64,000 nucleotides of DNA from assembly GCA_002842515.1 (NCBI GenBank), contig PHDC01000002.1, forward strand, positions 316,744-380,743. Reading direction: 5' to 3'. The DNA comes from Bacteroidetes bacterium HGW-Bacteroidetes-5 (GTDB lineage: Bacteria; Bacteroidota; Bacteroidia; Bacteroidales; UBA932). Shown here piece by piece: positions 1-64,000 of this stretch (position 1 is its first letter; each line of letters starts with the position of its first letter). A model generated the notes under the pieces. The model was not told the DNA's origin, ran no database searches, and saw only the letters and a program-made list of their open reading frames with translations. Both the position numbers and the translations under genes were made by a program.

Positions 1-2
1 GT

Positions 3-356
3 AAGGGACAGTCAACCGCCATTGGCGTTGGGGGAGATCCCGTTGTGGGGCTATACTATATTGAGCTACTCAAAATGTTTCAGGATGACCCTAATACAGA
101 TTCAATAGCACTTATCGGTGAGATTGGCGGAGATGCAGAGGAGCAGGCTGCCAAGTATATAAAAGAGCATATAACCAAACCTGTTGCCGTCTTCATTGCC
201 GGTGCAACAGCGCCTGCAGATAAAAGAATGGGACACGCCGGTGCGATTATCTCTAGCGGATCGGGAACTGCAAAAGAGAAGATTGAGGCATTTGAGGCAG
301 CCGGAGTACCTGTTGCCAAAGAGCCATCTCAAATTCCCAACCTGCTTGGTAAATAA
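3..356 (+). CDS. sucD: Succinyl-CoA ligase (ADP-forming) alpha subunit, C-terminal part (5' end outside window)
   Basis: Open frame from window start; [15 protein letters not shown] and [29 protein letters not shown] motifs typical of SucD. Confidence 0.95.
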
Positions 357-426
357 GATTTCTTATAATAATGGTTTATGTCTGATTATGCCCCAATTGC
401 GGAGGTTTTCGCAGCCCCACAACTAA

Positions 427-605
427 GTTAATAACGACAAACGGCGATATCGGTGTCAGCTAAGGAAAACTTTGGCTCCAGAAGATGGAGGGGACCCACC
501 GCAAGGTGAGGAGGATTTTCCGGGCTGACACCGTGAGCCTCAGTAAGTTATTGACCGCCAATTAAAAAAAGGCTGCCTAGTAATTAGGCAGCCTGTTCTT
601 TTATA
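427..605 (+). ncRNA. Candidate structured small RNA ending in an intrinsic terminator
   Basis: Nested pairings read by eye: 427-435/547-555 (GTTAATAAC/GTTATTGAC), 452-460/524-532 (GGTGTCAGC/GCTGACACC), 464-469/516-521 (GGAAAA/TTTTCC), hairpin CTCCA-GAAGA-TGGAG (476-490), hairpin CACC-GCAA-GGTG (497-508, GNRA loop), then terminator 571-605; no ORF. Confidence 0.6.
571..605. terminator. Intrinsic terminator, possibly bidirectional (also serves ferritin gene)
   Basis: GGCTGCCTA-GTAA-TTAGGCAGCC followed by TGTTCTTTT; preceded by AAAAAAA, which is a U-tract on the minus strand. Confidence 0.8.
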
Positions 606-620
606 ATAATTTCAAGCAGA

Positions 621-1139
621 CTATTTGGCAGCCTGAGTTGCATCTACAAATACTCTTGTTGCAAGCTCTTTATCCAGCATATAAAGCGCAGGACCGTTGT
701 CTCCTACAAACTTAAGCTGGTCAATAATTGCCAGTGCATTCTCCTCCTCCTCTGCCTGTTCGTCAATAAACCATTGAAGCATATTGGCTGCTGCGTGATC
801 TCTCTCTTTTAGAGCAACTTCATAGCAGTTATGAATCATATCGGTAACTTTGCACTCGTGTTTATATGTGCTCTCGAATATATCCTTAATACTGCTCCAA
901 TCTGTCTCCACCTCAGCAATAGGCTCAAGTTTTACCTCACCTCCGCGGGCAATTATATAATCGAACAGTTTTAGCGCGTGTGAAGTCTCCTCCTGGAATT
1001 GAACTCTCATCCAGTTTGCAAAACCTGTCAGCCCCTTTTGAGCCAGGTATGAAGACATTGACAGATATAAGTATGCGCTCCAGAACTCTGCATTAACCTG
1101 TTTATTTAAAACCTCCTGTACATTTTTATTGAATCTCAT
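621..1139 (-). CDS. ftnA: Ferritin
   Basis: MRFNKNVQEVLNKQVNAEFWSAYLYLSMSSYL..., ferritin four-helix residues; ATG at 1139 preferred over the upstream ORF start. Confidence 0.93.
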   Translation of the reverse strand: MRFNKNVQEVLNKQVNAEFWSAYLYLSMSSYLAQKGLTGFANWMRVQFQEETSHALKLFDYIIARGGEVKLEPIAEVETDWSSIKDIFESTYKHECKVTDMIHNCYEVALKERDHAAANMLQWFIDEQAEEEENALAIIDQLKFVGDNGPALYMLDKELATRVFVDATQAAK

Positions 1140-1222
1140 AATTATAATATTTAATAGTTTATTTAGATTTTGATTTAGTATTATAACAAAAAACCTGCCA
1201 AAATGTTGCAGATTGACCGGCA

Positions 1223-3379
1223 TTAATTTGACTTAAATCTCACACAAAACATCGATCCTTTGCCCGGTTCACTCTCCACCCAAACCTCACCATCAAGTAG
1301 ATGTGCAAACTCCCTCACAATTGAGAGACCAAGACCCGTACCTTCATAAACTCTCTTGTTTGCACCGTCAACCTGTGTAAACCTTTCAAAAATCCTCTTC
1401 TGATCTTCAATAGAGATACCTATTCCAGTGTCCTTAACATACATTAAAACCGACTCCTCTTCGTTGATGTATCCAAGCTCTACATACCCTTCGTTGGTAA
1501 ACTTTATGGCATTATTAACCAGGTTTATTAGTATCTGTTGAATTTTGATCTTGTCTGAATATATAAATCGCCCGCTTTCTTCCGGGATTGTGAGGTGAAG
1601 GTCAATTTTTAGCGATTGCCTTTTGAAGAATTTGTATACATCTGTTAACATTGGGACTATGTCAAAATTCTCTCTCACAATATTTATCTGGCCGGACTCA
1701 ATTTTAGCTATATCCATCACATCGTTTATGGTAGATAAGAGCCTATGAGCGCTGGAGTTTATTATCATTGTATACTCCTTAAGATTGGGATCTTCAATTT
1801 CACCTAAAAGAATATCTGCGAAACCGATAATTCCATTGAGCGGGGTCCGAATTTCGTGACTCATATTTGCCAGAAAAGAGGTTTTTAGCCTATCACTCTG
1901 CTCTGCCATATCCTTTGCCTCCTTTAACTTCTTGATGTTCGTCATCCTCTCTATAAAGATACCGATTGTGTTTGCAAATATCTCAAACAGAACCAGATCT
2001 TCCTCTTTATAGGCATTTTCATCGTGGTAATCCTGTACTGCTGCCACACCAATAACCTCTTTGAGGGAGGAGTCCATTAAAGGTGCTCCCATCCAAATTA
2101 GACAGTCGTCTCCGAATTGATTAAGCGGAAATGTTTCAGATATTCTCATCTCTGCCTCTTTGTTAATTAGCATCCCCTTACCAATAACACGAATGTAATC
2201 TGTGAATGAGTTCTCAAGTGGGGCCTTCTCGCTATAATCAGATTTGTCATATTCGTCTACATAGTAAGGGAAGCTATACATATTATCTTCCTTATGGTAA
2301 AGGGCAATAAAAAAATTATCTGCCTTGATTACCCTCTTCATATGGAAGTGAACCTTCTCCATAAATGTATTCAGGTCGTGGTCCAGAAGTGAGAGCCTGG
2401 AGAGATATAGCAGCACCTCCTGCATCTCTCTCTTTTTGTACTTTATTGTTACATCTCTTATTATTGCACCGACTCCAATTTTAGTTGTGCCAAGACTTAT
2501 CGGAAACTTCGCTGTCTCTGTAACCTTATCTTTGTAGACCTCCTCATAGTAAACAATCTCGCCTGTATCCATCACCTTTTTGTCCGAGTCACGGTATCTG
2601 TCTGCAACCTCTTTCCCAAAAATCTCGTCGTCATTCATACCGATGAGCTCCTCTCTGCTCTTCTTCATTATTTTGCAGAACATATCATTAGCCACAACAA
2701 ATCGTCTGTTTTCATCCTTCATAAACATCATATCGCTGTTGCGGTTTATAAACGACTCATACCTTGCCTCACTCTGCTCAAGCTCTCTTTTAAGTTTGTG
2801 ATTATTCATTCTGTTAATGAGAAGCCTCCCCACCAAAATGCTAAAAAGAGGATATATGGTTAATATCGGCACAGTCATAGTTTTTAACAACTCCTGCCTC
2901 AAAGCATCTTCTTTAATGAGGGTAACAGAAGCCAGCATAAGCAGATGAGCTATATAACTTACAATAACCAGTTCAAGAATATTGTTCCCTTTACGCCAAT
3001 TGGGTCTGAATCTCTTCCAAAGAATACCTGTGAGCGAGGCAAAAACGATTGTAGCCACCCCCATCATTACACCGGGGCCACCCATATAGATTCTATAAAA
3101 TGCAGAGATTATAGCAGCAATTAAAGTTGCAACAGGGCCGAAAAAAAGGCCGGAATTGAGCAACAAAACTGATCTGGTATCAAAAACAAGGCCCGGCATT
3201 AGAGTGAACGGAGATAGCATTAAAAGTACGGCAACTCCCCCTAATGTAATCCCGGCGAAAACTCTGTTTAATAATCTCCTGAAATTGGTCTCTTTTGTCC
3301 AAATGATGTCGTATACAAGAGTGAATGCCAGCAAAATGGCAATATTTTGCAATAATCCTACTAACATTGAGATATTCAT
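1223..3379 (-). CDS. Sensor histidine kinase: 5TM-LytS-type membrane domain, PAS, GAF, HisKA, HATPase
   Basis: N-terminal 5TM region (GLFFGPVATLIAAIISAFYRIYMGGPGV), PAS, SFLANMSHEIRTPLNGIIGF H-box, GTGLGLSIVREFAHLL G-box; ATG at 3379. Confidence 0.85.
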   Translation of the reverse strand: MNISMLVGLLQNIAILLAFTLVYDIIWTKETNFRRLLNRVFAGITLGGVAVLLMLSPFTLMPGLVFDTRSVLLLNSGLFFGPVATLIAAIISAFYRIYMGGPGVMMGVATIVFASLTGILWKRFRPNWRKGNNILELVIVSYIAHLLMLASVTLIKEDALRQELLKTMTVPILTIYPLFSILVGRLLINRMNNHKLKRELEQSEARYESFINRNSDMMFMKDENRRFVVANDMFCKIMKKSREELIGMNDDEIFGKEVADRYRDSDKKVMDTGEIVYYEEVYKDKVTETAKFPISLGTTKIGVGAIIRDVTIKYKKREMQEVLLYLSRLSLLDHDLNTFMEKVHFHMKRVIKADNFFIALYHKEDNMYSFPYYVDEYDKSDYSEKAPLENSFTDYIRVIGKGMLINKEAEMRISETFPLNQFGDDCLIWMGAPLMDSSLKEVIGVAAVQDYHDENAYKEEDLVLFEIFANTIGIFIERMTNIKKLKEAKDMAEQSDRLKTSFLANMSHEIRTPLNGIIGFADILLGEIEDPNLKEYTMIINSSAHRLLSTINDVMDIAKIESGQINIVRENFDIVPMLTDVYKFFKRQSLKIDLHLTIPEESGRFIYSDKIKIQQILINLVNNAIKFTNEGYVELGYINEEESVLMYVKDTGIGISIEDQKRIFERFTQVDGANKRVYEGTGLGLSIVREFAHLLDGEVWVESEPGKGSMFCVRFKSN

Positions 3380-3441
3380 AGAGACAAATTTAGTAAATTT
3401 TATTAAATTCGCATCAGTTGAACTTATTGGAATTAAATATT

Positions 3442-4449
3442 TTGAAAAAGATTCTATCAATAGATGGCGGGGGTATCCGGGGGATATTACCGGCCGCAAT
3501 TCTTGCTCATCTTGAAAAGCGTCTGCAGATAGAGAAGGGAGATGAGCAACTGAGAATCGCAGATTGTTTTGATCTACTCTCCGGCACATCTGCAGGAGGA
3601 ATTCTCACCTGCCTCTACCTTGTTCCTCAACCCAAAGGCGACGGAACCACACGACCTAAATACAGTGCAACCCAGATATTCGATCTATACTGCGAGTTGG
3701 GACCGGTTCTCTTTCGTCGTCCTCTAAGTTACTTTATCCGGTCTGGAGCGGGGTTGTTAAGAAGCAGATACAGCGAGGATGCACTCTATGCATTTGCAAA
3801 AAAACTCATTGGAGATTCATACATTTCAGAGGTAATGAAAGATTGTCTGATTACCGCATATGACCTAAGCAGCCGTAAAGCAGTACTCTTTAGTCGATAC
3901 GCCACCACAAAATATGGCGATATGGCCAACTATAAACTTTGTGATGTCGTTCGGGCCACTACTGCTGCTCCCAGCTACTTTATTCCTGCCCGGATATTTG
4001 CAAAAGACAACTCCTCCAGACACCTCGTAGATGGCGGAGTCTATGCCGGAAATCCCGCAATGTGTTCTCTGGTAGAGGCTATTAAAATATGGCCCGGGGA
4101 GCCTGTAAGCAATTTCTGGATGCTCTCGGTTGGAACAGGTAAGGCTATTAGGCCATATCACTTCAAAAACACAAAAAATTTCGGGTATATACACTGGCTA
4201 CACCCTATTTTAGATATTTTAATGTCATCTGTTTCGGAAACAGTTGATTACCAAATGCAGCAAATCTTCTCCATCTCCGGGGTTCCTCAAAATTACATTA
4301 GGATTGAACCTCCGATGCTCACTGCAGATATTAGGATTGACAATGCCTCAATAAAAAATATCCACAAACTGGAGTCTGCAGCCCAAAATTTTATTGATCA
4401 CAACTCGCCTCTATATGACTCTCTTTGCAAATCGCTTTCAGATATTTAG
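3442..4449 (+). CDS. Patatin-like phospholipase
   Basis: KKILSIDGGGIRGILPA oxyanion loop, GTSAGG nucleophile elbow, DGG motif; apparent TTG start (3442; ORF open from 3418). Confidence 0.85.
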   Translation: MKKILSIDGGGIRGILPAAILAHLEKRLQIEKGDEQLRIADCFDLLSGTSAGGILTCLYLVPQPKGDGTTRPKYSATQIFDLYCELGPVLFRRPLSYFIRSGAGLLRSRYSEDALYAFAKKLIGDSYISEVMKDCLITAYDLSSRKAVLFSRYATTKYGDMANYKLCDVVRATTAAPSYFIPARIFAKDNSSRHLVDGGVYAGNPAMCSLVEAIKIWPGEPVSNFWMLSVGTGKAIRPYHFKNTKNFGYIHWLHPILDILMSSVSETVDYQMQQIFSISGVPQNYIRIEPPMLTADIRIDNASIKNIHKLESAAQNFIDHNSPLYDSLCKSLSDI

Positions 4450-4506
4450 AAAATAATTTAAAATTGACTAAATTTGCAGCGTTCTTTTCATAAAAATACC
4501 AGATTA

Positions 4507-4923
4507 ATGGATATTGCTATTGACTTTGACGGCACAATTGTTAAGCATCGTTTTCCCGAGATTGGAGAGGAGATCCCTTTTGCGATTGAGACATTAAAAC
4601 TAATCCAGAGCGAACTTAAACATAACCTTATTTTATGGACTGTTCGCGAGGGCGAGCACCTTCAGGCTGCCCTGGACTTTTGTAAACAGAGAGGACTTCA
4701 CTTCTATGCCGTGAATGCAAACTACCCGGATCTGCCCAACACAGGTCCAAGAAAGATAATGGCGGATATGTTCATAGATGATAGGAATTTCGGAGGTCTT
4801 CCGGATTGGGGCTTCATATATAACTCTCTCAAAAACAGCCCGGGGAAGTGCTTTGACCCTGATATTTTCCAAAATGCGACTCAGGAGGTCAAACCTGCAA
4901 AAAGAGGTATTTTCCGTAAATAG
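4507..4923 (+). CDS. HAD-superfamily-like small hydrolase
   Basis: MDIAIDFDGTIVKHRFPEIG N-terminal DxDGT motif, DMFIDDRNFGG; ATG at 4507. Confidence 0.65.
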   Translation: MDIAIDFDGTIVKHRFPEIGEEIPFAIETLKLIQSELKHNLILWTVREGEHLQAALDFCKQRGLHFYAVNANYPDLPNTGPRKIMADMFIDDRNFGGLPDWGFIYNSLKNSPGKCFDPDIFQNATQEVKPAKRGIFRK

Positions 4924-4989
4924 ATCTTCAACGGCTTTGTTCTATTCACTTTATTGAAGTTACCTCTAAATTAGGTAGGATCTTTTTAC

Positions 4990-4997
4990 TATATTTG
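4990..4997 (+). promoter_or_regulatory. Bacteroidetes-type -7 box upstream of rfbA
   Basis: TATATTTG matches TAnnTTTG, about 20 nt before ATG at 5018; -33 element is poor. Confidence 0.45.
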
Positions 4998-5017
4998 TTT
5001 AAAGAAACAGTATTTAT

Positions 5018-5893
5018 ATGAAAGGAATAGTTCTAGCCGGTGGTTCCGGAACCAGACTCTACCCTATTACCAAAGGGGTTTCAAAGCAACTCCTGCCAAT
5101 ATATGACAAACCGATGGTATATTATCCCATTTCGGTGTTAATGTTAGCCGGAATCAGGGAGATTTTAATTATATCTACCCCATCTGACCTTCCGGGCTTT
5201 ATTAGACTGCTGGGAGACGGGAGCGATTACGGAGTAAAGTTTGAATACGCCCCTCAGCCCTCTCCGGATGGACTTGCCCAGGCTTTTATTATTGGAGAGC
5301 AATTTATTGGAGATGATTGCGCCTGCCTTGTACTTGGGGACAACATTTTCTACGGACAGTCTTTCAGTCATATGCTGAGCGAGGCTGTGGAGGATGCAGA
5401 ATTGAGGTCTATAGCCACAGTATTTGGTTACTATGTAACTGACCCTCAAAGGTACGGAGTTGCAGAGTTCAACCCGGACGGCAAGGTTCTCAGTATTGAA
5501 GAGAAGCCGCTCAATCCAAAGAGTAACTACGCAGTTGTAGGGCTCTACTTCTACCCCAACAAGGTAGTTGATGTAGCAAAAAGGATTAAACCATCTGCAC
5601 GGGGAGAATTAGAGATAACAACTGTAAATCAGGAGTTTTTAAAAGATGGAGAGCTAAAAGTACAACTGCTTGGAAGAGGGTTCGCCTGGTTGGATACCGG
5701 CACCCACGACTCTCTTTCGGAGGCGTCCGGTTTTGTAGAGGTGATTGAAAAAAGACAGGGGCTCAAGATTGCCTGTCTGGAGGAGATTGCGTTCAACAAA
5801 GGTTGGATAGATAGAGAGCAACTTCTGGAACTGGCAAAACCTATGCAGAAAAATCAATATGGTCAGTACCTGATAGATTTAACAAAAAGATAA
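5018..5893 (+). CDS. rfbA: Glucose-1-phosphate thymidylyltransferase
   Basis: [37 protein letters not shown]. Confidence 0.96.
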
Positions 5894-5907
5894 ATAACTA
5901 ACTGCAA

Positions 5908-6474
5908 ATGAATGTTACTAAAACCTCAATCCCCGAGGTACTTATAATTGAACCGAAAGTATTTTACGATAAAAGAGGCTACTTTTTTGAATCCTTCTCA
6001 CAACTGAAATTTGAAGAGAGCGTTTTTAAAACCCGTTTCGTTCAGGATAATGAATCAAAATCACAATATGGTGTATTGAGAGGGCTTCACTACCAGCTTC
6101 CACCGTTTGCACAGAGCAAACTGGTTAAAGTTGTCAGCGGAAAAGTTCTGGATGTAGCTGTAGATATTCGTAAAGGCTCTCCCACTTTCGGCCAATACGT
6201 AGCTGCAGAAATCTCTGCCGATAATAAGCTTATTATGTTTATTCCCAGAGGATTTGCTCACGGATTTATTGTCCTGAGCGAAGAGTGTATCTTTCAATAT
6301 AAGTGTGACAACTACTACTCTGTAGAGAGTGAAGGTGCTCTAAGCTGGAACGATCCTACAGTAGCCATAGATTGGAGGGTTCCCCTGAATGATATCTCCC
6401 TGAGTGATAAGGATAAGAATCAGCCATCTCTGCAAAATGCAAAGCTTTTTGATTATAACATAAATCTCTATTGA
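5908..6474 (+). CDS. rfbC: dTDP-4-dehydrorhamnose 3,5-epimerase
   Basis: QDNESKSQYGVLRGLHYQLPPFAQSKLVKVVSGKVLDVAVDIRKGSPTFG. Confidence 0.96.
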   Translation: MNVTKTSIPEVLIIEPKVFYDKRGYFFESFSQLKFEESVFKTRFVQDNESKSQYGVLRGLHYQLPPFAQSKLVKVVSGKVLDVAVDIRKGSPTFGQYVAAEISADNKLIMFIPRGFAHGFIVLSEECIFQYKCDNYYSVESEGALSWNDPTVAIDWRVPLNDISLSDKDKNQPSLQNAKLFDYNINLY

Positions 6475-6480
6475 TTTTTT

Positions 6481-7353
6481 ATGGCAAATATTTTGATAAC
6501 TGGGGCAAAGGGACAGCTGGGGAGTGAGCTTAAGGAGCTCTTCTTTGGAGTTGAAGGAGATACTCTCTTCTTTACGGATGTGGCCGAACTGGATATCACA
6601 AACAGAGAGAGCGTATACCATTTCCTTAATGACAAAAACATAGAGGTTATTATTAACTGTGCGGCCTATACTGCAGTAGATAAGGCAGAAGAGGAGTCCG
6701 AAATTTGTGATAGAGTTAACAGAACAGCTCCGGGTATTCTTGCCGATGAGGCAAATGCCTGCGGAGCACTTCTGATTCACATCTCTACAGATTATGTCTT
6801 TGATGGGATTGGGCCAACACCTTACAAAGAGAGTATGAGCACAAATCCGGTAGGTGTATACGGCAAAACAAAGGTTGAGGGGGAGCTTGAGGTAATGCGT
6901 AGCGGGGCAAATTATATTATAATCCGGACATCGTGGCTATACTCTGTTTATGGTAATAACTTTGCAAAGACAATCCTGCGTTTGAGCGGTGAGCGGGACT
7001 CTCTGAATGTAGTATTTGATCAGATTGGAACTCCTACATATGCAAAAGATCTTGCTAAAGTTATTCTCCTATTCAAGCAAAGATACACCCCACAGATGAA
7101 AGGCATATACCACTTCTCAAACGAGGGTGTTTGCTCCTGGTACGATTTTGCTCTGGAGATTGTAAAATTAACGGGCAGACGCTGTAAAGTTATGCCTGTA
7201 ACAAGCGATAAATTTCCCACTAAGGCTGTTCGTCCGCCATATTCGGTTTTAGACAAAGGGAAGATAAAAGAGCTCCTAAATATTGATATCCCACATTGGC
7301 GTGACTCCCTTGCAGATTTTTACAGAAAAGAGAGTATCGCATCAAGAGGGTAG
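6481..7353 (+). CDS. rfbD: dTDP-4-dehydrorhamnose reductase
   Basis: NILITGAKGQLGSELKEL; ISTDYVFDG; operon position. Confidence 0.95.
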   Translation: MANILITGAKGQLGSELKELFFGVEGDTLFFTDVAELDITNRESVYHFLNDKNIEVIINCAAYTAVDKAEEESEICDRVNRTAPGILADEANACGALLIHISTDYVFDGIGPTPYKESMSTNPVGVYGKTKVEGELEVMRSGANYIIIRTSWLYSVYGNNFAKTILRLSGERDSLNVVFDQIGTPTYAKDLAKVILLFKQRYTPQMKGIYHFSNEGVCSWYDFALEIVKLTGRRCKVMPVTSDKFPTKAVRPPYSVLDKGKIKELLNIDIPHWRDSLADFYRKESIASRG

Positions 7354-7385
7354 ATTATAGAAATAAATTGTAAAAAAAAGGAAAT

Positions 7386-8450
7386 ATGAAAAACATCCTC
7401 ATAACCGGAGGGGCCGGGTTTATAGGTTCACATCTGGTGAGACTTATGGTAAACAAATATCCACACTACAATATCATTAACCTGGATAAGTTAACTTACG
7501 CCGGAAACCTTGAGAACCTTAAGGATATTGAGGATAGCCCTAACTACAAATTTATCAAAGGGGATATTTGCGATACTGCCCTAATTCCTAAGCTTCTAAG
7601 AGATAACAAGATTGACGGAATCATTCATTTGGCTGCCGAATCTCACGTAGACAGGTCAATCAAAGACCCTTTTGCATTTGCAAATACAAATGTAATAGGT
7701 ACTCTTAATCTTTTACAGTCGGCAAAAAACTATTGGGGGGAGGCCGGCAAAGAGGGTTTTGAGGGGAAATTATTCTACCACGTCTCCACCGATGAGGTTT
7801 ATGGTTCACTTGAGCAGGAGGGTACCTTTTTCACAGAGGATACCAAGTATGACCCACACTCTCCCTACTCGGCATCTAAAGCTGCAAGTGACCACTTTGT
7901 AAGGGCTTTTCACGATACATATGGACTACCGGTTGTTATTTCAAATTGCTCAAACAACTACGGAAGCTTTCAGTTTCCGGAAAAACTGATACCACTTTTT
8001 ATCAACAACATCTGCAATAACAGAGCTCTTCCCGTATACGGAAAAGGTGAGAATGTGAGAGACTGGCTCTATGTAGAGGACCACGCTGTGGCAATAGATC
8101 TCATATTTCATAAGGGAAAAACCGGAGATACTTACAATATCGGAGGGTTTAACGAATGGAGAAACATAGACCTCATAAAGGTTATGATCAAGACTGTGGA
8201 CAGGCTTTTAGGGCGACCACAGGGAAGCAGCGACTCGTTAATAACTTATGTAACAGACCGTGCCGGCCACGATCTTCGCTACGCCATAGACTCGACAAAA
8301 CTAAACAAAGAGCTTGGGTGGAGTCCCTCTCTGCAGTTCGAAGAGGGGCTGGAGAAGACAGTCAGATGGTATCTGGATAACAAAGAGTGGATGGAGAGGG
8401 TTACATCGGGAGATTATCAGGCATACTACGAACAGATGTACAACAGGTAA
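7386..8450 (+). CDS. rfbB: dTDP-glucose 4,6-dehydratase
   Basis: ILITGGAGFIGSHLVRL; HVSTDEVYGSL; YSASKAASDH. Confidence 0.96.
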   Translation: MKNILITGGAGFIGSHLVRLMVNKYPHYNIINLDKLTYAGNLENLKDIEDSPNYKFIKGDICDTALIPKLLRDNKIDGIIHLAAESHVDRSIKDPFAFANTNVIGTLNLLQSAKNYWGEAGKEGFEGKLFYHVSTDEVYGSLEQEGTFFTEDTKYDPHSPYSASKAASDHFVRAFHDTYGLPVVISNCSNNYGSFQFPEKLIPLFINNICNNRALPVYGKGENVRDWLYVEDHAVAIDLIFHKGKTGDTYNIGGFNEWRNIDLIKVMIKTVDRLLGRPQGSSDSLITYVTDRAGHDLRYAIDSTKLNKELGWSPSLQFEEGLEKTVRWYLDNKEWMERVTSGDYQAYYEQMYNR

Positions 8451-8461
8451 TTTCTGTGGAG

Positions 8462-8875
8462 ATGGAACCCATAATTATTGACGATAAATTACTGGACGAG
8501 GTCTCTGCTCAGGCAAAGGGCTCTGCGCGGCTTAGAATGAATTTTAATCTGCATAAATCTCTTGATGCAGGGGCCCAGAAAATGCTCAATGCACTCCAGC
8601 CCGGGAGCATTTTCCCGATTCACAGGCACCACCATACAGCTGAGACCTACATTGTTCTACGGGGTGCTATCAGGGTCTATTTCTATGATGACTCCGGCAC
8701 TATTGTTTCATCCCATTTGCTTGATCCCTGCGAAGGATTTTACGGGTTGGAGATACCTGTAGGAGTGTTTCACACCCTGGAGGTACTTGACAAAAATACA
8801 GTGATTTTTGAAGCTAAAGAGGGGCCATACACCCCACTTTCGGAGGATGACATACTAACAATTCAAAATAAATAG
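8462..8875 (+). CDS. WbuC-family cupin protein
   Basis: Cupin signature FPIHRHHHTAETYIVLRGAIRVYFYDD; follows rml operon; ATG at 8462. Confidence 0.75.
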   Translation: MEPIIIDDKLLDEVSAQAKGSARLRMNFNLHKSLDAGAQKMLNALQPGSIFPIHRHHHTAETYIVLRGAIRVYFYDDSGTIVSSHLLDPCEGFYGLEIPVGVFHTLEVLDKNTVIFEAKEGPYTPLSEDDILTIQNK

Positions 8876-8936
8876 TTCCCTATACCACGATGGCACATTT
8901 TGTGTATATTTGCAGGATATTTTAAAAAGACAACCA

Positions 8937-9929
8937 GTGAAAAACTTTGCTCTGATAGGCGCTGCCGGATACATAGCACCAAGACATATGAAGGCGATAA
9001 AAGATACCGGAAACGACCTTTGCGCTGCATACGATGTTTTTGATTCAGTGGGTATAATTGACTCATTCTTTCCGGATTGCTCATTCTTTACCCAGTACGA
9101 GTTATTTGAGCGTCATATTACAAAAATGGCAAACCTTGCCATTAAAAACAGAGATAACGGTTGTTGCGGGAAGGTAGATTATGTCTCAATATCAACTCCA
9201 AACTATCTGCACGATGCTCATATTCGTTTCGGACTAAGGGCCGGGGCAGATGTTATTTGTGAAAAGCCATTGGTTCTTAACCCCGGAAACATTGACGCGC
9301 TTATAAAAGTTGAGAAGGAGACGGGCAAAAGAGTCTATAATATACTTCAACTAAGACTTCACGACGCTATAATCGCACTTAAGAAGAGTGTGGAAGGTGG
9401 TCCTGCAGATAAAATTTACGATGTAGATCTTACCTATATAACATCCAGAGGGAACTGGTACTACACCAGTTGGAAAGGCGATGTGCACAAGAGCGGTGGT
9501 GTAGCCACAAATATTGGGGTGCACTTTTATGATATGCTCTCCTGGGTTTTCGGAGCCGTTAAGAAGAATATTGTACATATTGCATCACACGACAGAGTCT
9601 CCGGCTATCTGGAGTTTGAGCGTGCACGGGTAAGATACTTCCTTAGCATAAATTACGACACCCTTCCACAACAAGCAAAAGAGGCCGGCAAGAGAACCTA
9701 TCGCTCCCTTCTGATGGAGGGCAACGAGGTTGAGTTCTCCGACGGTTTTACAGAGCTCCACACAGAGTCTTACAAAAAAATTCTTGATGGCAAGGGATTT
9801 GGTCTGGAAGAGGCGAGAAATTCAATAGAGATTGTTCACAACATAAGACACGCTACTCCTGTCGGGCTTAAAGGTGATTATCACCCATATGCGGTGCTTG
9901 AGCAGAGACCACACCCTTTTGGCTGGTAA
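8937..9929 (+). CDS. Gfo/Idh/MocA-family oxidoreductase (WlbA-like), copy 1
   Basis: NFALIGAAGYIAPRHMKAIKDTGNDLCAAYD; VICEKPLVLNP; TSWKGDVHKSGGVATNIGVHFYDML; GTG start at 8937. Confidence 0.85.
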   Translation: MKNFALIGAAGYIAPRHMKAIKDTGNDLCAAYDVFDSVGIIDSFFPDCSFFTQYELFERHITKMANLAIKNRDNGCCGKVDYVSISTPNYLHDAHIRFGLRAGADVICEKPLVLNPGNIDALIKVEKETGKRVYNILQLRLHDAIIALKKSVEGGPADKIYDVDLTYITSRGNWYYTSWKGDVHKSGGVATNIGVHFYDMLSWVFGAVKKNIVHIASHDRVSGYLEFERARVRYFLSINYDTLPQQAKEAGKRTYRSLLMEGNEVEFSDGFTELHTESYKKILDGKGFGLEEARNSIEIVHNIRHATPVGLKGDYHPYAVLEQRPHPFGW

Positions 9930-9989
9930 TTTGCAGTTAAGTGGCAGAGTGAATGTGAAAGAAAAGGTTAATAGAAAAATTAAAATAAA

Positions 9990-10970
9990 TTGGAAAAAGT
10001 GAAACAATTTGCCCTGATGGGAGCAGCTGGATATATTGCTCCGCGCCACCTAAAGGCAATTAAAGAGACAGGAAATAATCTGGTAGCCGCTGTTGATCCT
10101 TTTGACAGTGTTGGGCTTATGGACAGCTTCTTCCCCGAATGCTCTTTTTTTAAAGAGTTTGAACTCTTTGACAGACATTTGTCAAGGCTAAAAAGTGATG
10201 GTTGCGGGGTTGATTTTCTATCGGTTTGCTCTCCGGATTATATGCACGATGCACATATAAGATATGGCCTTAAACTTGGTGCCAATGTTATTTCCGAAAA
10301 GCCTCTCGTTTTAAACCCCTGGAACCTTGATGCACTGGAAAAAGCAGAGAGTGAAAGCGGCAAAAAGGTCTTCACAATTCTTCAGATGAGATATCATCAA
10401 TCTATAATAGATCTTAAAAATCTTGTGGAGAGTGGCCCAAAAGATAAGATCTATGAGATGGATTTAACCTACATAACCTCCAGAGGAAACTGGTTCTTTA
10501 CCAGCTGGAAAGGAGATGTGAACAGAAGCGGAGGAATTGCCACAAACATAGGAATTCACTTTTATGATATGCTCTACTGGATCTTTGGAGAGGTTAAAAA
10601 GAGTGTCGTGAATGTAAAGAGTCACGACAGAGTGGCCGGATATATAGAGTTTGAACGGGCCAGAGTACGCTATTTCCTAAGCATAAATGCAGATACACTT
10701 CCGGCCGAAATTCTGGCAAAGGGTCAGAGGATATATCGCTCCTTTAATCTGGAGGGAAGAGAGATTGAGTTCACCGACGGTTTTGCAGATCTTCACACAG
10801 AGTCCTACAAAAACATTCTACAAGGAGAGGGTTTCGGAATTAAGGAGGCCCGCAAATCTATCCAGATTGTCTATGACATTCGTAACGCTATTCCTGTTGG
10901 TCTTAAGGGAGATTACCACCCCTTTGCTTCAAAGAAACTCGCTCCCCACCCTTTTGGATGGCAAGTATAA
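9990..10970 (+). CDS. Gfo/Idh/MocA-family oxidoreductase (WlbA-like), copy 2
   Basis: Tandem paralog: QFALMGAAGYIAPRHLKAIKETGNNLVAAVD; VISEKPLVLNP; TSWKGDVNRSGGIATNIGIHFYDML. Confidence 0.85.
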   Translation: MEKVKQFALMGAAGYIAPRHLKAIKETGNNLVAAVDPFDSVGLMDSFFPECSFFKEFELFDRHLSRLKSDGCGVDFLSVCSPDYMHDAHIRYGLKLGANVISEKPLVLNPWNLDALEKAESESGKKVFTILQMRYHQSIIDLKNLVESGPKDKIYEMDLTYITSRGNWFFTSWKGDVNRSGGIATNIGIHFYDMLYWIFGEVKKSVVNVKSHDRVAGYIEFERARVRYFLSINADTLPAEILAKGQRIYRSFNLEGREIEFTDGFADLHTESYKNILQGEGFGIKEARKSIQIVYDIRNAIPVGLKGDYHPFASKKLAPHPFGWQV

Positions 10971-11054
10971 CAACACTCTCCCGGCAAAAAATATAACAAC
11001 GCAGATTGAACCCGTACATATATAAGATTGTTTAGGTACAATACTATTATAGAT

Positions 11055-13280
11055 ATGGGTGAAAAAAGAGATCTGCAAACTAAACGCAGCTTCCCGGTTT
11101 CGGGTATGAGCTGCGCTTCTTGTGCAATGGGGGTTGAGAAGAGGCTTGGTACTCTATCCGGTGTCAAAAGTGCTGCAGTGAATTTTGCAGATAAAAGTGT
11201 TATGGTAGAGTTTGAGGGAGAGATCGTAACCCCTCTGAAACTTAAACAATCTCTGCAGGAGATTGGATTCGATATGATTATTGAAGAGGGAGATGCTGCC
11301 ATAGATAAACAGCAACAGGAGGGTGTGAAACAGTACCAAAAGCTAAAACGGAACACAATTCTGGCCTGGCTCTTCTCTATCCCGGTAATGGTGATCTCAA
11401 TGTTTTTTATGCACCATCACTATCTCAACATACCAATGATGTTGCTTACCTTACCTGTCCTATTCATCTTTGGCAGAGACTTCTTTGTTAACGGATGGAG
11501 ATCAGTCGTTAAAGGGAGTGCAAATATGGATACTCTGGTTGCAATGAGTACCTCAATAGCCTTTACTTTTAGCCTGTTCAATACATTTTTCCCTCAGTTC
11601 TGGCTGGAAAGAGGGGTTGAGCCGATGGTCTATTTTGAGGCCGCAACTATGATAATTGCCTTTGTACTTTTAGGTAAACTTCTGGAAGAGAGGGCAAAAG
11701 GCAGTACAACATCTTCAATAAAAAAGCTGATGGGTCTGCAACCAAAAGAGGCAACTGTGATACGAAACTCAGAGCCATATGTGGTCTCAATATCGGCTCT
11801 GGTCGAGGGAGATATAATTAGCGTAAAGCCGGGAGAGAAAATTCCGGTAGATGGTGTTGTTAAAGAGGGGAACTCATTTGTTGATGAGAGTATGATATCC
11901 GGAGAGCCAATTGCGGTAGAGAAGAGAGAGGGCGATAAAGTTTTAGCCGGAACAATTAACCAAAGGGGGACTTTTCTCTTTTCTGCCACAAAAGTTGGTG
12001 GCGATACCCTTCTTGCACAGATTATTAAGATGGTCAAAGAGGCACAAGGAAGCAAAGCTCCTGTGCAGAGAATTGCAGATAAAATTGCAGCTGTGTTTGT
12101 TCCGATCGTAATCGGGATATCTTTATTAACTCTTGTCTTATGGCTGCTCATAGGTGGAAGCGGCGTGTTTGCCAAAGCTATACTCTCTGCAGTTTCGGTT
12201 CTTGTAATTGCCTGCCCCTGTGCACTCGGTCTGGCAACCCCAACAGCACTGATGGTAGGAATCGGCAGAGGAGCGCAGGAGCATATTCTTATCAAGGATG
12301 CTACTGCTCTGGAGCAGATGAGAAGGGTTAATGCAGTGGTTTTAGATAAAACTGGAACTCTCACAGAGGGGAGAGCTATTGTTACCGATTGGGTATGGCT
12401 TACAGATGAGAATAGAGAGTTATATACCGGTCTTATCTACTCTATTGAGGAGAGATCTGAGCACCCGCTCGCATCTGCAATAGTACACTATGTAAAAGAG
12501 AGTGCAGATAACTATGGGCAGAGTACACAAAGATTACAGATAGAAAATTTTGAAAGCATTACCGGCTCCGGTGTTAAGGCTGTTTATAACGGAGAGAGCT
12601 ATTTCATCGGCAACAAAGAGCTTTTAAAAGGCGATATAGGAGTTGAGATTGTTGATAATCTTACTCAACAGGGAAAGAGTATTGTCCAATTTTACCGGGA
12701 TAACCAACTTAAAGCAGTAATTGCATTGTGGGACAAAATTAAGGATAGCTCACAGGAGTCTGTATCCGGGCTTAAGAGGCTTGGAATAGAGGTGCATATG
12801 CTCACGGGAGATAATTTTAAAAACGCATCTGCGGTATCTCAAGCACTTGGTATAAAACATTTTAAGGCATCTGCACTACCCCAGGATAAGGAGGACTACA
12901 TAAAAGATCTGCAGTCAAAAGGGATGGTTGTGGCAATGGTGGGGGATGGAATCAATGACTCCCAGGCGCTAAGCAGAGCAGATGTTAGTATAGCGATGGG
13001 TAAGGGAACAGATATCGCAATGGATGTGGCTATGATGACCCTAATCACCTCCGATATTGCCCTTCTGCCAAAAGCATTTGACCTCTCCAGGAGAACCGTA
13101 AGGTTAATCCGGCAGAATCTGTTTTGGGCATTTATATACAATCTTATCGGGATACCTATTGCTGCAGGAGTTTTATATCCATTTACAGGAACACTTCTAA
13201 ACCCAATGATAGCTGCAGCCGCTATGGCATTCAGCTCTGTTTCGGTTGTTCTTAACAGTTTGAGACTTGGAAGAAATTAG
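11055..13280 (+). CDS. copA: Copper-translocating P-type ATPase
   Basis: HMA domain [55 protein letters not shown]. Confidence 0.93.
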
Positions 13281-13315
13281 GGAAATATTTTATAACATAT
13301 AATTACAAATTTACT

Positions 13316-14575
13316 ATGAGCGAATTTATCAATAACTCGTCAAAAAGGAGGGAGCTTCTAAAGCATATGATCCTTGAGCTGCATCAGGGCGAAGCCCCGT
13401 CAGAGGTGAAGATCCGTCTTAAAGAGCTGCTAAAATCTATACCTTATAACGAGGTAGTAGAGGTAGAACAGGAGTTGATTTCTGAAGGGCTCCCGGAGGC
13501 AGAGGTTCTTAAATTTTGTGATATTCACAGTTCAGTTCTAGAGGGCACCATAGTATCACAACAAATCGAGGTACCTGCTGCACACCCGGTTGATACCATT
13601 AAAAAAGAGAATATTGAGATTGAGAAAGTGACCGGTAAAGTAAAGGAGATCTTTGAATCGATTCCAAAATTGGAAGCCGAAAACGAGAGCGTGGAGATAG
13701 CGAAGATAGTTCTTAAGCTCAAAGGTCTATTCAACAGCCTCTGGGACATAGATAAACACTACAAGAGAAAAGAGTATCTTCTATTTCCGTTTTTAGAAAA
13801 GGCAAATATTACAGGCCCTCCAAAAGTGATGTGGGGTAAGCACGATGAGATTAGGGAACAGCTAAAGGCCTCAATTGAGGCACTTACCCCCGGGAGTATT
13901 ACAGGCAAAGAGGAGCTTATGTCGGTAATTGTTTTTCTGCTCGGTCCCACAATTGACGCTATTGACAGTATGATAATGAAGGAGGAGGAGATACTTCTCC
14001 CTATGTGTATGGAGAAGTTTACAGAGGAGAACTGGTATCAGGTATATCTGGAGACACCGGTTTACGGCTACTGCCTCTATGACACTCGTGATGAGTGGAG
14101 ACCATCTGAATCTGTTTTAGAGAATATAACAGTGGATAGATCTGAATATGTAAAAGGGGCCCCTATCCGTCTCTCTTCGGGCAGTTTTGACATTAAGGAG
14201 CTGGAGGCACTTTTTGTCTCGATTCCCATAGATATAACCTATGTAGATGCCAACGATAAGGTTAAATTTTTCTCTCACAGTCCAAACAGGGTTTTTGAAA
14301 GAAATCGCTCAATAATAGGCCGTGATGTGAGGCTATGTCACCCTCCGGGAAGTGTGAAAATTGTTGAACAGATTCTGGAGGACTTTAAAAGCGGTAAAGA
14401 GAACCAGGCCAACTTTTGGTTATCTAACTTTATGGGCAGATTTGTCCATATTGGGTACACCGCCCTTAGAGGAAAAGATAATGAATACCTTGGAGTTATA
14501 GAGATTACTCAGGATATAACCGAACTCCGTAAACTGGAGGGCGACCAGCGGTTGCTCTCATACACCGGTTCGTAG
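13316..14575 (+). CDS. DUF438/hemerythrin/PAS domain protein
   Basis: N-terminal DUF438-like region, hemerythrin-like segment (DIDKHYKRKEYLLFPFLEK...WGKHDEIR), C-terminal PAS. Confidence 0.75.
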   Translation: MSEFINNSSKRRELLKHMILELHQGEAPSEVKIRLKELLKSIPYNEVVEVEQELISEGLPEAEVLKFCDIHSSVLEGTIVSQQIEVPAAHPVDTIKKENIEIEKVTGKVKEIFESIPKLEAENESVEIAKIVLKLKGLFNSLWDIDKHYKRKEYLLFPFLEKANITGPPKVMWGKHDEIREQLKASIEALTPGSITGKEELMSVIVFLLGPTIDAIDSMIMKEEEILLPMCMEKFTEENWYQVYLETPVYGYCLYDTRDEWRPSESVLENITVDRSEYVKGAPIRLSSGSFDIKELEALFVSIPIDITYVDANDKVKFFSHSPNRVFERNRSIIGRDVRLCHPPGSVKIVEQILEDFKSGKENQANFWLSNFMGRFVHIGYTALRGKDNEYLGVIEITQDITELRKLEGDQRLLSYTGS

Positions 14576-14577
14576 AT

Positions 14578-15132
14578 ATGCCAAAGCCAATAACTCTTCA
14601 GACAAAAATCTCGGAGCTTCTGGAAGAGTATCCTCAACTTGAGGAGACTCTTCTGGAGCTCTCCCCAGCATTTGCGAAGCTCAAAAATCCCTTTCTGCGC
14701 AAAACAATTGCAAGGGTTACCTCTGTTAAACAGGCTGCAGCAATTGCAGGAGTAGAGGCCGGTAATGTTGTAATCTTGCTCCGAAAAGCAGCAGGGGTAG
14801 ATGGAGTGGAGGGGGGTGAATCTACTGAGAGAGACAAAGGTGATTTAACCGCAGAGGATAGGGAGAAATATTGTGGTGAGCAACCTGATTGGTACTCCCC
14901 GCAGAGAGTTAAACAGAGTTTTGACGCTGTTGCTATTCTAAATTCGGGAGATGTACCTATGTCACAGATACTCAAAGCTACGCAAGAGCTTTTACAGGGA
15001 GATATCTATGAGTTTACCACACCTTTCCTTCCAACCCCCATTCTGGACATTCTACTGGGAAAAGGCTTTTTGGTTTGGAGCGAAACAGACCCGTCCGGAA
15101 CCACCTATTACAACAGAGTAACTCGTTTTTGA
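14578..15132 (+). CDS. DUF1858/DUF2249 domain protein
   Basis: TLQTKISELLEEYPQLEETLLELSPAFAKLKNPFLRKTIARVTSVKQAA; directly after the DUF438 gene. Confidence 0.65.
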   Translation: MPKPITLQTKISELLEEYPQLEETLLELSPAFAKLKNPFLRKTIARVTSVKQAAAIAGVEAGNVVILLRKAAGVDGVEGGESTERDKGDLTAEDREKYCGEQPDWYSPQRVKQSFDAVAILNSGDVPMSQILKATQELLQGDIYEFTTPFLPTPILDILLGKGFLVWSETDPSGTTYYNRVTRF

Positions 15133-15181
15133 GAGACCTTCATTGAGAAAAAATGAGTATATTTACTCAAATTTGAATTAT

Positions 15182-16666
15182 ATGAAGAGGATTGCAATAA
15201 TCGGCGGGGGCTTCTCAGGTCTGTCCGCTGCTTGTTATCTTGCAAGAGATGGTTATGATGTAACTCTGTACGAAAAGAACAGCACATTGGGAGGTAGAGC
15301 AAGAGTTATTGAGAGGGATGGCTTTACTTTTGATATGGGCCCGACGTTCTACTGGATGCCGGATATTTTTGAAAAATTCTTTGCAGATTTTGGAAAAAGC
15401 GCATCAGATTATTATAGACTCATAAGGTTAAACCCGGGATATGAGATCTATTTTGATTCACTGGACTCTGTTAAGATATCGTCTAAGCTTGAAGAGATAT
15501 ACGCGGTTTTTGAACAGATAGAGCCCGGTAGCAGCAGATTCCTTAAGAGCTATCTTAAAAGGGCAGAGTACAACTATAGAGTTGCAATTGACAAAGTTAT
15601 GGAGAGGCCGGGTAAATCTCCATTGGAGCTGATAATGCCCGAAACTATTATGAGTCTCTCACAGTTTATCACCTCAATAAGTGCATCTGTAAGAGCAAAT
15701 ATTAAAAGTGAAAAGCTGCGTCAGGTGCTTGAATTTCCGGTACTGTTCCTCGGGGCAAAGCCCTCCAGAACTCCTCTTTTCTACTGTTTTATGAACTATG
15801 CAGATATGGTGCTGGGAACCTGGCACATAGAGGGTGGAATGTTCAAGCTGGTAGAGGCTATGGAGAGTATCGCAAAGAGTTACGGAGCCAAAATCATAAC
15901 CGATTGCCATATTGATAAAATAGTAACCAAAAACTCTAAGGTTACCGGAGTTAATTTCACAAATAGAAAAGATGGAGTAACATCAAGTGCTGATGCCGAC
16001 TTTGTAATAACATCTGCAGATTACCACTTTAGTGAGACCCTTCTGGATGAAAGTGAACGAAACTACAGTGAGAAGTATTGGCAGGGAAGAGTTTTTGCCC
16101 CCTCTGCCCTACTCTACTATGTTGCATTCAATAAAAAACTCGACAACATATCTCATCACACCCTATTCTTTGACTCAAGCTTTACAGAGCACGCAGAGAC
16201 AATTTACGATAGCCCGCGCTGGCCCGACAAACCTCTCTTCTACGGAAGCTTTCCCAGTATAACTGACCATACCCTTGCACCCGAAGGGAAGGAGTGCGGA
16301 ATCTTCCTCATTCCAATTGCTTCTGGAATTAAGGACACTCCGGAACTTAGAGAGAACTACTTCCTTCAGATAATCTCCAGGATGGAGAGACTTACAAATC
16401 AAGAGATTTCCAACCATATTATCTTCAAAGAGAGCTATTCCCTCAAAAACTTTACAGAAGATTACCACGCATACAAAGGAAATGCATACGGCCTCTCCAA
16501 CATACTGATGCAGACGGCTTTCCTCAAACCAAAAATGGAGAACAGACATTTAGATAACCTTCTGTATGTTGGGCAGCTCACTGTTCCCGGCCCGGGGGTA
16601 CCTCCCGCAATAATATCCGGAAAAATTGCCAGGGGCTTAACCATTAAAAAGTTGAAAAATGGATAA
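15182..16666 (+). CDS. crtI: Phytoene desaturase family protein
   Basis: MKRIAIIGGGFSGLSAACYLARDGYDVTLYEKNSTLGGRARV; C-terminal GQLTVPGPGVPPAIISGKIA. Confidence 0.88.
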   Translation: MKRIAIIGGGFSGLSAACYLARDGYDVTLYEKNSTLGGRARVIERDGFTFDMGPTFYWMPDIFEKFFADFGKSASDYYRLIRLNPGYEIYFDSLDSVKISSKLEEIYAVFEQIEPGSSRFLKSYLKRAEYNYRVAIDKVMERPGKSPLELIMPETIMSLSQFITSISASVRANIKSEKLRQVLEFPVLFLGAKPSRTPLFYCFMNYADMVLGTWHIEGGMFKLVEAMESIAKSYGAKIITDCHIDKIVTKNSKVTGVNFTNRKDGVTSSADADFVITSADYHFSETLLDESERNYSEKYWQGRVFAPSALLYYVAFNKKLDNISHHTLFFDSSFTEHAETIYDSPRWPDKPLFYGSFPSITDHTLAPEGKECGIFLIPIASGIKDTPELRENYFLQIISRMERLTNQEISNHIIFKESYSLKNFTEDYHAYKGNAYGLSNILMQTAFLKPKMENRHLDNLLYVGQLTVPGPGVPPAIISGKIARGLTIKKLKNG

Positions 16667-17504
16667 GCTTTACCGGGAGCTCTCTTTGAAGACAAGCAAA
16701 CTCACCACCAAACTCTACAGTACATCGTTCTCTGCCGGGCTTTTGTGTATTGAAAAGCAGAGCAGGGAGGCAATCTACTCCATCTACGGGTTTTTAAGGC
16801 AGGCAGATGAGATTGTAGATACATTTCACGAATACGATAAAGAGGCACTGATGCTCGAATTTGAGCAGGAATATCGCAAGTGCAGGGAAAGGGGAATAAG
16901 TCTGAATCTTATTATTAACTCATTTGTACTTACGGTAAATAAGTACTCCATCCCGGATGATCTGATTGAAGCTTTCCTGAGCAGTATGAAGAGCGATCTG
17001 GCAAACTGGGAGTTCAGCGAAAAAGGGATCAAGGAGTATATCTACGGATCTGCAGATGTTGTAGGGCTTATGTGTCTTAAGGTGATGACCCATAACAACC
17101 CGGCAGATTACAACAGGCTAAAGGGAAACGCAATGAGCCTCTCATCTGCTTTCCAAAAGATTAACTTTCTGAGGGACATTAAAAACGATACCGAGAATCT
17201 CTCCCGAAACTACTTTCCGGTGCTAAACAACAGACCGTTTGATACGGAGACTAAAAAAATAATACTGGAAGATATATACTTAGATTTTCGGGATGCCCTA
17301 AAAGGGATTAGAGAGCTGCCAAAAAATGCCAGAACGGGCATCTACCTGGCATACCTCTACTATATGAAGCTCACTGCAAAAATTGAAAAAACACCTACAG
17401 AGCAGCTTATGAAAAGGCGAATAAGGGTTGGGGATACACAAAAATTTCTTCTTTTTTGCTCTGCAAATATTAGATCTCTTCTTGGAAAGAGATTTATGAG
17501 ATAG
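16659..17504 (+). CDS. crtB: Phytoene/squalene synthase family protein
   Basis: SFSAGLLCIEKQSREAIYSIYGFLRQADEIVDTF; AFQKINFLRDIKNDTENLSRNYFP; overlaps crtI. Confidence 0.88.
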   Translation: MDKLYRELSLKTSKLTTKLYSTSFSAGLLCIEKQSREAIYSIYGFLRQADEIVDTFHEYDKEALMLEFEQEYRKCRERGISLNLIINSFVLTVNKYSIPDDLIEAFLSSMKSDLANWEFSEKGIKEYIYGSADVVGLMCLKVMTHNNPADYNRLKGNAMSLSSAFQKINFLRDIKNDTENLSRNYFPVLNNRPFDTETKKIILEDIYLDFRDALKGIRELPKNARTGIYLAYLYYMKLTAKIEKTPTEQLMKRRIRVGDTQKFLLFCSANIRSLLGKRFMR

Positions 17505-17539
17505 TCATATCCAGGTTTTACATTTATTAACTCAGGAGT

Positions 17540-19039
17540 ATGAAAATAGCAGTAATTGGCTCAGGAATAGGAGGTCTTGCAATAGCTGCAAGGCTTGCAA
17601 AAAAGGGGTACGATGTTACCCTTTACGAGAAAAACGCTACTCCGGGAGGAAAGGTCTCTCAAATAAGAGAGAGAGGATACCGCTTTGACACAGGACCCTC
17701 TCTCTTTACCCTGCCCAATCTGGTAGATGAGATTGCAGATATCAAATACTTCAAGCTGGAGAACAGCTGTCGCTACTTCTACCCGGATGGGACAAAATTC
17801 AACTTCTATCAGGATCCCGAGAAACTTAGAGAGGAGACACTTAAAAACAGCAGCGAAGATTATGCAAACATTGAGAAGAGGTTAAAAGAGTCTTCCCAGA
17901 TATACAATCTTACCAGTGACCTCTTTATCTTTAACTCTTTCAGTAAAATCAGCAATTTTTTAAAGCCGGCAAATCGAAAGATTCCTCTTAAACTCCACAA
18001 AATGGGGTTTCACAGAAGTATGCACTCGGCAAACAGGGCTCTATTTAAAGATAGCCGAATAGTACAACTCTTTGACAGATATGCAACATACAACGGATCT
18101 TCGCCATATCGCGCACCTGCGACTCTTAATATGATATCGCATCTGGAGCACAATATCGGGGCTTTCTTCCCGGAGAATGGAATCTACTCAATTGTTGACT
18201 CTCTGTATAAGAGAGGGTTGGAACTTGGGGTAAAATATGAGTTCAACACTCCTGTAAGCAGCATTATAATTGATAAAAAAACCAATTGTGCGAAAGGGTT
18301 AGTTGTAAAATCTCAGGAGCTCTTTTATGATATTGTTGTCTCCGACTGTGATGTTAAATATCTCTCGGAGAATATGATGCCTGCTAAAACAAGACACCCT
18401 CTGGGCAACAGATTAAAACAGCTTGAGCCCTCTTCATCTGCACTTATCTTCTACTGGGGTGTTAAGGCAGAGCATCCACAGCTGGATGTACATAATATAC
18501 TATTTAGCGAAAACTACAAAAAGGAGTTTGACTCTCTTTTTTATAAGATGAATATGTATAAAGATCCTACAATCTATATCTTTATCAGCAAAAAAGCCGT
18601 AGCGACAGATGCACCTGCCGGGTGTGAAAACTGGTTTGTAATGGTAAACGCACCTGCCAATATCGGGCAAGATTGGCACTCAATTATTACAAAGACAAGA
18701 TCTGAGATTATAAAAAAGATAAACCATACTCTGGGTGAGGGCGCCGCCTTTGATATTGAAAAAGAGATTGAATTTGAACATATTGCCTCACCGGTAACCA
18801 TTGAGAAAAATACTTTGAGTAGTCGGGGTGCTCTCTACGGAAGCTCCTCCAACTCAATTATGGCTGCTTTTTTGCGCCACCCCAACTTCCTTAAAAAATT
18901 CAAAAATCTCTATTTTGTGGGGGGCAGCGTGCACCCGGGAGGCGGAATTCCACTCTGTCTTGCCGGAGCAAAGATTGTTGAGCAGGAGATTGAGGAGAGG
19001 AAAAGTGTAAAGAGAAGGACTTTGAAGAGCGATACTTGA
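17540..19039 (+). CDS. Second CrtI-family carotenoid desaturase
   Basis: MKIAVIGSGIGGLAIAARLAKKGYDVTLYEKNATPGGKVSQ; VGGSVHPGGGIPLCLAGAKIV. Confidence 0.85.
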   Translation: MKIAVIGSGIGGLAIAARLAKKGYDVTLYEKNATPGGKVSQIRERGYRFDTGPSLFTLPNLVDEIADIKYFKLENSCRYFYPDGTKFNFYQDPEKLREETLKNSSEDYANIEKRLKESSQIYNLTSDLFIFNSFSKISNFLKPANRKIPLKLHKMGFHRSMHSANRALFKDSRIVQLFDRYATYNGSSPYRAPATLNMISHLEHNIGAFFPENGIYSIVDSLYKRGLELGVKYEFNTPVSSIIIDKKTNCAKGLVVKSQELFYDIVVSDCDVKYLSENMMPAKTRHPLGNRLKQLEPSSSALIFYWGVKAEHPQLDVHNILFSENYKKEFDSLFYKMNMYKDPTIYIFISKKAVATDAPAGCENWFVMVNAPANIGQDWHSIITKTRSEIIKKINHTLGEGAAFDIEKEIEFEHIASPVTIEKNTLSSRGALYGSSSNSIMAAFLRHPNFLKKFKNLYFVGGSVHPGGGIPLCLAGAKIVEQEIEERKSVKRRTLKSDT

Positions 19040-19099
19040 TAGAGATAACTTTATTCAGAAAACAGATTTTTTTTAACAAGAGCATAAAATTTAGCAAAT

Positions 19100-19822
19100 A
19101 TGCAAAGTGACGACCCTGCAGAGAGAATCAAGAAGATATTTTACAGAGTACTCTCGGTATTGAGTTACAAGGAGCTTCCTAAAACCTTTGTAATCTTTTA
19201 TTCTGTTGGAGTTTTGCTCTATTTCATTCCTTTTACAAGAGAGCTCTTTATTGCAGTTACACCACTCTCTCTAATATTTGTAATTGCATCATTACTATGG
19301 CATCATAAAAGATGGGACCGCTCATTTCTGCTCTTTATTGCAATTGTCATAACATCTTCGTTCATTATTGAGGCTATCGGTGTAGAGACAGGAGCCATTT
19401 TCGGTCAGTATGAGTATCTGAATGCATTAGGGCCAAAGGTGTTTGAGACACCTCTCATTATTGGGGCTAACTGGTTGATGCTCACATATTGCAGTGCGTC
19501 AATTATGGAGTATGCACGACGAAGAAGTTCGGGGACAATTGATGTTGCAATTAAGATTGTTGGCGGTGCCCTTATTATGGTAATGTACGATGTTACCGTT
19601 GAGCTCGTTTCTCCACAAATGGGTATGTGGCAATTCGTAAGCGATTACCCACCTGTTGAGAATTTTGTTATGTGGTTTATAATGGCTCTGGTTTATCATA
19701 TTATTTTTGCAGGATTTAAGATTAAACCTATTGGCAAACCTGCTATCGCTCTATTTATTTGCCAGATAGTCTTCTTTTTAGCAATTTATCTCTATTGGCA
19801 AATTGCCCTCATATTAAATTAA
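19100..19822 (+). CDS. Carotenoid biosynthesis protein (CruF/DUF422-like membrane protein)
   Basis: Multi-TM; FIIEAIGVETGAIFGQYEYLNALGPKVFETPLIIGANWLML; cluster context. Confidence 0.75.
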   Translation: MQSDDPAERIKKIFYRVLSVLSYKELPKTFVIFYSVGVLLYFIPFTRELFIAVTPLSLIFVIASLLWHHKRWDRSFLLFIAIVITSSFIIEAIGVETGAIFGQYEYLNALGPKVFETPLIIGANWLMLTYCSASIMEYARRRSSGTIDVAIKIVGGALIMVMYDVTVELVSPQMGMWQFVSDYPPVENFVMWFIMALVYHIIFAGFKIKPIGKPAIALFICQIVFFLAIYLYWQIALILN

Positions 19823-19840
19823 TTGAAATAATAAAAGCAG

Positions 19841-20497
19841 TTGATAAAAGCACATCATAAGAAAATCTGGGAGTTGTTTTTTGTACTCTATGCAAAATTC
19901 CATCTTCGTTCTCTTTTTAAAGAGATCCTCTTTAGAGATATGAGTGTCGAACCTGCTTCTAACCTCAAACAAGGGGATGCTCTCTCTGCAGGAAAATCTG
20001 TTATATTAATCTCCAACCACTTCTCCTTTTGGGACGGGTTTATCCACATTATTATGAACAGAGCTCTCTTCAGGCGCAAAATTCACATAATGATGCTTTA
20101 TGAGCAGCTGATAAAACATAAATTCTTAAGATACGGAGGAACTTTCTCAATAGATAAGGGGAGAAAAGGGGTGGTTGAGTCACTCAAATACAGCTGTGAG
20201 ATCCTTAAAGATTTCAATAATATGCTGCTTATCTTTCCACAAGGTAAGATTCAATCTATTTACACCTTCCCTTTTCGGTTTGAAAAAGGTGTAGAGCACA
20301 TAATATCACACTCTAAAGATGTGGATATCTATTTTAATATTAACCTTTTGGACTTTTTCTCCGATAAAAAACCAACCCTTACAATGTACTACAAACACTA
20401 TATATCAAATAATTTTAAAATTGAAGAAATCGAACAGGCGTATAACCTCTTTTCACAGCACTGTATGGAGAACGAAAGAGGAGAGCCCAAAAGGTAG
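19841..20497 (+). CDS. Lysophospholipid acyltransferase family (PlsC-like) protein
   Basis: ISNHFSFWDGF (NHx4D-like), LIFPQGKIQ; TTG start. Confidence 0.75.
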   Translation: MIKAHHKKIWELFFVLYAKFHLRSLFKEILFRDMSVEPASNLKQGDALSAGKSVILISNHFSFWDGFIHIIMNRALFRRKIHIMMLYEQLIKHKFLRYGGTFSIDKGRKGVVESLKYSCEILKDFNNMLLIFPQGKIQSIYTFPFRFEKGVEHIISHSKDVDIYFNINLLDFFSDKKPTLTMYYKHYISNNFKIEEIEQAYNLFSQHCMENERGEPKR

Positions 20498-20518
20498 AGA
20501 AATGCAACCGGAATCGTT

Positions 20519-21697
20519 ATGGATAATTTTACAACGCTTTTATTAAAGATTATTGGATATATATTGTTGTATATCCTCTCTCTTCGTCTTATTGTCTCAA
20601 TCGTTAATCTATCCTGGAAGAGATGGATAGACTATCTGTTTCTCAAAGGAAGGGTTTCCGGTTGGGGTTCGGAACAGCTAGCAAACGAACAAAAGAGAAA
20701 AGAGAGCTGGTCAATTCTGATTCCGGCAAGAGATGAGGAGATTAACATCGGGAAGTTGCTGGAAGATATTGAAGATCTTAAATTCAAACCTATGGAGGTG
20801 ATAGTCTTTAACGACAACTCCTCCGATAACACAGCCAAAGTTGTAGAGAGCTTCGCATCCAGAATTCCCGGATTAAGGTTGATAGATAACTCTCTGGAGC
20901 AGCTTCCGGATGGTTGGCTCGGAAAGAGTAATGCCTGCCATACACTTGCTCAGTATGCAAGCGGTGATTACCTTCTCTTTTTGGATGCAGATGTTAGAAT
21001 AAGCAACGGAATTGCAGAGAGTTACCTCCCTTATGCAATAAAAGAGGGGCTGGCTCTGCTGTCGGTTTTTCCAAAGCAGATATTAACCAACTATCAAAGC
21101 AAGATAGTGACCCCTGTTATGAATTGGATTCTGATCTCACTACTGCCACTGCCTCTTGTGAGATACTGCAGCTGGAGCTCTTTTTCGGCAGCTAACGGAC
21201 AGTTTATGCTCTTTAAAGCGAGTGTATACAAAGATCTGCAACCGCATAAAGAGTTCAGGATGAGTCGGGCAGAAGACATTGAGATAAGCCGGTACTACAA
21301 AAAGCAGAAAGAGAGAGTAGCCACATTAACCGGAGACGACTCCGTAAGGTGTATGATGTACGACAATCTGGAGGATGCCATAAACGGTTTCTCAAAAAAC
21401 ATATTTCACTTTTTTGGTAACTCTGTTTTTACTACCCTGCTCTTTGCTTTGCTAACAACATTCACACCACTTCTTGTTCTCCTTATGAACGGAGTTAACT
21501 GGGCAATTCTATCTCTGGCTGCAGTTGTTCTTATACGGCTGTTCGTATCTCTTGCCAGTGAACAGAGCTGGAGAGACAACCTTAAGTATATTCTCCATCA
21601 GCAGATTATATTTCTAAAAATAACCCTTCGGGCAATAAAAAACCGACAGCATAAAACACAGATATGGAAAGGAAGAAATATCTACAATCCTCAATAA
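20519..21697 (+). CDS. Glycosyltransferase family 2 (CruC-like by context)
   Basis: SILIPARDEEINIGKLLEDIEDLKFKPMEVIVFNDNSSDNTA; DYLLFLDADVRI; C-terminal TM segments. Confidence 0.8.
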   Translation: MDNFTTLLLKIIGYILLYILSLRLIVSIVNLSWKRWIDYLFLKGRVSGWGSEQLANEQKRKESWSILIPARDEEINIGKLLEDIEDLKFKPMEVIVFNDNSSDNTAKVVESFASRIPGLRLIDNSLEQLPDGWLGKSNACHTLAQYASGDYLLFLDADVRISNGIAESYLPYAIKEGLALLSVFPKQILTNYQSKIVTPVMNWILISLLPLPLVRYCSWSSFSAANGQFMLFKASVYKDLQPHKEFRMSRAEDIEISRYYKKQKERVATLTGDDSVRCMMYDNLEDAINGFSKNIFHFFGNSVFTTLLFALLTTFTPLLVLLMNGVNWAILSLAAVVLIRLFVSLASEQSWRDNLKYILHQQIIFLKITLRAIKNRQHKTQIWKGRNIYNPQ

Positions 21698-21702
21698 TTG
21701 AC

Positions 21703-22866
21703 TTAACCCTTTCTTCTTGCGATCTCCTCTCTAATAAGTTGTAACTCCCTGCCGGTCTGTCCTGCCATAGATGTGTTCTCCTCTGCTCTTCTGAGCAGGT
21801 AAGGAAGAACATCTCTTACAGGGGCATATGGGATATATTTACATACATTATAACCCTCTGCAGCCAGATTAAAAGAGATATTATCGCTCATACCGTAAAG
21901 CTGTGAAAAGAATACTCTTTGGTCGTCTCTTCTCAACCCCTTTGCATCTATAAGATCTGCCAAAAGCATATTGCTCTGGTAGTTGTGGGTTCCGCTAAAT
22001 AGTTCAAAACTCTCTATATTCTCCATAACAAACTTAAGACCGCTATCATAACATTTGTCTGTAGAGTATTTATCGGGGTGGATAGGATCCGGGTAGCCAA
22101 GCCGGGATGCCAATGCACGCTCTTCGTCCATATAGGCCCCTCTTACAAATTTTATTCCCGGTATATAGTTGTACTCTTTAGAGTCATTAAAGAGGTATTT
22201 CAGGTACTCCAGCCTGTCTGTACGATACATCTGAAGGGTCTGAAAGACGATTGCCCTTTTATTGTTGAATTTTCGCATAACAGTCTCTGCAACACTATCT
22301 ATAATTCCCTGTGTTGCATAGTGCTCTGCATCTATAAGTATCCTTACATCATTATCATAAGCTCTCTGGCACAACTGAGTCACTCTTGTCTTAAAGTTAT
22401 CCAGTTCCGCCTGTTCAACCTCATTAAGTGTGTTAATATCTACGGCGGCCTTCGACAGCACGGAGCCTATAATCATTGCAGTCGGTTTGAATACCGTGTA
22501 AGCTATATTACTCTTACCCTTTGCAAACTCAATTGACCTCATTGTTTCTTCAAACGCTCTGCTAACATCTTCAATTGCAGAGCCACCCTCTGCAGAGTAG
22601 TCTAGAACAGACTTAATGTTATAAGTTCTTAGCAGATCTACAATCTTTTCGCACTCCTGCAGGCTCTCTCCTCCTACAAACTGCCTGTAAAGGGTAGGCT
22701 TTACAACCCAGGCCACAGGCAAGTTTACCTTAAGTGCAAGATTGGTCATATATTTAAGACTTTTTACCAATACCGGATTTTGAATGGCTGTAAAGAGCAT
22801 CTGTGCATTGCGTAAATCGGTCATACTCTTCATAGAGAATGCCGTCTTGGTATCATTGAAATCCAT
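21703..22866 (-). CDS. Proline dehydrogenase
   Basis: KFVRGAYMDEER, RILIDAEHYATQ, TYNIKSVLDYSAEGG. Confidence 0.88.
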   Translation of the reverse strand: MDFNDTKTAFSMKSMTDLRNAQMLFTAIQNPVLVKSLKYMTNLALKVNLPVAWVVKPTLYRQFVGGESLQECEKIVDLLRTYNIKSVLDYSAEGGSAIEDVSRAFEETMRSIEFAKGKSNIAYTVFKPTAMIIGSVLSKAAVDINTLNEVEQAELDNFKTRVTQLCQRAYDNDVRILIDAEHYATQGIIDSVAETVMRKFNNKRAIVFQTLQMYRTDRLEYLKYLFNDSKEYNYIPGIKFVRGAYMDEERALASRLGYPDPIHPDKYSTDKCYDSGLKFVMENIESFELFSGTHNYQSNMLLADLIDAKGLRRDDQRVFFSQLYGMSDNISFNLAAEGYNVCKYIPYAPVRDVLPYLLRRAEENTSMAGQTGRELQLIREEIARRKG

Positions 22867-22875
22867 AATAGTAAT

Positions 22876-23217
22876 TTACTTTTTTATACCACAAGCATTG
22901 CCAATGCCACCCTCAATAGTTGGAAATTTTGTCTCTATGATATCTTCCAGGTGACCATACTGCGCTTTGTGCCTGTCAATATAGATCTTTACATATGAGC
23001 AGGTTGGTTTAACTTTGAGACTGTTTTGAGCAGCATAATCAAGCGCATATTTAACCAGGTCAGCTGCCACCCCTCTGCCGCCAATAGCTTTAGGTACTAT
23101 GGTGTGGGTTAAATCCAGCCCACTATCGTACCTCTCGTACTCTACATATCCGGTTATGCCCTCTTCTATTGTCTCAAATCTATTTGTCTTTGTATTGTGA
23201 GTTATTTCCCTTTCCAT
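22876..23217 (-). CDS. GNAT-family N-acetyltransferase (YidJ-like small GNAT)
   Basis: LTHTIVPKAIGGRGVAADLVKYALDYAAQNSLKVKPTCSYVKIYIDRH. Confidence 0.8.
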   Translation of the reverse strand: MEREITHNTKTNRFETIEEGITGYVEYERYDSGLDLTHTIVPKAIGGRGVAADLVKYALDYAAQNSLKVKPTCSYVKIYIDRHKAQYGHLEDIIETKFPTIEGGIGNACGIKK

Positions 23218-23299
23218 AAGTTGATTTTTTAATTAATAACTAAATATAGAAAACATTCTTGAATATTTCAATTTGGCGTGACCAATATTGGGAACAAAA

Positions 23300-23325
23300 A
23301 AAGAGGCGCATTGCTGCGCCTCTTT
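23300..23325. terminator. Intrinsic terminator
   Basis: AAAGAGGCGCA-TTGC-TGCGCCTCTTT, T-tract on minus strand (AAAAAAA upstream). Confidence 0.75.
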
Positions 23326-23344
23326 AATATTTAGAACGTAATAA

Positions 23345-26248
23345 TTACGGCTTCTTAACAGTTACATCAATTGTTCCAACAAGTTTCTTACCGAAGATGT
23401 CAGTAATTTCAATTGTCAAAGGAACAATAACGTCGTTAGTGATAACCGCAACTGCATTAGTTGCTGAAATTGTGAAGTCAAGTGGGTTAGCAGGAATTGC
23501 AGCAGTTGCAATAACACCTGCAGCAGCACCGGCGTGACCAACAGTTACAGAAACCAGGTGAGCATTTGCAGAAGTGTTAAGAACTTTCACACTTGCTATA
23601 CCAGGAGCAGATACGTTAGCTATATCGATTCTTGTGTCAACAGCACCAACAATAGCGTTAGCTGCGTCACGACCGAAAGCTTTAAGGTTGAATGCCAGGT
23701 AATCTTGAGCTTTAACATAGAATGACAGTGGAACTTGAGTTACAAGGTCACCATTTGTTACTTGAAGATTAGCAGGTAATAACCAACCGGCAGGCTTAGC
23801 ATTTGTATTAGGAAGTACCAAACCGTCTTTTACCTCACTTCTGGCAGTAACTGTGATGTTATCAAGAACAACAGAGTTAGCTGGGTTACCGAAGTAGTAG
23901 TAAGTTAACCTTACATTGTAAGGAGTAGCAGTGTACATTGTATTGTTAGTTACAAGGAACCTGTCTGTGTTAGCAACAACAGCTGCAAGACCACCAACTA
24001 GTGGGTTAGCAGGAGCCGGAGCTACAGGAAGCGGTGCCACAACTGCAAATTTCCAAATTGAAGTTGGTGCTACAGGTGGATTGTAAAGGTTAACATATGC
24101 ATTGTAAAGATCGTAGTAAGCATTTGTAGCATTTGTTTGTGCAGTAGCACCAGGATATAGAGCTGATGGATAAGTTCCATAAACTGAAAGTGCATCACCT
24201 ACGAACAGATTTGGCTTACGCTCTTTAAGTGTATTAAGAGTAGTAGTAAGATCTGGGTTAGAAATTGTGAACGGCATACTTAACTTGAACTCAGAACCGG
24301 CAGCATAAGCTCTTCTGTCTGTGAACTCAAGTTTTGCTGTATAGTTACCCGGTACGGCAACAGTTTCGTCAAATGTATATTCAATCTTACGAATAGCCTG
24401 TACATCTGCAAGCAGAGTAGCTGTAGCGTTAAGACCAAGAATATTATTGCCGTTAGCATCTTTAAACTGATAGCTAACACCCATTGCTGCAGGAGTAACA
24501 ACTGTACCAAGTGAATTGTAGAATACAACTTTTACGTTATCTGCATTAGTTCTCCAAAGTTCAGTTTTGCCGACTGCGTCAAGCTCTGTGAACATTTGGG
24601 TAAGAACAACAGTTTTTTGGTCTGCTGGTGAAGCAGCAGTTGTAAGAACCTGAGGTCCGAAAGGAATTGCTGATAATGTGTTGTTAAGAGCCGAGTAGAA
24701 TACTACAGAGATGTTCTTCTGGTTGTCCCAATACATACCTCTCCAGTCAAATGTTGTAAGTTTGAAAGGAATGGTTTTGTTATTAAGGTTAGTAACTGTA
24801 GAAGATGTTTGAGTTGTTGTAACTGAAGTATTAGTTATAGAAACAAAATTCTCAACGTCTACGTTTTGTGGAAGAACAGGAATAATAGCAACTGAACTCT
24901 TGTAGAAATGAGCAGGAGTTAATGTAGTTGCAGTTGTTGCAGTAGCATCTGTTTGTAATGCTGTAAGAGCATAGTAACTAAGAAGGTCTTTTGTAGTTCC
25001 GATTGGTACATAAACTTTCCAAGGAATAGTAGCAAACAAAGGATCACCTGCTACAGTTGGAGTAAGACCAGCTTTGTAAGTGTAAACAGTGTTTACATCT
25101 TCCTTAACTTTAATAGCATACTGATATCCTGTGAAAATTTCACGACCTGCTTTTGTAGCGCGAACTGCAAGCTCATAAGACTCACCTGCAACAGCTCCCG
25201 GATATCCAACAGGATAAGCAGCAGCAGCAGCAGCGGCAACAGCGGCAGCTTTTGTAGGGTTCAAAGGAAGAGTGTAAAGTCCGTTAGAAGGAGCAGCGGC
25301 GAATTGTGAGAATGCACCTGCAAAACCTTCAACTATAGCACCAGGCTGAATTGGATACAAAGTACCGTTCTGTTTGATAATTTCAAAAGTATATCCTGTA
25401 AGGGCTGCCTGAGCAGGGTTGATGATAACAGGAACATTACCTTGTGATCTTAAAAGCTGATCCCAAGTTACACCTGCATAAGCAAGAGCTGTATTTGCAC
25501 CGGCTAAGGTAGCAGTAACAGGGTTAACTAAAGGATAACTTCCTGCTACGTTTGAAGGAACATAACCGAACGAAAGCATAACTTTAGTCATTCCGATTGG
25601 AGAGATAACGCTAACTACGTCATTCTGGAAGAATAGACTTGCGTTCTCGTCAACAACTGGAACATAAAAACCAGAGTAAGTTCCGTCTGGGTTTTTAACG
25701 GTGATAAGCATTTTGTTAGCAGTTGCGTTGTATGCAATCTGAGGTATATATACTGTAGTGGCAACGCCGCCTACTGTAAGCATACCCTGTGCTGTTACAC
25801 CAAGATCATCACTGAATTTAGCTACAACAGGAAGACCGCCAACAAGAATCTTGGTTGCAGTTCCAGTAGCTGAAGTCTGAACAGCCCAATGACCGTCAGC
25901 GTCAATGCTGATAATTGGAGTAAAGCCTGTAGCGCCTGTTGCTCCAGTTGCGCCTGTTGCGCCTGTAGCTCCAGTTGCTCCGGTTGCACCTGTCGCACCG
26001 TGGTTGATAGTTATGGTTGTGTTGTCAGAGAAAGTAATCTGATAACCACCTGTAACAGTAGCAACGGTTTTGATAAGTTTGCCGGCAGCAATAGCCTGAT
26101 TTAGAGAAGCTATAGCTGTTTTGTTGGCGTTGATCTCATCCTGAAGCTTTTGAATGTCTTCAGAATAATCCTTTTGGCAAGATCCCAATGAGATCATAAG
26201 TGTGCACAAAAGCACACAAATACCGAAGAATGTGAATTTTCTTTTCAT
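23345..26248 (-). CDS. Large surface lipoprotein with coiled-coil N-terminus and collagen-like Gly-Ala-Thr repeat
   Basis: Lipobox LGSC, heptad-like KLQDEINANKTAIASLNQAI, GAT repeats, then Ala/Thr/Val-rich repeated extracellular domains. Confidence 0.75.
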   Translation of the reverse strand: MKRKFTFFGICVLLCTLMISLGSCQKDYSEDIQKLQDEINANKTAIASLNQAIAAGKLIKTVATVTGGYQITFSDNTTITINHGATGATGATGATGATGATGATGATGFTPIISIDADGHWAVQTSATGTATKILVGGLPVVAKFSDDLGVTAQGMLTVGGVATTVYIPQIAYNATANKMLITVKNPDGTYSGFYVPVVDENASLFFQNDVVSVISPIGMTKVMLSFGYVPSNVAGSYPLVNPVTATLAGANTALAYAGVTWDQLLRSQGNVPVIINPAQAALTGYTFEIIKQNGTLYPIQPGAIVEGFAGAFSQFAAAPSNGLYTLPLNPTKAAAVAAAAAAAYPVGYPGAVAGESYELAVRATKAGREIFTGYQYAIKVKEDVNTVYTYKAGLTPTVAGDPLFATIPWKVYVPIGTTKDLLSYYALTALQTDATATTATTLTPAHFYKSSVAIIPVLPQNVDVENFVSITNTSVTTTQTSSTVTNLNNKTIPFKLTTFDWRGMYWDNQKNISVVFYSALNNTLSAIPFGPQVLTTAASPADQKTVVLTQMFTELDAVGKTELWRTNADNVKVVFYNSLGTVVTPAAMGVSYQFKDANGNNILGLNATATLLADVQAIRKIEYTFDETVAVPGNYTAKLEFTDRRAYAAGSEFKLSMPFTISNPDLTTTLNTLKERKPNLFVGDALSVYGTYPSALYPGATAQTNATNAYYDLYNAYVNLYNPPVAPTSIWKFAVVAPLPVAPAPANPLVGGLAAVVANTDRFLVTNNTMYTATPYNVRLTYYYFGNPANSVVLDNITVTARSEVKDGLVLPNTNAKPAGWLLPANLQVTNGDLVTQVPLSFYVKAQDYLAFNLKAFGRDAANAIVGAVDTRIDIANVSAPGIASVKVLNTSANAHLVSVTVGHAGAAAGVIATAAIPANPLDFTISATNAVAVITNDVIVPLTIEITDIFGKKLVGTIDVTVKKP
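25928..25999 (-). repeat. Eight in-frame GAT (Gly-Ala-Thr) codon triplets
   Basis: Minus strand GGT GCG ACA GGT GCA ACC GGA GCA ACT ... GGC GCT ACA, degenerate at third positions. Confidence 0.9.
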
Positions 26249-26833
26249 TTTAAAATTTTAGTTAAAAATACTTTGGTTAAACAAAATTTTGATTGGCAAA
26301 TATAAGGTATTAAGTTTTAATAAACAAGATTCTAATCCTTTAGTACAAATGTAGAATAATCTTAAAGTGTTAATAATTATAAAAATGCTCTGGCAAATAT
26401 AGACAATTATTTGGTTCTGTCAATGGCTTTCGCACGATTTATAAACAATACTCCATTGATTTATTAACATTTGCGTGGGTCCAAGGGGTCTTTCTTTTTT
26501 TTGGCCCCGGATTAAAAACTTAAGTAGTTGATATGCTTCATTTTATTTGTAGCAGGGAAATCAAAGCATACTGACCTAATTTGCTGCACCTCCTTGTTTA
26601 ATGTTAATATTCCGTAATTATTCGAATACAAATATATAACTTTTATTAAATACCCGACTATAATGTACGAAATAATTGGTTCTTCGTGGGCAAATTATGT
26701 CTCACTCTATATAAGATGCAGAAAATGAAAAAACGTTGCACTCATTTGTAAAATTTTATTAGCAGGAGTTTACATCTATTGATAAATCTATAATAACAGC
26801 AATTTTATTCCAATAATATAGTTTTACCTATAC

Positions 26834-27284
26834 CCTCAGGGATTACCTCGCTCAAGCGAGCTTGGCGAGGTGGGGCAGCCAAGTTGCACAATTCCCCTTC
26901 AGGGATTACCTCGCTGACGCTCGGTGATCCCTGAGGGGGGGCTTCAGAACAAAAAAGCCTTTCGCTGCGCGAATGGTTTTTTATTTGTCCACTAACCTCG
27001 CTCAAGCAAGCTTGGCGAGGTGGAGCTATTTCTCAGGGATTACCTCGCTGACGCTCGGTGATCCCTGAGGGGGGGCTTCAGAACAAAAAAGCCTTTCGCT
27101 GCGCGAATGGTTTTTTATTTGTCCCCTTACCTCGCTCAAGCAAGCTTGGCGAGGTGGAGCTATTTCTCAGGGATTACCTCGCTGACGCTCGGTGATCCCT
27201 GAGAAATCGCCAAGTTGCACAATTACCCTTCAGGGATTACCTCGCTGACGCTCGGTGATCCCTGAGGGGGGGCTTCAGAACAAA
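26834..27284. repeat. Palindromic intergenic repeat array with 134-bp periodicity
   Basis: Palindrome CAGGGATTACCTCGCTGACGCTCGGTGATCCCTG at about 26900, 27034, 27168, 27231; ACCTCGCTCAAGC(A/G)AGCTTGGCGAGGT at 26845, 26995, 27129; CTTCAGAACAAAAAAGCC-TTCGCTGCGCGAA-TGGTTTTTT hairpin twice. Confidence 0.9.
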
Positions 27285-27398
27285 GAGATAGCCATTTTCG
27301 AAAAAATGGCTATTTTTCTGTTTAAGAGGGTACTTTTAAGCAAGCTTAAGTACCCTCTTAAACAAAAATACATCGCATAAGCGATGTATCTCTTTGTT
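27279..27398. repeat. Nested hairpin cluster bounded by an inverted repeat
   Basis: Outer AACAAAGAGATA (27279-27290) / TATCTCTTTGTT (27387-27398); inside: GCCATTTT-CGAA-AAAATGGC (27291-27310), GTTTAAGAGGGTACTT...GTACCCTCTTAAAC (27320-27363), ATACATCGC-ATAA-GCGATGTAT (27368-27389). Confidence 0.85.
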
Positions 27399-27399
27399 T

Positions 27400-27487
<88 letters not shown>

Positions 27488-27631
27488 TTTTGATTGGGCT
27501 GCAAAGATATTTATTTTTTTGGTAGAAGCAAAAATAATTGTTTAAATTCAGGGTGTAATTATGGCATAATATTTGTCGGTACAATTCACTAATTAATTGG
27601 CTATTCATATCAAATATATAAACCTAATAAT

Positions 27632-28120
27632 ATGAAAAGTAAAACTTTCGAAATAGAGATACTGGAGCTGGAGACAAACCTGTCCAGATACGCATATAGC
27701 TTAACATCAAACAGAGACGACGCCAAAGACCTGGTTCAGGAGACCTTTTTCAAGGCCTTCAATAATCAGGAGAAGTTTAACGAACACACCAATATCAAGG
27801 CGTGGGTTTACACCATTATGAAGAACACTTTCATCAATGATTACCGCCGCAGGACAAAAAGGCAGTCTCTTTTCAACGAAGATGTACACGAATTTGTCAT
27901 AAATAACAAGCCTTCGGATTATGGTCCTGAGACAGATTTTGGATTCCGTGAACTCACCTCGGTGGTGAACTCTTTGGAGCCGGAGTTCAGGATCCCTTTC
28001 CAGATGCACGATAGCGGCTTTAAATATCAGGAGATTGCAGATGAACTGGGTCTGCACCTGGGAACCGTTAAGAGCCGGATACACTTTTCAAGGCAAAAAC
28101 TTATGGACAAATTACGATAG
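27632..28120 (+). CDS. RNA polymerase sigma factor, sigma-70/ECF family
   Basis: RDDAKDLVQETFFKAF (region 2), FKYQEIADELGLHLGTVKSRIHFSRQKL (region 4). Confidence 0.9.
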   Translation: MKSKTFEIEILELETNLSRYAYSLTSNRDDAKDLVQETFFKAFNNQEKFNEHTNIKAWVYTIMKNTFINDYRRRTKRQSLFNEDVHEFVINNKPSDYGPETDFGFRELTSVVNSLEPEFRIPFQMHDSGFKYQEIADELGLHLGTVKSRIHFSRQKLMDKLR

Positions 28121-28160
28121 AGGCTTTTTTAGAAAAAGTACCTTAGAGTGAATTTTCAAA

Positions 28161-28192
28161 AAGAGGGTGTAAAAAATTTTTTACACCCTCTT
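28161..28192. terminator. Perfect 32-bp palindrome, likely bidirectional terminator
   Basis: AAGAGGGTGTAAAAAATTTTTTACACCCTCTT between convergent sigma factor and lspA. Confidence 0.75.
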
Positions 28193-28215
28193 AATTTTTA
28201 TACGCTCCTGATTAG

Positions 28216-28851
28216 TTATTTGGCAGTAACGGCTTTTTTCTCCGTGGCAAAAAACCCTCTTTTAAAAATCAAAAGATAGGCCACTCCTATGGTTATACAC
28301 GAATCTGCAATGTTAAAGATTGGTCTGAAAAAGATGAATTTCTCACCTCCCCTGAAGGGAACCCAATCCGGAAGGGTGGTGTCTATTAGTGGAAAATAGA
28401 GCATATCCACAACTTTACCAAAGAAGAGCGGTGCGTAGCCTCCCCCCTGAGGAAAGATTGTGGCCATTGTACTGTAGGTAGATTCACTGAATATAACGCC
28501 ATAAAAGATACTGTCGATTACATTCCCGACAGCTCCAACTAAAATAAGTGCAACTCCATAAAGTACCCCGGCAGGCGCTCTCTCTTTAACCAGTTTGTTC
28601 ACATAATATATTATGAACCCTATGAGTACCATTCGGAAAAGGGTGAGCACAAGTTTACCGAAAGTGCCTCCGAATTGCATTCCGAAGGCCATTCCGTTAT
28701 TCTCAATGAAGTAGATCTGGAACCAATCTCCCAGAACAGGAATACTCTCACCGATGGTCATATTAGTCTTAATCCAAATCTTTACGATCTGATCAATAAC
28801 AAGCAATAATACAACCAGTAAAGTGATTTTTTTACCCTGCGATAAGCTCAT
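28216..28851 (-). CDS. lspA: Lipoprotein signal peptidase (signal peptidase II)
   Basis: IYFIENNGMAFGMQFG; GNVIDSIFYGVIF; FNIADSCITIGV catalytic motifs. Confidence 0.92.
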   Translation of the reverse strand: MSLSQGKKITLLVVLLLVIDQIVKIWIKTNMTIGESIPVLGDWFQIYFIENNGMAFGMQFGGTFGKLVLTLFRMVLIGFIIYYVNKLVKERAPAGVLYGVALILVGAVGNVIDSIFYGVIFSESTYSTMATIFPQGGGYAPLFFGKVVDMLYFPLIDTTLPDWVPFRGGEKFIFFRPIFNIADSCITIGVAYLLIFKRGFFATEKKAVTAK

Positions 28852-28856
28852 CTGTT

Positions 28857-29264
28857 TTAGTCTCTCTTATTTTTTGCTTCAACTGAAAGAGTTGCGTGAG
28901 GAACTACAAGTAATCTCTCCTTTGGAATCAATTTACCTGTCTCTCTGCAAATTCCGTAACTTTTGTTCTCAATCCTTATAAGTGATGCCTCTAAAGATTG
29001 TATAAACTTATACTGGCGTTGGGCAAGCTGGCCTGCCTCCTCTTTTGAGAGAGCAGAAGCACCCTCTTCAAGAACCTTGAATGTAGGTGATGTATCCTCT
29101 GTGTCATTGCTTGAACTATGGGTCACAGCAGCTTTTAGCTGCTGGTACTCCTCTTTTGCAATCTCCAGTTTCTGAAGTATAAGCTCTTTAAACATCTGAA
29201 GCTCCTCGTCGCTGTAGCGAACCTTCTCCATAGCCTCTTCTGCTGGTTTCCCTTTCGTTGTCAT
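28857..29264 (-). CDS. TraR/DksA-family regulator with incomplete zinc-finger cysteines
   Basis: N-terminal coiled coil; SYGICRETGKLIPKERLLVVPHAT; next to lspA/ileS. Confidence 0.8.
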   Translation of the reverse strand: MTTKGKPAEEAMEKVRYSDEELQMFKELILQKLEIAKEEYQQLKAAVTHSSSNDTEDTSPTFKVLEEGASALSKEEAGQLAQRQYKFIQSLEASLIRIENKSYGICRETGKLIPKERLLVVPHATLSVEAKNKRD

Positions 29265-29321
29265 ATCTCTTTTTTTTAAGAAAGCGTAAAGATAATAATA
29301 AATAGTATATAAAAAATAGTG

Positions 29322-29801
29322 TTAGTACGGTATCTTATTCGCATTTTGATCCCAGAGCATAAATGGTTCAAGACCCTCATTCTTAAGAATCTGTTCAATT
29401 GGAATTGACCTCTTCTCAAGAGGTAGTGTAAACTCGTCGTAAATGAATGCGTCACTGAAGCCCGCCTTTGAGGCATCGTCTCTCCCGGCAGAAAAGTAAA
29501 TTTTATCTACCCTGGCCCAGTATGCAGCCGAGAGGCACATCGGGCAAGGTTCACAAGAGGAGTAAAGGGTACACCCGGAAAGGTCTATCGTACCTAACTC
29601 TCTGCAGGCCTGTCTGATGGCATTAACTTCTGCGTGCGCAGTCGGGTCAACATTTGGAGTAACAGTGTTGGTGCAGGCACTAATGATTTTGTCGTCCTTT
29701 ATAATAACCGCTCCAAACGGCCCTCCGCTCAAAGATGCAGCGTTCTCTTTTGCCAGATCTACTGCAATTTGCATATATTTATCTCTCCCGTGCATCACCA
29801 A
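29322..29801 (-). CDS. Nucleoside/guanine deaminase family protein
   Basis: HAEVNAIRQA and SCEPCPMCLSAAYWARVDKIYF zinc-binding motifs. Confidence 0.88.
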   Translation of the reverse strand: MVMHGRDKYMQIAVDLAKENAASLSGGPFGAVIIKDDKIISACTNTVTPNVDPTAHAEVNAIRQACRELGTIDLSGCTLYSSCEPCPMCLSAAYWARVDKIYFSAGRDDASKAGFSDAFIYDEFTLPLEKRSIPIEQILKNEGLEPFMLWDQNANKIPY

Positions 29802-29809
29802 TATAAATT

Positions 29810-32800
29810 TTATAGTCTTACCAGTTTAATCATTAAAACACCCTCATCCCACTCTATCTCGTTTCCACCTTCAATGTTGTTGTTGATAATCAATTCCGAT
29901 GCCAGAGTCTGGTTGCAGATGTAATCTTTGTAAACCGTAAGGGTATCCTCTATCTCTTCTCTGCTCTCAAGCTCTATCCTTATTTTATCGGTTACCTCAA
30001 AACTTGAATCCTTTCTAAGATTTTGAATCCTGTTTACGAGCTCTCTTGCCACCCCCTCGCGTCTAAGCTCATCTGTTATTGTAATATCCAGAGCAAGAGT
30101 GAGTTTCCCTTCTGAAGCAACTAACCATCCCGGCATATCTTCCGATGTTATCTCAACATCCAAAGGAGTAATCTCAACAACCCCTTCACTTAGTTGAATC
30201 TGGTAGTTTTCGCTCGACTCAATCTCAAAAATCTCCTCTTGTGTGAAGTTAGCAAAAGCATTTGAGATCTCCTTCATCTGTTTTGTATATCTTTTCCCAA
30301 GAACCTTGAAATTTGGTTTTATCTTTTTAGTTATGAGACCTTTCGTGTCGTGAATATACTCCACCTCTTTTACATTTACCTCCCCGAGTACAAGCGGTTT
30401 TATGAGTTCAAACTGATCTCGGATTCTCTCATCCAAAACCGGAATCAACAACCTGGCCAGGGGCTGTCTAACCTTAATGCTCACTTTACGCCTGAGAGCC
30501 AAAATCATTGAGGAGGCCCTTTGAGCCAACTCCATCCTCTCCTCAAGAGCCTTATCGATTGCACTTGGGTTACACTTAGGCATAAGTACAAGGTGAACAG
30601 AACTCTCTTTAAAGCGTTGTGTAACGTTGTTCAAATCCAGAAACAGTCTCTCCATAAAGAAAGGGGCAATGGGTGCAGATAAAATTGCCACACTCTCCAG
30701 GCAGCTGTAAAGCGTCTGGTATGCAGAGAGCTTATCTTCGTCCATTTGGCCGCCCCAGAATCTTCTGCGATTAAGTCGAACATACCAGTTACTCAGGTTA
30801 TCATTCACAAAGTCCTGTATTTTTCTTCCTGCAGATGTTACATCGTAGTTTTCATAACTCTCTGTAACCTCTTCTATAAGTGTGTTAAGCAGAGATATGA
30901 TCCACCTGTCTATCTCGGGAAGTTTATTTAAAGGAACTTGAGGCTGACTGTTTGTAAATCCATCTACATTTGCATAGAGTGCAAAGAAAGAGTATGTATT
31001 ATAGAGAGTTCCGAAGAATTTCCTGCGAACCTCATCAACTCCGCCAATATCAAATTTTAGATTATCCCACGGCTGGGCATTTGTGAGCATATACCATCTG
31101 AGAGGATCTGCCCCGAACTCACCCAGGGTCTTAAAAGGGTCCACAGCATTTCCCAACCTTTTGCTCATCTTGTTACCATCTTTATCCAGAACAAGGCCGT
31201 TTGATATTACCGTCTTGAACGCAACAGAGTCCTTTACCATTGTAGATATTGCGTGAAGAGTAAAGAACCATCCACGGGTTTGGTCTACACCCTCTGCAAT
31301 AAAGTCGGATGCTCTCCCGAACTGCTCGCTGCCAAGCTTCTCGAGACCCTCCTGGGCAAAAGGCATCGCACCGGAATCAAACCAAACATCTATAAGATCA
31401 CTTTCGCGCCTCATAATCTTTCCGGATGGTGAGACAAGTATAATCTCATCTACATAAGGTCTGTGCAGATCAATTTTGTTGTAGTTATCACTGCTAAAAT
31501 CTCCGGGTGTAAATCCCGCATTTTTGAGAGGGTTACTCTCCATAACTGAGGCCTCTACAGCTTTCTCACACTCTTCAAACAGCTCTTTTGCAGAGCCTAT
31601 ACAAATTTCGTATGAGTTGTCTTCTGTTCGCCATATTGGGAGCGGTGTTCCCCAATAACGACTTCGGGAGAGATTCCAATCCTGAAGGTTCTCAAGCCAC
31701 TTCCCAAACCTTCCGCTTCCGGTAGATTCCGGTTTCCAGTTGATTGTTTTATTGAGCTCAATCATTCTCTCCTGCACGGCAGTAGTCTTAATGAACCAGG
31801 AGTCAAGAGGATAATAAAGCACAGGTTTATCTGTTCTCCAGCAATGAGGGTAAGAGTGAGTCTGTTTTTCTATTTTAAATACAAGGCCTTGCTGTTTAAG
31901 CATAACAGCAATATCTACATCAACAGATGCGTCGCTCTCTGTAAGAGTAGAATCGTATGAATTTTTAACATATCTCCCTGCAAACTCTTTGTAGATTTGG
32001 ATATTTACGCTCGTTTTCACAAAAGAGCTCTCCATATCCTCAATTTTATAAAATTTCCCGGTTCTGTCCACAAGAGCCTGAAGTACTCCGTCTGAATCTT
32101 TAATCATCAGGGCAGGTACTCCGTTCTGTTTTGCCACTCTAAGGTCATCTGCTCCAAAAGTAGGCGCAATGTGTACAATTCCGGTACCGTCAGATGTAGT
32201 GACAAAATCTCCCTTAATAACCCTGAATGCCCCCTCTTCGGGTTTGATCCAAGGAATCAGTTGTTCATAATTAACTCCGCAAAGCTGCTCTCCTGATGTG
32301 GTTGCTCCATCGATAATCCGGAATGGAATTATTTTATCTCCGTGTTTATACTCCCCGAATGAGAGCTCTTCACCCTTAGGATTGAAATGCTGGTAGAGAA
32401 GATCCTGAGCAAGTATGTAGATGCACTCCTCGCCTGTATATGGGTTGAGTGAGTGTACTTTGATGTATTTGATATCCGGCCCGACACAAAGCGCTGTATT
32501 TGAGGGGAGTGTCCAGGGAGTTGTAGTCCAGGCCAATATATAAATTGGCAGCTCCATTGCTGTTTTTTCTGAAATCTCGGTAAAAAGGGACTCCGATATT
32601 GAGTCTCTTATGAGTTTAAACTGTGCAACACAGGTTGTATCTTTTACATCTTTGTAACATCCCGGCTGGTTAAGTTCGTGGCTGCTAAGTCCTGTCCCTG
32701 CGGCAGGTGAGAATGGCTGAATCGAGTAACCTTTATAGAGGTATCCCTTTTTATATATCTCCTTTAGCAGGTGCCAAAGTGTCTCAATATAACGATTGTC

Positions 32801-33253
32801 ATAGGTGATATAGGGGTTTTTCATATCCACCCAGTAGCCCATAATCTCTGTAAGACTCTCCCACTCCTTTGTATACTTCATCACCTCTTTGCGGCAGGCA
32901 TCATTATACTGCTCTACGGTTATAGTTTTGCCGATATCCTCTTTGGTTATACCAAGCATCTTCTCAACTCCAAGCTCTACAGGAAGTCCGTGAGTATCCC
33001 ATCCCGCCTTTCTCTCAACAAGATAACCCGTCTGCGTCTTATAGCGGCAAAAGACATCTTTGATAGCCCTTGCCATAACGTGGTGTATCCCCGGCATCCC
33101 GTTGGCTGATGGAGGACCCTCGTGAAAAATAAATTTTGGAGCACCCTCTCTTTGGGTCAGAGTAGCTGCAAAGCATTTTTCAAGATTCCATTTATCAAGT
33201 ATAGAACGATTTATCTCTACAAGATCTAAGTTTTTATATTCGGAAAACCTCAT
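29810..33253 (-). CDS. ileS: Isoleucine--tRNA ligase
   Basis: HEGPPSANGMPGIHH, ERKAGWDTHGLPVE, DGNKMSKRLGNAVDP. Confidence 0.96.
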   Translation of the reverse strand: MRFSEYKNLDLVEINRSILDKWNLEKCFAATLTQREGAPKFIFHEGPPSANGMPGIHHVMARAIKDVFCRYKTQTGYLVERKAGWDTHGLPVELGVEKMLGITKEDIGKTITVEQYNDACRKEVMKYTKEWESLTEIMGYWVDMKNPYITYDNRYIETLWHLLKEIYKKGYLYKGYSIQPFSPAAGTGLSSHELNQPGCYKDVKDTTCVAQFKLIRDSISESLFTEISEKTAMELPIYILAWTTTPWTLPSNTALCVGPDIKYIKVHSLNPYTGEECIYILAQDLLYQHFNPKGEELSFGEYKHGDKIIPFRIIDGATTSGEQLCGVNYEQLIPWIKPEEGAFRVIKGDFVTTSDGTGIVHIAPTFGADDLRVAKQNGVPALMIKDSDGVLQALVDRTGKFYKIEDMESSFVKTSVNIQIYKEFAGRYVKNSYDSTLTESDASVDVDIAVMLKQQGLVFKIEKQTHSYPHCWRTDKPVLYYPLDSWFIKTTAVQERMIELNKTINWKPESTGSGRFGKWLENLQDWNLSRSRYWGTPLPIWRTEDNSYEICIGSAKELFEECEKAVEASVMESNPLKNAGFTPGDFSSDNYNKIDLHRPYVDEIILVSPSGKIMRRESDLIDVWFDSGAMPFAQEGLEKLGSEQFGRASDFIAEGVDQTRGWFFTLHAISTMVKDSVAFKTVISNGLVLDKDGNKMSKRLGNAVDPFKTLGEFGADPLRWYMLTNAQPWDNLKFDIGGVDEVRRKFFGTLYNTYSFFALYANVDGFTNSQPQVPLNKLPEIDRWIISLLNTLIEEVTESYENYDVTSAGRKIQDFVNDNLSNWYVRLNRRRFWGGQMDEDKLSAYQTLYSCLESVAILSAPIAPFFMERLFLDLNNVTQRFKESSVHLVLMPKCNPSAIDKALEERMELAQRASSMILALRRKVSIKVRQPLARLLIPVLDERIRDQFELIKPLVLGEVNVKEVEYIHDTKGLITKKIKPNFKVLGKRYTKQMKEISNAFANFTQEEIFEIESSENYQIQLSEGVVEITPLDVEITSEDMPGWLVASEGKLTLALDITITDELRREGVARELVNRIQNLRKDSSFEVTDKIRIELESREEIEDTLTVYKDYICNQTLASELIINNNIEGGNEIEWDEGVLMIKLVRL

Positions 33254-33316
33254 TTCGGATTTTTTTATGAATTTGCAAAGATACGATTATTCACTACTTT
33301 TGAAAAAAAATTGATT

Positions 33317-33859
33317 ATGGGATCTTCAATCAGCGCCGTTGATATTATTCTGCTTCTCTGTTTTATCCCTGCAGTTATTGGGGGAATCAAGACAGGGTTT
33401 GTAAAACAGGTAGCTGCCCTGGCAGCTCTTATCCTAGGAGCCTGGGCAGCCTGGTACTTCTCCGACTTTTTTGCCCACAATGTAAATATCTGGCTGGAGA
33501 CAAACAGGGTTTTAACGCAGATTATTGCTTTTGCCGCTGTTTTTCTGGTAGTAATCCTATTTGTTAATATGATAGGACACGCAATCCACGCTTTGATAAA
33601 CCTGGTTCTTCTGGGATGGCTGGACAAACTGCTTGGTGTTTTCTTTGCATTTTTAAAATATGCATTTGTATTGAGTATGGTAATCTTCTTATTGGAGTCC
33701 CTCAACGATCTTTACCCTTTCTTACCGATGGAGACCATTTCTCAATCTAAGCTTTATGGTGTAATCTCCTCCATTGCTCCTGCAATTTTCCCTTTCATAG
33801 AAAAACTTCACGAGACAGGAAAAGAGGTTGGTACAATGTTATCTAACCTTCAATTTTAA
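33317..33859 (+). CDS. CvpA family membrane protein
   Basis: SAVDIILLLCFIPAVIGGIKTGFVKQVAALAALILGAWAAWYFSD; ORF listed from 33311, ATG near 33317 in ORF context. Confidence 0.75.
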   Translation: MGSSISAVDIILLLCFIPAVIGGIKTGFVKQVAALAALILGAWAAWYFSDFFAHNVNIWLETNRVLTQIIAFAAVFLVVILFVNMIGHAIHALINLVLLGWLDKLLGVFFAFLKYAFVLSMVIFLLESLNDLYPFLPMETISQSKLYGVISSIAPAIFPFIEKLHETGKEVGTMLSNLQF

Positions 33860-33914
33860 TCTTGCTCCAAAAGCTTAAAATTGTTTGTAAGTATCCCTAA
33901 AGTTGTCTAAAAAA

Positions 33915-33932
33915 ACTGTGATTATTCACAGT
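33915..33932. promoter_or_regulatory. Inverted repeat, possible operator
   Basis: ACTGTGA-TTAT-TCACAGT in the intergenic region upstream of the C39 exporter. Confidence 0.35.
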
Positions 33933-34030
33933 AAATTCTAACAATATAAATTTTTGATCTATAGATAAAATCTTTACAGTTTTTATCTTTTGTCTCCCTT
34001 TTACCACTCGCTTGTTATAAATTCGTTCTG

Positions 34031-34116
34031 GGAAAAGGCTCCTTGTTTGTGCGGGAGGTCTCTTAGAGGCAGAAGAGAGTCGGGAGTGATTAGAGGTGTC
34101 TTTTCCTTTTTTCTTT
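34031..34116 (+). promoter_or_regulatory. Structured leader / terminator-like element upstream of the exporter
   Basis: GGAAAAG (34031-34037) pairs with CTTTTCC (34100-34106) followed by TTTTTTCTTT; internal CTCTT/AAGAG pairing. Confidence 0.4.
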
Positions 34117-34150
34117 AAGTTTTGTTGAATTAATTGTGGAGGGGTTTGGA

Positions 34151-36220
34151 ATGTGGTTATCGGTTAAAATTAAACAACAGAGTAAAAGTGATTGTGGTGC
34201 AGCTTCATTGGCATCAATTGCTGCACACTACGGTATGAGAGTTCCTCTTTCAAAAATACGGCTTTATAGCGGTACAGATTCTGGAGGAGCAACACTAAAA
34301 GGGTTAGTTGAGGCTGCACGGAGGTTCGGTTTTCTGGCGGATGGATTCAAAGGTGAACGGGAGTCCCTGGATAAAATCCCCAAACCTGCCATTATTCACC
34401 TAAAAAAAGATGACGGATATCTTCACTATGTGGTACTTACAAAAAGCAGTGCCTCTTACTTCCACATTATGGATCCACTGGATGGTGAAATCCAGCGTGT
34501 ACCAAGAGAGTCTCTGCTCCGGGAGTGGACCGGTTATTTAATACTCCTCTCACCTTCCGTTGAGAGTAAAAAATTGAATTTTAAAGAGGAGACTCAAATC
34601 TCTTTAATTCAGTGGATAAAAGGCTTATTGGCAAAGCGTTGGATAGTTCTTTCCGGAGGAATTTTGCTCTCAGTTCTGCATCTTGTCTCATCACTTGCAG
34701 TAGCAATCTTTATTAAGTATCTTCTGGACGATATTATACCCTCCGGAGGTGGAGATCAACTGGCAAAAGTATCTATTTTAATGGCTCTTATCCTTCTTCT
34801 CTCTATAGTTATATCAATCACCCGAAGTGTTATAAACATTAACATTTCGATAGATACAGACAGAGAGCTAATAACCAACTATCTGCGGCATCTTTTCAGG
34901 ATTCCTCTACCGTTTTTCAATACTATTAAAACCGGCGAATTAACCTCGAGAATATCTGACATATACAGGATTCGTAATCTTATTGCCGAGACCCTTCCCG
35001 AGGCCGTTGTTGCCGTTGTGACCCTTTTAGCATCACTGGCTCTGCTTTTTCTAACCGAGAGCAAACTAGCTCTGCTTTGTCTTGCCTTCATTCCTCTATA
35101 TCTGACAATTTATATAATTCACGACAGGCTTAATAAACCTCTAATGAAATGCTCAATGGAGAGGGCATCCCGCTTTCAGAGTGTTGTCATTGAGAGCTTA
35201 AGATCCGTTTCAACTATAAAAAACTTTAGTAATGAGCGCTTTGCAATGGCAAGAACCTCGCTTAAACTGGAAGAGCTCAACAATACCCTCTCTCAAACCG
35301 GGAAAGTATCAATATATGCCGGCGCAGCTGCAGAGATGGTCTCTAAATTTATAATGCTTGTAATCCTTTCGAGTGGAGGGGGAGCAGTTATCGCCGGAGT
35401 GCTGACAATAGGAGAGCTGGTATCATTCTATACTATTGCGGCTCTATTTACTGCTCCGCTTCAACAAATAGCCTTTGCAATCTCATCTGTGAGAGAGGGG
35501 AGTGTGGCGGCAACCAGGTATCTGGATATTATGGCCCTGGAGGAGGAGTGCAGCGGCAGCGGAGTGAGAGTAAGAGCAGACAACCTGGTGGTTAGTAATC
35601 TCTCCTACAGCTATCCGGGCAGAGAGAGGCTCTTTGAAAATATATCTTTTAAAATTGGGCGAGGTAAAATCTTACTGTTACGCGGGGAGAGCGGATGTGG
35701 TAAAAGTACTTTAGCCGCAATTCTTATGATGCATATGAGACCGGAATGTGGCAAAATTGAAGTTAACGGTAAAAGTATATTTGACTTAGACCCTGTAGGA
35801 TGGAGAGGCAGTGTGTCAATTGTTCCTCAAAATCCCGACCTCTTTGGCAATACCATAAAAGAGTGTATAATGGATGGGGTCGAATCAAATGATTACAGAG
35901 AGATTTACGAAGAGTTGTGTATGGAGCTGGAGCTTAATAGAATTTTTGAATCGCTCCCCAATGGTGACGCTACTCACCCAGGAGAGGGGGGCTCTCTCCT
36001 ATCCAGAGGAGAGCAACAACGGATTGCGTTTGCCAGAGCCGTTGCCAGAAAACCTTCGTTTCTTATACTTGATGAAGCGACATCCTCTATGGATATACGG
36101 TCCGAAAAGATAATTGAGAGGGCAATAATGAAGCTTAAAAAAGAGGGTACTCTTATACTTATTATCTCTCATAAGTCAAGATCCTGCTTAATTGCAGATG
36201 AAATAATTGATATGAGATAA
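34151..36220 (+). CDS. Peptidase-containing ABC exporter (C39 peptidase, TM, ATPase)
   Basis: C39 Cys motif KQQSKSDCGAASLASIAAHYG, His DGYLHYVVL, Asp FHIMDP; Walker A GESGCGKST, signature LSRGEQQR, Walker B FLILDEATSSMD. Confidence 0.93.
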   Translation: MWLSVKIKQQSKSDCGAASLASIAAHYGMRVPLSKIRLYSGTDSGGATLKGLVEAARRFGFLADGFKGERESLDKIPKPAIIHLKKDDGYLHYVVLTKSSASYFHIMDPLDGEIQRVPRESLLREWTGYLILLSPSVESKKLNFKEETQISLIQWIKGLLAKRWIVLSGGILLSVLHLVSSLAVAIFIKYLLDDIIPSGGGDQLAKVSILMALILLLSIVISITRSVININISIDTDRELITNYLRHLFRIPLPFFNTIKTGELTSRISDIYRIRNLIAETLPEAVVAVVTLLASLALLFLTESKLALLCLAFIPLYLTIYIIHDRLNKPLMKCSMERASRFQSVVIESLRSVSTIKNFSNERFAMARTSLKLEELNNTLSQTGKVSIYAGAAAEMVSKFIMLVILSSGGGAVIAGVLTIGELVSFYTIAALFTAPLQQIAFAISSVREGSVAATRYLDIMALEEECSGSGVRVRADNLVVSNLSYSYPGRERLFENISFKIGRGKILLLRGESGCGKSTLAAILMMHMRPECGKIEVNGKSIFDLDPVGWRGSVSIVPQNPDLFGNTIKECIMDGVESNDYREIYEELCMELELNRIFESLPNGDATHPGEGGSLLSRGEQQRIAFARAVARKPSFLILDEATSSMDIRSEKIIERAIMKLKKEGTLILIISHKSRSCLIADEIIDMR

Positions 36221-36318
36221 CAAATATTAGATAATTGATATAATAACAATGGAGGGTGCACACTCCCGGCGAATATCTGCACGCCGTTCAATGCAGAGCT
36301 ATTAAAAAACAAATTGCT

Positions 36319-36507
36319 ATGAAAGAGTATGTGAAAGATGAGTGGGGTCTGAGAACTCTTAAAAAAGACGAGATGCTCACAAGGGGCGGGCTTACGTTTC
36401 GGGAGCTTTGGAATTTTCTGAACATCTTGGGTGAAGCGGTAAAAAAGGCTGAGAGATACTGGCCCAAATTCAGGGATGGTTTTCAAGCCGGATGGGAGGC
36501 AGCGTGA
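36319..36507 (+). CDS. Candidate secreted-peptide precursor 1 (double-glycine leader, bacteriocin-like)
   Basis: MKEYVKDEWGLRTLKKDEMLTRGG | LTFRELWNFLNILGEAVKKAERYWPKFRDGFQAGWEAA; immediately downstream of C39 exporter; GFQAG (GxxxG). Confidence 0.6.
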   Translation: MKEYVKDEWGLRTLKKDEMLTRGGLTFRELWNFLNILGEAVKKAERYWPKFRDGFQAGWEAA

Positions 36508-36722
36508 TGGACAATATTACTGTAAATCAAAATGGTCTGGTCTCGTTGACAATGAGTCAGATGTGCAGAATAACCGGTGGATCCGGGGGTTGGGACTACG
36601 AAATTGCCGAGTATCTGGGCAGAGGTGCCGGGTATAGTATTAAAAAGATGTGGAAGCTTTTCCAATTTCTGAGTAAGAACCTATATGAGATGCAGGCAAA
36701 TACGCAGGTAATTTACAAGTAA
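36507..36722 (+). CDS. Candidate secreted-peptide precursor 2 (canonical double-glycine leader, bacteriocin-like)
   Basis: MDNITVNQNGLVSLTMSQMCRITGG | SGGWDYEIAEYLGRGAGYSIKKMWKLFQFLSKNLYEMQANTQVIYK; L-12, M-7, I-4, G-2, G-1 pattern; TGATG overlap with gene 1; GRGAG (GxxxG). Confidence 0.7.
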   Translation: MDNITVNQNGLVSLTMSQMCRITGGSGGWDYEIAEYLGRGAGYSIKKMWKLFQFLSKNLYEMQANTQVIYK

Positions 36723-36785
36723 AATTCCCGTAAAATTACACTTTAAAGGGAGTTTGTAATAGAAAAAAAATTATCTTTGCGCATT

Positions 36786-38105
36786 ATGAAAATTAATTAC
36801 AAACTCCCATTATTACTACTTCTGATTATCCCCTCACTTCTCTCAGGACAAAAGAGATGGAGTCTTCAGGAGTGCATAAGATACGCCTGGGATAACAACC
36901 TGCGCATTAAACAGCAGGAACTCTCAATAGAACAGAGTGAAAACAATCTTGCCCAGGCAAAGCTTAACTATATTCCAACCCTAAATGCATCTGTGAGTCA
37001 CTCAATGAACTGGGGTCGCTCTGTGAATATCCAGGATTTGGAAATTGTAGAGAACAAACTATCTCAAAGCACAAGTGCCAGCGCACGAGCGGCAGTGAGT
37101 ATCTTCGAAGGTTTCACCCGAAAGAATGACATCAAAAGCAAAGGCATAGTTGTTGAGGTGTCACTACAGGAGGTTGAACAACTCAAAAACAACATATCGG
37201 TTGAGATTGCACGCTCCTATCTTCAGATTCTTCTCTCAAGAGAGATTTTAAAAACTGCTCAGGAGAGTATTAAGAGCGTAGAGGAGCAACTTGAGAGGGC
37301 AAACAAGCTTGTAGATGCCGGCAGCGTAGCTTACAGCACGCTTTTAGAGGTGCAGGCACAACTTGCCGCAGAGAGATTTCAGGTTGTAAACGCAAAGAAC
37401 CAGTTGAAGAGCTCTCTTCTGACGCTCAAACATCTTCTGGATCTTGAAGGTGATGCAAGTTTTGATATCGAGGATGTAAATGTTGATTTTCTTATAACCG
37501 GGTTCTCCGGTGAGGATGTTGATGAACTTTTCCGTTTATCCCAATCTCTGCCCCAAATTAAGAGTGCAGAGCTAAATTTGGAAAACTCCGGCCTTCAGCT
37601 CGCAATTGCAAAGGGAAGAGCTCTCCCGTCGGTAACCTTCTCCGCAGGCTACGGCTCCTATTACAGCGACAGCAGAGAGCAGGCTTTCTTTGATCAATTT
37701 AACGAAAACAGAAATCCATCTCTGGGATTTGGTTTGAATATTCCGATATTCAATAACCACCAAATAAAAACTTCCGTAAAAAATGCCAAACTGGGGGTAA
37801 GAAGTGCTACCATTGAGGTAAAAAACAGACAACAAATACTTTACAAAGAGATTCAACAGGCAAATAATGATGCTGTCTCTTATTACGAAAGATATAAAGC
37901 TTCCGAGAGTAATGTGAAGGCTATGGAAGAGTCATTCCGTTATGTTCAGCAAAAATTTGATATCGGCATTTTAAGTGCCACCGACTATACAGTTGCAAAA
38001 ACAAACCTGTTTAAAGCTCAGTCGGAATTTTATCAATCTAAATATCAATATGTTTTCCAATTGAAAATCCTCGATTTTTATAAAGGAAAATCAATCTCTC
38101 TCTAA
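36786..38105 (+). CDS. TolC family outer membrane protein
   Basis: Signal peptide, RWSLQECIRYAWDNNLRIKQQELSIEQSENNLAQAKLNYIPTL, second TolC repeat. Confidence 0.9.
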   Translation: MKINYKLPLLLLLIIPSLLSGQKRWSLQECIRYAWDNNLRIKQQELSIEQSENNLAQAKLNYIPTLNASVSHSMNWGRSVNIQDLEIVENKLSQSTSASARAAVSIFEGFTRKNDIKSKGIVVEVSLQEVEQLKNNISVEIARSYLQILLSREILKTAQESIKSVEEQLERANKLVDAGSVAYSTLLEVQAQLAAERFQVVNAKNQLKSSLLTLKHLLDLEGDASFDIEDVNVDFLITGFSGEDVDELFRLSQSLPQIKSAELNLENSGLQLAIAKGRALPSVTFSAGYGSYYSDSREQAFFDQFNENRNPSLGFGLNIPIFNNHQIKTSVKNAKLGVRSATIEVKNRQQILYKEIQQANNDAVSYYERYKASESNVKAMEESFRYVQQKFDIGILSATDYTVAKTNLFKAQSEFYQSKYQYVFQLKILDFYKGKSISL

Positions 38106-38116
38106 ATGTAAAAGCG

Positions 38117-39379
38117 ATGAATTTTAAAAAAAATATCAAGTGGATTATTGCCGTTGTACTTGTAGTGATAGTAGTACTTGCAGTAATCGGGAGCAAAAAT
38201 AACAAGAGCGCAATCCAGGTGACAACCGAGAAGATTGGCAAAAGCAGCATAATTGAGGTAATTCCCGCAAATGGCAAAATTAAACCTGTTGTGGAGGTGA
38301 AAATCAGCCCTGATGTCTCCGGTGAGATTATTGAGCTCCACTTTAAGGAGGGTGATTATATCCGCAAAGGAGACCTTATTATTAAGATCAAGCAGGATGT
38401 ATATATCTCAATGAGAGAGCGTGCAGAGGCCTCCCTTAATTCTGTTAAGGCACAACTTACTCAAATGCAGGCTCAGTTTTCTCAAATTGAACAAACCTAT
38501 ACCAGGAATAAAACACTTTTTGATCAGAAGGTAATTTCTGAATCTGAATACGAGAGCATATACTCTCAATATAAGGTTGCCAAAGAGCAGATTAAAGCTG
38601 CCGAATTCAATGTAAAGAGTGCAGGCGCCACTCTTAAAGAGGCGGTTGAAAACCTCACTAAGACTGTCATATATGCACCAATGGACGGAATTATATCTAA
38701 AATGAGCGTGGAGAAGGGTGAACGAGTTGTTGGTACAAGTCAGATGGCAGGTACAGAGATGCTGCGTATTGCAAATTTTGAGCAGATGGAGGTTTTAGTG
38801 GATGTGAACGAGAACGACATAATACGAATTGAGAAGGGAGATACTGCCACAGTCGAAGTTGATGCCTACCCAAATCGTAAGTTTACCGGAGTTGTTACCC
38901 AAATTGCAAACTCAGCCAAGAATATCGGATCTTCAATAGACCAGGTAACAAATTTTGAGGTTAAGATATATCTGGTCACCGAATCATACTCAGACCTTGC
39001 ACAGGATGGTAAAAATCCATTCCGCCCCGGAATGTCTGCATCCGTTTCAATTCAGACATCCAGAGTTGAGAACGCACTCTCAATACCTCTTCAATCTATA
39101 ACCACCCGTTCTGACCTTATTGCAGATAGTGTTAAGGCAAAGATGGGGGTTAATGAGTCACTTGAGCAAGTTTTCGTTGTTAAGGAAGACAACTCTGTTG
39201 AGGTTAGAACAATCACAACAGGAATTCAGGATCTAACTAAAATAGAGGTGGTAACAGGGCTTAACGAGGGAGATATAATTGTAACAGCGCCATTCTCTGC
39301 TATCAGCAAAACATTGAAGCGGGAGTCAAAGGTAAAGATCGTTACCGAAGAGATGCTTAAGAAACCAATTAAACTTTAA
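38117..39379 (+). CDS. Periplasmic adaptor / membrane fusion protein (HlyD/MacA-like)
   Basis: Single TM, VSGEIIELHFKEGDYIRKGDLIIKI lipoyl motif, coiled coil, beta-barrel region. Confidence 0.9.
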   Translation: MNFKKNIKWIIAVVLVVIVVLAVIGSKNNKSAIQVTTEKIGKSSIIEVIPANGKIKPVVEVKISPDVSGEIIELHFKEGDYIRKGDLIIKIKQDVYISMRERAEASLNSVKAQLTQMQAQFSQIEQTYTRNKTLFDQKVISESEYESIYSQYKVAKEQIKAAEFNVKSAGATLKEAVENLTKTVIYAPMDGIISKMSVEKGERVVGTSQMAGTEMLRIANFEQMEVLVDVNENDIIRIEKGDTATVEVDAYPNRKFTGVVTQIANSAKNIGSSIDQVTNFEVKIYLVTESYSDLAQDGKNPFRPGMSASVSIQTSRVENALSIPLQSITTRSDLIADSVKAKMGVNESLEQVFVVKEDNSVEVRTITTGIQDLTKIEVVTGLNEGDIIVTAPFSAISKTLKRESKVKIVTEEMLKKPIKL

Positions 39380-40116
39380 TGTCAACTGCAGAACCACTAC
39401 TGCTCTACATTGAAACCAGTACTGAGGTTTGCTCTGTAGCAATATCCTCTTCAGATGTGGTTTTATACCGAAAAATTGTTCGGGAACCAAAAGCTCACGC
39501 CCGAATAATTGCCCCTATGATTGAAGATCTTTTCAAGGAGGTGGGCTTTGGAATTGAGAAGTGTGACGCAGTTGTTGTGAGCGAAGGGCCCGGCTCATAC
39601 ACAGGATTGAGGGTCGGAGTTGCTCTGGCTAAAGGGCTCTGTTTCGCATCCAGAAAACCTTTGATATCGGTAGGATCTCTGGATTTACTGGCCAATTTGG
39701 CATCAGATATAGTTCTCTCACAAAAATCGTCTCAAGAGTACTCCGGTGTAGAGTCAATAGTTCCTATGATTGATGCCAGAAGGATGGAGGTATATACTGC
39801 AACCTATACAAAAGATGCTCAGAGGTTGACACCGGTTGAGGCATTGGTCGTTGATGAAAATAGTTTTGCAGTTCTCCTTTCTAAGGGAGTTACCTTATTT
39901 TGCGGAGATGGATCGGCAAAAGTAAGTACAATAATTGACCATCCAAATGCAAAATTCCTCTCCATAGACTCTATAGCAGAAGGTATGGTAAAGAGAGCAG
40001 TAACGAAGTTCCGAGAGGGACTCTTTGAAGATGTTGCCTATTTCGAGCCTTTCTACTTAAAAGATTTTAGAGCAGGAGTCTCAAAAAGAGGTCCGCTCAA
40101 TATGAAGAGCAGATAG
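39379..40116 (+). CDS. tsaB: tRNA threonylcarbamoyladenosine biosynthesis protein TsaB
   Basis: LLYIETSTEVCSVAIS; VVVSEGPGSYTGLRVGVALAKGLCFA; TAATG overlap with preceding gene. Confidence 0.92.
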   Translation: MSTAEPLLLYIETSTEVCSVAISSSDVVLYRKIVREPKAHARIIAPMIEDLFKEVGFGIEKCDAVVVSEGPGSYTGLRVGVALAKGLCFASRKPLISVGSLDLLANLASDIVLSQKSSQEYSGVESIVPMIDARRMEVYTATYTKDAQRLTPVEALVVDENSFAVLLSKGVTLFCGDGSAKVSTIIDHPNAKFLSIDSIAEGMVKRAVTKFREGLFEDVAYFEPFYLKDFRAGVSKRGPLNMKSR

Positions 40117-40120
40117 TCTC

Positions 40121-41275
40121 CTATTTTAAAAGTGATGCCAATTTAGTTTCCAGTGCCGCTCCGTAAATATTTTTCGCAACAATGGATCCGCTTCTGTCTA
40201 TGAGAAAATTTGCCGGAAGATTCTGTATATTGTAAGTAGTTATTGCAGAAGAGTTTGCTCCAAGTCCATCACAAACACTTATCCAAGGAATCTGTTGCTC
40301 TGCAACAGCTCTTGCCCAGGCAGTTTTGTCTGTATCTGCCGATACCTGATAGATTTCAAACCCTTTTGAATTATATTTATCGTAAAGATCGAAGTACTCT
40401 CTGGTTTGCATCCTCTGGTTTGCATCTGTAACACTCCAGAATGAGAGAAGTATAACCTTACCGGAAAGATCACTCAACAAACGAATATTGGCCTTTGTAT
40501 CGGGGAGAGAGAGCTCCGGAAACCCTCTTTGTGATGCATCAAGGATTTTTGAGTTAATAATCTCCGATCTCTCTCGTACGGTAATTTCATCCATCAGCCT
40601 TGAAACATATTTTGATCCTGGGTAGATTACCTGAAGTGAGTCGTAAACTCGGCGAAACAGAAGAACATCTCTAAGATCTGCAAAGAGGGGAACATCCGAA
40701 GAGAATCTATGATAGAGCAGAATCATATTTGTTATAGATCCCGAGTTGGTGTAGATGTATTTTATTGCATCCTGTTTTTGCTTAACATAGACCGAACCCA
40801 ATGCATAGTTTAGTTCCGTCATCTTTTGTGCATCATTCGCGCTTACTGCCTCTTGCATCTTAACTCTTAGGGAGTCAAACTTTGCTTGTGATTGTGATAT
40901 CTTTTTTTCAAGTGATATGAGCAGCGAACTCTCGGCAGAGCCCTCAACTATAGGATTGGTACCTAAAGTGTCTGTTTGTAGCTTCACCTTTTCTCCCGGA
41001 AGCAGAATCAGAGATGCAATTTTTCTATCCTTGTAGTATAGATAATAGAATTCCGGTGATGCTGAGGTGAGTTTTATATTGTATCTGAACTCCCCTTTTT
41101 GGTCAAGTTTTATGGTGTCCAGAACATTTTGAACATTTATATTCAATATTTTAACAACTATTTCACTATTGGCAAGACCGTCTACTTTTCCCTCCACCTT
41201 AGCTCTGTGACTCTTGGTTGTGCACGAAACTACCAGAATAAGAGATAGAATCAGGGCAATTGAATTTCTGATCAT
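40121..41275 (-). CDS. Lipoprotein with DUF4369-like and thioredoxin-like (TlpA/AhpC-type) domain lacking CxxC
   Basis: Lipobox VVSC; VILLSFWSVTDANQRMQTREYFDLYDKYNSKGFEIYQVSAD. Confidence 0.75.
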   Translation of the reverse strand: MIRNSIALILSLILVVSCTTKSHRAKVEGKVDGLANSEIVVKILNINVQNVLDTIKLDQKGEFRYNIKLTSASPEFYYLYYKDRKIASLILLPGEKVKLQTDTLGTNPIVEGSAESSLLISLEKKISQSQAKFDSLRVKMQEAVSANDAQKMTELNYALGSVYVKQKQDAIKYIYTNSGSITNMILLYHRFSSDVPLFADLRDVLLFRRVYDSLQVIYPGSKYVSRLMDEITVRERSEIINSKILDASQRGFPELSLPDTKANIRLLSDLSGKVILLSFWSVTDANQRMQTREYFDLYDKYNSKGFEIYQVSADTDKTAWARAVAEQQIPWISVCDGLGANSSAITTYNIQNLPANFLIDRSGSIVAKNIYGAALETKLASLLK

Positions 41276-41289
41276 AATAAGATATTGAG

Positions 41290-41688
41290 TTATAATTTTA
41301 TTTTTGAGTTGATGGCATTTGCAATTTCTGCCATTTCACTGCTCTCAAGTTTGAATTTTGGTTTTCTGAAATCCATATCGCTCTCGCTGTTTATGGGAAT
41401 CAAATGGATATGAGCGTGAGGAACCTCCATTCCAAGAACTGCTACCCCAACCCTTTTACAAGGGATGACCTCTTTTATCCCCTTAGCCACCCTCTGTGCG
41501 AAGGCGAACATAGCGGCTAACTCTTCACTCTCCATATCAAAAATATAGTCAGTCTCACTCTTTGGCACTACCAATGTGTGCCCTTTTGATACCGGATTGA
41601 TATCCAAAAAGGCATAGAAGCGCTCACTCTCGGCAACCTTGAATGATGGAATCTCTCCGGCTATGATTTTTGAGAAAATTGTAGCCAT
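41290..41688 (-). CDS. HIT family protein
   Basis: FSKIIAGEIPSFKVAES; HAHIHLIPI histidine triad. Confidence 0.93.
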   Translation of the reverse strand: MATIFSKIIAGEIPSFKVAESERFYAFLDINPVSKGHTLVVPKSETDYIFDMESEELAAMFAFAQRVAKGIKEVIPCKRVGVAVLGMEVPHAHIHLIPINSESDMDFRKPKFKLESSEMAEIANAINSKIKL

Positions 41689-41691
41689 AAT

Positions 41692-42165
41692 CTATTTTGA
41701 AATCTCCAGAATTTCGAATTTAACTACTCCTGAAGGAACCTTAACTTCAACTATATTACCCTTCTCCTTACCAATAAGAGCCTTGCCGATAGGTGTGGCA
41801 GCAGCTAGCTTTCCCTCCCTCAGATTTGCCTCTGTCTCTCCCACCAGGGTATACTCCACAACTGAATTATTATTAAGGTTTTTTAACTTAACCTTGTTCA
41901 TAATCTGTATGTGAGTTGTATTGATTCTTGACTCATCAATTATCCTGGCATTGGCTATCATCTCCTCGAGTTTTGAGATTTTTAACTCCAGAAGCCCCTG
42001 AGCCTCTTTCGCTGCATCGTACTCTGCATTCTCCGAGAGGTCCCCCTTATCTCTCGCCTCTGCTATCTGTCGTGATATGGCAGGTCGTTCAACGGATACC
42101 AGTTGATGAAAGTCTGCCTTAAGCTTCTCTAAGCCCTCTAGGGTTAAATAATGAATTTTTGACAT
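41692..42165 (-). CDS. greA: Transcription elongation factor GreA
   Basis: EARDKGDLSENAEYDAAKEAQGLLE; PIGKALIGKEKGNIVEVKVPSG. Confidence 0.95.
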   Translation of the reverse strand: MSKIHYLTLEGLEKLKADFHQLVSVERPAISRQIAEARDKGDLSENAEYDAAKEAQGLLELKISKLEEMIANARIIDESRINTTHIQIMNKVKLKNLNNNSVVEYTLVGETEANLREGKLAAATPIGKALIGKEKGNIVEVKVPSGVVKFEILEISK

Positions 42166-42243
42166 AATATAGAAAAATTAAAAAGAATCCTGCAGAACAG
42201 GACTCTTTGTACAAAGATAAAAAACATTTTATTAATAAAAAAA

Positions 42244-42738
42244 CTAATCCCGGAATTTAGGGGCGGCAATCTCAGAATAGATAATTAACATAGCAGGGTC
42301 AAAGCCCCCTTTAAAAACTCCATCCGAAAGTGCGCTCTCACTTTCATAATCGTGGTCTGCAATTTCGGCACTGTCATAAATATCTCTGGGTGTAGTATCA
42401 ACTAATGGTTCAAACGATTGAAGAGGTATAACCGGTACATACTCAATTTTACTCTCACTCTTAACTGCCACAGGAGTAGCCTCAACTCTCTGAGATGTTA
42501 TTGAGGCATAGGGGTCCTCAAAATCATAATCAAAATCTTTACGATCTCTCTCATCATCCTCTAAAATATCTGCAAACAGAGCAGATATCGAGTTTTTTGG
42601 CTTTTCTTCATAGCCTCCGGTTTCGTAGGAGGGGTTGCTTTTCATAGCAGCTTTACGCTCCCGCTTCTTCTTCTCACTGAAGATCTGATATGCCATTATT
42701 GCGACTGCGGCAAGAATGGAGATAATTGTTGAATCCAT
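42244..42738 (-). CDS. Hypothetical single-pass membrane protein, acidic
   Basis: N-terminal TM (IISILAAVAIMAYQIFSEKKKRERK) then Asp/Glu-rich region; between ribF and greA. Confidence 0.6.
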   Translation of the reverse strand: MDSTIISILAAVAIMAYQIFSEKKKRERKAAMKSNPSYETGGYEEKPKNSISALFADILEDDERDRKDFDYDFEDPYASITSQRVEATPVAVKSESKIEYVPVIPLQSFEPLVDTTPRDIYDSAEIADHDYESESALSDGVFKGGFDPAMLIIYSEIAAPKFRD

Positions 42739-42752
42739 TGTATACCTGAATA

Positions 42753-43673
42753 TTACCTTAATTTTTCAAAATTCTCCGGCAGAATTGTCATTGCGCTCTC
42801 TCTATCTCTGACAAGCTGCTCTTTGAGCTCCTGCAAAGATGCAAATTTATGTTCATCCCGAAGCCTTTTTACAAACTCAATTTTAAAAGAGAGCCCGTAA
42901 ATATCATCTTCAAAATCCAGAATATGAGTCTCAATGGTCTTTTCACTCATATTTGAGACTGTAGGCCTTGTTCCGATATTTGTAATTCCTCTGTAGCTCT
43001 TTCCCAAACTCTCTGCCCATACTGCATAAACACCATCAGCCGGCAATAGTTTAAGAGGTTCATAAAGCATAATGTTGGCTGTGGGAAAGCCGATGGTTCT
43101 CCCTATCCTTTGACCCTCGACCACTACCCCCTCCAATCCGTAGCGATATCCAAGCATAATGTTCGCCCTCTCTATGTTTCCTCCAAGAAGTGACTCCCGA
43201 ATTTTTGTTGAGCTGATTATAGTACTATCTGAATCATTTCCGCTAACAAACTCATCTACCCTCACAGGGGTAATCCCTACAGAGTTCGCTATCTCAAACA
43301 TCTGCTCCTGAGTCTGATCAAGATCGCTTCCCACCCTATGATCGTAACCAACAACAAGGGTAGTCACTCCGTAGCAATCCTTTAAATAATTCCGGAAGAA
43401 CTGCTCTGTGGTTTGCCGGGCAAAATCCCTGTCAAAAGTGAGAACGTGAACATCGTCAATGCCCATCGAGTGAAGAAGTTTTCTCTTCTCCTCAAGAGAT
43501 GTAAGTAGCCTGAACCTGGCTGCATCCTGTTGCAAAACGGCTCTGGGATGGGGCCAGAATGTAATTACCGCAGATCTCCCATTCTGTTCTTTCGCAAGAG
43601 AACATACCCTCTCCAGCACAGCGGAATGACCTCTGTGAACTCCATCAAAGAATCCTGTACTGGCTATAACCAT
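42753..43673 (-). CDS. ribF: Bifunctional riboflavin kinase/FAD synthetase
   Basis: GFFDGVHRGHSAVLERV; GRTIGFPTANI; GITNIGTRPTV. Confidence 0.93.
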   Translation of the reverse strand: MVIASTGFFDGVHRGHSAVLERVCSLAKEQNGRSAVITFWPHPRAVLQQDAARFRLLTSLEEKRKLLHSMGIDDVHVLTFDRDFARQTTEQFFRNYLKDCYGVTTLVVGYDHRVGSDLDQTQEQMFEIANSVGITPVRVDEFVSGNDSDSTIISSTKIRESLLGGNIERANIMLGYRYGLEGVVVEGQRIGRTIGFPTANIMLYEPLKLLPADGVYAVWAESLGKSYRGITNIGTRPTVSNMSEKTIETHILDFEDDIYGLSFKIEFVKRLRDEHKFASLQELKEQLVRDRESAMTILPENFEKLR

Positions 43674-46600
43674 TTCACTAAATCAAAATCCTGTCGGTGC
43701 GGCAATTTTGGGTTCTTTGCATATAGCCGCCCCGCCAGACTGAATGCCCCGGCAGTATCGGCAAGAATTGAACACCTGTATTTTGCTGCTCCCGAAACAT
43801 ACTCTATAAATTCAAAATCTATGGTCTTTACAATATGAGGGTTGCCCTCTATTCCATTCTCTGCAATAATCATCTCAACCCCTATCTCATCGTGTTTGAG
43901 GTCTCCGGTTGAGATTATTATCTCTGCCGTAAACTCCTCGCCCAGAGAGATGTCTGTTCTCGTATTGTCCGGTTTGTTATAGCTGATTACCTCAATAAAA
44001 GGCCATTCGTTTCTCACCCGTTTTTTCCATTGTGCAATCTCCCGGGCAAGTGCAAAATCATCTGCAGCTATTTCTATATGTCTCTTTTTTAATTTATTGT
44101 AGAAACGATCCAGATAGTCACTCAACATCCTGTTGGTGGTAAAGTTGCCTGCTACCTTCGCAATTGTATTTTTTATGATCTCAATCCACTCGACAGGAAG
44201 TTTACTCTTACCGGTAACATTATAAAACAGAGGGGTAATCTCATTCTCCAACATATTATATATTGTTGCCGCATCCAGTTCATTCTGAAAATCCTGATTT
44301 TCATATGTTCTCTCAAGTGGGAGTGCCCATCCTGCGCCCTCTTTATACCCTTCAACCCACCAACCGTCAAGCACAGAGAAGTGCATAACTCCATTCATTA
44401 CAGCCTTTTCGCCACTTGTTCCGGATGCCTCAAGTGGTCTTGTAGGTGTGTTCATCCAGATATCAACTCCCTGCACCAGGTACTTAGCTAGAGTTATATC
44501 ATACCCCGGTATAAAGAGAACCTTTCCAATAAACTCAGGCATTACAGAGATCTCAACGATTCTCTTTATCAGATCCTGACCGGCTTTATCGGCAGGGTGT
44601 GCCTTACCGGCAAACAGAAACTGCACCGGACGCTTGGGATCATTTACAATCTTCTTAAGTCTCTCAAGATCGCGGAAAATGAGGTGGGCACGTTTGTAAG
44701 TTGCAAATCTTCTTGCAAAACCAATTGTGAGCACATCGTCCCTGAGAGTCTCTTTTATCTTTACAATTTGCTCCGGAGTGTAGTGTGTGGTTGTGCTCTG
44801 GTTTGAGAGGGTCTGCTTGATAATATTTATAAGCTTGCTCCTTAGTTTTTTGCGAACATCCCAAATTCTGGAGTCATCTATTTTGTAGATGCCTTCAAAA
44901 CAGCTCTTATCATAGTGGTGGCTCTGGAATTTCTCACCAAAAACCTCTGAGTGAATCTCTTTCCATTCCGGAGCTGTCCAGGTTGGGTAGTGTACACCAT
45001 TTGTCACATAACTTACGTGGAGCTCCTGAGGAAGATATCCCGGCCAGAGTGGAGAGAGAATATCTCTGCTAACCTTGCCGTGAAGCCAGCTCACTCCGTT
45101 AATCTCCTGAGAGAGATTTGCCGCCATATTACTCATTGAAAACTTCTCATTCGGGTCGGCGGGGTCTATCTTTCCCAATGACATCATCATCTCCCAGCTA
45201 ATCTTCATCCTCTTGGGATAGTGAGAAAAGTATCCTCTCAGAATATCCTCGCTAAAGGCGTCGTGACCGGCCGGAACAGGTGTATGGGTGGTATAGAGTG
45301 ACGAGGCTCTCACAACCTCGGTTGCCTCAGCGAATGTAAGTCCGTTCAAGGTTACATACTCCCGCAATCTCTCCAGCCCAATAAATGCCGCGTGACCTTC
45401 GTTGAGGTGGTAAATATCTACCTCCCTGCCAAGAGCTCTCAGAGCCCTAACCCCTCCTATCCCCAGCAGCATCTCCTGCTTGAGACGATTCTCCCAATCT
45501 CCCCCATAAAGATGGTGTGTAATAGCCCTATCTTCGGGCAGATTATCTTCGTGGTCTGTATCCAACAGAATTAGCTCTGTACGGCCTACATCTACCCTCC
45601 AAAGCCTGGCAGTCATATTTCTTCCGGGAAGAGCAATAACTACAGTGGTCCATTTGCCCTGTTCATCTCTTACAGGGGTTGCCGGAATCTTCATAAAGTC
45701 CTGTGGTTCATAGAAGGCAACCTGATCTCCCTGTGCAGATAGTTTTTGAGTAAAGTAGCCATATCTGTAAAGAAGTCCTACGGCAGTCAAAGGCACCATC
45801 ATATCGCTGGCCTCTTTTAAATAGTCTCCGGCAAGAACTCCAAGGCCTCCCGAGTATATCTTAAGAGATTTATCCAACCCGAATTCCATACTGAAGTATG
45901 CAATTTTCACATCGTTTTTATCGCATTTTGCAGATATATACTCCTGAAAATGGTCATATACCGCATCTAGTTTCCGCAGGAATTTTGAATCACTCTCAAG
46001 CTCCTGATAGCGCTTAAGCGACAACATATCCAGCAGATGTATCGGATTTCCCTCGCAGACCTCCCACAAATCTTTATCTACCATCTTAAAGAGCTCTATT
46101 GCATCTTCATTCCAACACCACCATAAATTTCTTGACAATGTCTCCAGATGCTCAAGTCTTTTTGGGAGCCTCTTGTTAATAAGAATTTTACTCCAGATAG
46201 GTTTATTGGCAACATCTTTTTTAAAATCGGAGTGCTCTCTCTCATCTATATTTACCGGGAAAGCGCCTTTATCATTAATCACTTTTGCAATTGCAAGAGA
46301 GTATGCCTCTTTGTAGTAGACTATCTGGTTATCCCAGAGCGCAATCTTTGATATATCTCTGGCAGCAAGGTGCAAGCTCTTTCTCTTTTCATCTGATAGA
46401 TGACTTATGTGTAGAATCTTTTTTACTACACCCTCTACAACCTTTAAGTAGTTAAAGTCTCCTCTCTCAATAATCTCAATTGCCTCCTCCTTTCTCTTAG
46501 AGTGATCTCTCACCCAAAGGCCAAAGCCTGTAAGGGAGGTGGTTATTGTGGGAACTCCGAAAGCCAGACTCTCCAGAGGGGTATACCCCCACGGCTCATA

Positions 46601-47902
46601 ATAGGATGGAAACACGGAGAGGTCCAGACCGCAAAGAAGTTGGTAATATGTGAAGTTGAAAATCCCGTCATTCCCGTTGAGATAGGATGGTATAAAGAGC
46701 AGCTTAACCAAATCTCCCTCTCTGTTAAGAAGGTTTAGTTCATTCACTCTCTTAAGAACCGGATCCCAACTTGGTTCATTTAATGTATGAGATGTATTGG
46801 TGGTATACTCTCCGCCGTTTTGAATTTTGTTTAACAGATCTCTGTCGGCCCCTTTGTGCCCGGCAGGAACGAAGATCCACGCTATAATCTCTCTCTTTAG
46901 ATCTTTGGAACCGTTAAGAGCGCCCAGAGCATCCAAATATACATCAATACCTTTGTTTTTGTATTCGTATCTTCCGCTTATACCAACCATAAGAGCGTTA
47001 TCGGATACCGGAATTCCGGTCATTAGCCGGGCAATCTCAATCAACTTTTTCTTTGCACTTTTCGCACAAATCTTATACTCATTCTCTTTTGGAGTAAAAC
47101 TGTTTTCAAAGCCGTTTGGTGTCACCACATCTACCTTCCTGCCAAGAAAGTGGCTGCACTCACGGGCGGTTATATCCGAAACTGTAGTGAAAACATCTGC
47201 CTGGTTTGCAGCAATTTTCTCAAGTGAGTGCTTGGATACCACATTAAACTCCTGCGCCTTCTCCTCGGGAGAGTACTGGGTCATATTGTCATAGAGGGGA
47301 AGATTATTTCCGGCAATCGACCTTCCGACAACCGTTGCGTGAGTAGTGAAAACTGTTGCAACAGGCAGGTTTGTGGTTTTAAGATAGAGAACTCCGGCAC
47401 CTGTCATCCACTCGTGAAACTGAGCAACTGCCTTGTGATGAGGAGCAAGGTTGAACTTTACATAACTCTCTATAACTTTACCGGTTGCATAACCAAATAG
47501 AGTGCTCTCTAAATAGTCCCAGTGTCCGGCTATTGAGTCCAACCCGTATTTTATCCAGAACTCTGTCAGTATCTCATCTTTTTTAGAGAGAAATGTACTG
47601 AAGTCTACCAGAATTACTATTGGGGTTCCTGAAACATTCCATCTCCCCACTCTTATCCGGAGCCCCTCTTGCGCAGCTTTTCCTCTCCAGGCACGCAAAA
47701 GATTCTGGTCTTCAAGAAATTCAGGATTTTTTTCGGTATCCCTCCATACGTCGGGCCCAATAAGTATATGATTGTTTTGAAGCTCTTTAGAAAGATTTAA
47801 TGCCTTAGTGGCTATAACTGTATGTATCCCTCCAACTTTATTACACACCTCCCAACTAACCTCAAAAAGATAATCGGGTGATACAAACTTTTTTTCTGAC
47901 AT
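43664..47902 (-). CDS. Glycogen synthase (GT3-like) / alpha-glucan phosphorylase (GT35) fusion
   Basis: N-terminal YLFEVSWEVCNKVGGIHTVIATKA GT3-like; C-terminal phosphorylase YFSMEFGLDKSLKIYSGGLGVLAGDYLKEASD. Confidence 0.88.
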   Translation of the reverse strand: MSEKKFVSPDYLFEVSWEVCNKVGGIHTVIATKALNLSKELQNNHILIGPDVWRDTEKNPEFLEDQNLLRAWRGKAAQEGLRIRVGRWNVSGTPIVILVDFSTFLSKKDEILTEFWIKYGLDSIAGHWDYLESTLFGYATGKVIESYVKFNLAPHHKAVAQFHEWMTGAGVLYLKTTNLPVATVFTTHATVVGRSIAGNNLPLYDNMTQYSPEEKAQEFNVVSKHSLEKIAANQADVFTTVSDITARECSHFLGRKVDVVTPNGFENSFTPKENEYKICAKSAKKKLIEIARLMTGIPVSDNALMVGISGRYEYKNKGIDVYLDALGALNGSKDLKREIIAWIFVPAGHKGADRDLLNKIQNGGEYTTNTSHTLNEPSWDPVLKRVNELNLLNREGDLVKLLFIPSYLNGNDGIFNFTYYQLLCGLDLSVFPSYYEPWGYTPLESLAFGVPTITTSLTGFGLWVRDHSKRKEEAIEIIERGDFNYLKVVEGVVKKILHISHLSDEKRKSLHLAARDISKIALWDNQIVYYKEAYSLAIAKVINDKGAFPVNIDEREHSDFKKDVANKPIWSKILINKRLPKRLEHLETLSRNLWWCWNEDAIELFKMVDKDLWEVCEGNPIHLLDMLSLKRYQELESDSKFLRKLDAVYDHFQEYISAKCDKNDVKIAYFSMEFGLDKSLKIYSGGLGVLAGDYLKEASDMMVPLTAVGLLYRYGYFTQKLSAQGDQVAFYEPQDFMKIPATPVRDEQGKWTTVVIALPGRNMTARLWRVDVGRTELILLDTDHEDNLPEDRAITHHLYGGDWENRLKQEMLLGIGGVRALRALGREVDIYHLNEGHAAFIGLERLREYVTLNGLTFAEATEVVRASSLYTTHTPVPAGHDAFSEDILRGYFSHYPKRMKISWEMMMSLGKIDPADPNEKFSMSNMAANLSQEINGVSWLHGKVSRDILSPLWPGYLPQELHVSYVTNGVHYPTWTAPEWKEIHSEVFGEKFQSHHYDKSCFEGIYKIDDSRIWDVRKKLRSKLINIIKQTLSNQSTTTHYTPEQIVKIKETLRDDVLTIGFARRFATYKRAHLIFRDLERLKKIVNDPKRPVQFLFAGKAHPADKAGQDLIKRIVEISVMPEFIGKVLFIPGYDITLAKYLVQGVDIWMNTPTRPLEASGTSGEKAVMNGVMHFSVLDGWWVEGYKEGAGWALPLERTYENQDFQNELDAATIYNMLENEITPLFYNVTGKSKLPVEWIEIIKNTIAKVAGNFTTNRMLSDYLDRFYNKLKKRHIEIAADDFALAREIAQWKKRVRNEWPFIEVISYNKPDNTRTDISLGEEFTAEIIISTGDLKHDEIGVEMIIAENGIEGNPHIVKTIDFEFIEYVSGAAKYRCSILADTAGAFSLAGRLYAKNPKLPHRQDFDLVKWL

Positions 47903-47933
47903 TTTTTATAAGTTATATACAATTTGTTTTAAA

Positions 47934-49295
47934 CTATTTGCCGGTTTTCGGCTTCGTTTTAGGTTTTGTCCTCTTTTCCGGTTTTAGAGCCTTCCCGGCT
48001 TTGGGCTTTGATTTTATTTTTGCCTTTTCTCTCTTTATGGGCTCTGCTAATTTTTTTGAGCCACTTTTTTCTGCAATAATTGTTCCACTTAACTCCGGAG
48101 CTGCCGCCAAGGCCTTCTCTACCCTAAGCAGAAAGTCGCTTAAAACATTCATATAGTTTATAAATGCTTCGTATGGAGTGTCGTATGGATTGAAGTATGA
48201 GTGTACTGCTCCGTCCGAGAAAAATTTCGTACACATATAGTAGAAGTGGTCACTCTCCTGAAGTCGCCTGAAATCTGAGAGTAACTTAGGATCGTTAACT
48301 CTTCTTACATCGCTCTCTGCCGAGTAAAGTTTATTGAATGCCTCATTTTGGAGCTCATTTCCAAGCCAGGCACTGGTATCCCTCTCCTCATCTGCCCAGG
48401 AGATAGGGAATGGTACGTGAAGCGGTGCAACAGGCTGATGTTTTATACAAATCTGAGACGGGGTATCGAATGTTACATTTGTCCTGGATAGTACAGCCTC
48501 CGGCAGATGTCTCATAAACTCAAAAATTCCCGATGAAGCACTCTGATGCTCCCCAAATGTTTCGTAATCCATAAAAAGGTTAACAATATCGTCCTTTGCC
48601 AATGTATCGGAGATCCAGGTTACATATTTGTCGGTCGTAAGCGGCCAGTTAGACCAGGATCTGTTGGAAAAGCGAAAAGCGATATCGTCACTGAGGTTGA
48701 AGTTCTTAAGAAGAAGTTTTAGCCTTGGGTTAATAGCATTTGTATAGAGATAGTTCGGACTTTTCCACCCGAGGATATGTTTTGCCCCCTCTGTGAGCAT
48801 TGCTGTAAAACCCATCTCCGAAACCATAGATCCGATAAGATCTGAGTATATAAGCTCTGTGTTACGGAAGACTGTGGGCTTTATTCCGAAGAGTGACTCA
48901 ATCTTTGCGCTATGAATCATAACCTGCTCTTTAAACTCTGTAGGAGATTTCAGAGAGGCCAGAGAGTGGGAATATGTCTCGGCAAGAAACTCCACACAAC
49001 CTGTCTTTGCAAGCTCTTGAAAACTTGATATAACTTCGGGAGCAAACTTCTCAAATTGCTCAATTGCAACTCCGGAGATTGAGAAGGCAACTTTAAAAGC
49101 TCCATTGTACTTTTTTATAAGCTCCCCAAGAAGAGAGTTGGCAGGCAGATAGCACCTGTCCGCAACCCGGCGGAGTATGGTTCTGTTTGCAAAATCGTCG
49201 AAGTAATGGCTCTCCCTGCCTATATCAAAGAATCTGTATAAGCGCAGCCTGTCCGGCTGATGCACCTGAAAATAAAAGCAAATACTTTTTTCCAT
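47934..49295 (-). CDS. Glycoside hydrolase family 57 alpha-amylase-like protein with basic Lys/Pro C-terminal tail
   Basis: ICFYFQVHQPDRLRLYRFFDIG; tail KREKAKIKSKPKAGKALKPEKRTKPKTKPKTGK. Confidence 0.85.
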   Translation of the reverse strand: MEKSICFYFQVHQPDRLRLYRFFDIGRESHYFDDFANRTILRRVADRCYLPANSLLGELIKKYNGAFKVAFSISGVAIEQFEKFAPEVISSFQELAKTGCVEFLAETYSHSLASLKSPTEFKEQVMIHSAKIESLFGIKPTVFRNTELIYSDLIGSMVSEMGFTAMLTEGAKHILGWKSPNYLYTNAINPRLKLLLKNFNLSDDIAFRFSNRSWSNWPLTTDKYVTWISDTLAKDDIVNLFMDYETFGEHQSASSGIFEFMRHLPEAVLSRTNVTFDTPSQICIKHQPVAPLHVPFPISWADEERDTSAWLGNELQNEAFNKLYSAESDVRRVNDPKLLSDFRRLQESDHFYYMCTKFFSDGAVHSYFNPYDTPYEAFINYMNVLSDFLLRVEKALAAAPELSGTIIAEKSGSKKLAEPIKREKAKIKSKPKAGKALKPEKRTKPKTKPKTGK

Positions 49296-49308
49296 AACTT
49301 CTAGTTTT

Positions 49309-50592
49309 TCATTTTTTAATTATAGCGGAATAGATCTCACTCACCCTGTATGCAGCAGCATCCCATTTTAGGGAGTTTACCTCGTTTAGCCCGTGTTTTA
49401 CAGACATTGCAGATAGTGCAGGGTATGAAAGCAGGGCGTATATTGAATCTGCCATAGCATCTATATCCCAGAAATCTACTTTGATAGCGTGACGAAGAAC
49501 CTCTGCCACTCCGCTCTGTTTTGAGATAATTGTCGGGACATTTGACCTCATAGCCTCAAGAGGTGAGATGCCGAATGGCTCTGAGACAGATGGCATTACA
49601 TAAACATCGGAGTAGGCAAACATCTGCTTAACCTCACCTCCGCGAAGAAATCCTGTAAAGTGAAACTTATGGGCAATCCCCAATTTTGCCACCCGTCGGA
49701 TGCATCTGTTGAGCAAATCTCCGTTTCCTGCCATTACAAAGCGCACATTCGGGTAACGCTTTATCACTTTGTTCGCAGCCTCAATAAAGTACTCCGGACC
49801 CTTCTGGTATGTAATTCTTCCAAGAAATGTTACAATTTTCTCCGGTACTCCTCTATCTATCTGGAGATGCTCAAATCCCTGAAAATCTACGGCATTGTGA
49901 ACGGTAACTACCTTTTCCGGATTTATTCCGTATTTGTTTAAAATAATATTACGGGTCAGATGGCTTACTGCAACAACTCTGTCTGCCTCCCTCATACCCA
50001 TCTTCTCTATATCGAACACCTCGGTGTTGATGTTGTTTCCACTCCTGTCAAACTCGGTTGCGTGCATATGAACCACCAGTGGTTTACCGCTAACCCTCTT
50101 TGCTGCAACTCCTGCCAAATAGGTGAGCCAGTCGTGAGCGTGAATTACATCAAAATCATTTCTAAGAGCAATCTCTGCACCTACTAGTGCATATCTGACA
50201 ACCTCCTCCATTAGGGTCTTACCGTACTTTCCCGAGAATTTATATTTCTGTCCAAAGCCTAGCTTAAACTCCTCTATTTGACCCTGTTGTAGATTTGACA
50301 GCATCTCTGTGAACTCCTGAGGGTCCATATAAGGAATTAGATTAGAGCCAATTCTTATAAACTGAACCTTCTCAAGAAAATCCCTGACATTTCGACAACT
50401 TTCGGAGACCTCTATTTCGCTTGCATCTATTATGCTTACTGCGCTTTTGTCCTCATCTCCTGTTGCAGATGGCATAACAAACAGAACCTCGACTCCGTTA
50501 TTGGCTAAACCTTTGGTCAACCCATAACAGGCTGTTCCCAAACCTCCTGATATATGCGGAGGAAACTCCCATCCAAACATCAGTACCTTCAT
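49309..50592 (-). CDS. Glycosyltransferase family 4 (glycogen synthase-like)
   Basis: MKVLMFGWEFPPHISGGLGTACYGLTKGLA; FLGRITYQKGPEYFIEAA; PSVSEPFGISPLEAM. Confidence 0.88.
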   Translation of the reverse strand: MKVLMFGWEFPPHISGGLGTACYGLTKGLANNGVEVLFVMPSATGDEDKSAVSIIDASEIEVSESCRNVRDFLEKVQFIRIGSNLIPYMDPQEFTEMLSNLQQGQIEEFKLGFGQKYKFSGKYGKTLMEEVVRYALVGAEIALRNDFDVIHAHDWLTYLAGVAAKRVSGKPLVVHMHATEFDRSGNNINTEVFDIEKMGMREADRVVAVSHLTRNIILNKYGINPEKVVTVHNAVDFQGFEHLQIDRGVPEKIVTFLGRITYQKGPEYFIEAANKVIKRYPNVRFVMAGNGDLLNRCIRRVAKLGIAHKFHFTGFLRGGEVKQMFAYSDVYVMPSVSEPFGISPLEAMRSNVPTIISKQSGVAEVLRHAIKVDFWDIDAMADSIYALLSYPALSAMSVKHGLNEVNSLKWDAAAYRVSEIYSAIIKK

Positions 50593-52520
50593 AGCTCAGA
50601 GTTTTTATAGTTTTCAATCAGACGCATTGAGGTGAGAAGAGATGCGACAGATACAGAGTAGGATGTACAACCGTGAGGCTGATGTGGAGGGTCACCGTCA
50701 AAAACTTCTGATATTGAACCTATACAGTGGAGCGAAAGTTCCTCTTCGAAGGCCTCCACCAACTCTTGTGCCTTGATCAAAAAGCTGGCTCCATACAGTT
50801 TGAACATAGCGTCTATATAGAAGCTTAGAAGCCATACCCTGGCAGTCCCCTGATGGTATGCCATATCACGGGTAACCTGGTCGCCGTCATATTCACCCTT
50901 ATAGAGCGGATTTTTTGGAGATAGAGTTCTGATACCCCTTACGGTAAGCAGCTCTTTCTTTATGCTCTTAAGCACTTTTGCCTTTGTCTCTTCATCCAGA
51001 GGGGAGTATTTTAAAGAGCAGGCAAATAGTTGATTGGGTCTTGTAAATTTATTCTGACCCTCGGGGCCTACATAATCTGCAAGGTGATCTTTCTCTTCAA
51101 TCTTGAATGCCCTGATAAAATTTCTCTCAATATTTTGTTTTATGTAATCCCAATCCTCAGCAAATTCTGCATCACCCGATTTTGATGCCAACTCCATTGA
51201 GCAGCAAATTGCATTGTACCACAGAGAGTTTATCTCAATTTGATACCCTGCTCTTTCAGTAATAGGCTCTCCGTACGCATAAGCATCCATCCAGGTTAGA
51301 GCGACACCTCTCTCCTCTCCCCAGAGAAGTCCATTTTCGTGCATATTTACATTGATGCGGGAACCATCTCTGTATGAGTTAAGAATATCCTTTAGCACAC
51401 CCCCGTATCTCTTCCATATAGCCTTATCTTCACCGGTATGCTCTATATATTGCTGAAGAGCCCAGAAAAACCAAAGCGGTACATCTGTCTCACTGCTCTT
51501 TTTGGTCAGTTTATCCCGATTTTTACGAACTATTGTATCGATTGTATCGAGAAAGGTCTTTTTATCACAGTAGGAGCTGATGGTTAGTCCCGGAAGAGCA
51601 AGAAGGGTGTCGCGAAGTTTCTGATCCAGCCAGGGGTATCCTGCAAAGATCAATGTATCCTCTCCTCTTTTTGTAACAAACTGACTTGCAGATATCTTAA
51701 GACAACTTGCAAAGCTATCCCGGTGATTCTTCTCGGTTAGGTTTTTTTCAAATTTTCTATTTAATAGTGATGGATTCTCCTCCTTAACAGAGGCCGAAAA
51801 TATTATTGTCTGCCCTTTTTTTATTGGCATCTCAAAATATCCGGGTACAAAAAGATCTTCCCTGGACTCAAGAACCCTGCGACTCTCCTCTTTGTATTCA
51901 ATATTGTAGTACCAGTCCGGATTAGAGATAAATTCGTTTTTTGTACTTAACTGAAGATTCAGTTCCGGGAAACCTTGATACAGACAAAAACTCCTACCTT
52001 TCTCTATCTCTCTGTACTTTCTGTTTACACTGTTGTTTGCTTTTGAGAGTGAGTGAATATTTCTGAATGCAAGAAAAGGCTTTAACCTTAATGTTGTTGG
52101 AGAGTGAGCCTCCAATAGGGTATATCGGATAAGCAGATGCTCTTCCCTGTTTGAGAGAATCATCACCTTTCTTAATACCATCCCCCCGACTGCATAGGTG
52201 ACAGCTACAACTTTATCAATTTCAAAATTAGTTATATACTTATGCCCTCTCGGTTCATAAACCTCTCCGTAGCAATGAATTCCAAGATTAAATTCCTTTC
52301 CGTGCTGGATTAGAGTTTCGTCAAGAGATGAGAGTAAGACGTGTTTTTCGTTATTGAACTGCTCCAATGGCAGTACAAGCAGACCGTGATACTTTCTGGT
52401 GTTACATCCGGCTATTGTTGTGTTGAGATAACCGCCGGCGTGGTTTGTGGAGAGATACTCTCTTTTAAGAGAGTATTCTAGATTAACCAACTCTTTCTTA
52501 TTAAACTCCAAATAGGCCAT
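50589..52520 (-). CDS. Glycogen debranching enzyme (amylo-alpha-1,6-glucosidase)
   Basis: STNHAGGYLNTTIAGCNTRKYHGLLV; TWMDAYAYGEPITERAGYQIEINSLWYNA. Confidence 0.9.
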   Translation of the reverse strand: MAYLEFNKKELVNLEYSLKREYLSTNHAGGYLNTTIAGCNTRKYHGLLVLPLEQFNNEKHVLLSSLDETLIQHGKEFNLGIHCYGEVYEPRGHKYITNFEIDKVVAVTYAVGGMVLRKVMILSNREEHLLIRYTLLEAHSPTTLRLKPFLAFRNIHSLSKANNSVNRKYREIEKGRSFCLYQGFPELNLQLSTKNEFISNPDWYYNIEYKEESRRVLESREDLFVPGYFEMPIKKGQTIIFSASVKEENPSLLNRKFEKNLTEKNHRDSFASCLKISASQFVTKRGEDTLIFAGYPWLDQKLRDTLLALPGLTISSYCDKKTFLDTIDTIVRKNRDKLTKKSSETDVPLWFFWALQQYIEHTGEDKAIWKRYGGVLKDILNSYRDGSRINVNMHENGLLWGEERGVALTWMDAYAYGEPITERAGYQIEINSLWYNAICCSMELASKSGDAEFAEDWDYIKQNIERNFIRAFKIEEKDHLADYVGPEGQNKFTRPNQLFACSLKYSPLDEETKAKVLKSIKKELLTVRGIRTLSPKNPLYKGEYDGDQVTRDMAYHQGTARVWLLSFYIDAMFKLYGASFLIKAQELVEAFEEELSLHCIGSISEVFDGDPPHQPHGCTSYSVSVASLLTSMRLIENYKNSEL

Positions 52521-52570
52521 AATCTCTCGAATTTTAGGTGCAAGTTAATAAAATTATAGTTACGAATTTG

Positions 52571-54559
52571 TTACCTTTTCTCTTTTTTTAGAACGATTGC
52601 GCTCCTGCAGGGAAGATACAAAGAGAGGGAATCTCTGCCCTCTTTAAATAGAGTTATATGTTTTACATCTTGATTATTACGGTTGAATCCTCCAAATTTT
52701 TTCATATCTGTATCCAGAACAGTTTTATATGAGCCCTCAGGTGCAGAGAGAGATAGGTCCGGATAGGAATTTAAGGGGCTGAAGTTAAATGCGAATATGT
52801 ACTCTCCCCTTTTAAAGATAAGAATCTGTCTTTCGTTGTGCACATATAGTATCTCGGGTCTGCTTCTGAACAGTGTGGAGCTTTTAACCAGATTAATCAT
52901 TGCCCTGTCAAACTCTAATAGCCAGGAGTATTTCAAAAGCTTGTTATCTGCAAGCGACCACTGCCTGCGGGCATAGTGATAGGACCAGTTATTTCCCTCT
53001 CTTGGGAAATCAATCCACTCCGGGTGTCCGAACTCATTCCCCATAAAATTGAGATAACCGTCTCCCGCGGTAGAGATAGTTGCAAGGCGTATCATCTTGT
53101 GCAGAGCTACTCCTCTATCTACAACCAGAGATGTAATATTTCTACTCATTGAAGTGTACATCTCACTATCTATTAGTCTGAATATTATGGTCTTATCTCC
53201 AACCATTGCTTGGTCGTGACACTCAGCATAACTAATAGTCTTCTCATCTTCTCTCTTGTTGGTGAGCTCGTGAAACATATCACTGACATTCCAATCCTCA
53301 TCCCGAAGCTCCTTTATCCACTTTATCCAGTTATCTGCAACCCCCATACTCATACGGAAATCAAATCCGACACCTCCATTTTTGAATGGTGCCGCCAGCC
53401 CCGGCATACCGCTTACATCTTCGGCAATAGTTATTGCATCCGGGTTAATCTCACGAATAAGCTGGTTAGCCAAAACCAGATATGTAATTGCGTCTTCATC
53501 CTGATTGCTGTCAAAATAGCAGGAGTAGTCTGTAAAATCCTTCCCCAAACCGTGATCGTAATAGATCATACTTGTTATGCCGTCAAATCTGAATCCGTCA
53601 AATTTAAACTCCTCCATCCAGTATTTACAATTAGACAGAAGAAAGTGTATCACTTCGCTTTTCCCGTAATTAAAGCAACGCGAGGTCCAGGCCGGATGGT
53701 AACCTCTCTCTCCGGCGTGAAAATAGAGATCTTCCGTTCCGTCAAAAAGAGAGAGCCCCTCAAGAGTATTGTTTACCGCGTGGGAGTGAATAATATCCAG
53801 AACAACCGCAATATTCAAAGAGTGAGCTTCGTCTATTAGCATTTTGAGCTCTTCCGGGGTGCCGAATCTTGAACTTACCGCAAAAAACCCCGAGACCTGA
53901 TATCCGAAAGAGCCATAGTAGGGGTGCTCCTGAATTGCCATCAGCTGAATAGTATTGTAACCCAGTTTTGCTATCCGTGGCAAGACATTTTCACGAAAAT
54001 AGTTGAAACTGCCAACCCCCTGTTCCTGAGTGCTCATACCAATATGAGCCTCATATATTAGTGGGTTTTTTATCTTTTTTATTGTGGGAGAGTTCCATTT
54101 GTAGGGTTTTGGATCCCAAAGCTGAGCAGCAAAAAGTTTACTCTTTTCATCCTGAACAGTTCGGGTCGCATAGGCAGGAATTCTCTCCCCCTCTCCCCCA
54201 TTCCAGGTGATATGCCATTTGTAGAGATCTCCGTGTTTCAATGCTGCTTTTGGGAGTATAAGTTCCCAATTACCGGACTCTAATTTACTGAACCTAAATT
54301 CTTCACGCTTTTCCCAAGAGTTCAAATCACCAATCAGGTAAAGAGATGTGGCATTAGGGGCCCATTCGCGGAATATCCAACTACCTATGGTATCTCTTGT
54401 TACTCCATAGTAGAGATGCGAGTTTACCGAATGTTTTAGAGGCTTTCCATATCCCGAGAGCTCCAGAGATTTAATAACAGATTTGGAGTATCTTCTCCAA
54501 ATTGCATCTTTCCAGGGCTCCAGCCAGGGGTCGTCCATCCAAAGTTTCAAATCTTTCAT
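52571..54559 (-). CDS. glgB: 1,4-alpha-glucan branching enzyme (GH13)
   Basis: YEAHIGMSTQE; KFDGFRFDGITSMIYYDHGLG; MGNEFGHPEWIDFPREGNNWSY. Confidence 0.92.
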   Translation of the reverse strand: MKDLKLWMDDPWLEPWKDAIWRRYSKSVIKSLELSGYGKPLKHSVNSHLYYGVTRDTIGSWIFREWAPNATSLYLIGDLNSWEKREEFRFSKLESGNWELILPKAALKHGDLYKWHITWNGGEGERIPAYATRTVQDEKSKLFAAQLWDPKPYKWNSPTIKKIKNPLIYEAHIGMSTQEQGVGSFNYFRENVLPRIAKLGYNTIQLMAIQEHPYYGSFGYQVSGFFAVSSRFGTPEELKMLIDEAHSLNIAVVLDIIHSHAVNNTLEGLSLFDGTEDLYFHAGERGYHPAWTSRCFNYGKSEVIHFLLSNCKYWMEEFKFDGFRFDGITSMIYYDHGLGKDFTDYSCYFDSNQDEDAITYLVLANQLIREINPDAITIAEDVSGMPGLAAPFKNGGVGFDFRMSMGVADNWIKWIKELRDEDWNVSDMFHELTNKREDEKTISYAECHDQAMVGDKTIIFRLIDSEMYTSMSRNITSLVVDRGVALHKMIRLATISTAGDGYLNFMGNEFGHPEWIDFPREGNNWSYHYARRQWSLADNKLLKYSWLLEFDRAMINLVKSSTLFRSRPEILYVHNERQILIFKRGEYIFAFNFSPLNSYPDLSLSAPEGSYKTVLDTDMKKFGGFNRNNQDVKHITLFKEGRDSLSLYLPCRSAIVLKKEKR

Positions 54560-54571
54560 ATCGGGGTATAA

Positions 54572-54763
54572 CTAATTAAGAAGTTTATCTGTCTCCTCTC
54601 TGAATCCCTTGATTTGATCCCGGCAAAACTTAACTAAATCCAGCGCTTTCTTCACCTCTTCTGCAATGTTTTCCAAATCTGTTTCCGGGTTTTCAATCCT
54701 GACAACAAGCTCCTCCAGCTGTGCAAGTGCCTGTTTGTATGTAAAACTATCTTTTTTTGCCAT
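54572..54763 (-). CDS. xseB: Exodeoxyribonuclease VII small subunit
   Basis: FTYKQALAQLEELVVRIENPETDLE; next to xseA. Confidence 0.9.
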   Translation of the reverse strand: MAKKDSFTYKQALAQLEELVVRIENPETDLENIAEEVKKALDLVKFCRDQIKGFREETDKLLN

Positions 54764-55943
54764 CTCTTATAGAATTTATTTTGCAGTTAAAAGAGCCGTC
54801 AGAAAGCAACAGTGTGAAATCATCTCCGACCTGTGCATCTTTTATGCTCCCTATTTTTTTACCCCCTTTTAGAGCAAGTGAGTACCCTCTCTCCAGAATA
54901 GCAAAGGGGCTTGCCGATATTACTCTTCTTTCATAAATGTCCAGCAGATGTTCAACCTCTCTGTAACGGGTACGAAGTGCCACTGTCATTCTCTCGTTAA
55001 ACCTCTCCAAACTGTTTGTTTCGCTCTGTAATCTCGATTGCAAAGATAGTGAAACTCTGCGGGAGAGGAAAATAAGTTGCTGCTCCTCTGCCACAAACAG
55101 ATCAATGATAAAGGCAGCTGCAGCCGTGGGTGTTTTTAATGAGGTGTGCGCAACCATATCTGCAATATGATAGTCGTGGTCGTGACCAACTGCAAAAACA
55201 ACAGGAAGGGGGAACTGTGCAATATTTATTGCAAGATTGTAGTCATCAAAACAGACTAAATCCTGTGCGGCTCCTCCACCTCTTAAAATCAGTAGGAGGT
55301 CAAAATTATTCATCTCGCAGGCTACTCTCTCCATCTGTTCAATAATTCCGTCCGGGGCACTCTCTCCCTGCATAGGTGCAGGAAAAAGTTTTATCGAAAA
55401 TGAGAAACCATAATCATTTTCCTCTAAATGCTTGGTAAAGTCTCTAAATCCTGCTGCCCCTTCAGATGATATAACTGCCAACCTGCGAGGCAATAAGGGT
55501 ATCTCTAATGAAGAGTTAATCTCAAACATCCCCTCCTGAGTCAATCTCTGAATACTCCTCTGTCTGATAATCTCCTGCTCTCCTATGGTAAAGGTCGGAT
55601 CTATATCTGTAATTACCAGGCTCATTCCGTAAAGCTGGGAATATGTCACCTGAACATTAACCAAAATAGAGAGTCCTCGCTCTAGAGCTCTTCCGGTAGT
55701 GGTTTCGAAATAGGGCCTTAGCATACGAAATGATGAGGCCCATATTACAGCCTGAATCTTTGCGGTTACCCCGCCGCTCCCCTGAGCCTTCTCAATTAAA
55801 TCTATGTAACAGTGTCCCTGGGAGTGAATCTTTACTTCGCCAGTCTCCGCTCTAACCCAGTATCTTCTAGAAAATGAGCTCTCAATGGCCCCTTTTATCC
55901 TCTCCTGCAGCTCTCCAAGTGTAATCTCCTCTCTTTTTGTCAT
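54747..55943 (-). CDS. xseA: Exodeoxyribonuclease VII large subunit
   Basis: YWVRAETGEVKIHSQGHCYIDLIEK; VISSEGAAGFRDF; LRGGGAAQDLVCFDDYNLA. Confidence 0.93.
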   Translation of the reverse strand: MTKREEITLGELQERIKGAIESSFSRRYWVRAETGEVKIHSQGHCYIDLIEKAQGSGGVTAKIQAVIWASSFRMLRPYFETTTGRALERGLSILVNVQVTYSQLYGMSLVITDIDPTFTIGEQEIIRQRSIQRLTQEGMFEINSSLEIPLLPRRLAVISSEGAAGFRDFTKHLEENDYGFSFSIKLFPAPMQGESAPDGIIEQMERVACEMNNFDLLLILRGGGAAQDLVCFDDYNLAINIAQFPLPVVFAVGHDHDYHIADMVAHTSLKTPTAAAAFIIDLFVAEEQQLIFLSRRVSLSLQSRLQSETNSLERFNERMTVALRTRYREVEHLLDIYERRVISASPFAILERGYSLALKGGKKIGSIKDAQVGDDFTLLLSDGSFNCKINSIRDGKKR

Positions 55944-56014
55944 TTTTGCCAAATTTGATGCTCTTGGCACAAATATACGCAATAAAGTTGTACATTTGCG
56001 ATGTCAATAATGCT

Positions 56015-56617
56015 ATGAAGATCTCTCAAGCCATATTCTCCGGAAGCTCTCCAACCATAAAGGAGAGGCCGGCCGTAAAATTACCGGAATTTGCCTTTAT
56101 CGGCAGGTCAAATGTAGGTAAATCATCCTTAATCAATATGTTGTGTAGGATGGGTAAGCTTGCCCACACGTCTGCAAAGCCGGGTAAAACCAGGCTCATT
56201 AACCACTTCCTCATAAACGAATCCTGGTATTTGGTTGACCTCCCGGGCTACGGTTATGCCAAAATCTCCAAGAAGGAGAAGGAGGTGTTGTCTGAGATGA
56301 TTAAGAACTATATTAACGGATCTGCAGAGCTTGCGAATCTGTTTGTACTTTTAGACTCCAGACACGAAATCCAGAAAATTGACCTCAATTTCATAAACAC
56401 CCTTGGAGAGGCAGGTGTTCCGTTCTCAATAATATATACAAAATGTGATAAAGTGGGGGTAAATACCCTGCAGAAGCAGATTGAACTCAATAATAAAGCT
56501 CTGCTTCAGTATTGGGAGGAGTTGCCTGTGACATTTATAACCTCATCTGAAACCGGTATGGGAAGGGAAGAGGTTCTAGACTATATTGACAAACTTTTTA
56601 AAAACATAAAACCATAG
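56015..56617 (+). CDS. engB: Ribosome biogenesis GTP-binding protein YihA/YsxC/EngB
   Basis: FAFIGRSNVGKSSLINMLC; KPGKTRLINHF; LVDLPGYGYAKIS. Confidence 0.94.
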   Translation: MKISQAIFSGSSPTIKERPAVKLPEFAFIGRSNVGKSSLINMLCRMGKLAHTSAKPGKTRLINHFLINESWYLVDLPGYGYAKISKKEKEVLSEMIKNYINGSAELANLFVLLDSRHEIQKIDLNFINTLGEAGVPFSIIYTKCDKVGVNTLQKQIELNNKALLQYWEELPVTFITSSETGMGREEVLDYIDKLFKNIKP

Positions 56618-56619
56618 TT

Positions 56620-57570
56620 ATGGATCATCAACATAAGATTAAGATTTTTTCTTGCAGGAGCTCCAGATATCTTGCCGAAAAGATTGCTCTCTCTCTTAAG
56701 CTTGAGATTGGGAAATCCTCTGTTACAGTATTCAGTGATGGCGAATTTCAGCCCGCTTTTGAAGAGAGTGTCAGAGGTGCAACCGTTTTCATTGTTCAGT
56801 CTACAATTCCGCCGGTCGATAATATCTTTGAACTGCTACTTATGATTGATGCTGCAAGAAGAGCATCTGCATATAAAGTTATTGCCGTTATTCCATACTT
56901 CGGCTGGGCACGCCAGGACCGCAAAGACAGACCAAGAGTACCCATAGGAGCAAAAATGGTTGCAAATCTGCTGGATGCGGCAGGTTGCGACAGAGTGATG
57001 ACTGCAGATCTTCACGCAGACCAAATTCAGGGCTTTTTTGACTTCCCTGTTGACCACATCTATGCTAGCTCTATATTCCTGCCATATCTTCGGGATCTTA
57101 AACTGGAAAATCTTTCTATAGCCGCACCGGATATGGGAGGTGCAAAGAGGGCAAATGCATACTCCAGAATTCTGGGCTGTCCTCTTATAATTTGCCATAA
57201 ATCACGAGAAAAGGCAAATGTTGTGGGCTCTATGACAGCTATAGGCGATGTTGAGGGAAGAAATATTGTCATCATAGATGATATGATAGATACCGCCGGA
57301 ACCATTACCAAAGCAGCAGATATGCTTATGGACAAGGGGGCGCTAAGTGTTCGGGCACTTGCTACCCACGCAGTTCTCTCAGGCCCTGCCTATGAGAGAA
57401 TCGCAAAATCTCAACTTTTAGAGGTAATCATTTCGGACACTATCCCTATTAAACCCTCTCCGGAGACAGATATGAGTAAGATTAAAATCCTCTCTGTTGC
57501 CGAAATATTTGCAGATGTTATTGACAAAGTTTATAACTACCAAAGTATAAGTTCAAGCTTTATATTCTAG
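56620..57570 (+). CDS. prs: Ribose-phosphate pyrophosphokinase
   Basis: IPYFGWARQDRKDRPRVPIGAKMVANLL; NIVIIDDMIDTAGTITKAA. Confidence 0.96.
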   Translation: MDHQHKIKIFSCRSSRYLAEKIALSLKLEIGKSSVTVFSDGEFQPAFEESVRGATVFIVQSTIPPVDNIFELLLMIDAARRASAYKVIAVIPYFGWARQDRKDRPRVPIGAKMVANLLDAAGCDRVMTADLHADQIQGFFDFPVDHIYASSIFLPYLRDLKLENLSIAAPDMGGAKRANAYSRILGCPLIICHKSREKANVVGSMTAIGDVEGRNIVIIDDMIDTAGTITKAADMLMDKGALSVRALATHAVLSGPAYERIAKSQLLEVIISDTIPIKPSPETDMSKIKILSVAEIFADVIDKVYNYQSISSSFIF

Positions 57571-57573
57571 ATT

Positions 57574-58413
57574 ATGCAAGAGGTAAAAACAGATCTGCTA
57601 TACGGAAAACTTGTACGGGGTATTGAACTCTTTTTCAGGGAACAGGGCAAAGAGAGAGCTGTTCTTGGACTCTCCGGAGGAGTAGACTCTGCCGTAGTTG
57701 CCTCTCTTGCAGTTGAGGCTCTTGGGGCAGACAATGTTCACGCCATCCTGATGCCATCTCCTTACTCTACCCTGCACTCTGTTGCAGATGCGGTTGAGCT
57801 TGCAGGAAATTTAAATATAGAACACTCTATAGTTCCCATTGAGACAATCCTTAACCGCTATGTAAATGAGCTGGAAGATCTCTTTTGCGGAGACTTGAAG
57901 AGTATCACACTCGAAAACATACAGGCCAGAATAAGATCAAACATCCTTATGGCCTATAGCAATAATACAGGGGCACTAGTACTGAATACTTCAAATAAGA
58001 GCGAACTTGCTATGGGTTACGGAACTCTCTACGGAGATCTCAGCGGAGCACTTATGGTTATTGCAGATCAATACAAGTTGCAGGTTTACTCCCTTGCCCG
58101 CTACATCAACAGTTTAAAAAAAGTCATTCCGGAATCTACTCTCACAAAAGAGCCATCTGCAGAGTTGAGATCTTTTCAAAAAGATAGCGACACTCTTCCG
58201 GAATACTCAGTTTTGGACCCAATTTTGCATTCTCTCATAGAGGAGGGCAAGAGTGCGCAGGAGGTTATATCTGCAGGTAGCGAAATGATATTGGTAGACA
58301 GAATATTAAAACAGATGGCATCCTCATCCTTTAAAGTCCATCAACTGCCGCCAATGCTTCAAACAGGTGATTCTCCTCTTTTGCCTCCTTATAAGTGTAT
58401 TAAATGCAATTAA
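57574..58413 (+). CDS. nadE: NAD synthase
   Basis: AVLGLSGGVDSAVVASLA; NIQARIRSNILMAYSN; NTSNKSELAMGYGTLYGDLSGAL. Confidence 0.94.
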   Translation: MQEVKTDLLYGKLVRGIELFFREQGKERAVLGLSGGVDSAVVASLAVEALGADNVHAILMPSPYSTLHSVADAVELAGNLNIEHSIVPIETILNRYVNELEDLFCGDLKSITLENIQARIRSNILMAYSNNTGALVLNTSNKSELAMGYGTLYGDLSGALMVIADQYKLQVYSLARYINSLKKVIPESTLTKEPSAELRSFQKDSDTLPEYSVLDPILHSLIEEGKSAQEVISAGSEMILVDRILKQMASSSFKVHQLPPMLQTGDSPLLPPYKCIKCN

Positions 58414-58415
58414 TT

Positions 58416-58643
58416 ATGTCACTATTTATTATAACTGTTGTAATTCTTGCCATCGCTGTCTTTCTCTTCTCCTTCAACATTATTTTCCGTAAAAACGGGA
58501 AATTCCCGGAGTCAGAGATAGGACACAATAAAGAGATGCGCAAACTGGGCCTTATGTGTGCCAAATCACAAGAGAAGATACTCTGGAAAAAGAGAGAAGA
58601 GAAGGAGGGTTGCTCCTCTTGCTGCTGCTCCTGCGAAGATTAA
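58416..58643 (+). CDS. Small membrane protein with cysteine-rich C-terminus
   Basis: N-terminal TM MSLFIITVVILAIAVFLFSFNIIF; tail EEKEGCSSCCCSCED; between nadE and der. Confidence 0.7.
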   Translation: MSLFIITVVILAIAVFLFSFNIIFRKNGKFPESEIGHNKEMRKLGLMCAKSQEKILWKKREEKEGCSSCCCSCED

Positions 58644-58683
58644 AAATCTCGTTTTACAATAATTGACTATCTTTGCCCCCATT

Positions 58684-59991
58684 ATGAGTATTGTTGCAAT
58701 AGTTGGACGCCCGAATGTGGGCAAATCTACTTTTTTTAACCGCCTTGTCGGTATGAGACAGGCAATCGTCGATGAGATTGCCGGAGTGACACGGGACCGT
58801 CACTATGGTCGCTGTGAGTGGAATGCAAAAGAGTTTTCGGTAATAGATACAGGTGGTTACGCCGTAAATACAGATGATGTTTTTGAGGAGGAGATCAGGA
58901 AACAGGTTCTGCTTGCCATTGAGGAGGCAGATCTTATACTTTTTATGTGTGATGTCAACTCCGGAATAACTGACTTCGACTATACAATTGCAGATATTCT
59001 TCGCAGGGCAAAAAAACCTGTTCTGGTACTTGCCAATAAGGTAGATACAGGAGAGAGAATGTTTGATGTCCACCAGTTTAACTCGTTTGGTTTGGGAGAA
59101 CCCTGGGCAATATCATCTGCCAGTGGCAGCGGCTCCGGAGATCTGCTGGATAAAATAGTTGAGATGCTTCCTGCAGAGGAGGAGGAGAAGGAGGAGAAGA
59201 GGCTTCCACACCTTGCCATAATAGGCAAACCAAATGTGGGTAAATCTTCAATGGCAAATGCACTTCTGGGGGAGGAGAGAAACATAGTAACACCTGTTGC
59301 AGGAACAACCAGAGACTCAATATCTTCCTACTACAACAAATTTGGACACGAATTTATTTTGGTGGACACGGCCGGGTTGAGAAAAAAGGCCAGGGTGAAG
59401 GAAGATCTTGAATTTTACTCTGTTATGCGCTCTATTAGAGCTATTGAGTACTCAGATGTCTGTATTCTTATGCTGGACGCTCAGCTGGGTGTAGAGCATC
59501 AGGATATGGCGATTTTCAATCTGATTATCCGAAACAGAAAAGGTTGCGTTATTGTTGTTAATAAGTGGGACACAATAGAGGATAAGGGAACAAACACAAT
59601 GAAGGAGTTTACCCAAAAAATATCGGACCGTATCGCCCCATTCAACGATATTCCAATTATCTTCACCTCTGTGATAAATAAGCAGAGAATACTGGATGTA
59701 CTCAATGCCGCTGCAAAAGTGTTTGCAAACCGCGCAAAAAGAATAACCACATCCAAGCTCAACGAGATTATGTTACCCGAAATTGAGAAATATCCGCCAC
59801 CTTCAATAAAGGGTAAATATGTAAGAATCAAATATATAGTTCAACTTCCAACTCCTGCTCCATCTTTTGCATTCTTCTGCAATCTTCCACAGTATGTAAG
59901 GGAAGATTACAAAAGGTTCCTGGAAAACAGGCTCCGTGAGAAATTTGATTTCACCGGAGTACCAATTCAGATCTTCCTGCGTCAGAAATAG
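58684..59991 (+). CDS. der: Ribosome biogenesis GTPase Der
   Basis: Two GTPase domains: [13 protein letters not shown] and [13 protein letters not shown]. Confidence 0.96.
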
Positions 59992-59992
59992 T

Positions 59993-62900
59993 TTAGACCG
60001 GAATTCTTACTACAAAGTTGGCTCCCCTTAATTTTTGAGATTTTTCGTAATAGATAGATCCCTGGCTCTGTTCCATTATACTCCTGCATATTGCCAGACC
60101 GAGACCGGTACCTCCGCTCTTGGTGGTAAAGTTTGGTTTGAAAAGCCTGTGAGTAAGACTCTCCGGTACTCCCGGCCCATCGTCCTCTACTCTGACCTCA
60201 TAATAATCTGCACCTCTGTCTACAGTAATGATAATGCTGCCGCCATCCTCCTGCTGCTCTACAGCCTGAACCGCATTTGAAAAGAGATTTACAAAAACTC
60301 TGGTTAGCTGGGTTCTGCGGGCAATTACAAAAGCATCCTTTGCACTACTCTCCATTGTCAGAACAATGTTATCTCTGGTGTTAAAGAGTATAAGCTGCTC
60401 TCTTATTAGTGTGTTAAGATCGAACCTGGTAAGCTCTTCGGAGTAGAATCTTGAGAAGCTGGAAAACTCCCCTGCAGCATCTGCGAGTATATCTATCTGC
60501 TCTATGAGCGAGTTTGCCAAAGAGTCAAATCTGTTTGGCCAATCTTTAACTCCCTGCTCTTTGAGCCTCATCAGATGCTGTATACTAAGCCTCATTGGGG
60601 TTAGAGGATTCTTTATCTCGTGAGCAATCTGCCTTGCCATCTCTCTCCAGGCCTGCTCTCTTTCGCCTGCAGCCAGACGCCGTGTACTCTCATTTACATC
60701 GTCAACCATCTTATTGTAGGCAACAACCAATATCCCAAGTTCGTCCCGGTTGGTATAGTTGATATGCTCCGGTTGCTGGGAAATATCCAGCAGCTCCATT
60801 TTACGGCTGATTTCGGCAAGCGGTTTGGATATGGAGTTGGAGAGCGCCACGCCTCCAAATACCGCTGCTAGCAGCAGAAGCAGATAAATATTAATTATGG
60901 CAGCTATTATTGAAGATGCATCCTTACGGAAGTCACTCTGCCGTGAGAAATACGGAATATTCAGTATTGCTATGAGATTTCCGTCAAGATTAAAGAGCGG
61001 GGCATAAAGAGAGTAGTAAGTGAGATCTCCTATCTTCTCCTTGTTGACAAACTGTTTTTTGTTATTAAAGACAATCTCTTTATAAGCCTGAGGGTTCATT
61101 CGGTATCCCAGAAGATAGCGGTCAAATATCTCTGACCTGGTCGTTTTGAGCAGGAGTCCGTCCGAACGATACACATTAATATCTATCTGTGCAGAGTTGG
61201 AGAGGCTGTTCATTGCCTCTAATAGTTTATAACTGTTAAATTGAGGGTCATTGAAGCGTTGAGCATATTTGCTGTATGCACTCAGTGTACTCTGTACAGA
61301 TGATATCTTCTCCTCCATCTGCTCACGATTGTTCTCTTCAAAATATCTGACAGAGAACCATATACTACCGGCACCCATTGCAAGTAACGCAAAAACCAAT
61401 GAAGATATAATAAGAACCGATATTTTCCAGCGGAACGAGTTTCTCGGAATCGAGAGCAGATAGCTCTTCTGTCTGACACCTATCAGGGATAGTATCATAA
61501 ACGAGAAGAATAGCATCAGGTATGAGAAGGAGACAACATACGGGAAGATGTTTCTCTCCTGTCTGGAGATGATTATAAGATTTTCCGGAGAGATATTGTT
61601 TACAAAATGGATATATCCGTCTCTCTTTTCAACTCTGTAACCAGGCTCGTACTCTTTCTGAGTTGTGATGGGATAGTTATACTCTCCCGAATAGGTGACT
61701 AATCGGTTATTTAGATATTTGGCAAATGAATAGCCCGAAGGAAGGTTATAATTTTCAATCTTTTTATGATCTAGCAGCAGGTCCGGATAACCTATAGATT
61801 CGCGAAGAAATTTACTGTCCAGCTCGATAAAGAGGCGAACCTCCTCCCCATAACTAAAATAGGTAAAGACTCCCATATAGCTTATTCTCCCGTTGAAGTT
61901 ATTCATAAAGGAGAATCTAGAATTCTCTCCAAGCTGCATCCCGTACAGATAGAGCTCTCTGTCAAAAAAGGTGTAACAGTGAACCTGAGGAGCATTCAAA
62001 TCCAAGATATTAGGGATCATCATAGTATTGCTTTTACATACTGTGAGCCTCATATCGTAGCGCTGAAGAATATTCCAAAAATAGGCTTCAGTCAGCCTGC
62101 TGTTAATAATCTGTAAATTTTGATCTAAGCCGACCAACATAGCTATAATTTGATCATTAACAATATTTTTCTCCAATCCTTTAAGTTGGAGCTCCATATT
62201 TAAATCCCTCTCAACAGACATCTTTGTGGTCCAGACCCTGTTTCTGTTAAACTCTTTGTTATAGCCGTAAATACTAACCGTAAACAGTGTGTAGAGTGAG
62301 ATTAGGGTTATAAAGAGTGCAAGCGGCCTCTTGTGAAAAAACGAGTAGCGTCTCTCTCTGCTCAGAAACGGCCGCAGCAATTGCAGAGAGAAGAGCAGAG
62401 CCATAAAGAGCAATCCATAGCTGACATATACCAGTAATGTGTATATTGAGATTCCGTCAATCTTATATAACTCCATTACAATATTGGAGTTAAGAATGAG
62501 AGACCTGATGCTAAAGTGTATATATGGTAAAAGCAGCAGCGGGATTATAAAAAAGAGCCAGCCGAGAAGTACCCTTTTAGTGGAGCCGGCTTTCATCACA
62601 GCAAGCGCAATGCTTCTTCGTACCATAAACAGAGCCATAAGAAGCAGGTAGATGAGAATATTGTTTATAAGAAGATCTGCCAGAGAGTTGAAAAGTCCAA
62701 AATCTGCATAAAGATTGGGCGAAAATATCTCCATATCTCCCTGCATCTGCCTCGATTGATAAAGCGCTACAAGCCTAACAACTACAAGGCCGGAAGCTGT
62801 TAAGAAAAACTCTTTAATCCCCCGTTTGTACTGAAGGTTTGAGAAAAGTGCAGCAATGGCAAAGAGAATTGCAAACCAGCGCAGAATAATTCCTGCCTGA

Positions 62901-63562
62901 GAAGACTTTACAGGAAGATTCTTAATGACAGAGAAGAGTACTCCGCCATCTTTGCCGTGAACAATATAGGACTCGTCAAATGTCACCGGCACTATAGAGA
63001 ATTGTCTCCTAAGCGAGAAATTGGGGTTTATCTTATTATTAAGAATAGTGTTCTCGGTAGGATAGTCGGTCTGAACCAGCAGGGCAGTGATAACTGTCTG
63101 ATTGTTCCTTGAATATATATTAACGATGTACCAGGCAGATCCCAGACTCACATACTGCTCCGAAACTCCCAGATATGCCAGGGGAGTATTTGTAACAACT
63201 GTACTATTGAGGTGGTTAAGAGTGTAGCCGAATGTAAAAAGGTCTATATCGTCATTAGATATTGGAAGTTGATTGGCCCAGGAGTGAAGGGTATTGTCAA
63301 AATATCTGTAGATGACCATATCTTCGGGAAGCTCCTCGTCAAAAGATAGAAACTGGTCAGTTGGGTGTTTTATTGTCTTTACGGCGAACTCTTCAAGCAG
63401 CTTTTGCCTTTTATGAATTCGGCTCTCCAAATTTGAGACCTCCCTGTCCATAGAGTCTGTAGACGAGAACTCCATAAAGGAGGCAATTGTCATCCCCAGG
63501 ACACATATCCAAAGAATGGAGGTTCTTTTTCTTATCGAGTATTTAATACTTCTCCTTATCAT
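59993..63562 (-). CDS. Large membrane sensor histidine kinase (NtrY-like, HAMP-HisKA-HATPase)
   Basis: Multiple TM segments; HAMP; WREMARQIAHEIKNPLTPMRLSIQHLMRL H-box; GGTGLGLAICRSIMEQS. Confidence 0.85.
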   Translation of the reverse strand: MIRRSIKYSIRKRTSILWICVLGMTIASFMEFSSTDSMDREVSNLESRIHKRQKLLEEFAVKTIKHPTDQFLSFDEELPEDMVIYRYFDNTLHSWANQLPISNDDIDLFTFGYTLNHLNSTVVTNTPLAYLGVSEQYVSLGSAWYIVNIYSRNNQTVITALLVQTDYPTENTILNNKINPNFSLRRQFSIVPVTFDESYIVHGKDGGVLFSVIKNLPVKSSQAGIILRWFAILFAIAALFSNLQYKRGIKEFFLTASGLVVVRLVALYQSRQMQGDMEIFSPNLYADFGLFNSLADLLINNILIYLLLMALFMVRRSIALAVMKAGSTKRVLLGWLFFIIPLLLLPYIHFSIRSLILNSNIVMELYKIDGISIYTLLVYVSYGLLFMALLFSLQLLRPFLSRERRYSFFHKRPLALFITLISLYTLFTVSIYGYNKEFNRNRVWTTKMSVERDLNMELQLKGLEKNIVNDQIIAMLVGLDQNLQIINSRLTEAYFWNILQRYDMRLTVCKSNTMMIPNILDLNAPQVHCYTFFDRELYLYGMQLGENSRFSFMNNFNGRISYMGVFTYFSYGEEVRLFIELDSKFLRESIGYPDLLLDHKKIENYNLPSGYSFAKYLNNRLVTYSGEYNYPITTQKEYEPGYRVEKRDGYIHFVNNISPENLIIISRQERNIFPYVVSFSYLMLFFSFMILSLIGVRQKSYLLSIPRNSFRWKISVLIISSLVFALLAMGAGSIWFSVRYFEENNREQMEEKISSVQSTLSAYSKYAQRFNDPQFNSYKLLEAMNSLSNSAQIDINVYRSDGLLLKTTRSEIFDRYLLGYRMNPQAYKEIVFNNKKQFVNKEKIGDLTYYSLYAPLFNLDGNLIAILNIPYFSRQSDFRKDASSIIAAIINIYLLLLLAAVFGGVALSNSISKPLAEISRKMELLDISQQPEHINYTNRDELGILVVAYNKMVDDVNESTRRLAAGEREQAWREMARQIAHEIKNPLTPMRLSIQHLMRLKEQGVKDWPNRFDSLANSLIEQIDILADAAGEFSSFSRFYSEELTRFDLNTLIREQLILFNTRDNIVLTMESSAKDAFVIARRTQLTRVFVNLFSNAVQAVEQQEDGGSIIITVDRGADYYEVRVEDDGPGVPESLTHRLFKPNFTTKSGGTGLGLAICRSIMEQSQGSIYYEKSQKLRGANFVVRIPV

Positions 63563-64000
63563 CTATTTATGGTGATAGGGTTCCCCTTTTATTATTGTAA
63601 AAGCTCTGTAGAGCTGTTCCAAAAAAATAACTCTTACCATCTGGTGAGAGAATGTCATCCTGGAGAGCGAAATCTTGTCATTTGATCTTTTATATACGGC
63701 ATCAGAAAATCCGTATGCTCCCCCTACCGCAAAAACTATCTTTTTTATACCCCGCACGCTCCACCTCTCGACTCTTAACGCAAAATCCTCCGAAGTAAGT
63801 TGCACTCCCCTCTCATCAAGTAGTACCAGCTCATCTGTCTCTGCCAGGTTTTTCAAAATTTGTTCTCCCTCTTTTTCTTTTATCTGCTCTTTGGAGAGTG
63901 ATGATGAATTTTTTATTTCCGGAATCTCTTTTTTTGAATAGGAAGTATAGTGTTTAAGCCTCTCTTCATAAAGAGAGATGCCCTCCTTGAGGTAGGCTGC
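63563..64000 (-). CDS. rlmH: 23S rRNA (pseudouridine1915-N3)-methyltransferase RlmH, partial (5' end outside window)
   Basis: Frame open to window end (AAYLKEGISLYEERLKHYTSYSKKEIPEIK...); LVLLDERGVQLTSEDFA; FAVGGAYGFSDAVY; EQLYRAFTIIKGEPYHH. Confidence 0.95.
   Translation of the reverse strand, partial: AAYLKEGISLYEERLKHYTSYSKKEIPEIKNSSSLSKEQIKEKEGEQILKNLAETDELVLLDERGVQLTSEDFALRVERWSVRGIKKIVFAVGGAYGFSDAVYKRSNDKISLSRMTFSHQMVRVIFLEQLYRAFTIIKGEPYHHK

Follow-up and report, generated by a model that had tools for sequence, protein, structure and literature searches.

The cassette of an exporter, peptide 1 and peptide 2 described in this study is probably (with a probability of roughly two in three) a two-peptide, class IIb-like bacteriocin system of Gram-negative bacteria, as judged by analogy with known pairs. 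The gene anatomy, the leaders, the intact protease residues of the exporter, the joint conservation of both peptides, the fixed GxxxG motifs and the purifying selection on the cores are established here. The initial annotation, which had proposed a two-peptide double-glycine (GG) bacteriocin with its own type I secretion genes, was right on the anatomy and largely right on the interpretation, the antibacterial activity being a prediction. The system is filed as working like class IIb bacteriocins and not as a member of that class, because the immunity feature of the class is missing from most loci and killing is inferred only.

The exporter, the peptide genes and the putative export route

The locus lies on contig C2 of a 2.8 Mb Bacteroidales genome, and in the window (the whole stretch of 64,000 nucleotides that was analysed) all genes from cvpA to the tsaB-like gene are on the plus strand. 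The exporter gene (34136..36220) opens with a GTG, an in-frame ATG at 34151 being the likelier start, and encodes a putative peptide-processing and peptide-exporting protein with the Pfam domains Peptidase_C39 (PF03412, E 3.9e-31), ABC_membrane (PF00664) and ABC_tran (PF00005). The catalytic triad of the C39 domain had been read as intact, and the comparison bore this out, as Gln14, Cys20, His97 and Asp113 were identical, and the Walker and H-loop residues invariant, in 32/32 homologues. Within the genus, the exporter evolves faster than tolC and the adaptor (40-46% vs 63-79% identity to the window copies). The exporters of the close relatives L062 and L063 have an apparent insertion near residue 480, between the membrane and ATPase domains, which was read from alignments splitting at that point and which the window copy lacks. 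Elsewhere in the genome of L001 (G000:C1:676516-676896), a second C39 exporter is adjoined by a 49-residue GG peptide (METTFEKLNDQEMINVVGG...) that is unlike peptide 1 and peptide 2.

Downstream of the exporter lie two tiny genes on the plus strand, which encode the precursors of peptide 1 (36319..36507; 62 aa, with a 24-aa leader ending in TRGG and a 38-aa core) and peptide 2 (36507..36722; 71 aa, with a 25-aa leader ending in ITGG and a 46-aa core). The TGATG stop/start overlap reported between them is exact at 36505-36509, and within the genus this translational overlap suggests that both peptides are made in balanced amounts. The leaders and core lengths were also as first read from the sequence. 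The peptide 2 leader is canonical (L-12, M-7, I-4, GG), and that of peptide 1 has L-11, E-7, M-6 and L-5, with one residue fewer between the hydrophobic positions and the GG, a shortening common to most homologues. The double glycine is near-invariant in the family alignments. Neither core had been recognised as a known family, and indeed no Pfam/NCBIfam-type library model matched the window's own copy of either peptide. A profile search of the PDB returned only coiled coils, designed helices and isoprenoid synthases, which were judged to be composition matches. That the two peptides are remnants of one larger protein was ruled out because each retains its own GG leader everywhere.

The peptide genes are followed by those of a TolC-family outer-membrane channel (36777..38105, plus strand; PF02321, E 5e-54) and a periplasmic adaptor of the RND/MacA type (38117..39379, plus strand), so that exporter, TolC and adaptor are adjacent. 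The adaptor scored 179 bits with TIGR01730 (cut-off 94.9) and 63.6 bits with the HlyD model TIGR01843, below its cut-off of 208.65; the Bacteroidales MAG L093 encodes an adaptor 96% identical to it. The block is flanked upstream, at the insertion site, by a gene for a CvpA-family membrane protein (33311..33859, plus strand; PF02674, E 2e-27), whose participation would be conjectural, and downstream by a TsaB-like housekeeping gene (39379..40116, plus strand; PF00814, E 6e-25) that is syntenic in nearly all of the neighbourhoods compared. The locus had been described as a complete type I secretion set of ABC exporter, adaptor, channel and two cargoes. The tolC and adaptor genes do follow at once, but both are older than the cassette, and any dedication to it is putative. 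An Rfam scan of the window gave one tRNA and no other match. Further downstream, at 43664-47902 on the minus strand, a 1412-codon ORF resembles by eye a glycogen synthase fused to a glycogen phosphorylase.

Distribution and history of the cassette

In a first survey, 150 genomes of the family were searched with peptide 2 and the exporter, and 40 neighbourhoods were read. The conserved block, ileS(-)/cvpA/exporter/peptide 1/peptide 2/tolC/adaptor/tsaB/resA(-), occupies the same chromosomal place in all members of the genus and in many other genera. Both peptides lay between the exporter and tolC in 31/31 syntenic loci read, and both were also present in 36/36 named loci having exporter and tolC, which are partly the same genomes under public names. 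With profiles, peptide 1 was found in 167/300 and peptide 2 in 166/300 family genomes, 164 of them shared; a single peptide occurred in 5/300, at marginal E-values in 4 of these. Two adjacent, co-occurring genes for secreted peptides, as expected of class IIb systems, are therefore seen here (164 genomes with both vs 5 with one). The pair is present in about half of 26 genera and in 25/25 sampled members of the genus. A lack of the peptides beside C39 exporters in relatives had been set as a refuting test, and the outcome was the opposite, both peptides being kept there throughout the clade. Ca. Coprenecus is a member of this clade, which we take to be the GTDB family UBA932, and the adaptor tree places Ca. 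Egerieousia with the clade.

The history of the cassette was followed on a tree of 100 adaptors, on which its presence required 3 changes vs 21.6 in shuffles, a number that one gain and two losses (L115 and L121) would explain. In the outgroups, tolC, adaptor and tsaB are present without any exporter, and in the cassette-less loci L106, L110, L115 and L128 cvpA stands directly before tolC. These layouts and cvpA-tolC junctions indicate that exporter and peptides entered as a single cassette. The data are thus compatible with a single gain upstream of a pre-existing tolC-adaptor pair, followed by vertical inheritance with rare losses; the locus belongs to the vertically inherited core of the clade and is not a sporadic island. 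Moreover, the cassette stays with tolC and the adaptor where cvpA and ileS have moved away (L072, L082, L086 and L130), which favours, without proving, one joint export path. At the two places of loss, an ORF resembling by eye a tyrosine integrase lies upstream of cvpA-tolC in L115, and ORFs resembling by eye SusC/SusD lie upstream of tolC in L121.

Order-wide matches to peptide 2 outside the family fell mostly within longer open frames (325-390 codons) that probably encode polyprenyl synthases, and were rejected. Neighbouring GG peptides whose cores are GxxxG- or GxxxA-like were found in other families of Bacteroidales, at L205:6704-7290, L208:4310-4660 and L209:6089-6453; these pairs are divergent, similar in plan and weakly matched by both profiles, and no C39 exporter was found on the pieces read. 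Judging from these sequences, two-peptide systems may extend more widely through the order. Searches of plasmids with peptide 1 and of phages with peptide 2 gave no match.

Features of the cores and comparison with known systems

The core of peptide 1 carries a GxxxG motif in its C-terminal YWPKFRDGFQAGW and that of peptide 2 one in LGRGAGY. The motifs named in the initial annotation (GFQAG and GRGAG) are both present and turned out to be the most conserved part of each core. In two family alignments, the only core columns with more than 85% glycine are, in each peptide, two glycines four apart (conserved at 100% and 97% in peptide 1, and at 87% and 100% in peptide 2). A strict GxxxG was found in 30/31 copies of peptide 1 and 27/31 of peptide 2, the exceptions retaining one glycine. 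Homologues range down to 11-35% identity to the window copies, and the leader GG and the paired core glycines are the best-conserved columns. The chance of a spacing of four in both cores is about 0.2% (34/703 x 41/990), an estimate that lets two conserved positions fall anywhere along each core (38 and 45 residues) and ignores that all are glycines.

The cores had also been described as aromatic-rich and mildly cationic. This holds for the window copies, which are cysteine-free, with 21% and 20% aromatic residues and net charges of +1 and +2 for peptides 1 and 2; neither trait extends to the whole family, in which the mean core charge is about 1.9 for peptide 2 but about 0.1 for peptide 1. 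A single helix was predicted by AF2 for each peptide (residues 27-61 in peptide 1 and 29-65 in peptide 2), beginning just past the GG, at moderate confidence (pLDDT 67-72 overall). By hydrophobic moment, the cores were amphipathic beyond shuffles in 30/32 copies of peptide 1 and 24/32 of peptide 2. Amphipathic helical cores of 25-50 residues, a trait of class IIb, are thus seen in both predictions. In addition, core dN/dS was about 0.02-0.2 between close relatives, that of the peptide 1 core being well below 1, and both cores are under purifying selection.

Every known class IIb bacteriocin is described as keeping a GxxxG motif in both of its peptides, where it is essential, and UppP/BacA is the receptor of lactococcin G-type peptides (PMC12765074). 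Here, too, a motif of this type is found in both peptides, together with GG leaders and a C39 exporter whose protease residues are intact. For comparison, the sequences of lactococcin G and of plantaricins E, F, J and K were used, each of which matched a PDB entry of that name end to end; some of these references were picked once a resemblance had been noticed. Profiles were built from the cores only and controlled with shuffles, glycine-preserving shuffles and 13578 natural background peptides. The peptide 1 profile scored 13.3 bits with PlnJ (reached by 0/2000 shuffles and 0/13578 background peptides) and 4.8 bits with LcnG-beta (27/2000 and 13/13578), and the peptide 2 profile 6.7 bits with LcnG-alpha (0/2000 and 15/13578) and 7.5 bits with PlnK (6/2000 and 9/13578). 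Most crossed pairings gave no score; PlnJ also scored modestly with the peptide 2 profile, PlnE somewhat with both and PlnF hardly. The core profiles pick out the partners of known pairs weakly but selectively. The matches span short stretches of 8-25 residues centred on GxxxG, which supports a similar mechanism, with beta-like and alpha-like roles divided between the two peptides, and is not proof of common descent. The library model most often matched by peptide 1 homologues was NCBIfam NF038034 (lactococcin G-beta/enterocin 1071B), in 5/31 and below its cut-off (best E 0.0012; 15.1 bits in L085 vs a cut-off of 37), and no library model matched the peptides above its own cut-off.

The locus resembles lactococcin G, enterocin 1071 and enterocin C, class IIb systems of Gram-positive bacteria, in its adjacent GG precursors, its C39 ABC exporter and the GxxxG in both helical cores; the FxxGFxxG of peptide 1 is like that of LcnG-beta, and peptide 2 resembles LcnG-alpha. 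Unlike that group, it has a Gram-negative host, a TolC and an adaptor, mostly no immunity gene, and a gene order of beta-like then alpha-like, with a similarity below the NF038034 cut-off. In plantaricin JK, PlnJ KNFWSSLRKGFYDG matches the motif of peptide 1 and PlnK YAIGYAFGAVERA that of peptide 2; this system belongs to a lactic acid bacterium and has shorter cores, dedicated immunity and an inducible, sporadic locus. Using a GxxxG-type rule, a Hungate1000 survey predicted 21 two-component clusters, with most of the survey clusters in Bacillota, and no published description of the present pair was found in the literature searched.

A dedicated immunity gene, expected in class IIb operons, was found neither in the window nor in most loci read. 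In one genus (L084, L091, L104, L105, L112 and L146), a gene of about 240 codons for a CPBP/Rce1-like membrane protein lies exactly between peptide 2 and tolC. The CPBP/Rce1 family includes known bacteriocin immunity proteins, and by family this gene is a plausible candidate for an immunity protein. The bacteroidetocins, class IIa-like peptides of Bacteroidetes, share with the present system the GG leader, the C39 exporter, the Bacteroidota host and the lack of an immunity gene, and their producers are self-sensitive (PMC6671954). They differ in being single four-cysteine peptides whose genes lie in horizontally acquired regions beside those of a thiol oxidoreductase and a membrane protein, as opposed to two cysteine-free cores; the four cysteines are absent from the window's cores and both accompanying genes from the block.

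Proposed function and its alternatives

As a class IIb-like bacteriocin, the system would work as follows. Both precursors would be recognised via their double-glycine leaders, and the C39 domain of the exporter would cut after the GG during export. The peptides would exit via a TolC-type channel, probably bridged by the adaptor encoded downstream. Once released, the unmodified helical cores of both peptides would pair through their GxxxG faces, insert into the inner membrane of the target cell and permeabilise it, docking probably on a membrane-protein receptor. The narrower claim of a true class IIb toxin of the lactococcin G/plantaricin JK kind, which a Gram-negative clade would have fixed vertically as a core pair lacking any cognate immunity gene, is given slightly less than even odds; in that case targets, self-protection and outer-membrane entry must differ from the lactic-acid-bacterial prototype. 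Several points weigh against a bacteriocin. The cassette is vertically inherited and near-universal in its clade, unlike most bacteriocins; the missing immunity gene in most loci is a real gap; peptide 1 is not cationic family-wide; and the similarity to class IIb is short, weak and below every curated cut-off.

Since such inheritance is unusual for a weapon, a signalling role has to be weighed. The main rival is a secreted two-peptide signal, in which kin would sense the exported helical peptides in population or surface signalling and no competitors would be killed. GG peptides act as pheromones in Gram-positive bacteria, and near-universal vertical presence, purifying selection and the absence of an immunity gene would suit such a physiological role. 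Nevertheless, we consider it unlikely: Pfam annotation and neighbourhood reading found no receptor or regulator gene in the conserved block, the cassette was dispensable in L115 and L121, and the strict GxxxG of both co-occurring partners is a feature of helix packing for which single-peptide pheromones have no need.

Peptides acting on the producer's own envelope, in a membrane or efflux homeostasis tied to the housekeeping TolC-adaptor pair, would explain why the cassette sits on this much older, slowly evolving pair and remains there where cvpA and ileS have moved. Such a role is distinctly improbable, as the outgroups and both loss cases have tolC and adaptor but no cassette, GG leaders together with a C39 exporter imply that the peptides leave the cytoplasm, and the cores resemble the partners of class IIb pairs. 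A contact-dependent, surface-held killer like Cdz of Caulobacter is less probable still. Cdz is likewise a Gram-negative two-protein killer with small GxxxG proteins and a type I-like exporter, and its authors compare it with class IIb; but its GxxxGxxxG zippers are extended and consist of small hydrophobic residues (75% of the mature protein), and it has surface aggregates and the immunity protein CdzI (PMC5380434), whereas here one family-conserved GxxxG per core stands in an amphipathic, charged and aromatic helix. Finally, chance ORFs or decayed remnants behind an exporter, as the tiny genes and the lack of a library match for the window copies might suggest, deserve practically no credence, being refuted by conservation across 13-14 sampled genera and strong purifying selection; the peptides are not chance ORFs.

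In conclusion, class IIb two-peptide bacteriocins are regarded as a trait of Gram-positive bacteria, and the Bacteroidales have yielded few known small bacteriocins (PMC10352776). What is new here would be the lactic-acid-bacterial two-part plan as a stable, inherited locus of a Gram-negative clade of gut Bacteroidales. The pair spans gut, rumen and digester Bacteroidales and offers more than 160 natural variants for studies of helix pairing, receptor choice and immunity. It may be a source of narrow-spectrum agents against Bacteroidota, and it raises the question of why a peptide weapon should be inherited like a housekeeping gene.
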